64,000 bases of DNA, taken from Leptolyngbya sp. NIES-2104. Lineage in GTDB: Bacteria > Cyanobacteriota > Cyanobacteriia > Leptolyngbyales > Leptolyngbyaceae. The notes beneath the pieces were generated by a model. That model was not told the origin of the DNA and searched no databases. It saw nothing but the letters and a program-made list of their open reading frames with translations. Shown in pieces: positions 1 through 64,000 of the stretch. The stretch covers positions 2,418,001-2,482,000 of the forward strand of contig NZ_BBWW01000001.1 in NCBI RefSeq assembly GCF_001485215.1, read 5' to 3'. A program made the position numbers and the translations under genes. The first letter of the stretch is position 1. Each line of letters opens with the position of its first letter.

Positions 1-1284
1 CGTATTCTTCATGTCTGCGATGCCTGATTTCATACTGTCAAAGTACTTCTCTTCCATTGGCATCCGCCACAGTTTTTCGCCACTTTGTTCACTCGCTTTC
101 AGGAGTTGATTCGCTAGTTCATCATTGGGACTCCACAAGCCCGCAATGTTATCACCAAGGGCAATCACGCAAGCTCCAGTTAGGGTTGCTAGATCGACGA
201 TCGCATCAACGCCCAATTTTTCGGTATAAACCAGCGCATCTGCCAGCGTTAACCGTCCTTCGGCATCGGTATTGTTAATCTCGATCGTTTTCCCGTTCGA
301 GGCGGTGAGAATGTCGCCGGGGTGAATAGCGCGACCGCTGATCATGTTTTCGGTGACAGCGCTAATAAAATGCACTTCGACATCGGGTTTTAATTGCGCG
401 ATCGCTTTTACCGCTCCAAAGGTTGCACCCGCGCCACCCATATCAGTTTTCATCATTTCGATGCCGCTTCCCGCACCTTTGATGTTTAAGCCACCGGAAT
501 CGAATGTCAGACCTTTTCCGATGATGGCTAATTTTTTCCGAGGGGTTCCTTCGGGTTTGTAGGTGATGTGGATGAATTTAGGCGGGAGATCTGAAGCTTG
601 AGCGACTCCTAAGAAGGCTCCCATTCCGAGCTTCTCACAGTCTTCTTTTTCGAGGATTTGAATGTCTAAACCGTATTCGTTCGCGATCGCTAATGCAGTC
701 TCAGCCATCGTAATCGGAGTCACATAGTTCGCTGGAGCCGCGACTAATTCCCGCGCAAGAAACACCCCCGAACAGATTTGACGTGCTCTTTCAATCGCAG
801 CCTCTTGACCTGCTAAACCGAGAAGTTCGATCGATTCAACTTTCGCACTGTCATCGGGTTCTGACTTAAAGCGCAGATCTTTGTAGAGCGATAATTCGAT
901 GCCTTCGACGATCGCTTGAGTCGTTATGGCTGAATCATCGTTGTAGAGTGGAAAGCTCAATCCTACTGACTTGCAGCGATCGCGTTTGGCTAATTTTGCT
1001 GCTGCTGCACTCGATCGACGGAGTGTTTCTAGATTGAACGCATCAGGCTTACCGAGTCCCACGAGTAAGAGTTTCCGAATGGGGCTACCTGCAATTCGCG
1101 TCGAGGCTGTGCTGCCTGATTTACCTTTGAATTCGACATCCGCGATGAGTTCGGAGATTGCACCGGATAGTTTTTGATCCAAGGCAGCGACATCGCCGGA
1201 TAAATCTGCACCTTCAAAGAGTGCGATCGCTAAACCATCGCCTGACCATTCCAGTAGTGAAGTTCCCGTGACTGTTAAATTCAT
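1..1284 (-). CDS. pepA: Leucyl aminopeptidase (M17), 3' end cut by window edge
   Basis: Cytosolic zinc/manganese leucyl aminopeptidase that removes N-terminal residues from peptides during protein turnover. The start is an ATG at 1284 (protein begins MNLTVTG), and about 428 codons lie in the window before the left edge, so the extreme C-terminus is missing. The M17 catalytic half is clear: a KGLTFDSGG stretch and the family signature NTDAEGRL near residue 335 supply the lysine, aspartate and glutamate that bind the two metals. The N-terminal part is the usual variable M17 macro-like domain. It diverges from the lytic transglycosylase gene at 1467, leaving a promoter region of about 180 bases. 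Identification is firm; only the C-terminus cannot be checked. Confidence 0.95.
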
Positions 1285-1466
1285 TCCAATCTTGCCCTTT
1301 GCGTGGGTTCTAACGTCTGATTTCCAGTATCGATCAAAATGCCGGAAACCGTAGATCGATGTCTGATTTGAGACTGAGATTCTATTTATGCCTCAGAATT
1401 ATTAAAACTCTGCTATAACTGCTTACAGTTTGCGACAAATTGCCCCTTTGTTCTGGACGTTTCTCC

Positions 1467-3683
1467 ATGCGAAAGCCCCTGTTTAAAGAACGGAAATTTT
1501 GGTTGATCCTCGCCTCTGGAGCCGGAGCGATCGGATTAATTGCGGGTGCATTATTGCCGATCGAGAAACTCAGACAAGTTTCAGAAATGCCATCGGGTGT
1601 AGTGAGTTCAATCCAATCGCTCAATTCCCCTCAGCCGAGTGGCATTGGGACACCTAGCACTGTGATTAGTCCACTGGTGACAAAATCCGCCAACGAACGC
1701 GGAGCCGCACTCAAACAGGTGACGCAAAGTGCAAGTTCGACATTGGAGCGCGATCGTGCTCGTTATTTGTTAGCGGTTGATCTAATTTCTCAGAATCAAG
1801 GCGAAAAAGCATTAGAACAACTCAAAGATTTAGAGAAAAGCTATCCAGTCTTAGCAGCACAGATTGGAGTAAAACGCGCTCAAGCCTATGAGGTGTCAGG
1901 AAAGCAGAAGGAAGCCGCGCAGACTTTACAAGAAGTTGTGAAACAGTTGCCGAAAGAACCTGCGACGGCTGAAGCACTCTTTACTTTAGGAAAAAAAGAT
2001 TCTAAGTTCTGGGATCAAGCATTGCAGCAATTTCCATCGCATCCACGATCGATCGAGATTGCCAGAACGCGCTTAAAACAAAATCCGAAACAGTTTCCGT
2101 TGCTGATGTTGGTGGCGCGATATGGAACGGATAGTGAAGGCTATACCGAATTGCTCGATCGCATTGTTTCACAGTTTAGTAACCAACTAAAACCGGAAGA
2201 CTGGGAAGCGATCGCATTTGGCTACTGGGAAAATCAAGTCTATGACAAAGGCGCGATCGCATATTCTCGTGCGCCTCAAACGTCATTAACCGCTTATCGA
2301 TCGGCTCGTGGCTTGCATCTGAGTGGTAAACCTGGAGCAACAGAGCGCTATCGTCAAATGGTGCAGCAGTTTCCGCAGTCTTCAGAGGCAGGTTTAGCCC
2401 TGACGCGATTAGCAGATTTAGCAGAAACGCCACAAATGGCGATCGCGTATCTCGATCAAGTGATTCAGAATTTCCCCGATCGTGCTCCCGCTGCTTTGGT
2501 TGAAAAGTCGAAAATGCTCGACAAAATGAACAGCGGTAAGACTGCGGCACAGATGCGGCAATTAGTTCTCACTCAGTACGCGAATTCGGATGCTGCGGCT
2601 GAAATGCGCTGGGAATATGCTCAAAAAAGTGCCAAAGCTGGAAACATTAAACTCGCTCGACAATGGGCAGAGCCAATTTTAACCAACAATTCGACGAGTG
2701 AAATCGCGGCTGAGGCAGGCTTCTGGTCGGGTAAATGGGCACAAACGATCGGCAACAATGATCAAGCGGCGAAACTGTTCCAGAAAGTTCTCAGCGATCA
2801 TCCTGAGTCTTATTTTGCTTGGCGATCGGCTTCGATTCTCGGTTGGAATGTGGGCGACTTTAACAGTGTCCGATCGATGAATCCCCAAGTGCAAAAACCG
2901 CTTTCTCGTCCGGAGTTACCTGCGGGATCGCCTGCATTAAAAGAGCTTTACCAATTGGGACAAGAACGCGCGGCTTGGTCACACTGGCAGATCGAATTTC
3001 AGAACCGGGTGAAACCGTCGATCGCAGAACAGTTCACCGATGGCGTGATGCGATTGGGTGTCGGTGACAATCTCGATGCGATTTATATGGTCGGAAGTTT
3101 GCGCGATCGAGACACGCCCGAAGATAAAGCACAATATCAGCAATTGAGAAAAAACATTGGTTACTGGCAGGCGCTTTATCCATTTCCGTTTGTGGAAACG
3201 ATCGAGAATTGGTCACAGCAACGTCAAATCAATCCAATGTTAGTGACGGCATTAATTCGGCAAGAATCGCGGTTTGAACCAAATATTCGATCGAGCGTTG
3301 GAGCCGTGGGACTGATGCAAGTAATGCCCGAAACGGGTCAATACATTGCCAATAACATCAAAGTTAAAGAGTTCAAACTCGCTGATCCTGAAACCAATAT
3401 CAAGTTTGGAACCTGGTATTTGGACTATACCCATGCACAGTACAGCAATAATTCTCTCTTAGCAGTTGCTAGTTACAATGCAGGACCCGGAGCCGTTTCA
3501 GGCTGGTTGAGCAAAGCGAAAACGCAAGATCCGGATGAATTTGTGGAATCAATTCCTTATTCGGAAACGCGAGGCTATGTGAAATCGGTGCTAGGAAACT
3601 ATTGGAACTATCTCCGACTGTACAATCCGGAGATTTCACAGCGCGTGTCTCAAGTGGCAGCAGATCATCCGAAAGGGAACTAA
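1467..3683 (+). CDS. Soluble-type lytic murein transglycosylase (Slt family)
   Basis: Cleaves the MurNAc-GlcNAc bond of peptidoglycan in the periplasm, forming 1,6-anhydro ends. I chose ATG 1467 (MRKPLFKERK, 738 aa) over a TTG nine codons earlier. Residues about 8-30 form a membrane anchor or signal. Residues 60-560 are alpha-helical TPR-like repeats (many EKAL, AAQTL and QFP motifs), matching the Slt70 superhelix. The C-terminal SLT domain carries RQESRF with the catalytic glutamate at residue 600, followed by GAVGLMQVMP and ASYNAGPG. The length fits cyanobacterial Slt70-like proteins. The gene stands alone and converges with the PHP gene downstream. Family assignment is strong; the physiological role (wall turnover or cell division) is inferred. 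Confidence 0.93.
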   Translation: MRKPLFKERKFWLILASGAGAIGLIAGALLPIEKLRQVSEMPSGVVSSIQSLNSPQPSGIGTPSTVISPLVTKSANERGAALKQVTQSASSTLERDRARYLLAVDLISQNQGEKALEQLKDLEKSYPVLAAQIGVKRAQAYEVSGKQKEAAQTLQEVVKQLPKEPATAEALFTLGKKDSKFWDQALQQFPSHPRSIEIARTRLKQNPKQFPLLMLVARYGTDSEGYTELLDRIVSQFSNQLKPEDWEAIAFGYWENQVYDKGAIAYSRAPQTSLTAYRSARGLHLSGKPGATERYRQMVQQFPQSSEAGLALTRLADLAETPQMAIAYLDQVIQNFPDRAPAALVEKSKMLDKMNSGKTAAQMRQLVLTQYANSDAAAEMRWEYAQKSAKAGNIKLARQWAEPILTNNSTSEIAAEAGFWSGKWAQTIGNNDQAAKLFQKVLSDHPESYFAWRSASILGWNVGDFNSVRSMNPQVQKPLSRPELPAGSPALKELYQLGQERAAWSHWQIEFQNRVKPSIAEQFTDGVMRLGVGDNLDAIYMVGSLRDRDTPEDKAQYQQLRKNIGYWQALYPFPFVETIENWSQQRQINPMLVTALIRQESRFEPNIRSSVGAVGLMQVMPETGQYIANNIKVKEFKLADPETNIKFGTWYLDYTHAQYSNNSLLAVASYNAGPGAVSGWLSKAKTQDPDEFVESIPYSETRGYVKSVLGNYWNYLRLYNPEISQRVSQVAADHPKGN

Positions 3684-3684
3684 C

Positions 3685-3713
3685 AAAAAACCCCCGACCA
3701 AATCGTCAGGGGT
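3685..3713 (-). terminator. Rho-independent terminator of the PHP gene
   Basis: Read on the minus strand, a stem of CCCC/GGGG plus GAC/GTC with one mismatch and a 6-nt loop (3691-3712) is followed by six T (3685-3690). It sits 66 nt past the stop of the minus-strand PHP gene and ends transcription just before the opposing slt stop codon. On the plus strand no T-run follows. Confidence 0.75.
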
Positions 3714-3778
3714 GAATCATCAGGGTGCATCTACCATTCTCCTATACGAGAACCCTAGTCCTCGTCCGGAGAAATCTC

Positions 3779-4633
3779 TCAATTTTTCAGCGAAATTGCA
3801 GCCTGTTTAATCGGGTCTAAAAGGTCGATCGACACTTTCAAACTATTAAGCGATCGATATTCATCCGCTTTGCAATCCGCCGGAATCCCATGAAAATCAC
3901 TTCCACCACTGATTAACAATCCGTTCTGAGCACACATTTCTTTCAGTCGCTCTGCTTGCCAAAGTGTGTGACTCGGATGATAAACTTCAATTCCCATCAG
4001 TCCAGCTTCCACTAGTTCTGGTAGAACTTGCTTCACAGGTGCACCCCGAAACAGAAACGGATGCGCCCAAATCGGAACGGCTCCACAATCGCGCAACAAT
4101 CGAATACCATCTGCGGCACTGAATTTTTCATACTGAACAAATGCAGGTCGATCGTCCGCGAGAAAGCGATCGAAGGCTTCTCTCGTCGATTCCACATGAC
4201 CCGCTCTTACCAATGCCGAAGCAATATGAGGACGACCGGGAGCCATTCCTTCGCCCATCTGCGGCAGTTCAATGTCGTAACCGAGTGCCGCAAGTTTATC
4301 GATCATTTCTTGAGCGCGACGTTTCCGCCCTTCGATGCGTTCGGTGAGGGGTGGAACTAACTGATCTCGATCGGGATAAAACCCCAAAATATGAAGAGAG
4401 CGATCGCGAAACACGGTACTCAATTCTAATCCAGGCACGATTTCGAGTTCGGGAGGAGCAGCAGCGGTTGCTTCGCAGTTGCGCAAAGCGCTAAACGCTT
4501 CATCCCAACCGGAAACCGTATCGTGATCGGTAATCGCGAGCGCACGAACACCGGACTCGATCGCGGCGTTCACGAGTTCGGTCGGACTCAGCATTCCATC
4601 TGAGTAGGTTGTGTGGCAATGTAGTTCTAACAT
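3779..4633 (-). CDS. PHP-domain phosphoesterase (TrpH/YciV-like)
   Basis: Metal-dependent phosphoesterase of the PHP family, 284 aa. The N-terminal motif HCHTTYSDG (from residue 5) and ITDHDTVSGW (near residue 36) provide the first metal ligands; GLELS, WAHPFLF and SGGSDFHG toward the C-terminus supply the rest. Characterised relatives such as TrpH/RNase AM hydrolyse 3',5'-nucleoside bisphosphates and trim the 5' ends of some RNAs, so nucleotide or RNA phosphatase activity is likely but not shown here. It is divergent from nei with only 22 nt between start codons, so promoters probably overlap. A terminator lies just downstream. Confidence 0.88.
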   Translation of the reverse strand: MLELHCHTTYSDGMLSPTELVNAAIESGVRALAITDHDTVSGWDEAFSALRNCEATAAAPPELEIVPGLELSTVFRDRSLHILGFYPDRDQLVPPLTERIEGRKRRAQEMIDKLAALGYDIELPQMGEGMAPGRPHIASALVRAGHVESTREAFDRFLADDRPAFVQYEKFSAADGIRLLRDCGAVPIWAHPFLFRGAPVKQVLPELVEAGLMGIEVYHPSHTLWQAERLKEMCAQNGLLISGGSDFHGIPADCKADEYRSLNSLKVSIDLLDPIKQAAISLKN

Positions 4634-4655
4634 ACCTTTAATCTAGCGTAACGAG

Positions 4656-5489
4656 ATGCCCGAAGGACCTGAAATTCGTCAAGCAGCGGATCAAATTGCG
4701 GCAGCATTAGTCGATCGACGAGTGACCGAAATGTTCTTCGCCTTCGATCGATTAAAACCTTACGAATCCGCATTCATCGGGCATTCTGTAACCGCTGTTC
4801 GGACTCGTGGGAAAGGCATGGTGATTTGTTTTAGCAATCAGCTTTATCTCTACAGTCACAATCAGCTTTATGGTCGCTGGTATGTTCGCAAAGCTCATTC
4901 TTACCCACAAACCAATCGACAGTTACGCTTAGCAATTCACACTGCAAAAAAATCAGCATTGCTCTACAGTGCTTCTGATATTGAAGTTTTACAAGAATCT
5001 GAACTATCGACCCATTTGTTTCTGAGTCGGATTGAGTTAGATGTGTTAGATGAAGCAGTGACTGTGGAACAGATTGAAGCTAGGTTTCGAGATAAACGAT
5101 TCTATCGGCGACAGCTACCGATTTTATTATTAGATCAACATTTTCTTGGCGGCTTAGGTAACTATCTTCGGAGTGAAATTCTCTTTGTGGCGCGAGTGTT
5201 TCCAACCCTACGCCCGATCGATTGTTCTGATAGTCAAATACAAGCTTTATCACAAGCGGTTTTAACGGTTACACACCAGTCTTATCGAACAAAGGGAATT
5301 ACTAACGATTTAGAAATAGCAATGCGGTTGAAAGCGAACGGCGATCGTAGAAGTGACTATCGGCACTATGTGTTTAATCGCGAGAATCGTCCTTGCTTTG
5401 TGTGTGGAACAGCGATCGTCAAAGAAGTCTTAGCTGGACGACGATTGTACTACTGCCCTCATTGCCAAGCCAAAATGCCAGTAAAATAG
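4656..5489 (+). CDS. nei: Endonuclease VIII / Fpg-family DNA glycosylase
   Basis: Base-excision-repair glycosylase/AP lyase that removes oxidised pyrimidines. The protein (277 aa) starts MPEGPEIRQAAD: Pro2 is the catalytic nucleophile after Met removal and Glu3 is the acid, and the wording matches Nei more closely than Fpg. The middle holds the helix-two-turn-helix region (LLDQHFLGGLGNYLRSE). A C4 zinc finger closes the protein at Cys247, Cys250, Cys267 and Cys270, with the DNA-contacting arginines 262/263 just before YYCPHC. The start is fixed by the required MPEGP terminus. The next gene begins 4 nt after the stop, so the two are probably co-transcribed, though they are functionally unrelated. 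Confidence 0.93.
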   Translation: MPEGPEIRQAADQIAAALVDRRVTEMFFAFDRLKPYESAFIGHSVTAVRTRGKGMVICFSNQLYLYSHNQLYGRWYVRKAHSYPQTNRQLRLAIHTAKKSALLYSASDIEVLQESELSTHLFLSRIELDVLDEAVTVEQIEARFRDKRFYRRQLPILLLDQHFLGGLGNYLRSEILFVARVFPTLRPIDCSDSQIQALSQAVLTVTHQSYRTKGITNDLEIAMRLKANGDRRSDYRHYVFNRENRPCFVCGTAIVKEVLAGRRLYYCPHCQAKMPVK

Positions 5490-5493
5490 GTCG

Positions 5494-6267
5494 ATGTTTG
5501 ATACTCTTTCCAAATTCCTTGCAGACGAATACTCTGAGGATATTTCTTCTTGGTTGGTCGGTAAGCCGATCAAGCTCACGGAACTCAAGCCGAAAGAACT
5601 CTCACTTGAGCCGATTCGGGCGGATTCTGTAGTGCTGCTTAAATCAAGACGGCTGATCCTTCATGCGGAATTTCAAACCGATCCAGACGATCAAATTGGC
5701 TTTCGGATGGCGGATTATAGTTTACGAATTTATCGCAAGTTTCCGAATCGGCGATTAGTGCAGGTTGTCGTCTATCTACGGGAGACAAACTCGCAACAGG
5801 TGTATAAGACCGATTTTCAGGTGAATCGATTGCGGAATGAGTTTGATGTGATTCGATTGTGGGAGCAGTCAACTGAGCAATTTTTGCAGCGTCCAGGGTT
5901 GTTGCCGTATGCGGCATTGACGAGAACGAGCAATCGAGCCGCAACGCTCAGAGAAGTGGCGCAAAGAATCGAGGCATTGGAAGACGGACAGGAAAAGAGT
6001 AATCTAGCGGCAGCTTCTGGTGTGTTGGCTGCTTTATCATTGGATAAAGAAGTGATCAAACGAATTTTACGGAGGGATATTATGCAGCAATCTCCGCTTT
6101 ATCAAGAATGGCAGCAAGAAGCTGAACTGCGTGGACGGCAAGAAGGACAGTTAGAAGCGCGTCGATCGTTAGCGCTCAAAATGTTACAGGAGAACTACCC
6201 CCTAGAAGCGATCGCTCGGCTGACTGAGTTATCGATCGAACAACTCGAACAGATCCGCCAAAACTAG
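5494..6267 (+). CDS. Rpn-family PD-(D/E)XK nuclease/putative transposase-like protein
   Basis: A 257-aa protein of the very common cyanobacterial Rpn/DUF4351-like group. The N-terminal half looks like a PD-(D/E)XK fold, with candidate acidic residues Asp44 (IRADSVV) and Glu59 followed by Gln61 (HAEFQT). The usual ExK lysine is replaced by glutamine, as in many Rpn proteins. The C-terminus (residues 200-257) is helical and charged, with QEGQLEARRSLALKMLQ, and likely mediates oligomerisation. Known Rpn proteins promote recA-independent recombination in E. coli; the role in cyanobacteria is unknown. The ATG lies 4 nt after the nei stop. Start of accessory DNA: repeats follow immediately. Confidence 0.8.
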   Translation: MFDTLSKFLADEYSEDISSWLVGKPIKLTELKPKELSLEPIRADSVVLLKSRRLILHAEFQTDPDDQIGFRMADYSLRIYRKFPNRRLVQVVVYLRETNSQQVYKTDFQVNRLRNEFDVIRLWEQSTEQFLQRPGLLPYAALTRTSNRAATLREVAQRIEALEDGQEKSNLAAASGVLAALSLDKEVIKRILRRDIMQQSPLYQEWQQEAELRGRQEGQLEARRSLALKMLQENYPLEAIARLTELSIEQLEQIRQN

Positions 6268-6333
6268 ATGAGAACGAATTATTTTAAGTGGAGTGCGATC
6301 GCGCTTGAGATGAAGGGCGATCGCGCTTCGATC
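6267..6333. repeat. HIP1-containing dispersed repeat, copy 1
   Basis: A block beginning GATGAGAACGAATTATTTTA, then GTGGAGTGCGATCGC and a second GCGATCGC, starts at the stop codon of the Rpn-like gene. A closely similar block lies at 10163-10230 downstream of other accessory genes. Function unknown; the two copies were matched by eye. Confidence 0.55.
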
Positions 6334-6481
6334 GTTGCAGTGTCCCGCCCTGAAATGGAATTTCGGGCTAATCGGCGCAAGTCCATTAGAAATGGACTAA
6401 GAGAATGAAACTGCTTCCCAGTCTACTTCAGTAGACTTTCCACGATTAGCCCGAAATTCATTTCAGGGCGGGAGCGCAACG
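6333..6481. repeat. 149-bp palindromic intergenic element with two internal hairpins
   Basis: Outer arms of about 32 nt (6343-6374 and 6443-6473) are near-perfect inverted copies containing CCCGCCCTGAAATGGAAT and its complement. The pairing extends outward to CGTTGC/GCAACG (6333-6338 and 6476-6481). Between the arms are two smaller hairpins, AGTCCATT/AATGGACT and AGTCTAC/GTAGACT. A left-half copy sits at 20193-20250 and a short fragment near 42272. No ORF is present, so this is a REP/MITE-like non-coding repeat. Confidence 0.75.
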
Positions 6482-7048
6482 CAGCAAAGAGACTTTCAGA
6501 TCTCGTCTAAGCCTCCACCTTCAACGGTGCAGCAGATTGCTTCCGACGACGCAAGCGCGACAGCACTCCGCTCACCACCAGACCAGGCAGAGGCGAAAAC
6601 GCGAAGGGAATCGGAGTGATTTCGGTGATTTCAACGAAGCCATCACCACTTCTCACCCCATCAGCAACACTGATGTTGGCAGGATTGGCTAGAAAGGCTG
6701 AGTTGATAAAGCCAGTGCCGCCGATGGAGTTGCCACCTCCATTGAAACCGCCACCACCACCGCCATCGCCAACAGCGGGACCACCCCCACCGCCGCCGCC
6801 AAATCCACCAGCACCAGCACCAGGAAACCTGGGAGTGCCACCGCCGCCGCCGTTAAGGAAGCTAAAGCCACCGCTGAAACCGTTACTGCTGAAACCACCG
6901 CCACCGCCGCTAGTACTACCGCCAGTTCCATTACCGGCGCTGAAACTTCCGCTGCTGCCGCCCACGCCGACAGCGCCGTTCCTGCCAGCACCGCCGCCCG
7001 CAACGATGATCGGTATCGTGGTTCCGCCGTTGACCAAGACTACGAAAG

Positions 7049-8319
7049 CTTAAGGGGTGACAACGAAGCTAGAGAGCAGACTGAATCAGGGAAATGGCGT
7101 TGAGACCTCGCTGAAAGAAAAGGCGTTTTTGCGGCTTGAGTGCCATCAGTTGACCTGCCAAGGTTGACCACAAATTCAAGGGTTCAATCCATAACTTGCC
7201 ATACAAGCCAATCCAGAAAGCACTGTGACGCTTTGTTGTCCGCTTTGGCTCAGTCACACGAGCGACGTAACGCTGCACTTGTTTTTTGCGAATGCGCCGC
7301 CCTTGTAGGGTCGAGATCGAGTAGGCAATGGCAATCAGGACCAGCAGGGCAGTAAAACGCCCGAAATCGGCATGACAATCTTCGAGGTGATAGCCGCCGG
7401 ATTTGTAGTCTTTGAACAGGGGTTCAATCGAGAAGCGAGTGGCATAAGCGTTGAGCGTTTGTTCGGCATCGACGAGATTAGTCAGAAGATACCAAGCATC
7501 CGAACTCGATTGACGGTAGGCACGCTTTTGGCGCAAGACTAAATTGTGCTTGCCGAACCCGCGATTTTGCGTCACTTGAATTTGCAGATATTGCTCGGTG
7601 ATTCCGGGCGTTTGCGGCAAGTCATCAAGGCGCGTAAACCTGCTGCTGTCGTCTGGTTTGACGGTCGTACTCTTCGGTAAACGGAACACGAATTTGACTC
7701 GCTTTTCTACACACCAAGCCGCCAGTTCAATGCTGTGAAACTCACGGTCTCCGAGCAGAATGAAGCGATGCTTTTTCAACAGATGAAACACAGGGCGTAA
7801 CACTCTTCGTTGTTCAACAAGTGAACTCTGTCCTTGCTTGTTCAGCCACATCCAGTGCAATGGAATCGCTCGCTTATTGTACACAAGACTCACCATGATC
7901 AAGTTATGGTCTTGCCATTGGGTACGGTCAATCACCAGATGAAGTGGTTTGCTCCGGGGATGATGTCGCTTGACCCACTGCTTGACAATCGGAAACCAGA
8001 TCGCTTGCGGAGTCAGTTGCGGCAAGCTCAAGAATCGTTGAATGTTTCGTCGTCTGCTCTCAAATAGAATCGGTTGCGGAAATAGAGTGGCTAAGCGTTC
8101 AATCGTAATTCTGCGCTCTTTGTGCAACAGTTCGACCAAGATTTCTAGCGTCACAAATTGCGTCTGGGTTAATTGCGATTGTAAACAGGTTTGATAGAAT
8201 GAGGGCAACATATTTTAGATCGATGAGGTGAAACAATTGGAATCACCTCATTTTTTCTGTCTCTCGATACTGCTATCCGGCATCTTCTCTACGGTTCAGC
8301 TGCGTTGTCACCCCCTAAG
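7049..8319 (-). mobile_element. Complete IS4-family insertion sequence, 1271 bp
   Basis: Both ends are defined: 22-bp terminal inverted repeats (7049-7070 and 8298-8319, starting CTTA(A/G)GGGGTGACAACG, 20 of 22 matching) flanked by a perfect 9-bp direct repeat CTACGAAAG at 7040-7048 and 8320-8328. One transposase ORF on the minus strand fills the element. Intact ends, an intact ORF and a perfect target duplication point to a recent, possibly still active insertion. Confidence 0.93.
7069..8211 (-). CDS. IS4-family transposase
   Basis: DDE transposase of 380 aa carried by the 1271-bp element. Asp95 (LVIDRTQW) and Asp155 (ILLGDREF) are the first two catalytic acids. Glu263 completes the triad within the IS4 signature Y-x2-R-x3-E-x6-K, seen as Tyr256, Arg259, Glu263 and Lys270. 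The N-terminal 70 residues form a helical DNA-binding region with ESRRRNIQRFL. The TAG stop overlaps the first two bases of the inner edge of the left inverted repeat. There is no frameshift, so this is a one-ORF element. It mobilises the element by cut and paste. Confidence 0.92.
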   Translation of the reverse strand: MLPSFYQTCLQSQLTQTQFVTLEILVELLHKERRITIERLATLFPQPILFESRRRNIQRFLSLPQLTPQAIWFPIVKQWVKRHHPRSKPLHLVIDRTQWQDHNLIMVSLVYNKRAIPLHWMWLNKQGQSSLVEQRRVLRPVFHLLKKHRFILLGDREFHSIELAAWCVEKRVKFVFRLPKSTTVKPDDSSRFTRLDDLPQTPGITEQYLQIQVTQNRGFGKHNLVLRQKRAYRQSSSDAWYLLTNLVDAEQTLNAYATRFSIEPLFKDYKSGGYHLEDCHADFGRFTALLVLIAIAYSISTLQGRRIRKKQVQRYVARVTEPKRTTKRHSAFWIGLYGKLWIEPLNLWSTLAGQLMALKPQKRLFFQRGLNAISLIQSAL

Positions 8320-8628
8320 CTACGAAAGTCCCTCCTCCTCCTCCTGATCCTCTTACGTTACTGTTGCCACCTTGACCGCCCACTAAAATGCTGATTGTCT
8401 GCCCCGCTGCCAGATTGAAGTCTGCCCCCGTTCTCCCGCCTAAGCCACCGGGGAGTCCGACACGGTTTCCACCTTGAGCGCCAAAGGTTGTAATCGTGTA
8501 GGTTCCCGTGATAGGCACTGTCCACGATTGCAAACTGCCCGTGAAGTTAAAAGTCTGGAGTGCCGCAGCGGGAGTCGCGTAAGCGACTCCCGCTGCGACT
8601 GCGCCTAAAAGTGCAAGTTTCATGATTT

Positions 8629-8972
8629 CTTCTCATCTTGAATGTCAACTAAGCGCGATCGAGCATCAGACAGTGCAACTCATCGATCGCAGCCCGAATG
8701 ATCAGAAGTGCGATCGACCAGTGGCAGTCAATGAGCAGATACGCGATTGATCAAAACAGCACTGCGCGATCGAAGTGCTGGTCTACACCCACAAAATATA
8801 CGGAGAACGAAACGCTGACACAGCTTTTAGGCTTGAAGTCTAAAATTTCAGAAGGTTTACCGAATCTGTGTCATGGTGCAATATGAGCAAACCGAATGAT
8901 CACGGATGCAGTCTCTAACTTACGCAGGCTGAAGAGCTTGTATACTAAGCTCAATTTAAACGGATTAGCGGA
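8629..8972. other. Intergenic region with HIP1-like repeats
   Basis: About 340 bases between the split gene and the DUF6883 gene. It contains several CGATCG/GCGATCGA motifs and, at 8896-8930, a sentence-like block (GATCACGGATGCAGT) resembling 10234-10256. No ORF, terminator or convincing promoter was seen. Confidence 0.5.
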
Positions 8973-9578
8973 ATGAAAATGCCATCGGGCTTGGTGATTC
9001 AAGAGCGAAAGCTGACGAATTACCTCTTGATTTATCAGCCGAAAGATGACGAGTCCGAGTTTTTAGCTGGTGCGGGGTATACGCTGCAAACTTGGCGATC
9101 GTTGGAGCAGGATATACTCAGGGCAGTGGAGGGACATGAAGTATTTGAAACGATCGCGACTGAATGGGGCACAAGATTTAGAGTGAATTGTGAGTGGACT
9201 GGCTTGAATGGTCGCAGATTGAGAGTGGTGACGATTTGGCAGCAGGATACAGGTGCTGATGCGATTCGGTTTGTGACGCTGTATCCGGATAAGTCTGAGG
9301 AAGAGAATGCAGGGCAGGAGGATTGCAGAATGAAGGATGTGCTATTTCATTGGGTAGTTATGTTGCGGGATGTGCCGGAAAGCGGTGTAAAGGTGGGCGA
9401 TCGTGGTGTGATTGTCGATGAGTTGCCGTTTTCAGAGGAACATCAGGAAACGGGATATACGATCGAGGTGTTTCGGCAAGGGGAAACGGTTGCGGTGGTG
9501 TCGGTTCCGGTGTCTTGGGGGAACGTGTTGCCGGAGGTGTGGGGACAGAAGGATGTGAGTGCGATCGCGGCGAGTTAG
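8973..9578 (+). CDS. DUF6883-DUF4926 fusion protein
   Basis: A 201-aa protein with two parts. Residues 1-105 (KLTNYLL, GTRFRVNCEW, RVVTIWQ, VTLYPDK) look like DUF6883, a small domain found in toxin-like contexts. Residues 118-195 (MKDVLFHWVVMLRDVP, GVKVGDRGVIVDELP, YTIEVFRQGETVAVVSVP) look like DUF4926, usually a separate short protein encoded immediately next to DUF6883. Here both are in one frame with a 12-residue linker, and an internal ATG precedes the second domain. The biochemical role is unknown; a toxin/immunity-like pair is only an inference. It lies in an accessory patch next to a RelE-type module. Confidence 0.6.
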   Translation: MKMPSGLVIQERKLTNYLLIYQPKDDESEFLAGAGYTLQTWRSLEQDILRAVEGHEVFETIATEWGTRFRVNCEWTGLNGRRLRVVTIWQQDTGADAIRFVTLYPDKSEEENAGQEDCRMKDVLFHWVVMLRDVPESGVKVGDRGVIVDELPFSEEHQETGYTIEVFRQGETVAVVSVPVSWGNVLPEVWGQKDVSAIAAS

Positions 9579-9585
9579 GGGGCGA

Positions 9586-9867
9586 TCAGTCAAGCAATCG
9601 ACGAAGCTGCTTGTAAACTTCATCGTCATTGCGTTTACCAACCAGAATGACCTCGACTAAATCTTCTTCAGGGTCATAACGATAGACAATTCTATATTCA
9701 CCCGAATCTACTCGATAGTAGCCTTCGTAGCCTTTGAGTGCTTTGCTATCTGGAGGTAAGGGATCGAGGTTGAGCATCAGGACTTTCTTAGCAAGCTGTG
9801 CGGTAATTTTGGGCTGAAGTCCTTTGATGAACTCTAGAACGGATTCAAGACCATCAAGTTTTGCCAT
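9586..9867 (-). CDS. RelE/ParE-superfamily toxin
   Basis: A 93-aa protein of the RelE/ParE fold: predicted N-terminal helices (LESVLEFIKGL), then the strand-rich core with KALKGYEGYYRVDSGEYRIV and YRYDPEEDLVEVILVGKRND. That is the arrangement of mRNA-cleaving RelE toxins, with basic residues in the YRV..EYRIVY region. It follows the antitoxin gene by 5 nt on the same strand, the usual antitoxin-first order. Expression is probably autoregulated by the pair. Whether it cuts ribosomal A-site mRNA or poisons gyrase cannot be read from the sequence. Confidence 0.85.
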   Translation of the reverse strand: MAKLDGLESVLEFIKGLQPKITAQLAKKVLMLNLDPLPPDSKALKGYEGYYRVDSGEYRIVYRYDPEEDLVEVILVGKRNDDEVYKQLRRLLD

Positions 9868-9872
9868 GTTCG

Positions 9873-10151
9873 TTATCGATCGTGCTTGTCGAGTGTTGCA
9901 AGCTGTTCTAGTTCGGCAACAAAGGTGGCTGATCCGACCATTGAAGAGTTTTGTAATTCGACTTCGGCAAGTTTTCCGAGGGCTTGATCTTCGAGTTCGG
10001 TGAGACGATCGAGCAGTTGCTGATAGTTCTGAATTGAGAGGACAACGTAGCTCGGCTGAGATTGATCGAGCAAAATCACAGGTTCGCTGGTTGCGGTTTC
10101 TAAAACGTCTTGAGATCGCGCTTTCATTTCTTCGATCGAGAATTGCTGCAT
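9873..10151 (-). CDS. Phd/YefM-type antitoxin
   Basis: A 92-aa antitoxin upstream of the RelE-like toxin. The N-terminal half (FSIEEMKARSQDVLETA, EPVILLDQSQPSYVVLS, IQNYQQLLDRL) is the Phd/YefM DNA-binding dimer fold, followed by a charged, probably disordered tail that would wrap the toxin. It should neutralise the toxin and repress the operon. The start at 10151 gives MQQFSIEEM. Family call is good; toxin specificity is inferred from adjacency. Confidence 0.85.
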   Translation of the reverse strand: MQQFSIEEMKARSQDVLETATSEPVILLDQSQPSYVVLSIQNYQQLLDRLTELEDQALGKLAEVELQNSSMVGSATFVAELEQLATLDKHDR

Positions 10152-10162
10152 GGCTGCTAATG

Positions 10163-10230
10163 GATGAGGGCGGATGGAATTATTTTAGTTGGTGGAGTGC
10201 GATCGCATCAGGTTAGCGATCGCGCTGATT
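10163..10230. repeat. HIP1-containing dispersed repeat, copy 2
   Basis: Matches the block at 6267-6333: GATGAG, then GGAATTATTTTA, GTGGAGTGCGATCGC and a second GCGATCGC. It lies upstream of the antitoxin gene and downstream of the cyclase gene. Confidence 0.5.
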
Positions 10231-10253
10231 TCAGATCATCACGGGTGCAGTGT

Positions 10254-12341
10254 TTAACTCACCTGGTGATTTCCAGCTTCCGGCTCTCGATTGTCTAAAC
10301 GCGATCGATTTACGCCGATCGCGTAAATCGATCGCATCAGCTTAAATTTCGGCATCATCTGAGGTTTCCCCATGCCGTATGTCATGGCATAGCTCTGAGA
10401 TAGCCCCCACAACCAAATCGCCGGAAATCTCGACTCTAACCAAGGCTGACTCTGAAAGAGCACCTTTGGAAACCAACCACTGAGAATCCAGCTAATCAAC
10501 GCATTCAATCCAAAATTGAGATAGTTGCCAGTCCAGCGCAACAAATCTCTCGGACCTGCCATTTGCCAAATCCACAGCAATAAAGATGGATTCTTTAGCG
10601 CAGCCACGATCGCCATTGCATTAAACCTTGTCCAAGTCACTCGATCTTTGATAAACGCATCTGCAACTTCTGGCGGTTGGTCTGCTAACACATCAAAGAA
10701 GGTGTTCAGCATCGAATTCACTTGCTGTGGCGGTAATGATTTTCCAGTCGGAACCATCATTCCTTTTGAAAACATCCAAGTGACCGAAACATTGCTTTGA
10801 TACGCTCGGATGGCATTGAGCGATCGCTTACTCAATAAGTCATGTTTCAGAGCAACATCTAGTAAGTGTGTTAATCGAGATAGATTCCGCACCAATGAAC
10901 CGAAGCCCGTAAAGACTAACGGAGATTGCAGTGAGGCAGCATCCCCGATCGCGATTAATCGATCGAATGCAATGGTGCGATCGCGGCTATTGGTGCTGAA
11001 ATGTCCTGGAATGTACCCGAATGTTGCCTTTTTCCAGACGAGTTTCTCCATGTCACAGCGCCGATATTCGGGCAAAATCGTAAAGAAATCCTCGTACATT
11101 TCGAGCAGCGATCCAGGATTCTCAGGATGCACTTGGTGATAGTGAAACAGATAAAAGGTTAGCTCTTTCTCTTCGGCGGGGAACAGCTCCCAGATCAATT
11201 GTCTGCCGCGTGAAATGTCGCCGTGACTGTTCAACACGTCGCCGTAGTGCGAATCCCACACGCCTTGATCAAAGCCTTCGGAAATCACAGCCCCAACCGT
11301 GGGACACACACTATCAAAAGCGCGTCCTCCGTTCAATTGCCACGCGATCGGGGAAGCTGTTCCCATTGCATCGACTAACAATCGTCCGGTGATGCGTCTT
11401 TCTTGCTGAGTGGGTAAATGAGTTGCATTGATCGTGACTTGATTCGGGCTGATATCAGCACGTTGAAATTCCGTTTCGTCCCAGACTTCGCCGCCTGCTT
11501 CTCTGAGTTTTTCACCACAGAGTTTGAGGAATCGCTCAGCATCGATCGCGATATTTAAAACCGTTGGCGTGTGGAGAATTTTCGCTTTGGCTTGCGGGGG
11601 ATTGTTGGCATCAAAGAATTTATGGAAGCCGTCTACATATTCGTTGGCGATGACGCGATCAAACTCTGCGATCGTGAACAATCCCAAATCAATCAAGCTC
11701 TGAAATTCACTCCGCGAAATATTCCACTCGCGATTCATCCGTCCAAACGGCATTCGCTCAATCAGCAACACCCGATAGCCCAATTTCGCCATCACTGCCG
11801 CATGAACAATTCCCAACGCGCCACCAACGTAGATTAGATCAAATGCTGGTTTTGTTGGAGTCGTATCGCCGTTATCGGTGACAAACACGACTTGACGCGG
11901 CGTTTGAGGAGTTTGAACGCCTTCGCGCCATCGTTGCTCCCACCAGTACACACGATTGAGGTCGTATTCCCCGTTGGGAATCTTTTTGAAAAATTCGACT
12001 GTTTTCGGATAGTACGCCGCTAGAGCATCAAAAATTGATTGCTGAGATAAATCGATTTGTGGCGGTTCTGGGTAAAGATTGGGAAACTGCGATCGAATCG
12101 CCTCCACAAACTGATTTAAAATCTGCTTTTCACCTGGAACTGCACCAGTGCGAAACACTTTGAGATAGGTCGATCGCTGAACTGACCACACAAAAATCGA
12201 CAATTCACCACCCAAAGTCAAACGAATTCCCGCAGGAGTGAGCGATTTTTCGCCAGATTTCGAACTGTAGCCCGTATGCAGCCATTGAATCACCGCATTG
12301 GTATCCGGGGTTGGGACTTCGAGGTAAAGGATTTCTTTCAT
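10254..12341 (-). CDS. cruA: CruA/CruP-family lycopene cyclase-like flavoprotein
   Basis: FAD-dependent protein resembling the CruA/CruP lycopene cyclases, which form the beta-ionone rings of carotenoids at the thylakoid membrane. I start at ATG 12341 (MKEILYLEV, 695 aa); an upstream start at 12434 would add 31 unconserved residues. After a 180-residue N-terminal domain comes the dinucleotide-binding motif VGGALGIVHAAVMAKLGY and LLIER, then the CruA/CruP-like REWNISRSEF. Further on, VDAMGTASPIA and LIAIGDAASLQSPL complete the FAD site. The length with the extra N-terminal domain favours CruA over the shorter CruP, but the two are hard to separate by eye. It stands alone, divergent from the gene at 12480. 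Confidence 0.65.
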   Translation of the reverse strand: MKEILYLEVPTPDTNAVIQWLHTGYSSKSGEKSLTPAGIRLTLGGELSIFVWSVQRSTYLKVFRTGAVPGEKQILNQFVEAIRSQFPNLYPEPPQIDLSQQSIFDALAAYYPKTVEFFKKIPNGEYDLNRVYWWEQRWREGVQTPQTPRQVVFVTDNGDTTPTKPAFDLIYVGGALGIVHAAVMAKLGYRVLLIERMPFGRMNREWNISRSEFQSLIDLGLFTIAEFDRVIANEYVDGFHKFFDANNPPQAKAKILHTPTVLNIAIDAERFLKLCGEKLREAGGEVWDETEFQRADISPNQVTINATHLPTQQERRITGRLLVDAMGTASPIAWQLNGGRAFDSVCPTVGAVISEGFDQGVWDSHYGDVLNSHGDISRGRQLIWELFPAEEKELTFYLFHYHQVHPENPGSLLEMYEDFFTILPEYRRCDMEKLVWKKATFGYIPGHFSTNSRDRTIAFDRLIAIGDAASLQSPLVFTGFGSLVRNLSRLTHLLDVALKHDLLSKRSLNAIRAYQSNVSVTWMFSKGMMVPTGKSLPPQQVNSMLNTFFDVLADQPPEVADAFIKDRVTWTRFNAMAIVAALKNPSLLLWIWQMAGPRDLLRWTGNYLNFGLNALISWILSGWFPKVLFQSQPWLESRFPAIWLWGLSQSYAMTYGMGKPQMMPKFKLMRSIYAIGVNRSRLDNREPEAGNHQVS

Positions 12342-12479
12342 AATCGTCGATCTAAACTCCGAATCGGGAACTAAAGCGGGTTGACAACTCCAGGAAAAAC
12401 AAGCTACTCCTGATACCAACTTAAAAAACTTCACATCTTTCTTATTATTCCTGATTAAAGCCGCGACTGGGATTGCCCT

Positions 12480-12701
12480 ATGAATTATCCGATTTCACCT
12501 CCCCATTCTGAACCTGTTACTGAAGAATTATTACTCAGCGCGATCGCACAAGTAATCGACACGGCTCGATCGCAAGGTCGATCGCTCGAAGAAGTCAAAG
12601 CCGAAGTGCTCGCAGAAGATAGACTCCTCGATCCTCAACAACGTCATTGGTTAAGCGAGATCGTCACGCAAGCTTGGGAAAGTCTACCAGATTGCTTGTA
12701 G
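12480..12701 (+). CDS. Small conserved hypothetical protein, 73 aa
   Basis: I do not recognise a named family. The 73-aa product is acidic and mostly helical (EELLLSAIAQVIDTARSQ, LEEVKAEVLAEDRLLD, HWLSEIVTQAWESL), with no signal peptide or membrane segment. It lies 28 nt upstream of the ROK kinase gene on the same strand, so the two may share a transcript. Codon use and HIP1 sites inside the gene match the genome background, which suggests a resident gene rather than a chance frame. Confidence 0.65.
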   Translation: MNYPISPPHSEPVTEELLLSAIAQVIDTARSQGRSLEEVKAEVLAEDRLLDPQQRHWLSEIVTQAWESLPDCL

Positions 12702-12729
12702 GATCATTTCTGTTTCTCAAGCAACCGCA

Positions 12730-13653
12730 ATGAATGGGTCAATTCAAGTCCTGGGAATCGATTTAGGTGGAACTGCAATTAAGTTAGGACGGTTTACCAC
12801 TGATGGGCATTGCCTCAAAACGATAACGGTTCCAACTCCTCAGCCTGCGTTTCCTGAACCTGTATTGATGGCGATCGTTGATGCGATCGCAAAACTTGAT
12901 CCCGATCGAGAAGCTTCTGCGATCGGGATCGGGATGCCGGGTCCCACGGATGCTACTGGACGTATTGCCCGAATTGCGATCAATTTGCCGAATTGGATCG
13001 AAGTGCCGATCGCAGATTGGATCGAGGCGAAAACAGGACGACCCACGATCGCTTCAAATGATGCCAACTGTGCTGGATTGGGAGAAGCGTGGTTAGGTGC
13101 GGGTCGATCGTTTCGCAATTTCATTCTGCTGACTTTGGGAACGGGTGTCGGTGGCGCGATTATTCTCAACGGTGAACTTTTTATCGGGCACAACGGCGCA
13201 GCGGGAGAATTGGGACTGATTAGCCTAGATAGAAATGGTGAGCCTTGTAATAGCGGCAATCGGGGATCGTTAGAGCAACACACCTCGATTCAAGCGATCC
13301 GACGACGAACAGGAAAGGAACCGGATGAATTGGGGCGATTAGCTCGATCGAGTGATCCTGAAGCCTTAGAATTTTGGCGATCGTATGGGCGCGATTTGGG
13401 GTTGGGATTAACCAGTCTGATTTATGTGCTGACTCCAGAAGCGATCGTGATTGGTGGCGGAGTGAGTGCGAGTGCGGAGTTTTTTCTACCCAGTGCGATC
13501 GCCGAAATCGAACAGCGAGTGATGCCGACTTCGCGTGAAGGCTTACAGATTTTGACCGCAGAATTGGGAAATCGAGCAGGAATAGTTGGGGCTGCGAAAT
13601 TAGCGATCAAATGTCATCCTTCTATAGGCGTAGATGAGAATCTGGATGTATAA
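12730..13653 (+). CDS. ROK-family sugar kinase (glucokinase-like)
   Basis: A 307-aa ROK-fold kinase that probably phosphorylates glucose or a related sugar using ATP or polyphosphate. Phosphate-1 motif GIDLGGTAIKLG is near residue 9; IGIGMPGPTD and the sugar-site ASNDANCAGLGE follow, with the catalytic aspartate in NDAN. LLTLGTGVGGAI is the ROK glycine-rich motif. HNGAAGELG supplies a sugar-binding His/Glu. The ROK zinc motif is degenerate: CNSGNRGSLE keeps only the first cysteine, so zinc binding is doubtful. The start is the ATG at 12730 just before MNGSIQVLG. Sugar specificity is not determined. Confidence 0.85.
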   Translation: MNGSIQVLGIDLGGTAIKLGRFTTDGHCLKTITVPTPQPAFPEPVLMAIVDAIAKLDPDREASAIGIGMPGPTDATGRIARIAINLPNWIEVPIADWIEAKTGRPTIASNDANCAGLGEAWLGAGRSFRNFILLTLGTGVGGAIILNGELFIGHNGAAGELGLISLDRNGEPCNSGNRGSLEQHTSIQAIRRRTGKEPDELGRLARSSDPEALEFWRSYGRDLGLGLTSLIYVLTPEAIVIGGGVSASAEFFLPSAIAEIEQRVMPTSREGLQILTAELGNRAGIVGAAKLAIKCHPSIGVDENLDV

Positions 13654-13743
13654 TCATCACACCCTACCCGGTTGAGGCTAGAACGCTCAAGAACGGGACG
13701 ATTTGGACGTTCTAGCGATGTCGTCCTTCATGTTCTACATCCT

Positions 13744-15036
13744 ATGAATCAGACCCCCATTTGGCGTGTTGTGTTGGCTGGTTTGTTTTGGTGGCTGACG
13801 CTGCAAGCTCCAAGTTTGAGTGAGCCACAAAGAGCTTCTCATGATCCGATGTCCGCAAAAATTGAGATTGCCCGAATTCGATCGGGTGTGTTGCCTGGAG
13901 TGATTATTGGTGGACATCACGAAGGCTGGTTGAATGTTGTGCAGCAGCGGTATACGGCGTCGAGTGAGCGGGACGATCGCTTTGAAGAATCCGCCCGGTA
14001 TTTGATCGAAGATGAACTGGTGCAAGCAGGATTGAATGTAGCGCGATCGCAGCCGAGTTCTGTGTTTGAAGAAGCGGTAAACGATACAGAACCCGGACGC
14101 TTTTTGGTCGGTGGCACGATGACCCAGGCGCGATTGAATTCGTATCAGTCGTGGTTCAAAAGCGATCGTACTCAAGATGAACGAACGATTCGCTGGGAAT
14201 TGTTCGATCGACATCGTGCGAGAGTTGTTTATCGTCAGGAAATTACCGGAAGTGCTGAGGCAGAAGGGATTGATAATCCGGCTGCAACTTACGAGGCGAT
14301 TCGGGCAAGCATTAAACAGCTTTTATCGGAGCCGACCTTTTTAGCTGCTTTGGATTCACCCGGATCTGAAACGGTGACTCCTGCTCGATATGAGGTTGCA
14401 GCTTTGGCAGTCTCGGATCAACCGTTGTCGATCGCGCAATTAACCGGGCGAAGTGTTTCTTCGATCGTGCGAATTCGGACGGCGAGTGGTCGCGGCAGTG
14501 GATTTCTGATTGATTCTTCTGGGTTAGTGATTACCAATCATCATGTCGTGGGTTCTGCCTTTACGGTGAATGTGGATTTGTATGATGGCAGTACTCGAAT
14601 TGGGCGAGTGTTGCGGCGTGATCCGGAACTCGATGCGGCTCTGGTGCGATTGGAAGGAGATGCGATCGACGTTTCAGGGTTGCCGCTATGTGAGACGAAT
14701 GCGGTTCGAGTGGGGGAATCGGTGATTGCGATCGGCAATCCGCTATCGCTCTCGAATAGCGTGACTCAAGGAATTGTCAGCGGATTTCGATTAGATGGCG
14801 ATCGACGTTTGATTCAAACCGATACCGCGATTAATCCGGGCAATAGTGGTGGTCCATTGATGAATCGTCAAGGTGCAGTAATTGGAATTGTGACCGAGAA
14901 GATTGCCAGTAAAGGGATTGAAGGGCTGGGATTTGCGTTACCGATCGATCAGGTTTTACATCGATTGAATGTTGAGATTGTGAAACGCGATCGAGCCACC
15001 ATTGATGATTGTGGGAACGCGATCGCGGCTTCCTAG
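13744..15036 (+). CDS. Trypsin-like serine protease (S1C) with unusual N-terminal domain
   Basis: A 430-aa exported protease. ATG 13744 (MNQTPIWRVV) gives a signal peptide ending around residue 27. Residues 35-205 form a separate domain with FLVGGTMTQARL and ATYEAIRASIKQLL that recalls CsgG-like periplasmic lipoprotein folds (weak resemblance). The S1C protease domain fills 235-415: catalytic His267 (TNHHVV), Asp297 (ELDAALV) and Ser368 (NPGNSGGPL). No PDZ domain follows, unlike standard HtrA/Deg proteins. It probably acts in the periplasm or thylakoid lumen. A TATAAT at 13649-13654 is a plausible -10 box. Substrate unknown. Confidence 0.85.
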   Translation: MNQTPIWRVVLAGLFWWLTLQAPSLSEPQRASHDPMSAKIEIARIRSGVLPGVIIGGHHEGWLNVVQQRYTASSERDDRFEESARYLIEDELVQAGLNVARSQPSSVFEEAVNDTEPGRFLVGGTMTQARLNSYQSWFKSDRTQDERTIRWELFDRHRARVVYRQEITGSAEAEGIDNPAATYEAIRASIKQLLSEPTFLAALDSPGSETVTPARYEVAALAVSDQPLSIAQLTGRSVSSIVRIRTASGRGSGFLIDSSGLVITNHHVVGSAFTVNVDLYDGSTRIGRVLRRDPELDAALVRLEGDAIDVSGLPLCETNAVRVGESVIAIGNPLSLSNSVTQGIVSGFRLDGDRRLIQTDTAINPGNSGGPLMNRQGAVIGIVTEKIASKGIEGLGFALPIDQVLHRLNVEIVKRDRATIDDCGNAIAAS

Positions 15037-15069
15037 TACCAGATTGATTTGTTCAGGCGATAAATCCTT

Positions 15070-15159
15070 TGCCCCCTAAATCCCCCATTCTGGGGGACTT
15101 TGAGAATCAAATCTCTTTAGACTGCTTGAAGTCCCCCAGAATGGGGGATTTAGGGGGCA
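15070..15159. repeat. 90-bp MITE-like element with 31-bp perfect inverted repeats
   Basis: Arms at 15070-15100 and 15129-15159 are exact inverted copies starting TGCCCCCTAAATCCCCCATT. Each arm also folds on itself (CCCCCATTCTGGGGG). The 28-bp centre is unrelated. A longer, diverged member is at 50224-50408. It may also act as a terminator between the convergent protease and photolyase genes. Confidence 0.85.
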
Positions 15160-15180
15160 TTAGGCGACTGAAACGCAGCA

Positions 15181-16614
15181 TCAATCCCCACCACCATCTC
15201 CGGTTGCCGCCTTCTGTGCGGCAAACCGTTCCTTAAATTTCCGCTGTTGCACATTGTGATCAATGATCGGTTTTGGATAGCCCGCTCGATCGCGTTCTTC
15301 CTTTGAAATCGTGCCAGAAATCAAATCCGCCGTTTCCACATGACGCAATTCTGGCAAGAACTCCCGAATATAGTCCGCATCTTGATCAAACTTCTTCGTC
15401 TGACTTGCTGGATTAAAGATCCTCAACGGTTTCGGGTCCATGCCGCTCGATGTACTCCACTGCCATCCGCCATTGTTCGACGACAAATCGCCATCGTACA
15501 ATCGCTGCATAAAATACTTCTCACCCAAGCGATAATCCACGAATAAATCCTTAGTCAAAAAGCTCGCCACAATCATCCGACAGCGATTGTGCATCCAAGC
15601 GGTTTCATTCATTTGACGGATCGCAGCATCAACGATCGGGAATCCGGTTCGACCTTCACACCAAGCCTGAAAATACTGCTCGTTATTGTCCCAAGGAAAG
15701 CTCTTCAACACTTCCCGATAAGCACCGTCCGCGAGTTCAGGAAAGTGATACATCGCGTGTTGATAAAACTCACGCCAAGCAATTTCTTGACGATAAACCC
15801 GGATATCGTCCGTGTCGCCGCGATGGGCTGCTTCATCGATCGCGCTCCAAACCGTCCGCACTCCAATCACACCAAACTTCAAAGCCGCACTGAGCAACGA
15901 AGTGCCAGGATGAGCCGGAAAATTCCGCTCTTCTTGATACGAATAGATCGCATTCGAGCAGAATTCTTCTAATCGTTCCTGCGCTGCTTTTTCACCCGGA
16001 TCAAGCATCAAGGGATTATCCCAGACATAGCCCAAATCCTTTGCAGATGGCAGCGGAATCAGTCCTTCTGCTTGTTCTCGTTCCGAATCGGTCAATCCTT
16101 CGACTCCTGCAAGATCCGGAGCCGGAGGCGTTTTCTTCTGAATGCTCCAATTCTTCCAAAATGGCGAATAAACAGTGTAAGGCGATCCCGATCCCGATTT
16201 GATTGATTCGGGTGAGTGCATCAATTGGGACCAGAACGTTTGCGTTTTGATTCCCATTGAATTCAACGAAGCCATCACAGTCTGATCGCGATCGCGTCCA
16301 TACGGTTCGACATCTTCATTCAAAAACACCGCTGAAGCGTTGAGCGATCGTGCTAATTTCGGAATTCCCTCTTTCGGATCAGCTTGAATAATCAGTAACT
16401 CGCTTCCCGCTTCTCGATATCGAGACTGCAACGACTCCAAACTTCCGATCAGATACTTCACTCGTGCCGGAGCCACATCATCTCGATCGAGAATTAACGG
16501 ATCAAGACAAAACACCCCGACAACTTTCTGCGATCGTTCTCGTGCCGTTGCCAAACCTAGATTGTCCGAGATCCGCAGATCTCGACGATGCCAAAACAAA
16601 ATCAAATCAGACAT
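15181..16614 (-). CDS. phr: Deoxyribodipyrimidine photolyase
   Basis: Light-driven repair of cyclobutane pyrimidine dimers. 477 aa, starting MSDLILFWHRRDLR, the typical photolyase N-terminus of the alpha/beta antenna domain. The FAD-binding helical domain has the family signature around WQWSTSSGMDPKPLRIFNP, preceded by MHNRCRMIVASFLTKDL and DGDLSSNNGG. The WQWSTSSG wording fits the class I CPD photolyase group with a deazaflavin or folate antenna, as in the Synechococcus enzyme. The Nudix gene stops 3 nt before... that is, its start lies downstream on the same strand; the Nudix stop at 16618 is 4 nt upstream of this start, so they are probably co-transcribed. Confident call; the antenna pigment is inferred. 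Confidence 0.94.
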   Translation of the reverse strand: MSDLILFWHRRDLRISDNLGLATARERSQKVVGVFCLDPLILDRDDVAPARVKYLIGSLESLQSRYREAGSELLIIQADPKEGIPKLARSLNASAVFLNEDVEPYGRDRDQTVMASLNSMGIKTQTFWSQLMHSPESIKSGSGSPYTVYSPFWKNWSIQKKTPPAPDLAGVEGLTDSEREQAEGLIPLPSAKDLGYVWDNPLMLDPGEKAAQERLEEFCSNAIYSYQEERNFPAHPGTSLLSAALKFGVIGVRTVWSAIDEAAHRGDTDDIRVYRQEIAWREFYQHAMYHFPELADGAYREVLKSFPWDNNEQYFQAWCEGRTGFPIVDAAIRQMNETAWMHNRCRMIVASFLTKDLFVDYRLGEKYFMQRLYDGDLSSNNGGWQWSTSSGMDPKPLRIFNPASQTKKFDQDADYIREFLPELRHVETADLISGTISKEERDRAGYPKPIIDHNVQQRKFKERFAAQKAATGDGGGD

Positions 16615-16617
16615 AAC

Positions 16618-17169
16618 TTAATCAAACAACAGTGGACGTGCCAATAAGAAGCTCGAAATCGACTTAGAATCCGCAATATCTCCAGCGTAGATCGCAGATT
16701 CAACTTCTTGGGGAGTCATTAACACTGTCTCAATATCTTCGTCCTCATCTTGATCGGGCGGATTCTCAACGGGTGTCGCTTCGGTGGCTAAAAACGCATA
16801 AATTACTTCATCCGAATAGCCCGGAGCTAAAAAGAATTCCCCCAGCTTTTTCCAATTCTCTGAAGTGTAGCTTGTTTCTTCCTGAACTTCTCGCTGTACT
16901 GTCTCTAACGGATCTTCTCCTAGCTCCACAGTTCCCGCTGGAAACTCATACAACCGTCGCTGCACTGCAAATCGATACTGTTTCACCAACACCAGCTTTC
17001 CATCGGTTGTCACTGGAATCACCAACGCGCCGCCCGGATGCCGAATACATTCCCAATCACCTTCTGCTTTGTTCGGCAATCGTAGGTTATTGACTTCAAA
17101 GTTAAATTTCCGTCCTTTGTACAAAAGACGCTGTTTCAGGAGTTGAGGAGGTTCTGATCCCAGACGCAT
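16618..17169 (-). CDS. Nudix hydrolase (ADP-ribose pyrophosphatase-like)
   Basis: A 183-aa Nudix enzyme that most likely hydrolyses ADP-ribose or a related nucleoside diphosphate sugar. The Nudix box is complete in spacing, G-x5-E-x7-RE-x2-EE, seen as GTVELGE then REVQEETSY; the usual glycine after EEx is Ser. Flanking GGALVIPVTTDGKLVLVKQYR and YEFPAG match the ADP-ribose pyrophosphatase subgroup. I prefer ATG 17169 (MRLGSEPP), 30 nt after the folK stop; a longer frame to 17277 would overlap folK. It belongs to a tight minus-strand cluster Uma2-folK-Nudix-phr. Confidence 0.88.
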   Translation of the reverse strand: MRLGSEPPQLLKQRLLYKGRKFNFEVNNLRLPNKAEGDWECIRHPGGALVIPVTTDGKLVLVKQYRFAVQRRLYEFPAGTVELGEDPLETVQREVQEETSYTSENWKKLGEFFLAPGYSDEVIYAFLATEATPVENPPDQDEDEDIETVLMTPQEVESAIYAGDIADSKSISSFLLARPLLFD

Positions 17170-17198
17170 GAATTTAATAGGGTGAAGGGTTATCAAGC

Positions 17199-17669
17199 TC
17201 AAAGCTTTTTCACATCTGAAGCATCGATCGATTGAAGCAGTTGCGCGATCGATCGATTCAATCGAGGATGTTTCCAATCAGGGGCAATCTCCGCTAAAGG
17301 CACCAGCACAAAAGCGCGATCGCTCATTCGAGGATGGGGAACTTCGAGCGTCTCAGTTTGGAATACTACATCATTAATCAGGAGAATATCTAAGTCAAGA
17401 GTACGAGCATCCCATTTCTGGTGTCGAATTCGCCCAAATTCCGTCTCAATCTGCTGAAGTTTTGCTAAAAGTTCGAGCGGTTCTAACTCTGTTTCGAGAA
17501 TCGCGCATCCATTGATGTAATCGGGCTGAGGTGGACTGTTTGGAAGTGTTACGGCTTTCGTTTGATACCAGGACGAGCGAGCGACAACCGTTGCTAATCG
17601 ATTCAGTGCAGATTCTAGAATCGATCGAGAATCTCCTAAGTTACTACCAAGCGCGATCGCATATTTCAT
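17199..17669 (-). CDS. folK: 2-amino-4-hydroxy-6-hydroxymethyldihydropteridine pyrophosphokinase
   Basis: HPPK transfers pyrophosphate from ATP to hydroxymethyl-dihydropterin in folate synthesis. 156 aa starting MKYAIALGSNLGDSR, the standard HPPK N-terminus. The signature motif is present as KWDARTLDLDILLI, with the two metal-binding aspartates, and PHPRMSDRAFVLVPLAEIAPDW follows, including the conserved His and Arg of the catalytic loop. Its ATG overlaps the TAA of the upstream Uma2 gene (TAATG), suggesting translational coupling. Cytosolic, monofunctional. Confidence 0.95.
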   Translation of the reverse strand: MKYAIALGSNLGDSRSILESALNRLATVVARSSWYQTKAVTLPNSPPQPDYINGCAILETELEPLELLAKLQQIETEFGRIRHQKWDARTLDLDILLINDVVFQTETLEVPHPRMSDRAFVLVPLAEIAPDWKHPRLNRSIAQLLQSIDASDVKKL

Positions 17670-18253
17670 TAGACAGTAGGCATTGGAAAAACGATCGACA
17701 AATCTAAGCACAATTCCGAAAACTGAGGCAACTTAACACGCTCATCCGGCAGCGCAATCCGCTTCAATCGATAGCCAAATTTTGATGCTGATTTCTGATA
17801 CGGTTCGCTGTACATTTCTAGAACGCGATCGATCAAATTAAAAATCCAATAATGCTGAATTTCATCCTCTGCATACAGTTCTAACTTCGTCTCTTGGTCA
17901 TACGTCAGAGATGAATCCGAAATTTCGATCAGCAGCAAAATGTCTTCTGAGCGAGGATGTCCCGAAAGATAATCATCAGGGCGATTACGAACGATCGCGA
18001 AGTCGGGTTCTGGCTCACCATCATTCGGTAGTGCGATCGGTTCTTGTCCACGCAAGGTTGCTTGATCCCCGATTAGCTTTGTGAGTTGACGATTCAAACG
18101 AGTACTACAAACAGAATGTGGTGTTCCTTTTGCTGCCATATAAATTAACTGTCCTCGAATCAGTTCAACGTGATCGTCTTCCTGGAAAAATCCCAACTCG
18201 GTTAAGTGATGATATTCCTCGATCGTGAATCGTTTCAGCGTTGGCATATTCAT
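17669..18253 (-). CDS. Uma2-family PD-(D/E)XK nuclease-like protein (DUF820)
   Basis: A 194-aa member of the Uma2/DUF820 family, abundant in cyanobacteria and carrying a restriction-endonuclease-like fold. Visible family marks: FTIEEYHHL and DHVELIRGQLIYMAAKG near the N-terminus, EPEPDFAIVRNRPDDY and ILLLIEISDSSLTYDQETKLELYAEDEI in the core with the acidic/Lys residues of the fold, and YWIFNLIDRVLEMY. The biological role is not established. The stop overlaps the folK start by one base. Start may be 18253 or the second ATG at 18247. Confidence 0.85.
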   Translation of the reverse strand: MNMPTLKRFTIEEYHHLTELGFFQEDDHVELIRGQLIYMAAKGTPHSVCSTRLNRQLTKLIGDQATLRGQEPIALPNDGEPEPDFAIVRNRPDDYLSGHPRSEDILLLIEISDSSLTYDQETKLELYAEDEIQHYWIFNLIDRVLEMYSEPYQKSASKFGYRLKRIALPDERVKLPQFSELCLDLSIVFPMPTV

Positions 18254-18292
18254 CGCACAGCAAGCAAAGAGTACTCTTTGAATTTTAACTGC

Positions 18293-18320
18293 AAAAAACC
18301 CTCCAGACGCAGCCGGAGGG
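18293..18320 (-). terminator. Rho-independent terminator of the rhomboid gene
   Basis: On the minus strand, CCCTCCGG/CTGGAGGG (18299-18320, small loop) is followed by six T (18293-18298). It lies 64 nt downstream of the rhomboid stop and ahead of the Uma2 start. Confidence 0.85.
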
Positions 18321-18384
18321 CGTGCATCTCTGGACGCTCTGATTTTCCTTTTTGCTCTAGTAGTCCGTCACGCGGTGGGGAATG

Positions 18385-19098
18385 TCAAGGGGAGTATCGT
18401 TTATCCCGATTTGAAAAAAGTCCGAGTAAGGGTCCCAAAACTGCGCCAAAGACGAATCCGCCTGCATGTGCCCAGTATGCGACTCCACCTTGTTCCATGC
18501 CGATATTCGCTGGAACGTTTAAGCTGGCAAATCCATAGAATGCTTGCTGAATAAACCAAACTCCCAAATATGCCCAAGCCGGAATCCGAAACGGGAAAAA
18601 GATAAACGGCGGGATGATCGTTGTGACTGCGGCTCCAGGAAATTTCAAAATATACGCGCCCATCACACCCGCGATCGCGCCACTGGCTCCAAGCGATGGA
18701 ATATTCGAGTTAGCCGAGAAAAACCACTGGGTTAAGGCAGCCAACATTCCACAAGCAATGTAGAAAATTAAAAATCGAACATGTCCCAGCCGATCTTCGA
18801 CGTTGTTTCCGAAGATCCAAAGAAACAGCATATTTCCCGCGATGTGAGCAAATCCCCCATGAAGAAACTGCGACGTAATCAGCGTGATCCATTCTGGAAA
18901 CGCCTGATTCTGCAGCGGTTCACCTAGAAGACTTTTGGTTAACTGACTTGGCACAACCGCCCAAGTGTAGAAGAAGTTTTCTAGCTCAGGCGGGGTAAGC
19001 GATAACTGATAAATAAAGACTAAAACGTTGACCGCAATGATTCCGTATGTGACATAGGGGGTGATGCGGGTTGGATTGTCGTCGCTGACCGGAAACAC
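18385..19098 (-). CDS. Rhomboid-family intramembrane serine protease
   Basis: A 237-aa polytopic membrane protease that cleaves transmembrane segments within the bilayer. The catalytic dyad is visible: Ser139 in GASGAIAGVMG and His211 in WAHAGGFVFGA, with HIAGN (His85, Asn89) of the oxyanion region in an earlier helix. About six hydrophobic segments fit the basic rhomboid core, and the loop after the first helix is relatively long. The N-terminus MFPVSDDNPTRITPYVTY is typical of the cyanobacterial/actinobacterial group. Single gene with its own terminator; substrates unknown. Confidence 0.92.
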   Translation of the reverse strand: MFPVSDDNPTRITPYVTYGIIAVNVLVFIYQLSLTPPELENFFYTWAVVPSQLTKSLLGEPLQNQAFPEWITLITSQFLHGGFAHIAGNMLFLWIFGNNVEDRLGHVRFLIFYIACGMLAALTQWFFSANSNIPSLGASGAIAGVMGAYILKFPGAAVTTIIPPFIFFPFRIPAWAYLGVWFIQQAFYGFASLNVPANIGMEQGGVAYWAHAGGFVFGAVLGPLLGLFSNRDKRYSP

Positions 19099-19216
19099 AG
19101 TTTATCCTCAAACATAATTTTAGTCAGAAGAATAACTGATCTTCTCGATCGCTGTCTGTTGATCTGGAGACAGATCTATGACTACGATTTGTTTGCTTTG
19201 TAGATGAGACAAACCG

Positions 19217-19990
19217 ATGGAAGTGATACCCGCGATCGATCTACTCGATGGTAAATGTGTGCGACTGTATCAAGGTGATTACAATCAATCGCAAGTGTTT
19301 AATGATGATCCCGTTGCTGTGGCGCGTCAGTGGGAAGCTCAAGGCGCGACTCGATTACATTTAGTCGATTTGGATGGTGCGAAAGCTGGACATCCGGTGA
19401 ATTTGGATGCGATTCGATCGATTGTCGAAGCGCTAGAGATTCCGGTTGAAGTGGGCGGAGGATTACGCGATCGATCTGCGGTTGCGGCATTACTTTCGAC
19501 AGGGGTGAGATGGGCAATTCTTGGAACCGTTGCGGTTGAACAGCCTGAATTGGTCGCGCAGTTGTGTGGAGAATTTCCGGGGCAGATTATGGTCGGAATT
19601 GATGCGCGAAATGGAAAAGTTGCGACAAAAGGATGGCTTGAGACTTCGGAAGTGTTGGCGACTGATTTAGCGGAACGGATGGCGCAATTGGGAGCAGCGG
19701 CAATTATTTACACGGATATTCATCGCGATGGTACGATGCAGGGTCCGAACTTGGAAGCGTTGAGAGATTTGGCAGCGATCGCGGCAATTCCGGTGATTGC
19801 TTCGGGTGGAGTGAGTTCGCTCACGGATTTATTGAGTTTGTTAGCATTAGAGCCGCAGGGCGTGACAGGTGCGATCGTGGGAAAAGCGCTGTACACCGGA
19901 GATGTTTCACTGACAGAGGCAGTTCGGGCAGTCGGTCAAGGACGATGGCAAGATATTCCGCCTGATTTTGGTTCATCTGCATTTGCATAG
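19217..19990 (+). CDS. hisA: ProFAR isomerase of histidine biosynthesis
   Basis: Catalyses the Amadori-type isomerisation of ProFAR to PRFAR. 257 aa TIM barrel starting [21 protein letters not shown], with the catalytic Asp8 in AIDL and the second acid in VGIDARNG near residue 130. Phosphate-binding loops appear as VGGGLRD and VIASGGVSS, the half-barrel repeat typical of HisA/His[13 protein letters not shown] is the conserved loop that closes over the substrate. The next, very short gene starts 9 nt after the stop and has its own AGGAG, which overlaps the end of hisA. Confidence 0.96.
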
Positions 19991-19999
19991 GAGAAAACA

Positions 20000-20143
20000 A
20001 TGGGTAGCCATAAGAAAAAGTTGGCAAAGAAAATCGTGAAGAAAGTGGTGCGTAAGCTGAAGAAAAAACTTCCGAAAAAGATTGCGAAACAGTTAGCCAA
20101 AGATTCTGCAAAGCGGCAAATTGCAGCGGTTTTAGATCGATAA
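20000..20143 (+). CDS. 47-residue lysine-rich peptide
   Basis: Short ORF with a good ribosome site (AGGAG seven bases before ATG) starting 9 nt after the hisA stop. The peptide begins MGSHKKKLAKKIVKKVV and has 16 Lys and 3 Arg among 47 residues, arranged with hydrophobic Leu/Ile/Val at regular helical intervals, so an amphipathic cationic helix is likely. The C-terminus (RQIAAVLDR) is less basic. No family recognised. It could bind nucleic acid or membrane, or be a ribosome-associated small protein; these are guesses. The ribosome site and the codon periodicity support translation. Confidence 0.6.
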   Translation: MGSHKKKLAKKIVKKVVRKLKKKLPKKIAKQLAKDSAKRQIAAVLDR

Positions 20144-20192
20144 AGTATGCGATTTTAAGAAGATGTTTGCAAAGCGATCGGTCTTCGTACTC

Positions 20193-20250
20193 ACCCACCC
20201 CGGAATGGAATTCGGGGCTAATCGAACGAAGTCCACTAAAGGGGACTGAA
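20193..20250. repeat. Half copy of the palindromic element at 6333-6481
   Basis: Reads CCCACCCCGGAATGGAATTC then GGGGCTAATCG and an internal AGTCC/GGACT hairpin, matching the left half of the 6333-6481 element at roughly three quarters of positions. The right arm is absent. Confidence 0.65.
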
Positions 20251-20334
20251 GAACTAGATTTAGGATGAGCGATCGCGACAAAACTTTGCAGACATCTTGA
20301 TAAAATCTCACGTCTAAAAATCTGGGAGTTTCAG

Positions 20335-21882
20335 ATGAAGAAGCAAGCTGTGCGGAAACGGTTTCGCTGGTTCCTTCCAAGGTTCGTCGTCCTTTGTTGT
20401 GCCATTCTGCTTCTCGTTCGTCCGATCATCTTTGCGATTTCTGTTTCCGCAAGTTCGCCCCCGGTCGAAACGAAACCCGCAGAAGTCGCTAAACCGCCTG
20501 AACTCTCAGAGCGTGAGAAGAAACTAATTGAAGCCGATCGACTATTTAAATCAGGTGACAAAGCTGGAGCCGAAAAGCTTTATCGGGAAGTGAAACCTGC
20601 TTTTGCTGGAGTCAAAGAAGCCAGTGTTCAAGAAGTGATTACTGATCCAGAAAAACTTTCACCTGCCGGAACAGTCTATTGGCGTGAATCAGAAGCGGGA
20701 CTCGCTCAGAATTTAGAAAGTCGAATTTTTGTGCCGTTGGAATTGCTGGTGAAAGAGTATCCGCAATTTATTCCGGGACAGTTGCGATATGCAGAAGCAC
20801 TTGAGAAATATGGCAAGAAAGAGCAAGCCTTAACTGTTCTAGAAAAAGCGGCAACTCAGTTTCCAAGTCAGCCGGAATTAATCAAAGCAAAAGTTGCCGC
20901 ATATGCGAAGAATGAGAAATGGATTGAGGCATCGATCGCATCTCGACAATTCGCCTTACTCAATCCGGATCATCCTCAAACGGCTGAATTTACCAAGCTT
21001 GCAGAGCAGTATCAAGATCGTTATCAAAGACAATTACGCGGTAAATTACGTGGAAATCTCATCGGTGGCATTCTCACAGGTGCGATCGGGTATGCACTTA
21101 CTGGAAGTTTGTTCGGTCCTCTGACTGCGGTTCAAAATACTGCACTGTTACTTCGTGGAGAATCGGCAGTCGGAGAACGAGTCATGCGGCAGGCTCAACG
21201 GCAGCTTGATCTCGTCAAAGATCAAGAGGTGAATGATTACGTCAATGGTCTGGGGCAAAAGCTAGCGACTGCTGCGGGGCGAAAGGAATTTAAGTATGAA
21301 TTCAATGTAGTGCTGGATGATAAGTTGAATGCGTTTGCGCTTCCGGGCGGGAAAGTGTTTATCAATGCAGGCGCGATCGAGAAAGCGAATTCCGAAGCTG
21401 AACTGGCTGGACTGCTCGGACATGAACTCTCTCACGCAGTTCTGTCGCATAGTTTCCAATTGATCACGGAAGGAACCTTAACTGCAAATTTAACTCAGTT
21501 CATTCCTTATGTGGGTGGCTTGCTCACAGATATTACAACCTTGAGCTACAGTCGCGAGATGGAACGTCAAGCAGATGTTCTCGGAACTCGGTTGCTTGCA
21601 TCGACGAACTATGCTTCAGATGGTTTATACAATCTGATGGTCACACTGCAAAAACAAGAAGAAAAAGAACAGCGAAATCGTCCTCCAGAGTGGTTAGCTT
21701 CGCATCCGTTACCAAACGATCGAGTAAGTTATCTACAAGAACTGATTACAACAACCGGATACAATCGCTATGCGTTTGAAGGAATTGAACAGCATAAAGC
21801 AATTCAAACGAAGGTAAGTCAGTTGCTGAAAGAACATAAAGCGCAAGAAGAGAAGAAAGGCGATCGACGAAACGACAATTAG
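20335..21882 (+). CDS. M48-family metalloprotease with TPR-like N-terminus
   Basis: A 515-aa exported zinc protease. A signal/anchor segment (FVVLCCAILLLVRPIIFAIS) covers residues 16-37. Residues 60-225 are TPR-like helices (KAGAEKLYREV, EQALTVLEKAATQFP). The M48 domain holds the zinc motif HELSH at 363-367, with Glu364 catalytic, and the third ligand Glu410 in SREMERQAD. This fits BepA/Loi-type proteases that help outer-membrane protein assembly or degrade misfolded envelope proteins, although in BepA the TPR part is C-terminal; here it is N-terminal. Probably periplasmic. A HIP1-bearing 26-nt gap separates it from the next gene. Confidence 0.88.
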   Translation: MKKQAVRKRFRWFLPRFVVLCCAILLLVRPIIFAISVSASSPPVETKPAEVAKPPELSEREKKLIEADRLFKSGDKAGAEKLYREVKPAFAGVKEASVQEVITDPEKLSPAGTVYWRESEAGLAQNLESRIFVPLELLVKEYPQFIPGQLRYAEALEKYGKKEQALTVLEKAATQFPSQPELIKAKVAAYAKNEKWIEASIASRQFALLNPDHPQTAEFTKLAEQYQDRYQRQLRGKLRGNLIGGILTGAIGYALTGSLFGPLTAVQNTALLLRGESAVGERVMRQAQRQLDLVKDQEVNDYVNGLGQKLATAAGRKEFKYEFNVVLDDKLNAFALPGGKVFINAGAIEKANSEAELAGLLGHELSHAVLSHSFQLITEGTLTANLTQFIPYVGGLLTDITTLSYSREMERQADVLGTRLLASTNYASDGLYNLMVTLQKQEEKEQRNRPPEWLASHPLPNDRVSYLQELITTTGYNRYAFEGIEQHKAIQTKVSQLLKEHKAQEEKKGDRRNDN

Positions 21883-21908
21883 CGCGATCGATTGGGAAAG
21901 GCTGGAGG

Positions 21909-22241
21909 ATGACACGTAGAGCGTTAAATCGTATTGCTGCTTATTTGCTTGGAGGCGTTGCTTTTGTCGCCTCTCTCATTTACTTGAGCTATGTTGATCA
22001 GCTTGGGTTTCCTGATGGCTTTATTAGTGAATTAGGATATGCACAAAGAAACCTTGCTTATCTATTCATTGGAATAAGTGTTGTTTTAGGAACCTATTTC
22101 ATCTATTTGGGGGCGATCGCGGCTCGAAAATCGATTGAGAAGAAATTAGCGATCGCTGTTCTCTCCTATCTAATTTGTATCGTCGTTATTGCCGCTCTAA
22201 ATTACTATTACCGCTTACATTTACCGGGTAGTGGTGGTTAA
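21909..22241 (+). CDS. Small membrane protein of unknown function, 110 aa
   Basis: No family recognised. Three hydrophobic helices are evident: about 9-27 (AAYLLGGVAFVASLIYLSY), 49-70 (AYLFIGISVVLGTYFIYLGAI) and 80-98 (AIAVLSYLICIVVIAALNY). The start has GGAG directly upstream (GGAGGATG), so ATG 21909 is well supported. It sits 26 nt after the M48 protease gene on the same strand and may be co-transcribed with it. A role in the envelope alongside the protease is only inferred from position. Confidence 0.7.
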   Translation: MTRRALNRIAAYLLGGVAFVASLIYLSYVDQLGFPDGFISELGYAQRNLAYLFIGISVVLGTYFIYLGAIAARKSIEKKLAIAVLSYLICIVVIAALNYYYRLHLPGSGG

Positions 22242-22292
22242 TAAACTCCTAGCAATTCTGCCAGGGGTCGAAATCAATTTAATTAAGTTCCG

Positions 22293-22460
22293 CTTGTTCC
22301 TCCTTTTTCCGAGCAGGACTTTTGCGAATATGGAGAAGACACTGATCGACTCTCTCTCGAAGCTGTCAAAGACCGAGAAACGTTTATCGAATTTGTTCGG
22401 GCGTTAATCCGCGATCGAGAAACATCCGTGTTTGGCATTCAGAGCAAGACGAGTTTGTAT
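22293..22460 (+). pseudogene. Degenerate DUF7660-like fragment
   Basis: In one frame the DNA reads FCEYGEDTDRLSLEAVKDRE followed by TFIEFVRALIRDRE, which resembles the core of small DUF7660-type proteins (xxSREDFLxFVRAL). The family's C-terminal WEN..FL segment is missing and no start codon precedes it. I take it as a gene remnant in a 360-bp gap; the family call is from memory and tentative. Confidence 0.4.
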
Positions 22461-22630
22461 CTGAGGGTGAATTCTAATCTAACTGCTGTGTGCCAAAGGA
22501 GATCAGCCGCTTGATTCGCTTTTTAATCTGTTGAAACATTTGCGCCATAGGGAATGTTAAGCACAACCTGTCAGCGCCGAGACAGTCCCCAGCAGCGCTT
22601 AGGTTGAGTGCCCTATTGTCAGTTTTAACG

Positions 22631-25117
22631 ATGATTCAGCAATTAGACACCCGTTCTCCGCAAGTTGATCTGACAGATTCATCGAGCTTGACTCCATTAC
22701 CTCGTCAGCTCAGTCTGATTGAAACTTGGGGATTCGGTCTAACCGGACTTTTGTTGTGGATGGGAGTTGCACCCGGAACCCAAGCTGAATTGGGCAATCA
22801 AGCGTTATGGGTTTGGATTCCCGGTGCGATCGTCGGTGTGATCATTGTGCTGCAAGTTCGGAGTTTGGGACGAGGATTTCCAGATGTGGCTGGAGGAACG
22901 CCAAACTACGTCACGCATTTATTAAAGGATTATCCGACGCTAACGAGCTATGCTGCGATCGGTTACTTAGTGAGTTGGATCGCTGTTCTTCCTGTGAATG
23001 CGATCATTCTCGCTGACTTGATTCAGACGATTCTTAATCCGTTAGGAATTGTGCTACCTGATATCATTCTACGAATCGGATTCACGGTTCTAGCCTTTAT
23101 TGTTGCTTTTAGTGGTAGCCATGCACTCGGAACACTGCATCTCATCTTCTTACTTCCTGCGGTCGGCTTTTTGCTTGCATTTTGTTTGCAAGGAACTCAT
23201 GCAGTCATCACAACATCCTCTCTGATTGGGTTTACAGATAGCAATGTAACCTTTTCATTCCAAGGATGGGCAAAGTGGTATCTCAATGGAACTTATGCTT
23301 TCTACGCTTGCGAAACGGCATCCGTTTTTGTTGCAGATAGTAAGCGTCCCTGCGGAACATTACAAAGCTTGTTACTTGCAGCAGCACTGATCCCGATCGT
23401 TTATATCGGCGGTTCCTGGATTTTGCTGCATCTAGCGATAGAACCAGGATCGGGTAGTAATACGTTTCTGAATCTACTCTCAGCCGCGAAATCCTTCTGG
23501 GGACAATCTGCTTCGTTTCTGATCACCTTTCTCGTTGTATCAAGTAGCCTTTTATCTTGTGCAACGGCAGTTGCAATCTGTCCACGAATTTTGTATCAAC
23601 TCGCGCACGATCGACAAATCTCACCGATCTTTGGGGTTACTTCCCGTCAAGGAGTCTTCGCGCCTGGTTTACTTTTGACCTTGGTTTTGAGTGTGGCTTG
23701 GTTGATTTGGGGAGATGTTCACCGAATTGTGATGATTACAACAGTCGGTTGGCTAATCTGCTTTATTGTGCTCCATTGGGGACTCTGGCAGCAGCGTGGC
23801 GACTCAGCCGTCCTATTTCCAAGACTGTCACTGGGATTATGCGGACTAGAGATTGTTGTCTTAGTCGTTGGAGGATGTGCTTGGGGACTGCAAGACTTGG
23901 TGATTGGTCTACTGCTCCCGATCGTGATTTTGATGGTCGATCGATTTATCCAACAGTTTTCCTGGACTTTGAAGGTTCCTGAATGGCTCAATCGTTGGTA
24001 TCAGTATCGAGACCGCCAAGATCTTCAAGGCTTTATTGCGCTGCAAGTCTTAGTATTGATCGTATTCATCTGCGGAGCCACGATCGTCAGTTGGTTCAGT
24101 AGTCGCTTAGTGAGCCAAAGCGCCCTAGAATCGAGTGCAAATCTATTAGTTGTCCTCATTCTAGTCCTTTCATTTATTGGAATTGCGATCGCGTGTTGGA
24201 CAATTTTTCCTCAAATCGTCGCCGTGAATGAAGCTCGCAATCAAGCAGAACAATTGTCGAATCATCTGCAACAGACGCTCAAAGAACTCCAGCAAACCCA
24301 ACTGCAAATGGTACAGCAAGAAAAGCTATCGAGTTTAGGGCAATTAGTTGCGGGCGTTGCTCATGAGATCAATAATCCAGTGAACTTTATTCACGGCAAC
24401 CTCGATCATGTGCAGAACTACGCAGACGATTTACTGAACTTGGTGCAACTTTACCAAGCCTACTATCCGAACCCGGCTCCAGAAATTCGAGCAGAGGCAG
24501 AGGATATTGATCTCGACTTTTTGCAAGAAGACTTGATTAAAGTTTTGGATTCAATGAAAGTCGGAACGGATCGGATTCGTGAAATTGTGTTGTCGTTGCG
24601 AAACTTTTCTCGCATGGATGAAGCGGAATTCAAAACGGTTGATCTGCACGAGGGCATTGAAAGCACATTAATGATTCTGCAACATCGTCTCAAAGCGATC
24701 GCTAAACGACCCGCGATCGAAATCATTCGAGACTTTGATCGATTACCCCCAATCGATTGCTACCCTGGACAACTCAATCAAGTCGTGATGAACATTCTGG
24801 CAAATGCGATCGATGCCTTAGAAGAGATGAGCGCGAAGCAAAAAGATTTCGCACCTCAAATTCAAATCCGAACATCAATGATTGACAATCAGTGGGTGAA
24901 GGTTGCGATCGCAGATAATGGTTCAGGTATTCCTGAAACGATTAGAAACCGAATTTTTGATCCGTTTTTCACGACTAAACCTGTAGGCAAAGGAACAGGT
25001 TTAGGGATGTCGATTAGCTATCACATCATTGTTGAAAAACATCAGGGTAAGCTAGAGTGCTTTTCGCATCCTAATCAAGGAACAGAGTTCGTGATTTATT
25101 TACCGCTGCAACAGTAA
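22631..25117 (+). CDS. APC-type permease fused to a histidine kinase
   Basis: An 828-aa sensor protein. Residues about 25-430 are a polytopic region like amino-acid/polyamine permeases of the APC superfamily (starting with [20 protein letters not shown] and about 12 hydrophobic helices). Two further helices (450-525) lead into a coiled coil rich in Gln/Leu ([20 protein letters not shown]) and a kinase core: H-box VAHEINNP with His578, N-box [11 protein letters not shown]1 IADNGSGIP and G2 KGTGLGMS. The design parallels CbrA-type transporter-kinases but with an APC rather than SLC5 module. It likely senses, and perhaps transports, an amino acid or amine. No partner regulator is adjacent. The start is ATG 22631; weaker TTG starts exist upstream. 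Confidence 0.85.
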
Positions 25118-25176
25118 ACAACGATAATGAAGCGACTAGAATTCTGCATTAATAACGTTCGGGTATTTTACGGTAT

Positions 25177-26274
25177 TCAATTTCCCGATCGCAATGAGAA
25201 ATCCGAAAAGCTCAACTCATTAATCTTGTTCCACTGATAAACCTGATCGCGAAACTGCTTCCACTGTCCATACACTTGCTTAAACGTATTATTTTTCGCT
25301 GCATTCGCCTCGTACAATTCAAACGAAGCTTTCTGAGCCGCCTGCATAATCTCTTTACTGTATGGAGTCAACTGCGTTCCGCCTGCGACCAGACGTGCGA
25401 TCGCTTCTCGATTTAGCGCATCATATTGCGCCAACATATTCACATTCGCTTCAAAAGCCGCCGTTTTAAGAACTTCCTGATACTCTTTTGGCAACTTCCG
25501 CCAAGCGTTTAAATTAATCTGCGTTTCTAAAGTCGGTCCCGGTTCCCACCAGCCAGGGTAGTAGTAAAACTTCGCGGCTTTATGCAAACCAAGTTTCTCA
25601 TCGTCATAAGGTCCCACCCACTCCGCCGCATCGATCGCGCCTCGATCCAACGCCAAATAAATCTCGCCCCCCGGAAGTACCTGTACATTCACGCCCAGTC
25701 GCGACATCACTTCGCCACCGAGACCCGGAATTCGCATCTTTAAGCCTTTGAGATCCGCGATCGAGTTCACCCGTCGCTTAAACCAGCCGCCCATCTGCAC
25801 CCCAGTATTACCCGCCGGAAAGTTAATGATGCTGAAATCCGAATACAGCTTGTGCATCGCATCCAATCCGCCCCCGTGATACAGCCAAGCATTTTGCTGT
25901 TGAGCATTCAGCCCAAACGGAACCGCACAGCCAAACGCCAACGCTGGATTTTTTCCGGTGTAATAGTAACTCGCGGTATGTCCACATTCGACCGTGCCAT
26001 TCTGCACCGCATCCAAAACTTGCAATCCCGGCACAATTTCCCCGGCTGCAAACGGCTGAATCACAAATCGTCCATCGGTCATTTCTGAAATGCGCCGACA
26101 CACCGTTTCTGCTCCACCGAAAATCGTCTCTAACGATTTGGGCCAACTGGTCGCCATGCGCCATCTCACTGACGGTAAAGCTGTTCCCGCCGTTGCTGCT
26201 CCTCGTTTGCGAATCGTACAAGCCGTTAAAGAGCTTGATGCGATCGCGGCTCCTAATACAAATCTGCGCTTCAT
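25177..26274 (-). CDS. TRAP-type substrate-binding protein (DctP family)
   Basis: Extracytoplasmic solute receptor, 365 aa from ATG 26274. The N-terminus MKRRFVLGAAIASSSLTAC has a twin-arginine pair and a lipobox (LTAC), so it is likely a lipoprotein. DctP-family marks include WRMATSWPKSLETIFGGAE, GRFVIQPFAAGEIVPGLQVLDAVQNGTVECGHT, the MRIPGLGGEVMSRLG helix with a carboxylate-binding Arg, and LDRGAIDAAEWVGPYDD. Relatives bind carboxylates, including pyruvate or lactate-like acids and calcium-2-keto acids. No DctQ or DctM membrane subunit is encoded nearby, so partners lie elsewhere. The neighbouring NYN gene converges in a different frame upstream. Confidence 0.88.
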   Translation of the reverse strand: MKRRFVLGAAIASSSLTACTIRKRGAATAGTALPSVRWRMATSWPKSLETIFGGAETVCRRISEMTDGRFVIQPFAAGEIVPGLQVLDAVQNGTVECGHTASYYYTGKNPALAFGCAVPFGLNAQQQNAWLYHGGGLDAMHKLYSDFSIINFPAGNTGVQMGGWFKRRVNSIADLKGLKMRIPGLGGEVMSRLGVNVQVLPGGEIYLALDRGAIDAAEWVGPYDDEKLGLHKAAKFYYYPGWWEPGPTLETQINLNAWRKLPKEYQEVLKTAAFEANVNMLAQYDALNREAIARLVAGGTQLTPYSKEIMQAAQKASFELYEANAAKNNTFKQVYGQWKQFRDQVYQWNKINELSFSDFSLRSGN

Positions 26275-26326
26275 CTGTGTTGCCCCACTCGTATCGAAGA
26301 TTCTACCGAGCAATGAGGACAGAATT

Positions 26327-26884
26327 TCAATCGCGCTTGTCTTTCCCAAACCGCAAATCATCCAAGCGTTTCTGAGCATCCGGATCGATCGAGTGCATTA
26401 ACAATCGTCCCGCTGATTTTTTTTTCGGTTTCAATTTACTCTGAACCCGCCGCGCCGAAAACTCGACTTCATTCGCCAATTTTTCCGCAGACATCCACTC
26501 TGCACCATATCCCACTACGGTTAATTGCTGAGCGCGATCGCTAGTTGCCACAATCAACCGCTGCTTAAACTTGCGAATGTCATGCCGAAAATCCGCACAA
26601 GTTTTCTCGATATACGTATCTGCCGTCTGTCCAAAATCGGTGTAGCACACATAGAGATGCTGCGTAATCTCCTCGCGATTCGTCGGACAATCTCGATATT
26701 GCGCGTCAAACACAATATGCGTTTCAAAATTCTGGTAGGAGCTAAATCCAATGAGCGCTTCGACTAATTTCCGTCTGGCTTCTTCCAAACCGTCTCGATC
26801 GCGAATCAGTTTCAACTCATGCCAAGCTCCGACTATGTTATAGCCGTCCACCAATAAAAGTGCCTGTGGTGCAGAACGTGGCAT
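26327..26884 (-). CDS. NYN-domain ribonuclease (YacP/Rae1-like)
   Basis: A 185-aa protein of the YacP/NYN family, PIN-like metal-dependent RNases. LLLVDGYNIVGAW near residue 10 carries the first catalytic aspartate; IVFDAQYRD, FTDFGQ-like YTDFGQTADTYIEK and VATSDRAQQ give the remaining acidic residues of the PIN-like site. The Bacillus relative Rae1 cleaves mRNA in the ribosome. A basic C-terminal tail (SKLKPKKKSAGRLL) may bind RNA. ATG 26884 follows a GTG. It reads toward the TRAP gene, whose start is 53 nt past the stop. Confidence 0.85.
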   Translation of the reverse strand: MPRSAPQALLLVDGYNIVGAWHELKLIRDRDGLEEARRKLVEALIGFSSYQNFETHIVFDAQYRDCPTNREEITQHLYVCYTDFGQTADTYIEKTCADFRHDIRKFKQRLIVATSDRAQQLTVVGYGAEWMSAEKLANEVEFSARRVQSKLKPKKKSAGRLLMHSIDPDAQKRLDDLRFGKDKRD

Positions 26885-26887
26885 CAC

Positions 26888-27206
26888 TCAACGCTGAAAG
26901 GACAGGTTTGTAAAGTTTGATTTGCTTCACACTTTATAATATTGCATTTTTTTCAGTTGATCGGTGTGACGGATTACTTTTGCTAATGCCGATCGCACTA
27001 TTTCAATTCCTCTCAACACCTTGACGCAGTTTCAAAAATCCATTAGTCTCTCAAATTAAGCAAATAAACCTGTGAAGCGAAATTTGCTGATCCCAAAAAC
27101 TGAATCCGCCGCTGCCCAAAGTTGATTGGACCCAACAATGAGCAGCTAACCAACCAAGACTGCGTAAACAGTCCGGGAGGCTAACGTAGGATGATACCAT
27201 CTGAAG
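26888..27206. other. Unassigned intergenic region, possibly a transcribed leader
   Basis: About 320 bases with no ORF, running up to a clear plus-strand terminator at 27207. It contains several short stems (for example GACTG/CAGTC around 27157-27172). I could not match it to a known riboswitch, 6S, tmRNA or tRNA by eye. The presence of a terminator with no upstream ORF suggests a non-coding transcript or an attenuated leader of the next gene. Confidence 0.4.
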
Positions 27207-27249
27207 TAGCCACCTCGATTTCTAATGGATTGGGGTGGCTTTAGTTTTT
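27207..27249 (+). terminator. Rho-independent terminator or attenuator upstream of a 74-aa gene
   Basis: AGCCACC and GGTGGCT form a 7-bp stem (27207-27240) with an 18-nt loop, followed by TTAGTTTTT. Immediately after it, GGGCTTT (27250-27256) can pair with AAAGCCC (27280-27286), which would mask the ribosome site GGAG of the following gene. Confidence 0.7.
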
Positions 27250-27286
27250 GGGCTTTCTTTGTCGTGTAATAAACGGAGAAAAGCCC

Positions 27287-27511
27287 ATGAACCTGAATTT
27301 ACAGGAATTGCTCGATCGATTTGATGCTGGCGATCAAACGGGTGAAAAGTTACAGCACGTTTTGATTGGATCACCTGAAGCGATTCGAGCCGTGACCCAC
27401 ACGCTTTGGGCGCTGAACTATGCGGAAGTTGGCTTGTGGAGTCCCATTATTCCAATGCCCGGAACGAATTTATCAATGAGTGTGCTAACGCGATATCACC
27501 GTTGCAACTAA
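27287..27511 (+). CDS. Small conserved hypothetical protein, 74 aa
   Basis: Starts at ATG 27287 with GGAGA seven bases upstream. The product MNLNLQELLDRFDAGDQTGEK continues with LQHVLIGSPEAIRAVTHTLW and ends in TRYHRCN. It is short, slightly acidic and soluble, with no recognised domain; similar small proteins appear to be common in cyanobacteria, though I cannot name the family. A leader with a terminator and an RBS-masking hairpin precedes it, so expression is probably controlled post-transcriptionally. The last codons lie inside the first of a series of GTTGCA motifs. Confidence 0.65.
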   Translation: MNLNLQELLDRFDAGDQTGEKLQHVLIGSPEAIRAVTHTLWALNYAEVGLWSPIIPMPGTNLSMSVLTRYHRCN

Positions 27512-27568
27512 GTGATCGATGATCGTTGCATTAAACTTGCTTGCTTTGAAAATGCGGTGCAACGATCG
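27501..27568. repeat. GTTGCA/TGCAAC motif cluster, upstream set
   Basis: GTTGCA at 27501 and 27525 and TGCAAC at 27558; the last two form an inverted pair (ATCGTTGCATT and AATGCGGTGCAACGAT) directly upstream of the 68-aa gene. Matching motifs recur downstream of that gene. Confidence 0.55.
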
Positions 27569-27603
27569 AGAAATTTACACAATGTGCGAGGACATATAAA
27601 GTC

Positions 27604-27810
27604 ATGCAAGCCAAGCTCCAAGAGCAACTTTCTCAAGCGGATGCAGAAGTAATTTTAGGACGTTTGCCTGAGCGAATTCGTGTTGCTCTAATTGCGCGTG
27701 CTGCGGAGATCGAATATCCGATCGAAGCAGTTGTGGAGATGGCGATCGCTAGTTTTTTGGATGCGGAAGCGTTGGGTTTTGTGGATTGCAAACCAGGACG
27801 CGGACAGTAG
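27604..27810 (+). CDS. Small helical protein, 68 aa, possibly RHH-like
   Basis: ATG 27604 preceded by GAGG. The core RLPERIRVALIARAAEIEY followed by PIEAVVEMAIASFLDAEAL has the strand-helix-turn-helix rhythm of ribbon-helix-helix proteins, but the match is not decisive. It would fit a small DNA-binding protein or orphan antitoxin. Inverted GTTGCA/TGCAAC motifs flank it on both sides, which could be its operators. No toxin ORF follows directly. Confidence 0.55.
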   Translation: MQAKLQEQLSQADAEVILGRLPERIRVALIARAAEIEYPIEAVVEMAIASFLDAEALGFVDCKPGRGQ

Positions 27811-27881
27811 CGAAAATTCATACTCTGATCGCTACTCAGTCGTCATACATCTACTTCCTAGCCATACTACGATCGCCCTAC

Positions 27882-27943
27882 GTTGCATTTTCGGTTGAGC
27901 GATTAATCAAAATCGTTGCATTGGTCAAACGGCGCGGTGCAAC
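27882..27943. repeat. GTTGCA/TGCAAC motif cluster, downstream set
   Basis: GTTGCA at 27882 and 27915 and TGCAAC at 27938. The 27911-27947 pair repeats the arrangement seen at 27521-27568 (ATCGTTGCATT ... GCGGTGCAAC) with a shorter spacer. Confidence 0.55.
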
Positions 27944-28019
27944 AATGCTATCTATTGATGGAAAATCTATGGGTGCTTGTACATTGTAAGAACAAGATTC
28001 AATTACCAAATCGCTTTAC

Positions 28020-28496
28020 ATGGCAGTAGAGGAAATTCTTGCAGAGTTTGAGGGGAAGGATTTTGTTCCTCCCAGGCTCATTCGTACTAATCGTAGTTTC
28101 AATAATGAAGGTACTTCTCTGTATTATTACGTTCACGGTAAAGATTCTGATGGGCTTATTGCTGGTTTGAAGCTTGACTTCTTTAAAGATATTCGTTTCA
28201 GCAATTTCAAGAAGCCTCATCCAACCGAGGAGTACAGACCTTACTTCGATAAGTTTCGATATGGATTGTCGTGCAGCAACGATGATATATTGCAGCGCTT
28301 TGTATCATCTGACTCTGTGACGAAAGCGCAATTAGAAAAGATGGCTAGGCATTGGGAAGTTTCAATAGAGCAATTCATCAATACCCTGCTTCTTGCATAC
28401 ATGTTGTTACAGGATGCCGAAGATAATGGCTGGCTTGATAGTTCAGATTGGGATGGCGGAAATTTTAGAGGTTCATTGCCCTCAGCAAAACGCTAA
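28020..28496 (+). CDS. Hypothetical protein, 158 aa, AT-richer than neighbours
   Basis: No family recognised. The protein is soluble and acidic overall, begins MAVEEILAEFEGKDFVPPRL and has an aromatic middle (SLYYYVHGKDSD, LKLDFFKDIRFSNFKK) and a helical C-terminal part (AQLEKMARHWEVSIEQFINT then LLLAYMLLQDAEDNGW). Codon choice is visibly more AT-rich than in the flanking genes, and it lies between repeat motifs and a Doc module, which suggests acquired DNA. No strong ribosome site was seen before the ATG. Confidence 0.55.
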   Translation: MAVEEILAEFEGKDFVPPRLIRTNRSFNNEGTSLYYYVHGKDSDGLIAGLKLDFFKDIRFSNFKKPHPTEEYRPYFDKFRYGLSCSNDDILQRFVSSDSVTKAQLEKMARHWEVSIEQFINTLLLAYMLLQDAEDNGWLDSSDWDGGNFRGSLPSAKR

Positions 28497-28568
28497 AACA
28501 CTTGACATATCAGAGGAGCGTACAGGACTATTGCTGAACTGGTTATCTGCGCTCGGTGAGCGCCACTG

Positions 28569-28955
28569 TTATCTTACGACTACGTGCTTTTTCAGCCACT
28601 CAACAAACTGTTCTCGCTCCAATTCACCCGCTGCTAGCGCTAAAATAGTTTGCTCTTGTTCGTCAACTGATGCACTAATTTCTAATCCATTCAGAACTAG
28701 AAACGTTTCCATTGCCGCGTGCCCAATACGCTTATTCCCATCCACAAAAGGATGATTCATGACCAGCGAAAATCCTAAAGCCGCTGCTTTATCAAGCAAA
28801 CTCGGATAAAGTTCTTCTCCACCAAACGTCATTCGAGGTTGAGCGATCGCAGATTCCAGCATTCCTAAATCTCGAATGCCGATCGCGCCACCAGATGTCT
28901 CAACAATCCGACGATGTAGATCGAGAATCTCAATCAGCGGCAAATAGCGAATCAT
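28569..28955 (-). CDS. doc: Doc-family (Fic fold) toxin
   Basis: A 128-aa death-on-curing type toxin. The Fic/Doc motif is HPFVDGNKRIGH with catalytic His68; the final Arg of AMP-transferring Fic proteins is absent, as in Doc, which phosphorylates elongation factor Tu and stops translation. IRDLGMLESAIAQPRMTFGG is the typical Doc N-terminal region. The start overlaps the antitoxin stop by 4 nt, so translation is coupled. Antitoxin-first order is kept. Target assignment follows the family, not direct evidence. Confidence 0.9.
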   Translation of the reverse strand: MIRYLPLIEILDLHRRIVETSGGAIGIRDLGMLESAIAQPRMTFGGEELYPSLLDKAAALGFSLVMNHPFVDGNKRIGHAAMETFLVLNGLEISASVDEQEQTILALAAGELEREQFVEWLKKHVVVR

Positions 28956-29149
28956 GCAAGCCGCTCATAAAGTTCAGCATTCTTGTGCAGCACATAATCG
29001 GCAGCTTGAGAAAAATCGCTTTTCGGATGGTTCAGCCAGTCTTCAATACTAATTCGCAGCAATTCTTCAGGAGCGATTCCAAGCTCTCGCGCCAAATCTT
29101 GTAACGCTTGAAATTGCTGGTCAGAAAGCTCAACTTTAACAGAAGCCAT
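28952..29149 (-). CDS. Antitoxin of the Doc module
   Basis: A 65-aa partner upstream of doc. VKVELSDQQFQALQDLARELG gives a strand plus helix like ribbon-helix-helix DNA-binding proteins, and the C-terminal segment (SIEDWLNHPKSDFSQAADYV) would cover the Fic active site. It resembles the short antitoxins commonly paired with Doc in cyanobacteria rather than classical Phd. Four-base ATGA overlap with doc. Confidence 0.8.
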   Translation of the reverse strand: MASVKVELSDQQFQALQDLARELGIAPEELLRISIEDWLNHPKSDFSQAADYVLHKNAELYERLA

Positions 29150-29177
29150 TCTTCATTCTCCCCAAGTTAAAATTCGC

Positions 29178-29879
29178 TCAATCCTCAACGTCTTCGGTCT
29201 GCATTAATCTCTGTTTCAGTCGTTCGGGATCACCCTTATCCACCACTTTCCCACTTTCCAACAAAAACGCCCCGTCACAATATTCCAATTCTTCCAACCG
29301 ATGCGTCACCCAAAGCGCCGTAATGCCCCGCTTCTTCACCAACGTCTGCACCTGCGCCACCAATTCCAACTGGCTATCCGGATCAAGCAACGCAGTCGGC
29401 TCATCTAATAAAAGGACATCGCAATGACGAGCGATCGCACCCGCGATCGCGACTCGCTGTTTCTGTCCCCCACTCAGCGCATAAATCGGACGACGCTGAA
29501 ACGCCCCCAAACTTACAGCCGTCAGCGACTCTTCCACCCGCTGCCGAATCTCCGCCGTCGTCAATCCTTCATCCACCAACCCAAACGCCACATCCGCCCC
29601 CACCGTCGGCATCACCAACTGATGATCCGGATTTTGAAACACAAAACCGACCGGAGGCGAGATATGAATTTCTCCTCCAGTCGGCTGCAACAATCCTGCC
29701 AACAATCTCAGCAGCGTCGATTTACCGCTCCCATTCGCGCCTAGCAGCATCCAGAACTCTCCTTTCGGCACATCCAGCGCACACGATCGCAAAATCGCCT
29801 TGTCCTCCGACCAGCCAAAACTGAGATCGATCGCTTGAATCGCAGAGAGTCCTTCCTGCATGGGCGCGTCTACGGTCAT
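29178..29879 (-). CDS. Energy-coupling-factor type ABC ATPase (CbiO/EcfA-like)
   Basis: A 233-aa ATPase subunit of an ECF-type or cobalt/biotin-type importer. Walker A LLGANGSGKSTL, Q-loop in GFVFQNPDHQLVMPTVGADVAF (the NPDHQ wording is typical of CbiO/EcfA), signature ALSGGQKQRVAIAG, Walker B VLLLDEPTALLDPDS and H-loop VTHRLEE are all present. It has no adjacent membrane subunit. A second, related ATPase is at 57626-58297; in cyanobacteria and plastids such pairs of ATPases may share one distant T component. An 88-aa conserved protein lies 6 nt upstream. Confidence 0.88.
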   Translation of the reverse strand: MTVDAPMQEGLSAIQAIDLSFGWSEDKAILRSCALDVPKGEFWMLLGANGSGKSTLLRLLAGLLQPTGGEIHISPPVGFVFQNPDHQLVMPTVGADVAFGLVDEGLTTAEIRQRVEESLTAVSLGAFQRRPIYALSGGQKQRVAIAGAIARHCDVLLLDEPTALLDPDSQLELVAQVQTLVKKRGITALWVTHRLEELEYCDGAFLLESGKVVDKGDPERLKQRLMQTEDVED

Positions 29880-29885
29880 ATCGAT

Positions 29886-30152
29886 TTATTCCGCCGTTGC
29901 AAATGAGAATCCTGCGGGTCTGCCCGAAGCTGCCGCACTGGATTTCTCATACATCTGAACCGCAGCAATACTATCGGCAAACACCGCGAGCTTCTTATCG
30001 GTTTGGCGATCGCAAGTGAATTCAAGCAATCCGCCGCCGCCCTTCATCGCGCTCAAGATTTCTTGAAACGTTTCTTCCGCTGCTTCCGCTGATTTCCGTT
30101 GAAATGAGAGACCGAGCGGGTTTCCCTTCAGGGTTAATTCGAGAATATACAT
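29886..30152 (-). CDS. Conserved cyanobacterial hypothetical protein, 88 aa
   Basis: Begins MYILELTLKGNPLGLSFQRK, then a helical EAAEETFQEILSAMK and a strand with LLEFTCDRQTDKKLAVFADS, ending in an Ala/Ser-rich tail. No named domain recognised. It precedes the ECF-type ATPase by 6 nt on the same strand, so they are very likely co-transcribed, and a link to that transporter is possible. It diverges from psbD across about 240 bases. Confidence 0.7.
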   Translation of the reverse strand: MYILELTLKGNPLGLSFQRKSAEAAEETFQEILSAMKGGGGLLEFTCDRQTDKKLAVFADSIAAVQMYEKSSAAASGRPAGFSFATAE

Positions 30153-30306
30153 AATGTCGATCGTACAAACTGCCAGTTCTCAGTATCGCAAATATCCGCA
30201 GAAACGGCTTGCTTCCCCATTGTGCTAGAGGGGGATCAATTTGAAAGAATTTCCGTAATTCTAAGATTTATTAAGAAAATACTGGAAATTTTTAGAGAAG
30301 TCTCCA

Positions 30307-30312
30307 TATAAT
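30307..30312 (+). promoter_or_regulatory. Predicted -10 box of psbD
   Basis: A perfect TATAAT 83 bases before the psbD ATG, with a weak -35-like TGGAAA about 17 bases upstream. It implies a leader of roughly 75 nt. No sure HLR1 site was found by eye. Confidence 0.55.
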
Positions 30313-30395
30313 CAGAGGCATAGGTTACGAAAAGTAAACTCTATTTCATAATTCCGAGTTTGCTTCTTCCACCCGTATTTATTTGGAGCTTATTA

Positions 30396-31454
30396 ATGAC
30401 CATCGCAGTAGGTCGCGCGCCGTCCCAGAGAGGCATTTTCGATGCCCTCGACGACTGGCTCAAACGCGATAGATTCGTCTTCGTCGGCTGGTCTGGCATC
30501 CTGCTCTTCCCCTGTGCGTTCATGGCACTCGGCGGCTGGATGACCGGCACCACCTTCGTTTCCTCCTGGTACACCCACGGACTCGCCTCCTCGTACCTCG
30601 AAGGCTGTAACTTTCTCACCGTTGCCGTTTCCACTCCCGCGGACAGCTTAGGACACTCCCTGCTGCTGCTCTGGGGACCCGAAGCGCAAGGCGACTTCAC
30701 CCGCTGGTGTCAACTCGGCGGACTCTGGACGTTTGTCGCCCTGCACGGCGCGTTCGGCTTAATCGGCTTCTGTCTGCGTCAGCTTGAGATCGCACGTCTG
30801 GTCGGCATTCGTCCCTACAACGCGATCGCGTTCACCGGACCGATCGCCGTATTCGTGTCGGTCTTCTTGATGTACCCACTCGGACAATCCTCGTGGTTCT
30901 TCGCACCGAGTTTTGGTGTCGCTGCTATTTTCCGTTTCATTCTGTTCATCCAAGGCTTCCACAACTTCACGTTGAACCCGTTCCACATGATGGGAGTCGC
31001 GGGCATTCTCGGTGGTGCACTCTTGTGTGCGATTCACGGAGCCACGGTGGAGAACACCTTGTTTGAAGACGGCGATGGGTCGAGCACCTTCCGGGCGTTC
31101 AACCCGACACAAGCGGAAGAAACATACTCGATGGTGACCGCGAACCGCTTCTGGTCGCAGATCTTCGGGATTGCGTTCAGTAACAAACGGTGGTTGCACT
31201 TCTTCATGCTGTTCGTTCCGGTCACCGGACTGTGGATGGCATCGGTGGGCATCATCGGCATCGCACTCAACTTGCGGGCGTATGACTTCGTCTCGCAAGA
31301 GTTACGTGCAGCCGAAGACCCGGAATTTGAAACGTTCTACACGAAGAACATTTTGCTGAACGAGGGCATCCGGGCGTGGATGGCATCTCAGGATCAGCCG
31401 CATGAACACTTTGTATTCCCTGAAGAAGTGCTGCCTCGCGGTAACGCTCTCTAA
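30396..31454 (+). CDS. psbD: Photosystem II D2 protein
   Basis: Reaction-centre D2 subunit of photosystem II in the thylakoid membrane. ATG 30396 gives the standard 352 aa starting MTIAVGRAP. Functional residues are at canonical positions: His117 (ChlZ), Tyr160 (TyrD), His189, His197 (P680 ligand), His214 and His268 (iron/QA). It ends in the usual [10 protein letters not shown]. Unusual: residue 191, Trp in the D2 sequences I can recall, is Phe here ([11 protein letters not shown]), with Cys126 and Leu130 where Met and Phe are usual. No psbC follows, so this is a solitary psbD as in psbDII loci, not the psbDC operon. A strong terminator follows. Codon use is C-rich, typical of highly expressed genes. 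Confidence 0.97.
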
Positions 31455-31480
31455 GAAGCAAAGTCTTTCTGATTCCATTC

Positions 31481-31509
31481 GCTCCTACCTCTTGGGTAGG
31501 AGCTTTTTT
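31481..31509 (+). terminator. Rho-independent terminator of psbD
   Basis: GCTCCTACC/GGTAGGAGC forms a perfect 9-bp stem with a 5-nt loop, followed by TTTTTT at 31504-31509. It closes the psbD transcript before a new promoter-like site. Confidence 0.93.
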
Positions 31510-31514
31510 AATGC

Positions 31515-31545
31515 TTGACACATTCGAGAATAGGTATGCTACATT
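31515..31545 (+). promoter_or_regulatory. Predicted promoter of the 23-codon ORF transcript
   Basis: A perfect TTGACA (31515-31520) lies right after the psbD terminator. Candidate -10 boxes are TATGCT at 31535 and TACATT at 31540; spacing is not ideal for either (14 and 19 bases), so the exact start is uncertain. The following leader can fold with ACAGA/TCTGT closing a GGAA/TTCC stem. Confidence 0.45.
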
Positions 31546-31629
31546 GAATTACAGATGAAGGAATTCGATGAGTTCCGAGTCTGTAAACCCTTTGAAATTT
31601 ATCCACTTAGGACATAGGAGGTGATGCCC

Positions 31630-31701
31630 ATGCCAGATAGTAGTAAACGCTTGGGTCGTCAGGTTAGAGTTAGTCGGCTGCGCGCCGGGGCTGTTCTCTA
31701 A
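31630..31701 (+). CDS. 23-residue basic peptide with strong ribosome site
   Basis: A perfect AGGAGG (31616-31621) sits 8 bases before ATG 31630. The peptide starts MPDSSKRLGRQVRV and ends in RAGAVL, with 5 Arg and 1 Lys in 23 residues and no membrane segment. An in-frame ATG at 31624 is too close to the ribosome site. The ORF is bracketed by a promoter-like TTGACA and a terminator at 31808, with about 110 untranslated bases after its stop. It may be a leader peptide, a small functional protein or the coding part of a dual-function RNA. I know no homologue. Confidence 0.5.
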   Translation: MPDSSKRLGRQVRVSRLRAGAVL

Positions 31702-31807
31702 CAGTTATTTCAGACCTTTTGTAGTATTGTCCGTACAATTCTTCAACCACTGGACTAACACGGAGTTCCTTCCGGCAGTCTGGTTTCTAAACTGAAGACC
31801 CACTACA

Positions 31808-31871
31808 CCGCTCTTGTTCTTGAATGTTGGATGCGTCCAGCTTTCTCCCGAACAAGAGCGGATAGTTTTTT
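31808..31871 (+). terminator. Strong terminator ending the short-ORF transcript
   Basis: CCGCTCTTGTTC (31808-31819) pairs perfectly with GAACAAGAGCGG (31850-31861) over 12 bp, then ATAG and TTTTTT. It separates the small ORF from the porin gene. Confidence 0.88.
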
Positions 31872-32160
31872 AAAGAGAAAAACTTTACGATCGCTCCAAA
31901 GATGTACGTCTTTAGATAGAGGAGCCAGAATTTTGGCTGAGGCACTCTATAACAAGATTGGGTACTCTACCGATTGAATCCCTGTAACTGAACCCTGACA
32001 GTTGGAGAATTGTCACACTTTCACAGTGTCACAATTCGGCTCTAGCAGGTAAACTAATTTGCAGTGGTGAAGTTGTGCAGTAATCTTGCCAACTTTGTAA
32101 TTTTGATATAGAAGGCTCCGCTAGTCGTTCTATCTGAAGGTGTGAGGAAAACTAAACACA
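31872..32160 (+). other. Porin upstream region
   Basis: About 290 bases before the porin ATG with no ORF. It holds the near-perfect palindrome at 32007-32037 and a GAGGAAAA-like ribosome site (GTGTGAGGAAAAC) about ten bases before the start codon. Confidence 0.5.
32007..32037. promoter_or_regulatory. Near-perfect palindrome upstream of the porin gene
   Basis: Arms GAATTGTCACACT and AGTGTCACAATTC pair at 12 of 13 positions around a 5-nt centre. No T-run follows, so it is more likely an operator or leader hairpin than a terminator. The binding factor is unknown. Confidence 0.5.
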
Positions 32161-34017
32161 ATGCGTAAGATCTTATTGAACTCTCTGTTCACAAGTCCTG
32201 CTGTCTTAGGCGCAGCTTTGATGATGTCTTCCTCCGCGATCGCGGCTCCGAAGGCAGAAGTGAAAACTGAAGTTGCTGGACTGCCTGCTCTCGAAATTGG
32301 CACTCAATCGAAAACGATTGCCCCGATCGCTGAAGTGAAATCGCTCAGCACCGAGAAGACCGCTGAGGCTGTCAAGCCCCAAGTTCAGATTGCAGCGGAA
32401 TTTAGCCCTGCTAAATCTGTAGTCGTAAATGAGCCTGTAAAAGTTGCTCAAGCGGCACCTGAAACTTCGACAACCCCCAGCGTTGATTCTTTAAATCAAA
32501 TCAACCGCTACAGCCGTGAAGGACAAGGGGCAACGGGCGCAAACGCTCAAGTGACCTCTGTGTCTCAGCTTTCTGATGTTCGTCCCACCGATTGGGCTTT
32601 CCAAGCTCTCCAATCGCTGGTTGAACGCTATGGCTGTATCGCGGGTTATCCCGATCGCACTTATCGCGGTAATCGTGCTCTCACTCGGTTTGAATTTGCA
32701 GCGGGTCTGAATGCGTGTCTCGATCGCGTCAACGAGCTGATCGCCGCATCGACTGCTGACTTGGTGAAGAAAGAAGACCTGGCGACGCTGCAAAAACTGC
32801 AGGAACAATTTGCGGCAGAATTGGCGACGATTCGCGGACGTGTGGATGCGCTCGAAGCCCGCACTACAACCTTAGAGAAGCAGCAATTCTCTACAACTAC
32901 GAAACTCGCAGGTGAAGCAATTTTTGCCGTTACCGACGAATTTGGTGTTCGTGGAACTGGTGGAAACAACACCGTCTTTCAGAACCGCGTTCGTTTAGCA
33001 TTGAATACCAGCTTCACTGGAAGAGACTTGTTAGTCACCCGGATCGCTGCTGGTAACGCAGATCTGTTTACGCTCCCTCCTGGTAGTGGTGCTGAGGGAA
33101 TTCAGACCTTCAACTTCGGTAATACAGGTGGAAACCGTGCCTTTATTGACTGGGTAGCTTACTACTTCCCAGTTGGCGAGAACCTGAGATTCTATATCCC
33201 GGCAGTCAGCGGTCTGCATTATGACTATGCTCCGACGATTAGCCCCGCTTTGGATGCGGCTGATGGTGGTACAGGTCCGCTCTCCGTCTTTGCTCAACGC
33301 AACCCGATCTACTTGATCGGTGGTGGAACAGGTATCGGTGCAAACTTCAACCTGAACAACACCTTCCAAGTCAGCGCAGGTTACTTGGCTGACAACTCCG
33401 ACGGTAGCCAACTCACCTTTGGTGCAAACAACCCTGGTGCAGGAGGCGGTTTGTTCAACGGTAGCTACAGTGCCCTCGCTCAATTGACCTTCAATGCCAG
33501 CGACGCACTTCAGATTGGTTTAACCTACGTCAACGCTTATCGTCGTGGTGCTATCTTTGACGGTGGTTCGGCATTAGCGTCTTCGGGAACCTTCTTGGCA
33601 AACCGTAACATCGGTGGATCAGGTGCTTCTCAGGTCAGCGCTTACGGTGCTTCGGTTGCATTCAAACTCAGCCCGAACATTGTGTTGAACGCATTCGGTT
33701 CGTTGATCAACGCAAATTTTGTGGATGACGGAGAAGGACAGAAAGACATCTGGACTTACGGCGTTGGCTTGGCGTTCCCTGACTTTGGTAAGAAAGGTAA
33801 CTTGCTTGGATTCGTTGCTGGTGCAGAGCCTTATGTAGGCAATCCTGGTGCTGGCTTGCGGAACGATATTCCGCTCCACTTTGAAGGCTTCTACAAGTAC
33901 CAATTGACCGATAATATCTCGGTGACTCCGGGTGTGATCTGGGTTGTGAATCCAGGTCAGAACGAAGCGAACGATGATGTTGTGATTGGTACGATTAGAA
34001 CGACCTTCACGTTCTAA
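32161..34017 (+). CDS. SLH-domain, OprB-like outer-membrane porin
   Basis: A 618-aa major outer-membrane porin of the cyanobacterial SomA/SomB (Slr1841-like, iron-uptake-porin) type. A signal peptide spans residues 1-28 (ending SSSAIAAPKA). After a low-complexity linker the SLH domain (about 139-190: SQLSDVRPTDWAFQALQSLV, GYPDRTYRGNRALTRFEFAA) would bind the peptidoglycan-linked polysaccharide. A coiled coil (FAAELATIRGRVDALEART) leads into a beta-barrel ending in aromatic TIRTTFTF, the terminal Phe expected for BamA recognition. Transports small solutes or inorganic ions. Long 5' region with a palindrome; terminator hairpins follow. Confidence 0.93.
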   Translation: MRKILLNSLFTSPAVLGAALMMSSSAIAAPKAEVKTEVAGLPALEIGTQSKTIAPIAEVKSLSTEKTAEAVKPQVQIAAEFSPAKSVVVNEPVKVAQAAPETSTTPSVDSLNQINRYSREGQGATGANAQVTSVSQLSDVRPTDWAFQALQSLVERYGCIAGYPDRTYRGNRALTRFEFAAGLNACLDRVNELIAASTADLVKKEDLATLQKLQEQFAAELATIRGRVDALEARTTTLEKQQFSTTTKLAGEAIFAVTDEFGVRGTGGNNTVFQNRVRLALNTSFTGRDLLVTRIAAGNADLFTLPPGSGAEGIQTFNFGNTGGNRAFIDWVAYYFPVGENLRFYIPAVSGLHYDYAPTISPALDAADGGTGPLSVFAQRNPIYLIGGGTGIGANFNLNNTFQVSAGYLADNSDGSQLTFGANNPGAGGGLFNGSYSALAQLTFNASDALQIGLTYVNAYRRGAIFDGGSALASSGTFLANRNIGGSGASQVSAYGASVAFKLSPNIVLNAFGSLINANFVDDGEGQKDIWTYGVGLAFPDFGKKGNLLGFVAGAEPYVGNPGAGLRNDIPLHFEGFYKYQLTDNISVTPGVIWVVNPGQNEANDDVVIGTIRTTFTF

Positions 34018-34024
34018 AACTCGC

Positions 34025-34056
34025 TGAGACCTCGCCCGAAAATAAGCGAGGTCTCA
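34025..34056 (+). terminator. Hairpin just after the porin gene
   Basis: TGAGACCTCGC/GCGAGGTCTCA gives a perfect 11-bp stem with a 10-nt loop. No T-run follows, so it may protect the mRNA 3' end rather than terminate. Confidence 0.6.
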
Positions 34057-34134
34057 GGAACAATCATTTGGTTTATGCTTCAAGTCTGCTAAGCGAACAG
34101 TTTTATGTTTGCTCCAGTTTGGTAAGCCTCATTT

Positions 34135-34165
34135 AACCCTGTCAGATTGGCAGGGTTTTTGTTTT
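34135..34165 (+). terminator. Rho-independent terminator downstream of the porin
   Basis: AACCCTG (34135-34141) pairs with CAGGGTT (34151-34157), followed by TTTGTTTT. Confidence 0.8.
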
Positions 34166-34265
34166 GCCGTCTGTAAGAAGATAGAACCTGAAACGGCACT
34201 ATAGATCGAAGTATTAAGCAGTGGTTGGAATTACGCTTTACGTAATGTAACTTTGGAGAAGCGTT

Positions 34266-34460
34266 ATGGCGAAAGTCAATCCGATCGATGTTCAAAAACA
34301 TCTCAAAGGACTCGATTATCCAGCAACAAAAGAAGATGTGATTAAACACGCAGAAAAAAATGGTGCAGATGAGGAATTGAAAGCACTGTTGCAGGATTTA
34401 CCGGATGAGGAATATGCAAAGCCAACAGATGTGAATAAAGCGATCGGTCAAGTTGAATAA
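34266..34460 (+). CDS. DUF2795 protein, 64 aa
   Basis: A single DUF2795 domain: MAKVNPIDVQKHLKGLDYPA, then TKEDVIKHAEKNGA, DEELKALLQDLPDEEYAKP and VNKAI. This is the usual form, a three-helix bundle seen in many bacteria whose role is unknown; it often occurs near stress or nucleoid-associated genes. Start ATG 34266 has GGAG nine bases upstream. A terminator follows within 10 nt of the stop, so it is a single-gene unit. Confidence 0.85.
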   Translation: MAKVNPIDVQKHLKGLDYPATKEDVIKHAEKNGADEELKALLQDLPDEEYAKPTDVNKAIGQVE

Positions 34461-34470
34461 CTCCCGTCAA

Positions 34471-34497
34471 GCTGCATTTTAAGAATGCGGCTTTTTT
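34471..34497 (+). terminator. Rho-independent terminator of the DUF2795 gene
   Basis: GCTGCATT/AATGCGGC, 8-bp stem with one G-T pair and a 5-nt loop, then TTTTTT. Confidence 0.88.
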
Positions 34498-34502
34498 CAT
34501 GT

Positions 34503-34537
34503 AAAAACGGGTGTGAAGGCTAGTCTCTTCACACCCG
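34503..34537 (-). terminator. Rho-independent terminator of the HLIP gene
   Basis: CGGGTGTGAAG/CTTCACACCCG, perfect 11-bp stem (34508-34537); on the minus strand a run of five T (34503-34507) follows. Confidence 0.88.
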
Positions 34538-34557
34538 AATAATTCATTTAATTGTAA

Positions 34558-34758
34558 TTATCCAACTAAGTGCAACAAATCACGAACAACACTATAACCA
34601 GCTAAATCCCAAAGGAGATATGCGAGAAAACCAATCATTGCGAACCGACCATTCCACAGTTCGGCTTGGGGAGTCCAACCAAACAAGAATGCGTTGCGGT
34701 CTTTGCCATTGTATGCGGTAGAAATCGGTAAATCGGTCGTGCTAGGAGGAGTTTGCAT
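34558..34758 (-). CDS. hli: High-light-inducible protein (HLIP/SCP)
   Basis: A 66-aa one-helix protein of the chlorophyll a/b-binding superfamily that protects and helps assemble photosystem II. The motif ELWNGRFAMIGFLAYLLWDL holds the conserved Glu, Asn, Arg that bind chlorophyll within the single membrane helix (about residues 33-53). The N-terminal 30 residues are hydrophilic (NAFLFGWTPQAE is typical). It is transcribed alone, with its own terminator. High-light or RpaB control is expected from the family; I found no sure HLR1 motif by eye. Confidence 0.93.
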   Translation of the reverse strand: MQTPPSTTDLPISTAYNGKDRNAFLFGWTPQAELWNGRFAMIGFLAYLLWDLAGYSVVRDLLHLVG

Positions 34759-35216
34759 ATCTAAAGTTCCAAACGCTTCATGATTCTTATAGTACTGTTC
34801 GCTCTAGATTCTGCTGTCTATCTATAGAAGCAAGATATTTCTCTTTCAATGGGTAGAGATGGAATCGCGATTTCAATTCATTGTGATCGAGTAATCTAAG
34901 CTACCTTGAAACTGTTAGATTGACTGCAATTTATCGCTGAGTTTGATTCAAAATTCTCGAACTTATTTCGACTTTCATATAGATCGTATTCAGCACTACG
35001 ATCGCTTTCTCTAATTGACTGTAGAGTGGAGTCTACTGTTAGAGTTCAAGTATTGAAAAGGAAGACTTTCGGCTACATCTTGAGATAGAGGTAAAGGCAA
35101 TAGCCAACCGCTACATTCAGATAAGCATAATTAATGTTTTGCAGCGAATCCGGTTTTGCCTAGCATCTATTAAGCTGGGAGTTTTCTATCATCGTTTAGT
35201 AGTTAGGTTGTGGGGT
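34759..35216. other. Divergent intergenic region between HLIP and STAS genes
   Basis: About 460 AT-rich bases containing both 5' regions. No ORF with a credible ribosome site, and no terminator. Several TATAGA/TATAAG-like boxes occur but none has an obvious -35 partner. Confidence 0.5.
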
Positions 35217-35543
35217 ATGGAATTATTAACTCGGACCATTCAGTTCCCAGAAACGTTAGATGATATGGCGATCGCACAATTCCAGGAGCAAGTGGAAGAA
35301 GCCGTTCATTCGGATGCGGCTGTGATTCTCGTGGATTTTGCGAAGGTTGAGTTCATGAGTAGTCCTGGTTTGATGGCGTTGGTGATTGCATTTAAGCGAT
35401 CGCGTGAAGCAGGTAAACCGATGCTTCTGCAATCAATCAATGAGCGAATTAGAATGCTTTTAGAACTGACCGGGATGGAAAAAGTATTTGAAATAATGGA
35501 AAGCCCCGTTGAAGAAAGCGAACAAGTTCTAGTTAGTAAGTAA
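35217..35543 (+). CDS. STAS-domain anti-sigma-factor antagonist
   Basis: A 108-aa SpoIIAA-like protein. ATG 35217 (MELLTRTIQFPET) is the right start; an upstream in-frame extension is not conserved-looking. The STAS phosphorylation site lies in VEFMSSPGLMAL, the position of the regulatory serine that a partner kinase phosphorylates to release or bind an anti-sigma factor. The rest (VILVDFAKV, MLLELTGMEKVFEI) fits the alpha/beta STAS fold. No kinase or phosphatase is next to it. A shared bidirectional terminator separates it from the opposing hydrolase. Confidence 0.88.
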   Translation: MELLTRTIQFPETLDDMAIAQFQEQVEEAVHSDAAVILVDFAKVEFMSSPGLMALVIAFKRSREAGKPMLLQSINERIRMLLELTGMEKVFEIMESPVEESEQVLVSK

Positions 35544-35545
35544 TG

Positions 35546-35576
35546 AAAAGCCGGATCTAAAACGATCCGGCTTTTT
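35546..35576. terminator. Bidirectional terminator between STAS and hydrolase genes
   Basis: AGCCGGATC/GATCCGGCT, perfect 9-bp stem with a 6-nt loop; T-run on the right for the plus strand and A-run on the left for the minus strand. Confidence 0.9.
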
Positions 35577-35577
35577 A

Positions 35578-36426
35578 TTAGATAAATTCTCGAATGTATT
35601 GATTCACTAATTCGGGCTGTTCTTGCTGAACCCAATGGCTACATTTAGGAATATACCGAATCCGAAAATCTTTTACGTATTGCTCAGTTCCATACGTTAA
35701 TTCTTTGCCGAGTGCAGTGTCTTCTTCTCCCCAAATCATCAGGGTTGGTACATTGAGAACGCCCCAATTTTTCCCGACAATTCCAGACTGAAAAGCGTTG
35801 CGATAGTAATTGATGGTTGCAGTTAAAGCACCGCGTTTTGCCAACGCGTTTTTATACTGCTCAATGTCTTCTTTCGTAAACGCATTTTTATTGACTGCCA
35901 TTCCTAGAAACGCAGATTCTAGAACCTTGTAATCGTTTAGCTGAATTAGAAATTCCGGCACACCTGGAACTTGGAAAAAGAAGACATACCAGCTTTTTAG
36001 TGGCTGTTGGGGTGTCGTTAATCCTTGTGAAAATTTAGCAGGATGAGGAAGATTTAGAATGATCAATTTATCCAGCATTTGAGGATAAGCGTAGGCGAAA
36101 TTCCAAGCGATCGCACCTCCCCAATCGTGCCCCACAAGCGTACAGCGCTGATAGCCTAATCCTTCGATCACGCCTTTCACGTCTTCGACAAATTCGGACA
36201 TACGATAGGCATCATTTCCAGCAGGTTTATCGCTGTCGTTGTAGCCTCGAAGGTCGATCGCAACCGCTTTATGATCTTTGGCAAATTCTGGAATTTGTTT
36301 GCGCCACGAATACCAGAATTCAGGAAAGCCATGCAGAAATAGAATTAAATCACCTTCGCCTTGAGTGATGTAATGCAGATTGATTCCGTTTGTGAAAATG
36401 CGATCGTGTGTCCAAGTTTCGATCAT
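35578..36426 (-). CDS. Alpha/beta hydrolase (epoxide hydrolase/haloalkane dehalogenase-like)
   Basis: A 282-aa alpha/beta-fold hydrolase. Nucleophile elbow GHDWGG with Asp101 in place of serine, oxyanion motif HGFPEFWYSW (residues 32-41) and the catalytic His in CSHWVQQEQPELV near the C-terminus match soluble epoxide hydrolases or haloalkane dehalogenases; HGFPE favours epoxide hydrolase. A helical cap lies at about 135-215. The gene overlaps the uvrA stop by four bases (ATGA), so it is translated from the same mRNA. Substrate unknown; cytosolic. Confidence 0.88.
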   Translation of the reverse strand: MIETWTHDRIFTNGINLHYITQGEGDLILFLHGFPEFWYSWRKQIPEFAKDHKAVAIDLRGYNDSDKPAGNDAYRMSEFVEDVKGVIEGLGYQRCTLVGHDWGGAIAWNFAYAYPQMLDKLIILNLPHPAKFSQGLTTPQQPLKSWYVFFFQVPGVPEFLIQLNDYKVLESAFLGMAVNKNAFTKEDIEQYKNALAKRGALTATINYYRNAFQSGIVGKNWGVLNVPTLMIWGEEDTALGKELTYGTEQYVKDFRIRYIPKCSHWVQQEQPELVNQYIREFI

Positions 36427-39377
36427 GATCCCGATGGGTATTGTTTTAGAACTGGCTGAAGGTATTGACCCGTGTAAGAACGCGGGTTTTTTGCAACTTC
36501 TTCGGGTGTTCCGATCGCAACAATTTCGCCGCCTCGATCGCCGCCTTCAGGACCGAGATCAATAATCCAATCTGAACATCGAATCACGTCTAAATTGTGT
36601 TCGATCACCAAGACCGAATTGCCTTTATCGACTAATCGCTGGATCACATCGAGAAGTTTGTGAACATCGTAGAACGATAATCCGGTCGTGGGTTCATCAA
36701 TTAGATAGAGTGTTTTTCCGGTGGCGCGTCGAGAAAGTTCGGTCGCGAGTTTGACCCGTTGCGCTTCCCCACCGGAGAGCGTTGGAGCCGTTTGACCGAG
36801 GCGCATATAGCCAAGACCAACATCGACTAGAGTTTGAAGCCGATTCGCAGCTTGAGGAATGTTCTGGAAGAATTCGGCTCCTTCTTCGACCGTCATGCTT
36901 AAGACATCTGCGATCGATTTTCCTTTGAATTTCACCTGCAACGTTTCGCGGTTGTATCGTGCCCCTTTGCATACATCGCATTGCACATATACATCGGGAA
37001 GGAAATTCATTTCGATCACGTTCACGCCTTGACCGCTACAGGCTTCACAGCGTCCGCCCTTGACGTTAAACGAGAATTGACCGGGTTTGTAGCCTCTGGC
37101 TTTGGCTTCGATCGTTTCGGAAAAGACATCGCGAATGCAATCGAAAACGCCTGTGTAAGTGGCAGGATTCGATCGAGGAGTGCGCCCGATCGGAGATTGA
37201 TCAATCACGATCGCTTTATCTAACGCATCCAAACCTTTTACAGGCTTCATCTCTTTCGGCTGAGGAACCTTTTGCCCGAAATGATGCTGAATTGCAGGAT
37301 AAAGCAGTTCGTTAATTAGCGTGGATTTTCCAGAGCCGGAAACGCCTGTAACGCAGACTAATTTACCCAGTGGAAATTCGACATCGACCTGTTTGAGATT
37401 ATTGCGGATAGCATCACGGATGATTAGCGATCGACCATTTCCTTCTCGACGTTCTGCGGGAGTTTGAATCGATCGACGACCGGAAAGATAAGCTCCGGTT
37501 AGCGATTCTTCTGCATTCAAGAGCGTGTCTAAATCGCCTTGAGCCACAATTCGTCCACCGTGAACGCCTGCACCAGGTCCAATATCGACTAGATGATCCG
37601 CTGCCCGAATCGTTTCTTCATCGTGTTCGACGACGATCAAAGTATTTCCTAGATCGCGCAGTTTGGTCAATGTATTGAGCAATCGAGTGTTATCGCGCTG
37701 GTGCAGTCCGATGCTCGGCTCGTCTAGAACGTACAGAACGCCTGTGAGTCCTGCGCCGATTTGGGTTGCTAATCGAATCCGTTGCGCTTCACCACCGGAA
37801 AGCGTCATCGCAGTGCGATCGAGCGTTAAATAATCCAAGCCAACATCTAACAAAAACTGCAATCTCGCTTTGATCTCTCGCAGAACGAGATCCCCGATTT
37901 GCGCTTGTCGATCGCTCAACTCTAAATTTTCAACTCGATCCAAACATTCCCGAATCGAAACGCCTGTAAATTCATGAATTCGATATTGTCCTAACCGCAC
38001 TGCAAGCGATTCCGGCTTTAATCGTTTTCCGCCGCACATATCACAAGCTTGATCGATCAAATATTGTTCTAACTTCTGTTTGTACAGGTCAGAACTCGCT
38101 TCTTGATATTGTCGATCGAGCAACGGAATCGCCCCTTCATATCGACGGTGATAGCCTTTATTTTCCCGATACCGCGAATCGACTTCGATCCAAATCGGAT
38201 CTTTGGAACCAAACAACATGACGTGCTGTTGTTCTGGAGTGAGTTGATTCCAAGGTGTTTGAATATCGAAACCGAAAGCCTCAGCGACACTGCAAATCAG
38301 TGACAAATAATAGGTATTGTCTTTGTCTGACCAAGGCGCGATCGACGCATAAACCGGAAGATTCGGATTCGGAATAATCAACTCAGGTGAAAACGTGCGA
38401 TGGCTGCCGATTCCATGACAGTTTGGACAGGCTCCATACGGCGAGTTAAACGAGAACAACCGGGGAGACAGTTCTTCCATCACTGCGCCGTGTTCTGGGC
38501 AGGCGAAATTCTCAGAAAAAACGAGTTCTGATGGCTGCTCTTCTGAGCCTTCCTGCATTAGATCGACTACCGCAATTCCGCCCGATCGCTTTAAACAAGT
38601 CGTCAGCGAATCGCTAAGACGTTCTTGCATATCGTCCTTTTTCACTAAGCGATCGACCACGACTTCGATCGTGTGCAATTGATTTTTATCAAGCTCGATC
38701 GAGTCACTTAATTCCCGAACTTCTCCATCGATCCGAACTCGCACAAATCCTTCTGCTGCAAGTCCTGAAATCAGTTTACGATGCGTTCCTTTCTTGCCTC
38801 GAACCACAGGCGCGAGAATTTGAAACCGAGTTCGATCCGGGAGTTCCATCACTCGATCGACCATTTGATCGATCGTTTGCGGTGAAATTGATCGATCGCA
38901 AATTGGACAATGAGGATTACCTGCTCGACCATACAGCAAGCGCATATAGTCGTAAATTTCGGTCACAGTTCCGACCGTCGATCGCGGATTGTGCGAAGTC
39001 GATTTTTGATCGATCGAAATGGCTGGACTGAGACCCTCGATCGCATCAACATCGGGCTTATCAACTTGTCCTAAAAATTGACGTGCATAAGCACTCAGAG
39101 ATTCAACATATCGCCGCTGTCCCTCTGCAAAAATCGTATCGAACGCCAGAGAAGACTTTCCTGATCCTGAAACGCCCGTGAACACAATCAACTGATCTCG
39201 TGGCAATTCGAGATCCACATTTTTCAAATTATGCTGGCGTGCGCCGCGAATCCGAATTGAATTGAGCGAAACGATTTTTCTCGTAGCGTTTTTCGACCCG
39301 TTCGATTCGATTTCGGCTCCCAAATCGGGACTTAATACGGGAGATTCGGAGCTTTTGGATTTGCTAACACGCTTTGG
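36423..39377 (-). CDS. uvrA: Excinuclease ABC subunit A
   Basis: Damage-recognition ATPase of nucleotide excision repair, working with UvrB. About 984 aa from ATG 39377 (MPKRVSKSK); a GTG at 39428 would add 17 residues. Two ABC modules are complete: Walker A GVSGSGKSSLAFDT and GVSGSGKSTLINE; signatures TLSGGEAQRIRLA and TLSGGEAQRVKLA; Walker B VLDEPSIGLH and LIDEPTTGL. Zinc modules are CPICDRSI within the first and CEACSGQG...CDVCKGAR in the second. A basic low-complexity N-terminal extension of about 45 residues precedes the conserved start IRIRGARQHNLKN. Downstream hydrolase overlaps by 4 nt. Confidence 0.97.
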   Translation of the reverse strand, partial: PKRVSKSKSSESPVLSPDLGAEIESNGSKNATRKIVSLNSIRIRGARQHNLKNVDLELPRDQLIVFTGVSGSGKSSLAFDTIFAEGQRRYVESLSAYARQFLGQVDKPDVDAIEGLSPAISIDQKSTSHNPRSTVGTVTEIYDYMRLLYGRAGNPHCPICDRSISPQTIDQMVDRVMELPDRTRFQILAPVVRGKKGTHRKLISGLAAEGFVRVRIDGEVRELSDSIELDKNQLHTIEVVVDRLVKKDDMQERLSDSLTTCLKRSGGIAVVDLMQEGSEEQPSELVFSENFACPEHGAVMEELSPRLFSFNSPYGACPNCHGIGSHRTFSPELIIPNPNLPVYASIAPWSDKDNTYYLSLICSVAEAFGFDIQTPWNQLTPEQQHVMLFGSKDPIWIEVDSRYRENKGYHRRYEGAIPLLDRQYQEASSDLYKQKLEQYLIDQACDMCGGKRLKPESLAVRLGQYRIHEFTGVSIRECLDRVENLELSDRQAQIGDLVLREIKARLQFLLDVGLDYLTLDRTAMTLSGGEAQRIRLATQIGAGLTGVLYVLDEPSIGLHQRDNTRLLNTLTKLRDLGNTLIVVEHDEETIRAADHLVDIGPGAGVHGGRIVAQGDLDTLLNAEESLTGAYLSGRRSIQTPAERREGNGRSLIIRDAIRNNLKQVDVEFPLGKLVCVTGVSGSGKSTLINELLYPAIQHHFGQKVPQPKEMKPVKGLDALDKAIVIDQSPIGRTPRSNPATYTGVFDCIRDVFSETIEAKARGYKPGQFSFNVKGGRCEACSGQGVNVIEMNFLPDVYVQCDVCKGARYNRETLQVKFKGKSIADVLSMTVEEGAEFFQNIPQAANRLQTLVDVGLGYMRLGQTAPTLSGGEAQRVKLATELSRRATGKTLYLIDEPTTGLSFYDVHKLLDVIQRLVDKGNSVLVIEHNLDVIRCSDWIIDLGPEGGDRGGEIVAIGTPEEVAKNPRSYTGQYLQPVLKQYPSGS

Positions 39378-39532
39378 CATTCGGAGGGCGAAGAAATAGT
39401 CCTTAACGATTCTATCGCTCCAGTTCACGATCGAGTTGATTTGTACTCAGGATCGTGTAAATTTGCAGACTTCAAACAGTGGAATTGCGTTTCAGCATTT
39501 TCTAGAATTGGGCGATCGCATTCATCTGAATT

Positions 39533-40168
39533 ATGAAAACGCTTTTATCGGTAGCCTTATTCACCGGATTCGGTTGGCTAGGCTTCGCTTCATCGCTTCA
39601 AGCCGCTACTTTGACGCAAGAATTTGAATTTACTATCGATCGTCTTACAAGACCGCCAGGTGAAACAGTCCTTCCACCTTCAGCTCCACCGATTGGAACG
39701 AGAGGATTTGGCAGATTGACGTTTGACACCAATCTGATTCAGTTTGGTGTGAGTAATCCGTTTTACAATACGATGAGTCGCCCTGTCTATTTCACACGCC
39801 AGCCGACGAGTCTCTTGATCGATTTTTTCGGCAATCGCTACACCAGTCTTCCAGTCTTTCGCGGTGCGGCTCCACGGGATACTCCGATCTTCGTATTTAA
39901 TCGGACTGGAACTGGGGGCTATCAGTTGAGTTATTTTGACTTCGGAACGGGGAATGAATCAACCTTGATCGCCATCAGCGGATTGAGCGGTGCTAATCAG
40001 GGTCAATTTAGTTACTTCGGTGGGTCTGGAATCGCGGATGCCAGGGTGACTTTTACCAATTCGTCGGAAGTGATTCCGGAGCCAACAACGATCGCAGGTG
40101 TCCCGACCGCGATCGCGCTTTCCTGGGCGTTTCATCGTCGATTGAAACGTCGATCGAAACCCCGCTAA
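39533..40168 (+). CDS. PEP-CTERM-tagged exported protein
   Basis: A 211-aa exported protein with signal peptide MKTLLSVALFTGFGWLGFAS (cleavage near SLQAA) and a C-terminal PEP-CTERM tag: VIPEPTTIAGVPTAIALSWA followed by basic HRRLKRRSKPR. The tag is recognised by exosortase, which would anchor or release it at the cell surface. The middle (TFDTNLIQFGVSNP, YQLSYFDFGTGNESTL) is beta-rich and resembles other cyanobacterial PEP-CTERM proteins of unknown function. Its TAA overlaps the convergent TPR gene's stop by four bases. Confidence 0.85.
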   Translation: MKTLLSVALFTGFGWLGFASSLQAATLTQEFEFTIDRLTRPPGETVLPPSAPPIGTRGFGRLTFDTNLIQFGVSNPFYNTMSRPVYFTRQPTSLLIDFFGNRYTSLPVFRGAAPRDTPIFVFNRTGTGGYQLSYFDFGTGNESTLIAISGLSGANQGQFSYFGGSGIADARVTFTNSSEVIPEPTTIAGVPTAIALSWAFHRRLKRRSKPR

Positions 40169-41571
40169 TCGTTCTGAAGTTTGGCGCGATCGCGAATTGC
40201 AGGCTGAAAATTTGGATTGTATTTCAGAGCTTGATCGTACGAATAGAGTGCATCTCGATCGCGCTTTAATTCCGCCATTACCCGACCGCGCCAGTACCAA
40301 GCCCCGTGATGATTCGGTTGAAGTTCAAGTGCCTTATCAAAACATGCGATCGCTTCTCGAAATCGTCGTAGTTTAATTAACGAACTCGCAGAACAACACC
40401 ATAAATTCGCATTCTCTGGCTGAAGTTGAATCGCTTTGTCGTAAAACGCGATCGCTTCTTCATATCGCGCCAAGGTATACAAAACATTTCCACGCCAGCG
40501 CAACACTTCAGGATCAGACGGATTCAGTTTGACCGATTGATTTGCTGCGATCGTCGCTCCTGCATGGTGCTGGAGTTTTTCTAAAACCTGACCTTTCTGG
40601 AACCAAGCACCGTAGTGATCCGCTGGAGTCGATTGTTTCTGAGGGTGTGCGCCCGAATTTAACTTCGCTAAAACTCGCTGCCGTCCCTCGATCGCTGCTT
40701 GCCAATCAGCTCGAATCTGAATCGCACGAATGTACGAGAGTAGCGCCTCTTCGTATTGTTCAATCGCTTCCAGCGTTTTTCCGCGATCGTGCCAGCCCCA
40801 ATAATTTTCAGGCTGAAGTTCGATCACTTTGTCGTAAGCTGCGATCGCGTCCTCGAACCGCCGCAAATTTTGTAAAACAGTCGCTCGTTTGAACCAAGCT
40901 AGATGATCATTCGGCTGCAAATCAACGGCTTGATTGTAAGCATCTAACGCCGCCCCAAATTGTGTCTGACCTTCAAACGCCATTCCTCGCATCAACCAAG
41001 TAGATGCCTCATCGCCTGAAACGGTTTCTTCGCAATCTTCTAAATCATCGGGTGGTAGATCGTACAGCGAATCGACTTGCTGAATCTGCGACAAAATTCG
41101 CCGCCGACTTTCGACCGCTAATTGAAAACTCGGCTTTAACTGAACCGCTCGATCGAATGCCTCGACCGCTTCCTCATACCGTTTCAATGTTTCTAAAACT
41201 TTTCCGGTGTCGTACCACGCCCAGTAATTTTCAGGCTGAAGTTCAATCACCCGCCGATAGCAAACCAATGCCTCTTTGGGCTGGTTCAAATTCTCTAAAA
41301 CTGCTCCCCGCTTAAACCACGCCAAATAATCGTCGGGCTGAAGTTCAACAACAGTGTTGTAGCACTCTAACGCTTCTTCAAATCGCTGCAAATTCTCACA
41401 CGCGATTCCCCGCTTAAACCAGGCAGTGTAAGTCGATTGAAATTCGATCGCTTTATCGTAAGCCGCGATCGCTTCTCGGTAGCGTTGGAGTTGAAACAGT
41501 TCGTCGCCTCGCTCTAACCAGGTCGAGACAGATTCATCGATCGAGGATTGGAACTCAGGTGACGGTGACAT
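40165..41571 (-). CDS. Tetratricopeptide-repeat protein
   Basis: A 468-aa protein made almost entirely of TPR units (about twelve), each of the type AWFKRGxVLENLxRxEEAxxxYxKxIELQPEN. ATG 41571 (MSPSPEFQSS) is preferred over the longer frame to 41646, which overlaps smpB. No signal peptide or membrane helix, so it is probably a cytoplasmic scaffold; partners are unknown. Near-identical repeats, especially IELQPENYW (three times), suggest recent internal duplication. The gene follows smpB by 69 nt on the same strand. Confidence 0.88.
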   Translation of the reverse strand: MSPSPEFQSSIDESVSTWLERGDELFQLQRYREAIAAYDKAIEFQSTYTAWFKRGIACENLQRFEEALECYNTVVELQPDDYLAWFKRGAVLENLNQPKEALVCYRRVIELQPENYWAWYDTGKVLETLKRYEEAVEAFDRAVQLKPSFQLAVESRRRILSQIQQVDSLYDLPPDDLEDCEETVSGDEASTWLMRGMAFEGQTQFGAALDAYNQAVDLQPNDHLAWFKRATVLQNLRRFEDAIAAYDKVIELQPENYWGWHDRGKTLEAIEQYEEALLSYIRAIQIRADWQAAIEGRQRVLAKLNSGAHPQKQSTPADHYGAWFQKGQVLEKLQHHAGATIAANQSVKLNPSDPEVLRWRGNVLYTLARYEEAIAFYDKAIQLQPENANLWCCSASSLIKLRRFREAIACFDKALELQPNHHGAWYWRGRVMAELKRDRDALYSYDQALKYNPNFQPAIRDRAKLQND

Positions 41572-41639
41572 AGCAGCACAGAATGGTAGTACCGCTATTA
41601 TTCCCGATCTGATTTTTCTGCGTTCAGGAAAGTCTCGAT

Positions 41640-42110
41640 CTACCAACTCTTCATCGCCCGCTGCATTTCCCGTTGGTCATCCCGACGTTTAGAATCTTCT
41701 CGCTTGTCGTACAGCTTCTTACCGCGAACCAGTGCGAGATCAACCTTGACCCAGCCCCGTTTCATATACATCTTCAGCGGAACCAGCGTTAATCCTTGCT
41801 GTTCAACCTTTCCGACCAATTTCCGAATTTCATCTTTTCGCAGCAACAGTTTCCGAGTCCGAGTGGGATCGTGATTAAACACCAAGCTTGCGGTCTTGTG
41901 GGGCGAAATGTGAACGTTGTGGAGAAAAACTTCGCTATTGCGAACCAGTGCGAACCCGTCTCGTAAGTTCACCCGACCCTCGCGAATCGACTTTACTTCG
42001 GTTCCCACTAGTTCGATCCCCGTCTCGTAGGTTTCCAGAATCTCGTACTGGAACCGCGCCTGACGGTTATCGCTAACAATTTTGATGCCTTCGTCTTTCT
42101 TGTCGCTCAT
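41640..42110 (-). CDS. smpB: SsrA-binding protein
   Basis: Partner of tmRNA in trans-translation, rescuing stalled ribosomes. 156 aa with the family core ARFQYEILETYETGIELVGT then EVKSIREGRVNLRDGF and HNVHISPHKTASLVFNHDPT, R-rich LLLRKDEIRKL and the C-terminal tail KKLYDKREDSKRRDDQREMQRAMKSW that enters the decoding centre. Start MSDKKDEGIKIV at 42110. No tmRNA gene is visible in the window. A candidate small RNA lies just upstream on the same strand. Confidence 0.97.
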   Translation of the reverse strand: MSDKKDEGIKIVSDNRQARFQYEILETYETGIELVGTEVKSIREGRVNLRDGFALVRNSEVFLHNVHISPHKTASLVFNHDPTRTRKLLLRKDEIRKLVGKVEQQGLTLVPLKMYMKRGWVKVDLALVRGKKLYDKREDSKRRDDQREMQRAMKSW

Positions 42111-42144
42111 GATTTCACTTTAGCGCAGGTCGCGAATCGCAAAC

Positions 42145-42210
42145 AAAAAAATCGCCTCGACTCCGGCATGAGGAGCGAGACGAGGAACTCAAGGAGACGA
42201 AATTTAATAC
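42145..42210 (-). ncRNA. Candidate ~65-nt small RNA upstream of smpB
   Basis: A consensus-like promoter (TTGCGA, 17 bases, TATAGT, at 42217-42245) points leftward, and about 65 bases later a hairpin (42155-42185, CTCG/CGAG and CTCC/GGAG with loop TCATGCC) ends in seven T. The 5' part is unpaired and pyrimidine-rich (GTCTCCTTGAGTTCCTCGTC), as in regulatory sRNAs such as Yfr1, but I cannot match it to Yfr1 itself. The terminator lies between this promoter and smpB. Expression is not proven. Confidence 0.5.
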
Positions 42211-42216
42211 AGAAGT

Positions 42217-42245
42217 ACTATACACCGAATGAAGCGCGATCGCAA
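42217..42245 (-). promoter_or_regulatory. Sigma70-type promoter driving the candidate sRNA
   Basis: -35 TTGCGA (42240-42245) and -10 TATAGT (42217-42222) on the minus strand with a 17-base spacer. Confidence 0.6.
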
Positions 42246-42672
42246 ATAATTCGCAAATCTAGTGCAGACAGGAGTTTCGGGCTAATCCATAGATTTTAAT
42301 CAATGGCAGGATATGTATTTAACCTGAAGTTAATATTACGGGGGTAACGTTTTGTTATTTGATATACAGAAGCGACTCCCCCAATGCACGAGATTTAACA
42401 TTGTCTCAAGAATCTATTTCTTTTGGCATATCGTTCATTTCCAGATGTGAACAGTTGCGAATTTGCTTTAGTTGAGCAGGTTGTGGACGGATATCGAAAA
42501 GCAGCCTCGCTCAGTACAGCAAATTGGCACTGCATGTGAAGCGTTCTGGGATTTGGGAATTACATCTCCAACTTTAAGGGTTCTTCTGCTGAACAAGATG
42601 TGTCATTGCATCACACCTTATTTGGCTCCGCCGACAATCGGTTTTGTCTCACTTATCTAGGAATCTCCTGTC
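42246..42672. other. Upstream region of the first amt gene
   Basis: About 430 AT-rich bases. A fragment of the palindromic repeat (TTTCGGGCTAATCC) is at 42275. No perfect GTA-N8-TAC NtcA box was found by eye; GTAACGTTTTGTTA near 42347 is the closest. No credible ORF. Confidence 0.45.
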
Positions 42673-44256
42673 ATGGTGTTAAAAGCATCGTTGAAGCATA
42701 AAACGCAAGTCCGCAGGAAAAAACCTGCACTGCTTAAGTCTTGGGAAGCTCTGGTTCGTACACTGAGTCAGTTAACTCCAAGTTGGCAAATGTCAATTCC
42801 ACTGACAGTCGCGATCGTGGGTCTTTGGAGCTACGCGGCTGTTGCCCAAACCCCGCCCACGGTTGAAAGTGTTGCGACTGCGACTGCGGATCTCAAGGTC
42901 GGTCTAGACACAATGTGGGTAATGATCGCAGGCTTCCTGGTGTTCTTTATGAACGCAGGCTTCTGTATGCTTGAAACCGGGATGTGCCGTCAGAAAAACG
43001 CGGTCAACGTTCTCGCCAAGAACCTAATCGTGTTCGCGCTTTCGACGATCGCATTTTGGTCGATCGGATTCGGTCTCATGTTCAGCGACGGAAATGGCTG
43101 GCTCGGAACCAGTGGCGGATTTTTCCTGACTGGAGCAGACAACAGCCCTGCAAGCTTGACCGACTACAAGGGCATATTCTCATCGCTGAACTGGGCGGGT
43201 GTGCCTCTTGCGGCAAAGTTCTTCTTCCAACTCGTATTTGCTGGAACCGCAGCAACGATCGTGTCTGGTGCAGTGGCAGAACGCATCAAGTTTATCGACT
43301 TCTTGATCTTCAGCTTGCTCTTGGTCGGTATCGCTTACCCAATCACAGGTCACTGGATCTGGGGTGGCGGCTGGTTGTACAAGCTCGGATTCTTTGACTT
43401 TGCAGGTTCGACCGTGGTTCACGCAGTTGGCGGTTGGGCAGCCTTAATGGGTGCAGCCTTCCTCGGTCCGAGAATTGGCAAGTACAACTCAGACAAGTCA
43501 GCGAATGCGATTCCGCCTCACAACATGAGCATCGCAACCTTGGGTGCTTTGATTCTGTGGTTGGGTTGGTTCGGATTTAACCCCGGTTCAACCATGAGCG
43601 TGGGTAACGGTTCGTTGATTGCTCACATTGCATTGACCACGAATACGGGTGGTGCATTTGGTGCGATCGCAGCAACGATCGTGGCTTGGGCAATTCTCGG
43701 TAAGCCTGATTTGTCAATGACCATCAACGGTTTGCTGGCTGGATTAGTCGCAGTGACTGCGGGTTGTGCATTCATTACGGTTCCTTCGGCTGCAATCATT
43801 GGCGCGATCGGTGGCATCCTAGTCGTGTTCGCGGTTGGATTCTTCGACAAGTTGAACATTGATGATCCGGTCGGCGCGATCGCGGTTCACTTGGTGAATG
43901 GTATTTGGGGAACCTTGGCACTCGGTCTATTCGCAGTCGGTCCCAGCGATCAGCCTGGAGCACTTTACGCGGCAGGTCCGTTGGCAGGATTGTTCGCGGG
44001 TGGTGGAATCAACCAGCTTTGGATTCAGTTCATTGGAACGATCACGGTGGGTGGTTTCACGGTGCTCATTTCCAGCATCTTCTGGGTCATTCTGAAGTCT
44101 ACGCTCGGTATCCGTGTGACGGCTGAAGAAGAAATCGAAGGCTTGGATATCGGCGAACATGGCATGGAAGCTTATGCTGGATTCGCGAAGGAAAGCTCGT
44201 TTGGTGCAGCGAGTAGCTATCCGAGCAGCGCTTCTGAAGCAACCAAGTACCAATAA
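42673..44256 (+). CDS. amt: Ammonium transporter, long form
   Basis: A 527-aa Amt/MEP/Rh-family channel that takes up ammonium at the plasma membrane. An N-terminal region of about 65 residues ends in a signal-like helix ([19 protein letters not shown]). Then eleven transmembrane helices follow with the gate and twin-histidine features: [40 protein letters not shown] with His in [11 protein letters not shown], and the second pore His in [21 protein letters not shown] is the family signature. The C-terminal tail ([17 protein letters not shown]) is the regulatory segment that contacts PII. It precedes a second, diverged amt; each has its own terminator. Confidence 0.95.
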
Positions 44257-44298
44257 CCAAATTTGGTCTTTCTGATACCTCGATTTTCATTCTTACGG

Positions 44299-44335
44299 AG
44301 AGCATTCCTACTCAGTTTAGGAATGCTCTTTTTTT
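44299..44335 (+). terminator. Rho-independent terminator of the first amt gene
   Basis: AGAGCATTCCTA/TAGGAATGCTCT, perfect 12-bp stem with a 7-nt loop followed by a T-run. Confidence 0.93.
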
Positions 44336-44588
44336 CGGAATATTACGAGAACTGCCAGAGAGTTAAACTCACAGATTCTTTTAACAAACCTCTGTCTCAA
44401 CGGCAAGAACGATACTCTGCTGGTATCAAAACGCGAGAGGAGCAATCGACCTCTATAAAACTGTGTTCCCAATTACAAAAACCCTGTAATGAATCTGGTG
44501 GAATTCGATAGCGTTTATTGGATTTTCCAATCGTATTTGGGAGTCTGAGAGATCGAATCACCTCATTGAGATTCAAAAGGCAAAGTCA

Positions 44589-46010
44589 GTGTTGAAGAAA
44601 ACCATGTGGACAGCGCTCACCACGTTAGCGCTCTTAAGTATTCCAGTGATGGGTAGTGCTCTAGCTGATCCGGCAACGGCGGAATCAGCGAAAGCGGCAG
44701 CGGATCAAGCAACAATTCAAGGCGATACGGCGTGGATGCTTGTATCAGCGGCGTTGGTGTTGTTGATGACTCCGGGTTTAGCATTCTTTTATGGTGGATT
44801 TGTTCGATCGAGAAATGTCCTCAATACGATGATGATGAGCTTCATCCTCATGGGAATTGTCGGCGTATCTTGGATTCTCTGGGGTTATAGCCTTTCGTTT
44901 GCGCCAGGAACTCCGTTTATCGGTGGCTTGCAGTGGCTATTTCTAAACGGGGTTGGACTAGAAACGACCGATTACCTAAAAGGGAGTCAGCCCGATGCAG
45001 TCGTTTCTTATGCAGCAACGATCCCCCACCAGTTGTTTATGATCTATCAAGCGATGTTTGCGATCATCACACCTGCATTGATTTCGGGTGCGATCGTGGA
45101 ACGGATGAGCTTTAAGGCATACTTCTGGTTTATCGTGCTGTGGTCGAGCATTCTCTATCCAATTTTTGCTCATATGGTTTGGGCGAAAGGCGGATTCTTG
45201 GGACTGTATGGCGGTTTGGGTGCGTTGGACTTTGCAGGCGGAACCGTGGTTCACATCAGTTCGGGTGTGTCGGCACTGGTTGCGGCTTGGGTACTGGGCG
45301 CTCGGAAGACTTATCCCAGTCAACCTGCTGCACCGCATAACGTGCCCTACATTCTGTTAGGTGCGGGCTTGCTGTGGTTTGGTTGGTTTGGGTTCAACGG
45401 TGGAAGCGCATTAGCATCGGGAGCTTTGGCAACGGTTGCATTCGTGACAACGACGACCTCTGCTTCAGCAGCAGCTTTGATGTGGGTGATTTTGGAATGG
45501 GTCTTGCGCGGTAAACCGACTGCGGTTGGAATTGCGACAGGCGCGGTTGCGGGATTAGTGGGGATTACACCCGCAGCGGGATTCGTGACTCCGGTGGCAG
45601 CGATTCTGATTGGTGCAATTACAGCGACAGCTTGTTTCTTTGCAGTGAGCTTGAAGGCGAAACTTCAGTTTGATGATTCGCTCGATACGTTCCCGGTTCA
45701 TGGTGTGGGCGGAACGGTTGGCGCAATTATTACGGGTATTTTCGCCACGAAAACTGTCAATGCTGCGGGCGCAGATGGTTTACTGTACGGCAATCCGAGC
45801 CAGGTAATTACACAGATCGAAGCGGTTGCGATTACTTATGTGATTGCAGCGATCGGAACGTATGTGATTCTGAAAGTTCTGCAAGCGGTGTTTGGAACGC
45901 TGCGAGTTGATCCGGATGCGGAATATCAAGGCGTTGACGTGAACGAACACGGCGAGGAAGGCTACGGCGAAGAGCTTGGCTCTGCCTTTACGATGAGCCG
46001 AGTCGAATAA
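44589..46010 (+). CDS. amt: Ammonium transporter, second paralogue
   Basis: A 473-aa Amt protein. The GTG at 44589 gives a signal peptide MLKKTMWTALTTLALLSIPV ending near ALAD. The channel core has GDTAWMLVSAALVLLMTPGL then AFFYGGFVRSRNVL, pore His in GTVVHISSGVSALVAAWVLG and the second in FPVHGVGGTVGA, plus GWFGFNGGSALA. The YGGFVRS, HNVPY and TPAAGFV wording is the classical AmtB type, unlike the first gene, so the two are not recent duplicates. The tail EYQGVDVNEHGEEGY is the PII-binding segment. An intergenic region of about 330 bases separates it from the first gene; nitrogen control is expected but I saw no sure NtcA box. Confidence 0.96.
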   Translation: MLKKTMWTALTTLALLSIPVMGSALADPATAESAKAAADQATIQGDTAWMLVSAALVLLMTPGLAFFYGGFVRSRNVLNTMMMSFILMGIVGVSWILWGYSLSFAPGTPFIGGLQWLFLNGVGLETTDYLKGSQPDAVVSYAATIPHQLFMIYQAMFAIITPALISGAIVERMSFKAYFWFIVLWSSILYPIFAHMVWAKGGFLGLYGGLGALDFAGGTVVHISSGVSALVAAWVLGARKTYPSQPAAPHNVPYILLGAGLLWFGWFGFNGGSALASGALATVAFVTTTTSASAAALMWVILEWVLRGKPTAVGIATGAVAGLVGITPAAGFVTPVAAILIGAITATACFFAVSLKAKLQFDDSLDTFPVHGVGGTVGAIITGIFATKTVNAAGADGLLYGNPSQVITQIEAVAITYVIAAIGTYVILKVLQAVFGTLRVDPDAEYQGVDVNEHGEEGYGEELGSAFTMSRVE

Positions 46011-46034
46011 TAAAACTAGCGGTGAATCTATCTT

Positions 46035-46069
46035 AAAAGGCTCCAGGAGTTGATCTCAGGGAGCCTTTT
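46035..46069. terminator. Bidirectional terminator between amt and the small membrane protein gene
   Basis: AAAAGGCTCC/GGAGCCTTTT, perfect 10-bp stem including A/T-runs on both sides; serves the plus-strand amt and the minus-strand gene ending at 46073. Confidence 0.85.
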
Positions 46070-46072
46070 AAT

Positions 46073-46252
46073 TTATCGGCGTTTGGCGGATTTAGTAGAA
46101 AGCGGTTTGGTCGGTTTAGTCGCTAGTTTTTCTTGTTCGCGACGACGACGATCGCGCCAATCTGCGATCGTCAGATAGATAACTCCTCCAGTCAGAGTAA
46201 TGAGGAGACCAAACGCAATGAGAACCAGAGTGTTAAAAACTGTGAATTCCAC
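46073..46252 (-). CDS. Small single-helix membrane protein, 59 aa
   Basis: GTG start at 46252. One hydrophobic helix covers residues 5-29 (VFNTLVLIAFGLLITLTGGV) and is followed by DWRDRRRREQEKLATK and a basic tail ending KSAKRR, so the C-terminus should face the cytoplasm by the positive-inside rule. I recall the helix-DWRDRRR pattern in small cyanobacterial proteins but cannot name it. It lies 65 bases downstream of petN on the same strand, so a photosynthetic-membrane subunit or assembly factor is possible. Shares a terminator with amt. Confidence 0.65.
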   Translation of the reverse strand: MEFTVFNTLVLIAFGLLITLTGGVIYLTIADWRDRRRREQEKLATKPTKPLSTKSAKRR

Positions 46253-46317
46253 GGTGATCTTAAAGAATGAAATTTTCAGTGCCCGAAGCGATTAAACCAC
46301 GGGCGTGAAACCTAGCA

Positions 46318-46407
46318 TTAGAAGCCGTTTCGACCCCAGACGACCATTGCGATCGAGAAGGTAAAAACGGATAAGAGCGCGACCCAACCGAGTGACAAAA
46401 TATCCAT
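46318..46407 (-). CDS. petN: Cytochrome b6f complex subunit PetN
   Basis: A 29-aa single-helix subunit at the periphery of the cytochrome b6f complex in the thylakoid membrane, needed for complex assembly. The sequence starts [20 protein letters not shown] and ends VVWGRNGF, the characteristic PetN pattern. Too short for routine ORF calling, but the match is distinctive. ATG 46407. A short membrane protein gene follows on the same strand. It diverges from the gene at 46485. Confidence 0.95.
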
Positions 46408-46484
46408 GATAAAACTAAGCGTTGCAAAGGATGATAAATCTAATAATAAGGCAAAACGGGTAGGGGCTAGGACTGAGAACTGTT

Positions 46485-46913
46485 ATGCAGCACCTAAGAT
46501 TAAGTTGGGAAGAACGAGTCGAATCACTGAAGGCGGGTGTGATGTCGGCGGCTTCAGTGACGTTGGTTTTTCCATTGACTGCACTGTTGAATGATTTTTT
46601 AGCAAGTCAGTACGCTAGTCCTGCAATGAATTACTGGGTCAGCGGCGCGATCGCGATTTTTTCAGGCTTTCTCTTCGGAGTCACCTATCGCTATATCATC
46701 CGCGAAGACCAAAATTCTCACCTCAAATCAGGCGCAGTTCTGGCGTTTGGATTAGTGCGCGGACTGGCTTACGTTGAAATGGGCATTGCCGATCAGAGTG
46801 ATTGGGTTCCGATCGTGAGTTTTGCAATCGAAAGCGTTCTCTTATTCGCGATCGCCCGATTGGTTCTCGATGGCGCAATGGCACTCGGCTGGATTGGGCG
46901 GTTTAAGGGGTGA
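46485..46913 (+). CDS. Conserved membrane protein, 142 aa
   Basis: No named family recognised with certainty. Four hydrophobic segments: about 17-37 (GVMSAASVTLVFPLTALLND), 50-70 (WVSGAIAIFSGFLFGVTYRY), 80-100 (SGAVLAFGLVRGLAYVEMG) and 108-135 (VPIVSFAIESVLLFAIARLV). The N-terminus MQHLRLSWEERVESLKAG resembles cyanobacterial/plastid homologues with unknown function. It faces petN divergently across 77 bases, and its 3' end overlaps the convergent NAD-binding gene by 11 bases. Confidence 0.72.
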   Translation: MQHLRLSWEERVESLKAGVMSAASVTLVFPLTALLNDFLASQYASPAMNYWVSGAIAIFSGFLFGVTYRYIIREDQNSHLKSGAVLAFGLVRGLAYVEMGIADQSDWVPIVSFAIESVLLFAIARLVLDGAMALGWIGRFKG

Positions 46914-47589
46914 ATTCTGCGATTTCATTGGGCGTGAATAATTGAGTGCGATCGAGGGCAGAAAGAACTTTTTGATTTGCGCGATCGCTCACCAAACAGC
47001 GAGACACTAACTCCGCCACATCTGCCCGATTGATTGAGCCAGCAAGTTTTGGATCTTCTGTGAGAATTCCGGTTCCGGTTGCGGGTTCTGATTTCAAACC
47101 ACCGGGACGCACGATCGTATAAGTCAAACCGCTTTCAATTAAGTGCTGTTCGGCTTTTTCCTTGTCTTTTAAAACGGCTCCTAACGCTTCTAATGCACCA
47201 GGCGGTAGAGCGACAACACTTTCACCAGCTCCGATCGAAGTCACCAACACGAACTTCTTCACATTCGCTTTTTTCGCGGCATCGATCAGATTACGATTGC
47301 CCTCGAAATCGGCGCGTCTGCTTTCAGCAGGTAAACCCCCGATCGTACTAATCACAGCATCGATCGATCGACCTTGAAACGCCGCTTCGAGTTGCTCAGA
47401 TTCCATGGCATCACCGATTACGGTTTGAACTCCTAGCGCTTCGAGTTCAGTCACCGCGCTGTTCGATCGCAACAAAGCAACCACCGTAAAGTGCGGTTGT
47501 AATAATCGAGCAATTTCGCGACCGACACCGCGACTCGCACCCGCCACCAAAATCGTCTGAAGGTTCGGACTCGTTAAACTTTCCAGCAT
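46903..47589 (-). CDS. NAD(P)-binding, SDR-like (atypical, NmrA/Ycf39-related) protein
   Basis: A 228-aa Rossmann-fold protein of the atypical short-chain dehydrogenase class. Nucleotide motif LVAGASRGVGREIARLLQPH starts near residue 14, followed by IGDAMESEQLEAAF, a DAVISTIGGLPAE strand and YTIVRPGGLKSEP. The usual YxxxK pair is absent, so it is more likely an NmrA-like sensor or an isomerase-type atypical SDR than a classical dehydrogenase. I chose ATG 47589 (MLESLTSPNLQ); the frame extends upstream without support. Function unknown. Confidence 0.82.
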   Translation of the reverse strand: MLESLTSPNLQTILVAGASRGVGREIARLLQPHFTVVALLRSNSAVTELEALGVQTVIGDAMESEQLEAAFQGRSIDAVISTIGGLPAESRRADFEGNRNLIDAAKKANVKKFVLVTSIGAGESVVALPPGALEALGAVLKDKEKAEQHLIESGLTYTIVRPGGLKSEPATGTGILTEDPKLAGSINRADVAELVSRCLVSDRANQKVLSALDRTQLFTPNEIAEFTP

Positions 47590-47748
47590 TTTAAAACAGC
47601 CAATGGATGGATCAATTATGCTTAAGAATAAGCTGCACACAGGGGCATTCTATACGGATACCAGATCTATTGTGAGTCGAGAAAGCCGTCCTGGGTTTTA
47701 AGCAAAAATCTGCTCCAATGAAGATACGCGCCATCAGAGGAAACCGCT

Positions 47749-48129
47749 GTGAATCAGAATCAACTTTATAACCTACAACTCGGTATCAATGGATTTGGGC
47801 GACTGTTAACGATCGTAGGATTTGCGCTGCTCTTGAGTGCGATCGGTCTAGGTTGGTTGGTCAAATCCTTTCTCTTCGTGTTGGCACTTCTGATCGTGGC
47901 TCCGATCGTCGGGATATTCGTCTTCCAATGGTGGGTGAGAAAAAATATAGTGCAGGCAGAGTGCCCGGTGTGTGGTGCAGAATTGACCGGATTTAATCAA
48001 GCGCAGGTACAATGCTCGAACTGTGGGGAGCCGCTGCAAGCTGAGAAAGGCAAGTTTAAGCGGATGACTCCCTCAGGCACGATCGACGTTGAAGCAGTGG
48101 AAGTTGCAGCGCAAGTTTTGGATGATTAA
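47749..48129 (+). CDS. Membrane-anchored zinc-ribbon protein, 126 aa
   Basis: GTG start at 47749 (MNQNQLYNLQLG). Two membrane helices span about 20-37 and 40-60 (VKSFLFVLALLIVAPIVGIF), then a zinc ribbon CPVCGAELTG...CSNCGEPLQ (two CxxC pairs, 17 residues apart) on the cytoplasmic or stromal side, and an acidic tail (GTIDVEAVEVAAQVLDD). It resembles small cyanobacterial/plant proteins of unknown function. A terminator follows closely, so it is a single unit. Confidence 0.75.
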   Translation: MNQNQLYNLQLGINGFGRLLTIVGFALLLSAIGLGWLVKSFLFVLALLIVAPIVGIFVFQWWVRKNIVQAECPVCGAELTGFNQAQVQCSNCGEPLQAEKGKFKRMTPSGTIDVEAVEVAAQVLDD

Positions 48130-48155
48130 GCACAACGAAAATAAGGAATTGGGGA

Positions 48156-48187
48156 CTCGATCAGGAATTTGTTCGATCGAGTTTTTT
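48156..48187 (+). terminator. Rho-independent terminator of the zinc-ribbon gene
   Basis: CTCGATC/GATCGAG, perfect 7-bp stem with a 12-nt loop, followed by TTTTTT (48182-48187). Confidence 0.85.
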
Positions 48188-48211
48188 GTGCTCATGAATT
48201 ATTGATTCACT

Positions 48212-48406
48212 TTAAGAACTGCGATTCGCTCGTTTAAAAAGCAGAGATCCTGGTGCGGGTTCAATATAAAGCGCGATCGCTTCTTGAATATTTTCGAGTG
48301 CTTCTTCTTCAGTTTCTCCAGCCGAAGTACATCCTGGCAATTCTGGACACCAGACCACCCAATCTCCAGTTTCTGGATCAGGTTCAAGAACGACACGCCA
48401 CTTCAT
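48212..48406 (-). CDS. HicB-like antitoxin, apparently without HicA
   Basis: A 64-aa HicB-fold protein: MKWRVVLEPDPETGDWVVWC, then PELPGCTSAGETEEEALENI and QEAIALYIEP, the partial RNase H-like fold of HicB. ATG 48406. The C-terminus (SLLFKRANRSS) is short and lacks a DNA-binding tail. No HicA-type dsRBD ORF is adjacent, and a broken antitoxin gene lies just upstream. It could be an orphan antitoxin or a small ligand-binding protein of the same fold. Confidence 0.75.
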   Translation of the reverse strand: MKWRVVLEPDPETGDWVVWCPELPGCTSAGETEEEALENIQEAIALYIEPAPGSLLFKRANRSS

Positions 48407-48457
48407 AAGCAATTTCTTGTAACAGTCTACTTAATCATACAAAAAGCAGTAGAAGCT

Positions 48458-48733
48458 CTAAGCTATTTTTCTTGTAAGTTGATCCAACGTTTTTGTTTGA
48501 CCTTTGGCGATCGCTTTCTGAGCTTGGGCGAATCGTTCAGCGAATCCTGGAATTTCTAATAGTTCTTAAGTGGCTTCTTCACTTTCTTTATCAAGCAGAA
48601 ATGCAGCAAAATCTAGAACAGTTTGCAAGCCGTTAAGAGAAAGCTGATTTAAGCGATCGCTAATTTGCGCCTGTAATGCTTGCGCTTGCGATCGCGCTTT
48701 TGCATCTTCATCTGTTCTCACAATGTCTTGCAC
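48458..48733 (-). pseudogene. Antitoxin-like gene interrupted by a TAA
   Basis: From GTG 48733 the frame reads VQDIVRTDEDAKARSQAQAL and LNGLQTVLDFAAFLLDKESEEAT, stops at TAA (48566-48568) and continues in the same frame with ELLEIPGFAERFAQAQKAIA until TAG 48458. Both parts together resemble cyanobacterial RelB/Phd-neighbour antitoxins (LDFAxFLL then LLxIPGF). A single CAA-to-TAA change would explain it. No toxin follows. It is read as a recent nonsense mutation. Confidence 0.6.
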
Positions 48734-48830
48734 GACTGTTCTTGCTCAGAAGTAATTTCTTTAATGATATTAATACGCGAAAAGGTGGAAGTAATAAGCC
48801 TCCACCTCGCTTTATTGAATTAACAATGTT

Positions 48831-49148
48831 TTAAGCGTCTTCAGAATCCAATTGAGCAAAGACGATCGCACAACCGACAAACGCCAACATCAAGGGCATC
48901 GGAGACGCGGCGGCATAACCCCAAGCGGCGGCAAGAACGGTTCCCGCGATCGCGCTTAAACTCCAAATGCGTTCGTGATTGCTCAAGCCTTTTTCGGCTT
49001 TGATGGAGAGCAATACAGATGATGGGATCGGTACGGGCATCACGGAATTCGGGGGGAAAGCCCAGTAGCTCGATCGTTCTTTGAACCAATCTGTCCAGCC
49101 GTTGGTCTGACACCAATCCGCAATCCATTGTTCGCAATAGTGATTCAT
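48831..49148 (-). CDS. Conserved cyanobacterial hypothetical protein, 105 aa
   Basis: MNHYCEQWIADWCQTNGWTD then WFKERSSYWAFPPNSVMPVP, followed by two hydrophobic segments near 62-80 (SLSAIAGTVLAAAWGYAAAS) and 82-98 (PMPLMLAFVGCAIVFAQLD). The tryptophan-rich head and double-helix tail are typical of small thylakoid or plasma membrane proteins in cyanobacteria, but I cannot assign a family name. Single gene with loose spacing on both sides. Confidence 0.65.
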   Translation of the reverse strand: MNHYCEQWIADWCQTNGWTDWFKERSSYWAFPPNSVMPVPIPSSVLLSIKAEKGLSNHERIWSLSAIAGTVLAAAWGYAAASPMPLMLAFVGCAIVFAQLDSEDA

Positions 49149-49465
49149 ACTTAGTTAAAAAATCGAGTGGGTTCAAAAAGTGAGGTTGAAAAAAGTTGAT
49201 GATTAAAAACCAACAACTTAAGCATTTCTTAAGTCGGTGAGGGAGCCGCAATTGGCTCAACAGCACTCACGATCGGGCAAGGGATTTTTTATCGAACGGG
49301 TCAGAAATTCAGGTGCTGCGCGGGTGGTCAGCATTTCCACTGCTCTATCGTGAGAATAACAAAGTTACTCATGTTTTTCTAGCTTAAGAAATCAAAGTTT
49401 ACTTTGGCTGCTAACAGCAATTAACTGTAATAATTACGACAAAAATAAGATGATTTTGAGTCGAA
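49149..49465. other. Intergenic region without recognisable features
   Basis: About 317 bases; small stems such as CTTAAG motifs occur but no ORF with a ribosome site, terminator or promoter is convincing. Confidence 0.4.
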
Positions 49466-50173
49466 TTACTCATTCAATGGTGAGAATTCTAAGCGATATC
49501 GATATAAGGCAACAGGCGTATTTCCCGCTTTGAAATAGTCAGGATCTTGAGGCGAAAGATAGATTGCAGTAATTTGATCAGCAGTAATTTGATTTGGTGA
49601 GTAATTGTACGCAGTTGTTGTTTCAACTTGATTTAAATACGGTTGGGCAGATCCTCGAAAGATTTGCTGGAATATTTCGCTCGTAATGAATTGATTTGAG
49701 GCGGGGGTTTCTGTTGCTCGTCCGGTGATTGTAGAAGTGAGAATACGATCGCCTTTTAAGAAAGTAATTTGTTTATTTGGAGAATCAGGATCAACTTTGA
49801 CCGAGAGAACGGCTCGATCGCCTAAATAGGCTCGTGCGATATTCAATCCGTTAAAAGCGCGATCGGCAATTACCCCGTTCGATTGTTCTGCAAATCGGAC
49901 ATTGAATTCGATTGGTTGATTCACATAGTCGCGATTACTCTCGAATCCAGGTGTGACAATTTCAGGAGCCAAGGGAGCCACGAGATCGAATAAAGTGCTC
50001 TTAACGCGCCATGTTCCAGCGATCCAACTTGGGTAAATCAGATCGCTCGTGGCACGATCGACGGGTGGTTTATTGTGCCAATCGGGGAAGGTCGAAACGC
50101 GATCGAACAAAGCACCCGCCCAGACTGGAGAGGCGAAGGAGAAGCTTAAAAGACATATCAAACTGTAGAGCAA
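49466..50173 (-). CDS. DUF6816 family lumenal/periplasmic protein
   Basis: A protein conserved in cyanobacteria and plastids, probably thylakoid-lumenal. The core GALFDRVSTFPDWHNKPPVD, YPSWIAGTWRVKSTLFDLVA, PLAPEIVTPGFESN and YKAGNTPVALYRYRL-like ends match the DUF6816 pattern. The start is uncertain: I use TTG 50173, which gives a signal peptide (LLYSLICLLSFSFASPVWA) and 235 aa. The only in-frame ATGs (50320, 50371) lie in the MITE-like repeat at 50224-50408, which appears to be inserted at or just upstream of the original start. Function unknown. Confidence 0.75.
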   Translation of the reverse strand: MLYSLICLLSFSFASPVWAGALFDRVSTFPDWHNKPPVDRATSDLIYPSWIAGTWRVKSTLFDLVAPLAPEIVTPGFESNRDYVNQPIEFNVRFAEQSNGVIADRAFNGLNIARAYLGDRAVLSVKVDPDSPNKQITFLKGDRILTSTITGRATETPASNQFITSEIFQQIFRGSAQPYLNQVETTTAYNYSPNQITADQITAIYLSPQDPDYFKAGNTPVALYRYRLEFSPLNE

Positions 50174-50223
50174 GATTCTATCGAGAATAAGAGCATGATT
50201 TCTCGATCGACTATTTCGGGGCG

Positions 50224-50408
50224 TGCCCCCTAAGTCCCCTATTCTGGGGGACTTTGAGAAGAGACAAACTTGCTTAACTTCAAGAATTATTCTTTGAAAA
50301 ATACAACTTAAATACGCCATTCCTGAACAATTCCAGTTCAAGTGTGTTCCTCCATTAAGATAAATTCGCACTGTTCAAAGTCCCCCAATTTTGGGGGATT
50401 TAGGGGGC
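50224..50408. repeat. 185-bp MITE-like element, longer member of the 15070 family
   Basis: Arms at 50224-50254 and 50378-50408 are imperfect 31-bp inverted copies with the same core (TGCCCCCTAA...CTGGGGGACTT). The 123-bp centre is unrelated to the 90-bp element at 15070-15159. It occupies the DUF6816 5' region and lies between it and ispH. Confidence 0.8.
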
Positions 50409-50436
50409 TGAAGCCGACCAAAACGAAGCAAAGATC

Positions 50437-51642
50437 TCACGCAGGAACGGCGGCTTTGAGTTCAAAAATTCGCTCAATAATATCAGCGACCACTTTATCA
50501 GGAGTCGATGCGCCAGAGGTGATTCCGACCACGATTTCGCCATCAGGAAGCCAGTTTTGGGCGATCGCTAAATCTTGATTTAACGGCTTATGTTCGATCG
50601 CGGTTCTAGACTTGATTCGCTCCACACTATCGATGTGATACGAAGGAATGTTGTAATCGATCGCAATTTCTTGTAAGTGCGTTGTATTCGAGGAATTATA
50701 GCCACCGATCACAATCATTAAATCAATCTTTTCTTTTACCAAATCGAACATTGCATCTTGACGCTCTTGAGTCGCATCACAAATCGTATTGAAGCTCAAG
50801 AAATGCTGGTTTAATTCATTCGGTGGATATTTCTTCAGCATTGTGTGTTCAAACAATTTACCGATTTGCTCAGTTTCACCTTTGAGCATCGTCGTTTGAT
50901 TTGCAATTCCGATTTGAACTAAATCGCGATCGGGATCAAATCCATTAGAACAAGATTTGCGGAATTTAGTCAGAAATTCTTCGCGATCGCCACCATTCAA
51001 AATGTAATTTGCAACGTATTCGGCTTCAGCTAGATTGAGAACAATCAAATACTTTCCAGCAAAAGAACTCGTTGCCAGCGTTTCTTCGTGATTATATTTG
51101 CCGTGAATAATCGAGGTGTAATCGCCTTTTTTGTGTTTCTCAACGGTGTTCCAAACCTTAGAAACCCAGGGGCAAGTGGTGTCTACGATCGTACATCCGC
51201 GATCGTTTAACAATTGCATTTCCTGAACACTCGCACCAAACGCAGGCAGGATTACCACATCGCCTTTTTCTACTCCTGAAAAGTCTTTTTGTCCATCAAT
51301 GACCGAGATGAATAAAACATTCATTTCGCGCAATTTCTGATTCACAGAAGGATTGTGAATAATCTCATTTGTGATCCAAATTCGTTCAGTCGGGAAATGT
51401 TGACGAGTTTCGTAAGCCATCGCGACAGCGCGTTCGACTCCCCAACAAAACCCGAAGGCTTGCGCTAGTCGAATCGTGACATCGCCCCGTTTTAGGGTGT
51501 AGGCTCGATCGCGAATGTCTTGAATCAAATCGCTCTGATATTCAGACTGCATTGATTCTGCGACTTCTGCATCATGTCCGAATCCTTTGCGGTGATAATT
51601 TTCAGAACTATTTAACGATCGCTTAAACGCCTTGGTATCCAT
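50437..51642 (-). CDS. ispH: 4-hydroxy-3-methylbut-2-enyl diphosphate reductase
   Basis: Last step of the MEP pathway, making IPP and DMAPP for carotenoids, phytol and quinones. 401 aa, the long cyanobacterial/plastid form with a 50-residue N-terminal extension ([20 protein letters not shown]). The three [4Fe-4S] cysteines are visible in [22 protein letters not shown] and [11 protein letters not shown], with substrate residues His in [10 protein letters not shown] and HGKYNHEE, and SNTTHL. Needs ferredoxin-delivered electrons. Upstream on the same strand lies a GDSL hydrolase 36 nt away. Confidence 0.97.
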
Positions 51643-51678
51643 TCGCCATTCCTCGCGCCTACAGTTCCGATCATAAAA

Positions 51679-52506
51679 CTAACGGAGCGCGAATTGATTG
51701 AAAGTTTGAATCGCCGATCGCCAAACCAGATAGCCCTGAGTACTCAAATGCAATCCATCGGTTGTCAGTTCTGAGCGCAAGAATCCCTCACTGTCAGAGA
51801 AAAGTGGCTGTAAGTCGAGAAATTCCACACCTGCTTGATCGGCTAAACCCGCAAGGCGGCGATTGAATTGGAAAATACGATCGTTGGATAATGCCTCGAC
51901 CTGAGTTGCATTTGCAGTCGTGATTGATTCCTTAGCACGAGGTAAGAGAGCCTGAATCACGATTTTTGCCTTTGGATGCGATTTTTTTAGCTGATTGATG
52001 ATCTCTTCCTGAGCCTCTAACACTTCTTGCTCAGATTTACCTCGAAGCAGATCATTGATTCCAACCATGACAAAAATCGCTTTTGGCTTCGCTTGATCAA
52101 ACAGTTTTAAGCGTTTCACGAGTCCTGAAGTTGTTTCGCCTGAGATGCCTTGATTTAGCCAGTTGTAATCCGTGGGTAACAGGTCTTGAGGAAACCAGAG
52201 TGTAAGAGAATCGCCAGCCAACACAATTAAGCGATCGGGCTTTTTCTTGATCATCGCGTTCGCTTCTTTGCCGAGCAAGTCCACCCAATCTTGATACGTC
52301 AGCGATCGACCCAATGACATCGATGCAGCTTGAGCGACAATTTCAGGTTTCTCGACCGCTTTGGCAGCCATCGATTGTTTCGCAGGCGGATTGATCAAAT
52401 GTTCGGTGAAATAGCGATCGCCCAAAAACCACAATCCCAACGTTGTACCTAAAACAACATTCGTGACCACGGACAAATAGACCCAGCCTGGAATTGACTT
52501 AGACAT
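51679..52506 (-). CDS. SGNH/GDSL-type esterase, membrane-anchored
   Basis: A 275-aa hydrolase of the SGNH fold. ATG 52506 (MSKSIPGWVYLS) gives an N-terminal membrane anchor at about 8-27. The four SGNH blocks are present: AGDSLTLWFP (Ser nucleophile), the oxyanion Gly in GISGETTSGL, Asn in VMVGINDLLRG and the Asp/His pair in TDGLHLSTQGY. It is likely an extracytoplasmic lipase/esterase or acyl hydrolase; relatives act on peptidoglycan or polysaccharide acetyl groups. Substrate unknown. It lies just downstream of the dispanin-pilin gene, with 80 nt between. Confidence 0.87.
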   Translation of the reverse strand: MSKSIPGWVYLSVVTNVVLGTTLGLWFLGDRYFTEHLINPPAKQSMAAKAVEKPEIVAQAASMSLGRSLTYQDWVDLLGKEANAMIKKKPDRLIVLAGDSLTLWFPQDLLPTDYNWLNQGISGETTSGLVKRLKLFDQAKPKAIFVMVGINDLLRGKSEQEVLEAQEEIINQLKKSHPKAKIVIQALLPRAKESITTANATQVEALSNDRIFQFNRRLAGLADQAGVEFLDLQPLFSDSEGFLRSELTTDGLHLSTQGYLVWRSAIQTFNQFALR

Positions 52507-52585
52507 CGAAGACACTGCCTGAAGCAATTTGCGTAAACACTGTGGGATCTTATACCTCAAAATCCGCAGTGCAATACAACTTTCT

Positions 52586-53653
52586 TTACTGTTTGAGTGT
52601 CATCTCTGAGGAATTAGGAGCACACAAAATTGTTGAACCAACCAATTGTGGCATTGCAGGGGCAGATTGCGAAGGGCGATCAGATTCACAAGTTTTCGTA
52701 ATTGTATTAGTCTCGCCACTGATATTATCCTTCACTGCATACACCGCAGCAGCATAACTTTTCAGCCCAGAAGTTTTTGCAGTTGCTGTCAGGTGAACAG
52801 CAGTATTGTCGATGACTGAGACGCTATAAGAATAATTCGTTGTTTCGGTAGGTATAGGGCTTGAAAGTTCAGTTAGGGTCTGGGCAAAGCGTTCTACCGT
52901 AAGATAATGAGCCTGTTGCGTCCGGGCTAGAGTGCCGATGTATTGTCTCGCTTCTGATTGCTTTCCCTTGGTGGCTTGACCAGCATACAGTATAGACGGC
53001 AAGATGATTGCAGCTCCGATACTAATAGTGACTAATGTGTATACCGGAGCCGCAATCGCACCTGCAACGATGCAGAGCGCTTTCGCCGTTTTGGAGGCAA
53101 CTTGAGCGCCAATGTAATCCTTGCGACCGTATTTGCTGTCTACTTGAGAAGCAAAAATCAACGCTGCAATTCCAACCGGTAAGAATGCAAATAGCGTGAC
53201 TAGGATCGAGGGAATAAGATAGTTTTTTGGCTTTGCTGAGTCGATTTCTGAAAGAATGGAAACAGTTGAGGTTTGAGAGAAATTCGTTATGGAAGAACGG
53301 TCATTATCAACGAGCTGCTGTATGTCTGCATTGACGACGAGACTAGCAGTTTGAGTTGGAAATCCAAATTCTTCCGTCCAAACTGGCAGAGCTTCTCCCT
53401 TGACTTGTCCCATCAATTTAACTCTATGAACAAATTGAGGTCTCAATCCTGAGATACCTTGCTTTACGAAAGGAAACAATTGAGACTGATTTGGAGTTTC
53501 AGAGCCTTCTAGTGTGACTAGTAATAGCCCATTTTGTAAGACTGCCTTGGCGATAATTCCTTTCGGTTCAAGGTGACGATTCATCAGGGCAGCGATCGCT
53601 TCTGCATTTCCTTGCTTTGCTTGGTGGGTCAGAGTTGACGATTGAGCGTTCAT
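52586..53653 (-). CDS. CD225/dispanin domain fused to a type IV pilin-like domain
   Basis: A 355-aa protein from ATG 53653. Residues 1-110 (QAKQGNAEAIAALMNRHLEP and FVKQGISGLRPQFVHRVKLM) form a domain common in cyanobacterial regulators. Residues about 140-195 (NYLIPSILVTLFAFLPVGIA then ALIFASQVDSKYGRKDYIGA) match the CD225/dispanin (IFITM-like) two-helix membrane domain. A second membrane helix and ATKGKQSEARQYIGTLARTQ lead into a segment like the pilin 'type IV pilin-like G/H' C-terminal part (AHYLTVERFAQTLTEL). The combination suggests a membrane fusion protein with extracellular pilin-like part; no standard pilin leader is seen. Function unknown. Confidence 0.7.
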   Translation of the reverse strand: MNAQSSTLTHQAKQGNAEAIAALMNRHLEPKGIIAKAVLQNGLLLVTLEGSETPNQSQLFPFVKQGISGLRPQFVHRVKLMGQVKGEALPVWTEEFGFPTQTASLVVNADIQQLVDNDRSSITNFSQTSTVSILSEIDSAKPKNYLIPSILVTLFAFLPVGIAALIFASQVDSKYGRKDYIGAQVASKTAKALCIVAGAIAAPVYTLVTISIGAAIILPSILYAGQATKGKQSEARQYIGTLARTQQAHYLTVERFAQTLTELSSPIPTETTNYSYSVSVIDNTAVHLTATAKTSGLKSYAAAVYAVKDNISGETNTITKTCESDRPSQSAPAMPQLVGSTILCAPNSSEMTLKQ

Positions 53654-53792
53654 CGAAAATTTCTCAGTACAATTCGTTCTGCTCAAGGTTCCCTAGACAA
53701 GATTTGTACGTAACACAAATTAAAACTTTATGAAGCAGATCTGAATGGCTAGATATTTCTACGGAAACAAATCTATTAATCTCAGGAGCGCT

Positions 53793-54131
53793 CTATTCTA
53801 AGTTCAGATGTAGTCGAAGAGCAGCATTAATTTCCTGCATCTTTTCATCCCTTAGACATCCGAGCAACTCAGTTTCGAGTCGTTGCTTAGAGATCGTACG
53901 AATCTGCTGTGCTTGAATTTTTGAGGACTTAGGCAATCCACTCTCTTCGGCTGATAGGAATACCTCAAAAGGGTACACACGCCGAAGATTTGACGTAATT
54001 GGAAGAATTGTTATGGTATCAGCGGCTCGATTGTTGGCATTGCTACTCACAATCAAAACAGGGCGACGCTTTGCTGTTTCTGATCCAATCACCGGATTCA
54101 AATTCGCGTAATAGATTTCACCACGTCTCAT
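53793..54131 (-). CDS. mazF: MazF/PemK-family toxin
   Basis: mRNA-cleaving toxin, 112 aa from ATG 54131 (MRRGEIYYANLNPVIGSE). Family marks: RRPVLIVSSNANNR (with the catalytic Arg) and TITILPITSNLRRVYPFEVFL, then KIQAQQIRTISKQRL with the conserved Gln/Arg/Thr of the active site. It overlaps its antitoxin gene by 14 nt, which couples their translation. Cleavage specificity cannot be inferred. Confidence 0.9.
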   Translation of the reverse strand: MRRGEIYYANLNPVIGSETAKRRPVLIVSSNANNRAADTITILPITSNLRRVYPFEVFLSAEESGLPKSSKIQAQQIRTISKQRLETELLGCLRDEKMQEINAALRLHLNLE

Positions 54132-54342
54132 CGGATAGCCCATCTGCGATCGTGATATCCCAACCTAAGTCAACCTCTTTAGCAGCTTCAGCATAAGCCT
54201 TTTCTAACTCTTGGGTCTGCAAAAGTTGAAGCGCTGTTTCGATCACTTGCGATCGAGACTTGTAATCATGTTCTAATTTGTACTGCTCAACAAATTGAAC
54301 AAGCGATTGAGATAAAGAAATAGACAACTTCTCTGCACTCAT
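54118..54342 (-). CDS. MazE/RHH-type antitoxin
   Basis: A 74-aa partner of MazF. LSISLSQSLVQFVEQYKLEH and RSQVIETALQLLQTQELEKA form the ribbon-helix-helix DNA-binding pattern (strand, then two helices) rather than the AbrB-like MazE fold, as in ParD/CopG-type antitoxins. The charged tail (AYAEAAKEVDLGWDITIADG) would bind the toxin. Starts at 54342. Confidence 0.85.
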   Translation of the reverse strand: MSAEKLSISLSQSLVQFVEQYKLEHDYKSRSQVIETALQLLQTQELEKAYAEAAKEVDLGWDITIADGLSDETW

Positions 54343-54505
54343 ACTACTCTTATTCGTACTAATTCTTCCTACCTAATCTTACTACTTCTGAACAGAAGCT
54401 GGAGAAGTCCCTTTAGATAGATTGAATTTCAGTTCTCAACCGCATATTCATAAGATCATATCCATTGCTCCTTTAAACTTGGAATATCAAGTTTTTCTTA
54501 TTCTC

Positions 54506-55489
54506 ATGTCTACCATTACCGTCGATCGACTCACAAAAATCTATCCTGTTGCCGTCAAAGAAGCAGGTTTCAAAGGCACAGTAACGCACTTCTTCAAGCG
54601 GGCTTACAGGCAGGTAAAAGCGGTTCAGGATGTCTCATTTCAAATTGAACCGGGTGAAGTCGTAGGATTTTTGGGCGCGAATGGAGCAGGGAAAACAACG
54701 ACGCTGAAGATGTTAACGGGATTGATTCATCCGTCTTCTGGGAAGGTTACAGTCGCGGGACAAGTACCGTTCGATCGACGATCGACCTTCTTAAGAAAAA
54801 TCACCCTCGTTATGGGGCAAAAACAACAATTAATTTGGGATCTGCCTGCGGCGGATTCGTTCAAGATTAATGCAGCCGTATATGGAATTAGCGATCGTAC
54901 TCTTCAAGCCCGCGTCGGTGAACTTTCTGAAATGCTTTCACTTGAAGGCAAACTGAATCAGCCCGTTCGTAAACTCTCACTAGGTGAACGAATGAAAGCT
55001 GAACTACTCGCGGCATTGCTTCATCAACCAGAAGTTTTATTCCTAGATGAGCCGACTTTGGGACTTGATGTCAATGCTCAGGTGGCAGTGCGCGAATTTT
55101 TGAAGGAGTACAACGATCGATATAACGCCACTGTTCTTTTAACCAGTCACTACATGGCAGACATCACAGCCTTGTGTGAGCGCGTTCTGATGATCCACCA
55201 GGGGCAGCTTATTTATGATGGTAGTCTCGATGGCTTAGTAGACCGTTTCTCGCCCTGTCGCGAAATCAAAGTCGAATTTAATCGAACTTATACCAAGGCG
55301 GAATTATCAGCGTATGGTGAGTTGCAGGAAGTTGATAAGCAGTCGGCGCGGTTCTTGGTACAGCAGGAAGATTTGACACACGCGATCGCGAAAATTCTCG
55401 CAGAATTGCAGGTAGCGGATTTGTCGGTTACTGATCCCCCGATCGAAGAAGTAATTGGTCGCGTTTTCCAAGCGGGTGCAGTGAACTAA
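54506..55489 (+). CDS. ABC-2 type transporter ATPase
   Basis: A 327-aa exporter-type ATPase. ATG 54506 (MSTITVDRLTKIYPVAVKE). Walker A FLGANGAGKTTTLKM, Q-loop GQKQQL, signature KLSLGERMKAELLAALLH, Walker B VLFLDEPTLGLDV and H-loop LTSHYMADI identify it. The N-terminal insert (GFKGTVTHFFKRAYRQVKAV) and the C-terminal extension from residue 245 are shared with YbhF/CcmA-like ATPases of polysaccharide or drug exporters. No membrane partner is adjacent; a convergent gene follows after 5 nt. Substrate unknown. Confidence 0.9.
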   Translation: MSTITVDRLTKIYPVAVKEAGFKGTVTHFFKRAYRQVKAVQDVSFQIEPGEVVGFLGANGAGKTTTLKMLTGLIHPSSGKVTVAGQVPFDRRSTFLRKITLVMGQKQQLIWDLPAADSFKINAAVYGISDRTLQARVGELSEMLSLEGKLNQPVRKLSLGERMKAELLAALLHQPEVLFLDEPTLGLDVNAQVAVREFLKEYNDRYNATVLLTSHYMADITALCERVLMIHQGQLIYDGSLDGLVDRFSPCREIKVEFNRTYTKAELSAYGELQEVDKQSARFLVQQEDLTHAIAKILAELQVADLSVTDPPIEEVIGRVFQAGAVN

Positions 55490-55494
55490 GTCTG

Positions 55495-56091
55495 CTATAA
55501 ACCAAGGTTTTTTGCTTGTTCTAAAGAAACGTCCGGTAGATTTTGAAGCATCCCGTCCCAGGTCGTTTGAGTTTGTAAGGCTGTAACAACAACTGGCAAG
55601 GGTTCTGGAAGAATTGCTTGAAAATCGGCTTCTTCAGCAAACTGAGTTTTGAATGCTAACTGCTCTTCAGGAGGGACAAACTGAGCATTTACGCCTTCTC
55701 GATTGCCTCTAGCATCCATGCGGTACCAGCCCATGTCGGGCAAGTAAGCCGCATTAAAGCCATGCAAACTATAGGGTGCACCTTGGTCGTCAATGCTCAA
55801 TCGCTGATAGCAAAATCCTGCTGGAATGCCATTTGCTCGAAGTAATGCAGCTAATAAATGGCTCTTGGCATAACAGTAACCCGTTCGGTATTGCAGGACA
55901 TCTGAAGCGCGACACGTAATCGGATTCATCTGATAGTCAAAGCTATGCCGAACTTCATCGCGCACCCACTCAAAACAGGCTTTCGCGATCGCCTCCTGAG
56001 TTTCACATCCTGACGCAATTTTCTTGCTCAGTTCCAAAATCTCCGGCTGTTGCCAGTCAATAATCTCGCTAAATGCCAAGAATTTTTCCAT
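55495..56091 (-). CDS. Transglutaminase-like cysteine protease-fold protein
   Basis: A 198-aa transglutaminase-core (YebA/lasso leader-peptidase-like) protein. The triad is visible: Cys73 in YRTGYCYAKSHLLAALLRAN, His110 in SLHGFNAAYL and Asp126 in RMDARGN. Such small stand-alone cores are amidases or proteases rather than transglutaminases; one branch removes leader peptides in lasso peptide systems, but no precursor or other pathway gene is near, so that role is unsupported. No signal peptide. It ends next to DUF3531 (3 nt apart), which precedes it on the same strand. Confidence 0.82.
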   Translation of the reverse strand: MEKFLAFSEIIDWQQPEILELSKKIASGCETQEAIAKACFEWVRDEVRHSFDYQMNPITCRASDVLQYRTGYCYAKSHLLAALLRANGIPAGFCYQRLSIDDQGAPYSLHGFNAAYLPDMGWYRMDARGNREGVNAQFVPPEEQLAFKTQFAEEADFQAILPEPLPVVVTALQTQTTWDGMLQNLPDVSLEQAKNLGL

Positions 56092-56094
56092 TGG

Positions 56095-56553
56095 TTAATT
56101 CCGCTGATTGTCCATCACGAAACCCGGTTCGCTGCTTCCTGGAACGCGCCAATCTTCGTTCTCGCCACCGACGATCAGTGAGTCGATCGTGACAAAATCT
56201 TTGCTCAACTGCTTGAGGGAATTGATCAGAATGTCTAATGCGATCGCATCACTCGTTCCCAAATCAAACCAGCAGCGACCCCAGTTGCTTTCATACTCAA
56301 AGTCGCTCATATTGTGCATCACCGCCATCATGCTGTCATCGGCAACATCCCCGTCATAAGGCAGGTAGCTGACCTCTAGCCCCGCATCTTGAACCTGCAA
56401 ATTTTCAGCATTAAAGCCTCCCAGTTTCCCAAGGAAAAACCAGGAGCTAAAGACCTCTTCGACATACTGTTTCTCCATTTCCGAAGGCACAGTATTAAAC
56501 TCAACCCAAAACCAAACGTTAAACGGATCAAACTCGCGAAACTGAATACGCAT
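56095..56553 (-). CDS. DUF3531 protein
   Basis: A 152-aa protein conserved in cyanobacteria and chloroplasts. MRIQFREFDPFNVWFWVEFN, YVEEVFSSWFFLGKLGGFNA and the acidic YDGDVADDSMMAVMHNMSDF match the DUF3531 pattern. It has no signal peptide or membrane helix and ends with DWRVPG. Deep conservation in photosynthetic organisms suggests a plastid-type role, but none is established. The transglutaminase-like gene follows 3 nt downstream. Confidence 0.78.
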   Translation of the reverse strand: MRIQFREFDPFNVWFWVEFNTVPSEMEKQYVEEVFSSWFFLGKLGGFNAENLQVQDAGLEVSYLPYDGDVADDSMMAVMHNMSDFEYESNWGRCWFDLGTSDAIALDILINSLKQLSKDFVTIDSLIVGGENEDWRVPGSSEPGFVMDNQRN

Positions 56554-56597
56554 AAATAGAAATTCAGGCAGTTGAATATCGTTGCCTGAATTCTATT

Positions 56598-57509
56598 TTA
56601 TCGTTGTGCTGCTCGTTGCTGTGCGTTTCGCAATTCCCGCTCAATTTGACGAACGGTTACAGGTGGAAGCTGATCGCGCTTGGTGAGAGCTTTTTGGAAC
56701 AGCGGAATACTTTCACCGTGGCGCTGACTGCGAACGAGAATTTGAGCCTTGAGATAGCTCAGTTCGGGATTATCGGGAGCCGCTCGGAGTGCGTTATCGA
56801 CCGCTTGCAAAGCTCGATCGAACTGTTTGAGATCGCGATATCCGATCGCTAAACCTCGATCGGCAACGTAACGGGGTTGAGCCGTATTTTGCAGACGTGC
56901 GATCGCATCGGTCGGACTCGATAACGGCAAATTCAACGTGGTCGAAAGCGTCAAATCAATTAATCCTTTGATTAAATTCAATTCGGGATCTTTGGGATCG
57001 ATTTTCTCGGCTGCATCTAAATAGCGAAAAGCTTCCTGAAGACTGCCCAAAATCTGAGGAATACCGCGAACGGTGCCTTCTGTCGCTGCGGTGTATCCCG
57101 CTTCTAAAATGATGCCTGCGGCTTGATACAGGTTGCCTCGGAGCGGATCAGATTTTGCTAATTGTTGGGCAACAGTGCGGGTTTGCGTGGCATACCCTCT
57201 AAACTCGCTCAGTAGCGCTTGTTTGCGTCCTTGATCCGTCTCACCTTGATAATTGTTGTAAGCCAGCAAGCCTTTGAGCGCAAATGACAGCGGCTCATTC
57301 GGATCGCCTTGATTTAAGATTCGAGTCGCTTCGGTGTAATTGCCTTTCTCGAAAATTGCCCGAAATGCGGCTTCAGTCCGATCGCTAATTGCACGCGGAT
57401 TACTGGTTCTAAACGGATCTCTTGCAAGCGTTGGACTTGCCAACATTCCCACCATCAGCACGATCGTGCTCACTTGTTGAGCCAGCTTCCGGGACAGCCA
57501 CTTCACCAT
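56598..57509 (-). CDS. Exported TPR protein (Sll0314/Alr1548-like)
   Basis: A 303-aa exported helical-repeat protein. ATG 57509 (MVKWLSRKLAQQ) gives a signal peptide ending near SPTLARD. The remainder consists of TPR-like helices (AFRAIFEKGNYTEATRILNQ, LGSLQEAFRYLDAAEKIDPK, FDRALQAVDNALRAAPDNPE). The pattern of a RDPFRTSNPRAISD segment right after the signal and TPRs behind it matches cyanobacterial proteins of the Sll0314/Alr1548 group. Periplasmic or lumenal scaffold is inferred. A GTG at 57542 is an alternative start. Confidence 0.8.
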   Translation of the reverse strand: MVKWLSRKLAQQVSTIVLMVGMLASPTLARDPFRTSNPRAISDRTEAAFRAIFEKGNYTEATRILNQGDPNEPLSFALKGLLAYNNYQGETDQGRKQALLSEFRGYATQTRTVAQQLAKSDPLRGNLYQAAGIILEAGYTAATEGTVRGIPQILGSLQEAFRYLDAAEKIDPKDPELNLIKGLIDLTLSTTLNLPLSSPTDAIARLQNTAQPRYVADRGLAIGYRDLKQFDRALQAVDNALRAAPDNPELSYLKAQILVRSQRHGESIPLFQKALTKRDQLPPVTVRQIERELRNAQQRAAQR

Positions 57510-57625
57510 AACGTTTGATTTTTTTGACGCATCGGGGTTCACGACGATCTTAGGCGATCGTAGGTTCCATACGCTTGGCTCGATGAACGCGGGTTAAACT
57601 GGGGATTACCCTAGCCATTTACGAC

Positions 57626-58297
57626 ATGCTTTATTTGCGCGATTTGTCTTACCATCCGACAGCGACCCCAGATCCAATTCTCAAGTCGATCAATCTCGAA
57701 GTTGCACCGCAGCAATTGAGTTTAGTCGTCGGACCGAGCGGATCGGGGAAAAGTACGCTGCTCGAAATTTTGGCAGGACTCGCAGAGCATACGAGCGGAG
57801 AAATTTTCTGGCGCGAACAGGAACTGAATTTTCTGAATATGCAGCAGTTGTGCGGTTTGGTGTTTCAATTTCCCGAACGGCATTTCTGCGGCGGCACGAT
57901 TTTAGAAGAACTGCGCTTGGGACATCCAGAGTTGAGTTCCGATCGCATTCACGAAGCGCTTCAAGAAGTCAGCCTCGATCATGTCCCACTTTCTACGGCT
58001 CCCCATGCCCTGAGCGGTGGACAACAACGACGATTAGCCTTAGCCGTTCAATTGATTCGCCAACCGAGTATTCTCTTACTCGATGAACCGACCGCAGGCT
58101 TAGATTGGTCGATTCGTCGGCAGTTAGTCAAGTTACTTTCCAAGCTGAAAACGCACTGGAGTTTACTCGTCGTTTCACACGATGCGGGCGATATGTTAGA
58201 AATTGCCGATCGCTGTTGGTCGCTGCGTCACGGTGAACTTAAAGAAGTCACGCCTGAAGAACTTTCGACCGATCGAGTGGAGCGCGTGAAATGCTAG
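57626..58297 (+). CDS. ECF-type ABC ATPase, second copy
   Basis: A 223-aa ATPase similar to the 29178-29879 gene. Walker A VVGPSGSGKSTLLEILAG, Q-loop GLVFQFPERHFCGGTI (QFPERHF wording like EcfA/CbiO), signature ALSGGQQRRLALA, Walker B ILLLDEPTAGLDWS and H-loop VVSHDAGD are present. Its 3' end overlaps the rsmG start by 7 bases, so the two are translated together, an odd partnership by function that is common in cyanobacteria and plastid-derived genomes. Possible partner of the other ATPase in one ECF-like complex. Confidence 0.88.
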   Translation: MLYLRDLSYHPTATPDPILKSINLEVAPQQLSLVVGPSGSGKSTLLEILAGLAEHTSGEIFWREQELNFLNMQQLCGLVFQFPERHFCGGTILEELRLGHPELSSDRIHEALQEVSLDHVPLSTAPHALSGGQQRRLALAVQLIRQPSILLLDEPTAGLDWSIRRQLVKLLSKLKTHWSLLVVSHDAGDMLEIADRCWSLRHGELKEVTPEELSTDRVERVKC

Positions 58298-59013
58298 TCG
58301 CGTTACCGGAAATGATCGATTTGTGGAAATCAACGACCGATTGGTTTCCAGATGAGACAGTGCGATCGCAGTTCCAACAGTTTTATGAACTCGTTCTGCA
58401 AGGCAATCAACAGCAAAATCTCACCCGCATCACTGAACCCGTTGATTTTTGGGAAAAGCATTTATGGGATTCGCTGCGGGGCGTGTTTCCGAAAGTGACC
58501 GGATCGAATTTAAGCGCGATCGATATCGGTACTGGAGCCGGATTTCCTGGAATTCCCATGGCGATTGCTCGGTCTGATTGGAAGATTACCTTACTCGATT
58601 CGACTCGGAAAAAGGTTAACTTCTTGCAGGACAGTACGAAAGCATTGGGACTGACGAATGTGAGATCGATGGTCGATCGCGTGGAACAAGTTGGACAAAG
58701 TTCGGGACATCGAGAAGCTTACGATCTAGCAACCATTCGCGCAGTGGCGGCAGCTTCGGTCTGTGCAGAGTATGCGTTACCATTGCTCAAAATTGGGGGC
58801 ATTGCCGTGTTGTACCGGGGGCAATGGACTGATGAAGAAGCGATCGCACTTGATCATGCAGCGAAAGAATTAGGCGGCGTTGTAGAAGAATGCGATCGCT
58901 TTGAAACTCCGCTAACTCATGGAGTTCGGCATTGTTTATATCTGCGGAAAACGTCTTCTACGCCCCTCGAATTTCCGAGAGCGATCGGCATTCCGACTCA
59001 AGATCCGCTTTGA
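58291..59013 (+). CDS. rsmG: 16S rRNA (guanine527-N7)-methyltransferase
   Basis: Methylates N7 of G527 in the 530 loop of 16S rRNA. 240 aa with the SAM motif AIDIGTGAGFPGIPMAIARS, NLTRITEPVDFWEKHLWDSL upstream of it (family signature), ITLLDSTRKKVNFLQ and ATIRAVAAASVCAEYALPLL. These are the standard RsmG/GidB features. It starts within the end of the ECF-type ATPase gene. Loss in other bacteria gives low-level streptomycin resistance, as known for the family. Confidence 0.96.
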   Translation: MLVALPEMIDLWKSTTDWFPDETVRSQFQQFYELVLQGNQQQNLTRITEPVDFWEKHLWDSLRGVFPKVTGSNLSAIDIGTGAGFPGIPMAIARSDWKITLLDSTRKKVNFLQDSTKALGLTNVRSMVDRVEQVGQSSGHREAYDLATIRAVAAASVCAEYALPLLKIGGIAVLYRGQWTDEEAIALDHAAKELGGVVEECDRFETPLTHGVRHCLYLRKTSSTPLEFPRAIGIPTQDPL

Positions 59014-59041
59014 TGTGCATTTTAAGAATTGATCGCTTGTG

Positions 59042-59452
59042 CTACAAAGCAATTGATATGGTGTGAATGTCTTTGACGCGGTGTAGTGGTTTTGTTGGTT
59101 TCTCGGTTGTGATGAATTCTTCTGCACCTACGGAAAGCGCTGCCGCAATATGAAGGGCATCCATTCCAGCTAGACCATAAGTACGAGCAATGAGCTTTCC
59201 AGTTTGAACGATTTGGTCGAGGTTGCTTGCCCACAGAATTTCAGCCTCAAAGAAAGCTTCGTAAAATTCTGCTTCGTCCGACTGCTGGTGGTAGAGCGCT
59301 TTGGGCAAGGTTTCTAGTCGTACAAACTCGCTTGAGGCGAATTGTAAGGTCGAGTCATTCAAGACCTGAAGGGCACGAATGCCAACTTGATCAATTCCTC
59401 GGAACGCATTAATTAGAATACCAGAGTCGAGATAGGCAATCTTAAGGCTCAC
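59042..59452 (-). CDS. vapC: PIN-domain (VapC-like) toxin
   Basis: A 136-aa PIN nuclease: LKIAYLDSGILINAFRG carries the first catalytic Asp, FVRLETLPKALY the Glu, and AGMDALHIAAALSVGAEEFIT the remaining acids, with TTEKP closing the site. RNA is the expected target. Its start overlaps the upstream antitoxin gene's end by 11 nt, so the pair is coupled. Confidence 0.86.
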   Translation of the reverse strand: MSLKIAYLDSGILINAFRGIDQVGIRALQVLNDSTLQFASSEFVRLETLPKALYHQQSDEAEFYEAFFEAEILWASNLDQIVQTGKLIARTYGLAGMDALHIAAALSVGAEEFITTEKPTKPLHRVKDIHTISIAL

Positions 59453-59675
59453 GATATCCGCCTCGTCGATCGGCTAGTTCTTGTTCGAGTTCTGCTTCAG
59501 TGAGAAGTTTCATCCCGTTGGCGATCGCTCGTTGACGAATCTCCCAAAGTTTTTTCGCAAGGGGCGTTTGAGGAACAAATTGAGGTTTAAGCGATTGTGC
59601 AAGTTTGAGAACCTGCTCTTGGGATTCGGGTGGAAGTTCGCGCCAGTACTCTAAAAGTTCTTCTTCTTTGCTCAT
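59442..59675 (-). CDS. VapB-like antitoxin
   Basis: A 77-aa partner of the PIN gene. The N-terminal helical segment MSKEEELLEYWRELPPESQE and QVLKLAQSLKPQF precedes a central AKKLWEIRQRAIANGMKLLT, and a Glu/Arg-rich tail (ELEQELADRRGGYREP) would dock on the toxin. It looks like cyanobacterial VapB-like antitoxins without a clear AbrB fold, so the DNA-binding class is uncertain. Confidence 0.7.
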   Translation of the reverse strand: MSKEEELLEYWRELPPESQEQVLKLAQSLKPQFVPQTPLAKKLWEIRQRAIANGMKLLTEAELEQELADRRGGYREP

Positions 59676-59852
59676 GAAAATTGCCTCTGACCGCTACTTT
59701 TCCATTTTATAGCGGTACGCAGAACGGTTAGGACGTTCTCAATCTCCGAACCTAAGCGGTGAATGAATTTGACCTCACCCCTCACACCTCATACCTCACA
59801 CCTTTGCTATACTAATCGCGTTTAGCAGAACAACGATCGCAGGTACAGCAAT

Positions 59853-59878
59853 CCCGTCTAGAAATAACTCCAGACGGG
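59853..59878. terminator. Hairpin downstream of the disordered-protein gene
   Basis: CCCGTCT/AGACGGG with a 12-nt loop, no clear T-run in either direction. Lies 36 nt past the stop of the gene at 59914. Confidence 0.45.
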
Positions 59879-59913
59879 ACTGCAACGAGAGTATTCTCTG
59901 TTTCCTCTCTCGT

Positions 59914-60267
59914 CTAGGACTCGCTTTCAGACTCAGATGATTCTGGTTCAGCGGGTGTTTCAGGCTCCGGTTGAGCCGCAGAGGGCTTCGGCGGTCTGGG
60001 TCCTCGCGCTAATGCAGGATTAACCGGAGGCGCATCGGCTTTTTCTGATTTTTTATCGCGATCGTTTCTCTTGCCTCGTTTTTCCGTCGATCGAGTGTTG
60101 GAGCTAGGCGCATCACCTTTCTTCACAGGACGGGCAGCGGAAGACTTGTTTCCGTCTGGAAGAGCGGTGGAACCCTCAGCAGTGGAGGGTTGATCGGCGG
60201 GGGCTGAAGTTGAGTCTGTTGCGCTGTTCGCTTGGCGCTCAGACTTTTTGATTGGACGCTCTACCAC
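59914..60267 (-). CDS. Low-complexity, probably disordered protein, 117 aa
   Basis: A Lys/Glu/Ser/Pro-rich protein (MVERPIKKSERQANSATDST, KKGDAPSSNTRSTEKRGKRN, EPETPAEPESSESESES) without a hydrophobic core; disorder is expected throughout. Charge is positive in the middle and strongly negative at the C-terminus. No family recognised. The start is clear and codon use is normal, so it is likely real. It follows the HtrA-like gene on the minus strand by about 50 bases. Confidence 0.6.
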   Translation of the reverse strand: MVERPIKKSERQANSATDSTSAPADQPSTAEGSTALPDGNKSSAARPVKKGDAPSSNTRSTEKRGKRNDRDKKSEKADAPPVNPALARGPRPPKPSAAQPEPETPAEPESSESESES

Positions 60268-60318
60268 AGTGAATCCTTGTAAAGAACGTCCATAATTTTA
60301 GCGTGTGGCTGAGCGTTC

Positions 60319-61089
60319 CTATACGCCAGCTTGAGCGGTTAACTGATTCGCGATCTGGGTAGCTCGGTTAATCGGGATGGCAAATCCAATTCCTTGCGCC
60401 CCTCGAATGATTGCGGTGTTGATGCCAATCACTTCACCGCTCTGGTTGAGCAAGGGACCGCCAGAGTTTCCGGGGTTAATGGCGGCATCGGTTTGAATAA
60501 ACGGCTGTGAACTGCGTAAACCGAATGCACTTGCCGATCGCTCTGTGCCGCTGACAATTCCAACCGTGACGGTATTATCGAGTCCGAGCGGGTTGCCGAT
60601 GGCGATCGCCCATTCTCCCGGTCGCAGTTGACTTGAGTTGCCAAGTGTTACAGCGGGTAAATTGTTCGCCTCGATTTTCACGACGGCGACATCATTTTGG
60701 CGATCGGCTCCTAAGACTCGTCCGGTGTACTCGCGACCATCTTTGAGCGTGACGGTGACGCGATTGGCTCCGGAGACGACATGGGCATTGGTGACGATTG
60801 TTCCATTTGATCGCAGAATGAATCCTGATCCGGTTCCTCGCTGAACTTGTTCGCCTCTCGAAGTCACGCGCTCACGAGTGGCATTAATGCGGACAACCGA
60901 AGGACCTGTGCGATCGACCGCGTTAGAGACAAAATTCTCATCGTTACTAGAGCGATTTGAAAGTTGTGCGATCGCGGGCGGTTGAAATTGATTCGAGGGG
61001 ATTTGAGTTCCGACTAAAGCGCTGACAGCCCCGATCGAGACGAGCGAAAGAGAAGCTAAGGAGGTTTTTAAGAAACGATTAGAAGCCAT
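60319..61089 (-). CDS. HtrA/Deg-type serine protease lacking a PDZ domain
   Basis: An exported protease of 256 aa from ATG 61089 ([20 protein letters not shown]). Signal/anchor covers residues 8-30. Trypsin-like triad: His103 in TNAHVV, Asp133 in [10 protein letters not shown] and Ser209 in [10 protein letters not shown], all in canonical order. The protein ends directly after [20 protein letters not shown], where HhoA/HhoB/HtrA would continue into a PDZ domain; no PDZ sequence is left in any frame downstream. It may be a natural PDZ-less paralogue or an old truncation. Likely periplasmic or lumenal. Confidence 0.88.
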
Positions 61090-61168
61090 TTCGAGAGTTT
61101 CCAGAATGTGTGAGGAGTTGTTTTTCTGACCTACTCTCAGTGTGAAAAAAGAATATGACACCAAAATG

Positions 61169-61387
61169 TCATGCTGCACTGATCACCCGTTGCGGTTCAG
61201 GTAGGGGTTTTCCGCTCTCTTGATAGTCTTCAATCAGCATTTCGATTACTTCTTGCCCTCGTTTGGCGGCTTCTTCATACGTTGCACCATGTGTCACAAA
61301 GTGCTGCGAGGGAAACTCAGGCAGGTGTACTAAATAAAGTTTGTCTTCCTCTGACCATTGAATGACCATGCTGTAGTGTAATTTCAT
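61169..61387 (-). CDS. Small HicB-like protein, 72 aa
   Basis: [20 protein letters not shown], then [20 protein letters not shown] and [16 protein letters not shown] match the HicB fold without the C-terminal DNA-binding domain. No HicA gene is adjacent. Such solitary HicB domains are frequent in cyanobacteria and their role is unknown. The start at 61387 abuts the palindromic element at 61404. Confidence 0.75.
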
Positions 61388-61403
61388 TCTTCTGAGTCCT
61401 CAA

Positions 61404-61488
61404 AGAGGATGTTTGAAATGCCTTCGTTCGTTGCAGCGCGGGAGCGCAACGGAGCGAAGGAACTATTTATACTTTTCAAACATCCTCT
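61404..61488. repeat. 85-bp palindromic element
   Basis: Perfect 15-bp outer arms AGAGGATGTTTGAAA (61404-61418) and TTTCAAACATCCTCT (61474-61488), and an inner pair CCTTCG...CGTTGC with GCAACG...CGAAGG. The inner block shares CGGGAGCGCAACGGAGC with the repeat at 6333-6481. Non-coding. Confidence 0.7.
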
Positions 61489-61536
61489 GATGATTCCAAT
61501 CGCTTTTGAGCACTTCAAAGCATAATCTTTATCCGA

Positions 61537-62724
61537 TTATTGCAGCTTACTGCGGGGTGCTTTCAATGGCAATTCGATCGTAAAAGTTGATCCCGCTCCA
61601 GGTTGACTGCTCACCATCACTTGTCCTTGATGTGCCTGAACAATTTGCTGCACGATCGCTAACCCTAATCCAAATCCTCCGGTTTGTTTCGATCGAGCAG
61701 TATCCACTCGATAAAAGCGGTCGAAGATATGCGGCAAATCTTCCGAAGGAATGCCGATTCCCGTATCAATTACCCGAATGATTGCGGCTTGCTTGCTGAT
61801 CAGTTCAATTCGGACGGTTCCTTCGATGGGCGTGTACTTAACCGCATTGCTCAAAAGATTTACGATCGCTTGTTTGATTAGTTCTGGATCGGCTTCGATC
61901 TGTACTGGATAATCCGGCAAGGACAAAGTAAAAGTGCGATCGTCTGGATAGTCTAATCCTTGAATCAATTTCACTAAATCAATTGTTTGAAACCGAGCAC
62001 GATCGAGTTCTTCATGCCGAGCTAACCACAGTAAATTCGTCACTAACGCACTCATCGATTTTGCAATGTCTACAATCCGCTCTAGACGATCGTGCTGTTC
62101 TTGTTGATCTTCTGGCGGCATCAATCCAACTTGAGCATTGCTTAAAACGGCGGAGATTGGTGCTCGTAATTCATGAGAAGCATCGGCTGTAAACCTTTGG
62201 AGTTGGGCATAAGCACGTCTTGAAGGCTGCATTGCGACTCCGCCCAAAATCCAGCCCGCTACGCCAATGAGTGCGATCGCGCTGGGTACTCCGATTAGTA
62301 GAAAATATCTCACCTGATCTAAGCTCTGCTGCAATGGTGTGAGCGGTGTCGCAACCTGCAAATAGCCGATCGTTTGATTCTGTCGCTGAATCGGTAAGGT
62401 TAGCTGTCTTAAGCCGTCGATTGATTCAAAGCCGATCGTTCCGACGAGATAATTTGCGCCAGGTGAACCAATATATTTGATCCGTTGTCGATCGACGCGA
62501 TACCAGCGAGCGTAAGTTAAATCGATCGGAATCTGCTGCATCACACCCGGAATCGCTGGCTGAACCCCGATGAGAATTCGACTGCGACGGTAAAGCAGAT
62601 CATCAAAATTCCGCAGTTGAGTCTGCACAATGAACCCGTAACCGACTCCTGCAAATGCAAGCAAAATTCCGCCCATCGAAGCTGCAAACCAATAGGCTAA
62701 ATTCCGCCGACTCCGATCGAACAC
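61537..62724 (-). CDS. Two-component sensor histidine kinase (RppB/NrsS-like)
   Basis: A 395-aa transmembrane kinase from GTG 62724, which lies 5 nt past the regulator's stop and behind AGTAGGAACG. Two membrane helices (near 16-38 and 165-190) flank a periplasmic sensor loop with [14 protein letters not shown] close to the second helix. The kinase core has [18 protein letters not shown] with the phospho-His, [16 protein letters not shown] (N-box), [20 protein letters not shown] (G1) and [15 protein letters not shown] (G2). Partner of the adjacent OmpR-type regulator. RppAB/NrsRS-type signals (redox, nickel) are family knowledge, not shown here. Confidence 0.9.
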
Positions 62725-62729
62725 CGTTC

Positions 62730-63404
62730 CTACTCCACTGCGTTCAAGCGATACCCAATCCCGTACACTGTTTCGAGCCAATCTTTCGCATTCACCGCTT
62801 CTAATCGTTGCCGCAATCGTCGAACTAACGTGGTGACAGCATTACTTTCGGGTTCACTACCCCAACCCCAGAGCGCTTGTTCAATCTGGTCATGAGAAAG
62901 CACCTGACGCGGATGGCGCATGAGAAATTCCATCAGTTGAAATTCGCGCCCAGACAGTTGAATCGTGGCTTGATTGCGCTCGATCGTTAAATGAGTCAGA
63001 TGCAACTGTAAGCTTCCTAACTGTAGCGTTTCCCCCTGCCATAACGGTGAGCGTCGTCCTAACGCTCTCACTCGTGCAAGGAGTTCCACAATATCGATCG
63101 GCTTGACTAAATAATCATCCGCACCCGCATCGAGTCCCGTAACTTTATCGAAGGTGGTGTCTTTTGCCGTCAGCATCAACACCGGAGCCGTTTTTCCGGC
63201 TTGTCGATATCTTTGACAGACCGCAACGCCGCTGAGTTTGGGTAACATCCAATCGAGAATCAGCAAATCATACGCTTTCGTGGTCGTTAGCCATAAAGCC
63301 GTTTCCCCATCTTCGACCCCATCGACCACGTGACCCGCTTTCATTAAGGCGGACTGGATCGGTTCTAGCTGGGCTGTATCGTCCTCGGCAAACAGGATCA
63401 GCAT
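62730..63404 (-). CDS. OmpR-family response regulator (RppA/NrsR-like)
   Basis: A 224-aa regulator. Receiver domain with acidic pocket AEDD, phospho-acceptor Asp51 in [13 protein letters not shown] and Lys in DDYLVKPID. The winged-helix DNA-binding domain (residues 130-222: [40 protein letters not shown] and VYGIGYRL) is OmpR-type. It begins 3 nt after the pentapeptide gene's stop and the kinase follows, making one operon. RppA-like regulators control photosynthesis or metal genes in Synechocystis; the regulon here is unknown. Confidence 0.92.
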
Positions 63405-63407
63405 AAT

Positions 63408-63881
63408 CTAATCGCAATACAGCGTTTCACGGGTTTCGCGTCCGGTTGTGGGATTGGTTCCGGTTGCCGCTGCACAAAGCATTTTTTGTACATCGGGTCT
63501 TAGTTCCACATCGGTAAAATCAGCACCGTCGATCGTAGCTCCCTCAAATTTCGTATTCGCCGCAAATGCCCCTTCTAAATTCGCATCTTTCAAATTTGCA
63601 CGAACGAGCCGCGCCGAATCGAGCACACTGTTTCGCAAATCTGCCCCTTCTAAATTCGCCCGTTCTAAGTTGGTCGCAAAAAATCGCACTCCGACTAAAT
63701 AGGCATGACTCAAATTACTTTCGCGCATATTGGCTTTTGTGAACTCTGAATCGGTCAAATCCTGACCAGAAAAATCCCTGCCAATGAGAGATTCTCGGTT
63801 GTAATCGAGCGCAAAAACAGGCGATGCGAACATCATCCAAGAGGCAAACAAAACAATCACGGAGCAAATTAAGCCTTTCAT
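63408..63881 (-). CDS. Exported pentapeptide-repeat protein
   Basis: A 157-aa exported protein. Signal peptide MKGLICSVIVLFASWMMFAS ends near PVFA. The mature part is a right-handed beta-helix of A(D/N)LxX pentapeptides (FSGQDLTDSEFTKANMRESN, LERANLEGADLRNSVLDSAR, LVRANLKDANLEGA) capped by a C-terminal segment with two Cys (MLCAAATG, LYCD) that may form a disulfide. It resembles thylakoid-lumen pentapeptide proteins. ATG 63881; an upstream ATG at 63890 is possible. It heads the operon with the OmpR-type regulator and kinase. Confidence 0.83.
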   Translation of the reverse strand: MKGLICSVIVLFASWMMFASPVFALDYNRESLIGRDFSGQDLTDSEFTKANMRESNLSHAYLVGVRFFATNLERANLEGADLRNSVLDSARLVRANLKDANLEGAFAANTKFEGATIDGADFTDVELRPDVQKMLCAAATGTNPTTGRETRETLYCD

Positions 63882-64000
63882 AGCACTCATCGGAACAATC
63901 AGGGAACGTTGAAAGAGAACTTTCTTCAATCGTACCTGTGGATCTGCCGAATTCGACATCTGATCTAGGCACATTGGGCGAAACCTTTGTTGCAGAATGG

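Follow-up and report, generated by a model that had tools for sequence, protein, structure and literature searches.

The DNA analyzed here, a stretch of 64,000 nucleotides from Leptolyngbya sp. NIES-2104 that we call the window throughout, contains a forward-strand frame that opens with ATG at 22631, closes with a stop codon ending at 25117, and encodes 828 amino acids (aa) without interruption. An earlier note on this DNA had read the product as an APC-type transporter body of about 12 helices followed by two more helices, a coiled coil, and a kinase core, and the open frame, Pfam, and hydropathy agree on that layout (Table 1). The domain search for an APC plus HATPase architecture that it proposed placed AA_permease (PF00324) at residues 36 to 378 (31.8 bits, above the cutoff of 24.6) and HATPase_c at residues 714 to 827 (86.5 bits) in one chain; HisKA matched residues 569 to 596 with 25.2 bits, slightly below its cutoff of 26.9. 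All of the kinase motifs were found, namely, HEINNP with the phospho-acceptor H578, the N-box, DNGSGI, FDPF, and GTGLGM. The window protein is confirmed as a histidine kinase to which a transporter body of APC descent is fused. It has no Pfam match to the sodium:solute symporter or Amt families at E ≤ 1, and this result, together with the AA_permease match, bears out the distinction drawn earlier between this module and the SLC5 module of CbrA.

Table 1. Features of the fusion gene, in window coordinates
Feature	Position	Strand	Basis
Membrane sensor histidine kinase, whole gene, 828 aa	22631..25117	+	Open frame, Pfam, relatives
APC-derived body, TM1-TM12, residues 22-441	22694..23953	+	Pfam AA_permease, hhalign, hydropathy
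GLLLW, residues 39-43	22745..22759	+	Two alignments; register uncertain by 1-2 residues
Extra hairpin TM13-TM14, residues 468-523, ending in conserved ACW	24032..24199	+	Hydropathy; W523
Putative cytoplasmic coiled-coil (signaling-helix) linker, residues 524-565	24200..24325	+	Heptad-only W523-H578 spacing in directly linked relatives
DHp (HisKA), residues 566-690; H578 at 24362-24364	24326..24700	+	Pfam HisKA below cutoff, HEINNP
HATPase_c catalytic domain, residues 714-827	24770..25111	+	Pfam 86.5 bits; N, G1, F, G2 boxes

Mean hydropathy over 64 aligned members of a set of 84 module proteins (see below) resolved 14 membrane helices, i.e., 12 plus 2. In the same 64 proteins, the loops on the presumed cytoplasmic side carry on average 2.8, 4.0, 0.9, 2.5, 2.8, 2.9, and 4.6 Lys/Arg residues and those on the opposite side carry 0.2, 0.5, 1.1, 1.3, 0.0, 0.2, and 1.4. 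As the presumed cytoplasmic loops are the more Lys/Arg rich, with TM4-5 as the single weak loop in the pattern, we read both the N terminus and the kinase as cytoplasmic. The module as a whole spans some 520 residues, from about residue 22 to an "ACWTxxPQ...AR" stretch at residues 521 to 536, in which W523 is invariant (64/64). AlphaFold models of the full-length protein and of the membrane module, each built with six input sequences of which five were 68 to 75% identical to the window protein, reached pLDDT values of only 43.2 and 37.9, and both were discarded.

The earlier note had also named positions 24150 to 24300, corresponding to residues 507 to 557 in helix 14 and the linker, as a zone where a frameshift or assembly junction might have created the fusion. 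A profile scan of 386 genomes of the phylum, with at most three candidates scored per genome, recovered at least 44 places at E < 1e-200, each in an unbroken frame of 822 to 1,194 aa; the other 19 rows are fragments, decayed copies, or weak partial matches (E of 3e-9 to 1e-5 in frames of 472 to 638 aa), the last of which we read as ordinary permeases. Among the 84 module proteins, the window protein included, 82 run past the junction into a signaling output domain, and the two truncated ones lie close to a contig end (L058) or have the kinase cut by a frame break (L062). Because so many proteins from independent genomes continue in frame through the join, the fusion is no product of a frameshift, chimera, or assembly junction, an explanation to which we assign next to no probability.

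Distribution and signaling outputs of the module

With the first 542 residues as the query, 73 of the 388 class genomes proved to contain a relative (65 of the 334 of good quality), and these carriers are distributed over 47 of 160 genera. Two of the seven other genomes of the same genus have the module, and carriers at 68 to 74% identity include Phormidesmis priestleyi BC1401, FACHB-63, and Leptolyngbyaceae and Microcoleus assemblies. Hence, the fusion is present in related genomes, though patchily, and the contrary possibility raised previously is refuted. We saw the module only in cyanobacteria, the scans being of Cyanobacteriota genomes; no relative was found on viral contigs or plasmids, and no intact stand-alone module occurs among the matches listed in the class and phylum scans. 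The working set was assembled from 80 fetched regions and five named loci, which yielded 87 frames; four named loci that duplicated fetched ones were dropped to leave 83, to which the window protein was added. The class-scan places left unextracted are stop-containing frames, fragments at or away from contig ends, and a single further full-length match (G243:C279, a 953-aa frame). Decayed or fragmentary copies with internal stops or in short pieces were observed at G125:C55, G374:C3, G246:C1, G181:C1, G568:C21, and G630:C1, a pattern that suggests repeated loss of the module.

The outputs of the 84 proteins are a kinase core of the window type in 67, a kinase with a fused receiver in 9, another HisKA type in 3, and GGDEF-EAL domains in 3, with the 2 truncated proteins making up the rest; the labels of 17 of the 84 lean partly on motifs. 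Two of the 82 labeled members, L095 and L121, lie close to contig ends and terminate ahead of the last ATPase motifs, and in seven further members one ATPase box is unmatched by the strict motif. Pfam searches of 47 of the 84 members detected HisKA in 44, HATPase in 43, PAS in 32, AA_permease in 28, Response_reg in 7, AA_permease_2 in 6, GAF in 3, GGDEF in 2, and EAL in 2, where the two permease families were counted at E ≤ 0.01 and match more weakly than in the window protein; one module searched in isolation matched no Pfam family at E ≤ 0.001. The GGDEF-EAL proteins (L100, L110, and L115) contain the motifs of both domains, with EAL at 254 to 255 bits, GGDEF at 151 to 155 bits, and an AA_permease match N terminal to both. 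Domain content thus shows the module to be an exchangeable input ahead of plain kinases, hybrid kinases, and GGDEF-EAL proteins. An output to gene expression, as the earlier note envisaged, is accordingly too narrow for the family, since hybrid kinases and GGDEF-EAL enzymes are among the outputs of the same module.

Exchange is visible from the kinase side as well. The window genome encodes 13 other kinases with the HEINNP-type core (E < 1e-80; 51 to 62% identity), and 11 of the 13 core alignments start at residues 529 to 543, i.e., at the module boundary; on reading the translations, the N-terminal parts of seven of these kinases resemble GAF, PAS, or cache inputs. A quick IQ-TREE phylogeny of the 84 modules, of which 82 were labeled, requires seven or more changes among the four output types, against a minimum possible of 3 and a shuffled mean of 14.6. 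For the hybrid type, four changes are forced by the starred branches alone, and the GGDEF-EAL clade has one origin and is placed next to a hybrid kinase with full support. As several output types are found on one membrane unit, that unit is best read as a transporter-derived sensor. Module-kinase genes also occur in tandem: at L069 (5488 to 14751), three copies are followed by a 123-aa CheY-like regulator and a REC-HK gene.

Permease ancestry and the putative binding site

In hhalign, the module aligned with 15 ordinary cyanobacterial APC permeases over 384 columns (Prob 98.4, E = 1.1e-14); these were chosen from 27 extracted frames, the 12 omitted being near-copies, frames with wrong or late starts, one in the wrong frame, or more-divergent sequences. 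When the module profile was searched against PDB sequences, one permease was recovered, LysP (9eyd; E = 3.4e-6). Three candidates for the closest stand-alone kin were tried and rejected, namely, two permease groups without a GxG motif (Prob 13 and 2.4) and Escherichia coli GabP (Prob 31); with one or two sequences each, these comparisons are weak, and only the 15-sequence set is convincing. The module therefore shares homology, a 12-helix core, and a cytoplasmic N terminus with the AA_permease and AA_permease_2 permeases and differs from them in having two more helices, fused signaling domains, and no GxG in TM1.

The TM1 motif GxG[IV][FY] characterizes many APC permeases without being universal in the superfamily. 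In helix 1 of the module proteins, GxG[VIAL][FYW] occurs in 0 of 84. Ordinary PF13520 frames from related genomes have GxG in 22 of 29 (30 loci were taken, one yielding no frame), and one of the seven lacking it is cut short; the proportion in the selected hhalign set, 12 of 15, is biased by the selection relative to this recount. GLLLW stands about where GxG is expected, and although the two alignments differ by 1 to 2 residues, neither register gives GxG. The absence is a mark of the family but no proof of transport loss, because some ordinary permeases also lack the motif. Other positions are strongly kept among the 64 aligned proteins, including W43 (60/64) in helix 1, E228 (63/64) in TM6, and W213 (64/64), K215 (58/64), W216 (62/64), D236 (61/64), and P240 (64/64), and at a TM5 site where the aligned permease has a charge, nearly all module proteins have Ala beside Pro. 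Among eight clade members, residues 22 to 378 match the kinase approximately in conservation (73 to 81% versus 64 to 78% identity), with TM11-TM14 lower at 61 to 68%; in five more-distant relatives, the DHp is 67 to 81% identical versus 51 to 67% for the module. The putative binding site may thus be under selection for something unlike ordinary amino acid transport, and the earlier proposal that amino acid or amine availability is the input is not borne out by the helix 1 counts, nor did any evidence for a substrate emerge from the analysis.

These observations bear on two other readings of the membrane part. The module might be a transceptor like CbrA, still carrying a substrate, with transport turnover signaling to the kinase; the strong conservation of the APC body in the clade, the retention of E228, and the ordinary permeases that do without GxG all speak for it, as does the histidine uptake by the SLC5 domain of CbrA described in passages of PMC13022988. 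Yet, GxG is missing from every module protein, the charged TM5 position is replaced, and no intact stand-alone copy is among the matches listed, so that we regard active transport as possible but clearly the less favored option. Rather unlikely, in our estimate, is that the APC fold serves as a mere scaffold for sensing something other than a solute, such as membrane tension or lipid state, an ion gradient, or a partner protein. The conserved aromatic residues W43, W213, and W216 and the missing GxG would suit such a role, and cyanobacterial membranes do maintain light-driven gradients; the conserved charges K215 and E228 at TM6, however, look more like a binding site.

Linker phase and the proposed signaling route

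For 32 proteins whose kinase directly follows the module, we determined how far the catalytic histidine lies from the CWT tryptophan (W523 in the window protein). In the 27 HEINNP kinases the distance is 48 residues in 14, 55 in 11 (the window protein among them), and 62 in 2; in the five HELRTP kinases it is 57 in 4 and 64 in 1, so that within both types the differences are exact steps of seven. As a control, 48 kinases with inserted domains fill all seven residue classes modulo 7 (10, 9, 9, 7, 6, 5, and 2 cases), and other spacings within the same 27 HEINNP proteins are not heptad stepped (92, 93, 94, 96, 98, 100, and 103 for one; 42 to 72 for another). With a PAS-type insert, the looser measure from the D-I/V/L-T motif to the histidine is shorter than 100 residues in 38 cases, of which 24 are at 50, 57, or 64 and 14 at 47, 59, or 75. 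Because the length classes sit in few lineages, the argument depends on some four independent changes of length; L075 and L105, in far-apart lineages of the tree, arrived at 62 separately. By an informal estimate of our own, the chance that about four changes are all multiples of seven is of the order of 1 in 2,400. The review PMC6798134 presents the heptad dependence of the engineered kinase YF1 on the length of its linker as experimental evidence that the signal travels along a continuous coiled coil. The heptad-only spacing fits such a continuous signaling coiled coil, through which the kinase is most likely under the control of the module, and it is the strongest evidence here for a mechanical coupling that would join the two.

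Judged from these sequence features, the window protein is probably a membrane sensor kinase with a repurposed APC permease as its input, which would signal via the hairpin and coiled coil. The ligand, probably small, would bind near TM1/TM6, whose residues appear to be family conserved yet unlike those of common amino acid permeases; its binding to the 12-helix body, or else occlusion or alternating access there, would be relayed to the TM13-TM14 hairpin. From there, an unbroken coiled coil in fixed rotational phase with the DHp helix, as the heptad steps suggest, would alter autophosphorylation of H578, for which the intact catalytic motifs speak, and the phosphate would go to a response regulator encoded elsewhere. 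Weighing against this reading are the small number of independent length changes, the 14 unphased spacings in kinases with a PAS-type insert, and the greater conservation of the DHp relative to the module outside the window clade. For the family, we hold as evenly balanced the broader proposal of a previously undescribed 14-helix, APC-derived sensory module of cyanobacteria that lost transport and came to serve as a plug-in receptor for kinases, phosphorelays, and cyclic di-GMP (c-di-GMP) enzymes via a heptad-phased coiled coil. That the flow instead runs in reverse, with the kinase domain regulating the transporter, would be compatible with the presence of both in a single chain, but it is very improbable given the GGDEF-EAL and hybrid-kinase outputs on the same module and a heptad-phased linker that resembles sensor-to-kinase coupling.

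Several known systems are comparable. In the SLC5-STAC kinases CbrA, CrbS, and RpuS, a transporter body likewise lies N terminal to a histidine kinase; according to passages of PMC13022988, which term CbrA a rare transceptor, its SLC5 body of 13 helices is joined to the kinase by a STAC domain. The window protein differs from it in having an APC-type body and 14 helices, and the stretch from TM14 to the DHp core, only about 42 residues long, leaves no room for a STAC domain, for which there was likewise no match at E ≤ 1 in the Pfam copy searched, which may not include STAC. Closer in linkage is Ks-Amt5, in which, as parts of PMC5764959 report, an Amt module is joined directly to the kinase without PAS, HAMP, or STAC and reads ammonium via a binding site that assimilatory Amt proteins do not have. 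Both are transporter modules recruited as sensors with a direct kinase link; Ks-Amt5, as portrayed there, is one characterized protein with the Amt fold, whereas the present module is APC derived and swapped among outputs. In the titles and abstract openings listed by the searches, a scope outside which the 2015 STAC paper falls, we found no description of an APC-kinase fusion in cyanobacteria, and the words "permease" and "transporter" are absent from the main texts of two-component censuses of thermophilic cyanobacteria (PMC9953108) and archaea (PMC5847659). Sections of a 2024 paper (PMC11109136) state that strictly defined membrane transceptors had previously been reported from eukaryotes only.

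The fusion is real and belongs with the transporter-derived sensor kinases, an already known kind, as an APC-derived variant. Multihelix sensor domains of the MASE, MHYT, and 7TMR types are mobile membrane inputs common to kinases and GGDEF/EAL proteins; none of them is known to derive from a 12-helix transporter. Bacterial receptors built from whole transporters are rarely published, and the module family offers dozens of natural variants with differing outputs and a natural series of linker lengths, so that transporter-to-receptor conversion and the activation of kinases or cyclases by a permease fold can be asked about directly. The module further points to an unread input into the large orphan-kinase networks of cyanobacteria, c-di-GMP control included; the window genome itself has at least 150 scored receiver domains.

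Gene neighborhoods and candidate partners

Consistent with the earlier observation that no response regulator is adjacent, none of the 150 receiver domains scored among 178 candidates in the genome lies within 37 kb of the gene, the nearest being about 38 kb off at 63066 to 63398 of the window. Co-occurring regulators, which the note had suggested locating across genomes, exist for part of the family: a receiver-bearing gene directly follows on the same strand in 11 of the 79 members whose next frame is in the fetched stretch. The 11 comprise every one of the 9 hybrids, for 7 of which the following gene is of REC-HK type, as well as two plain kinases ahead of a CheY-like protein (123 or 125 aa). 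In the window clade itself, no conserved neighbor gene was found; the sister loci L053 and L054 have one neighbor in common, and other matches are distant and include ABC-transporter ATP-binding proteins. At L050, from the genus of the window, two receiver genes lie 1.0 to 1.6 kb upstream of the module kinase and are a possible lead to the partner, and at L048 a kinase gene lies at 1.1 kb; neither arrangement recurs at the other clade loci.

Near the gene, a 110-aa frame at 21909 to 22241, encoding a small upstream membrane protein, was considered as a CbrX counterpart and rejected, being unmatched among the clade neighbors. The same lack of a match applies to a TRAP-type substrate-binding-like protein at 25177 to 26379 on the reverse strand, convergent with the kinase. 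NtcA boxes (GTAN8TAC) number 4 in the window versus 3.5 expected, with none close to the gene, and the promoter and terminator scans gave 3 and 3 sites versus 4.2 and 2.6 in shuffles. Elsewhere in the window, a response regulator and histidine kinase pair that is unlinked to the module kinase is encoded at 61537 to 63404 (reverse strand), the nitrogen-stress-induced small RNA NsiR1 was recognized at 3683 to 3736 (reverse strand; 53 bits), and two tandem forward-strand genes at 42673 to 44256 and 44589 to 46010 appear ammonium-transporter-like on reading their translations.
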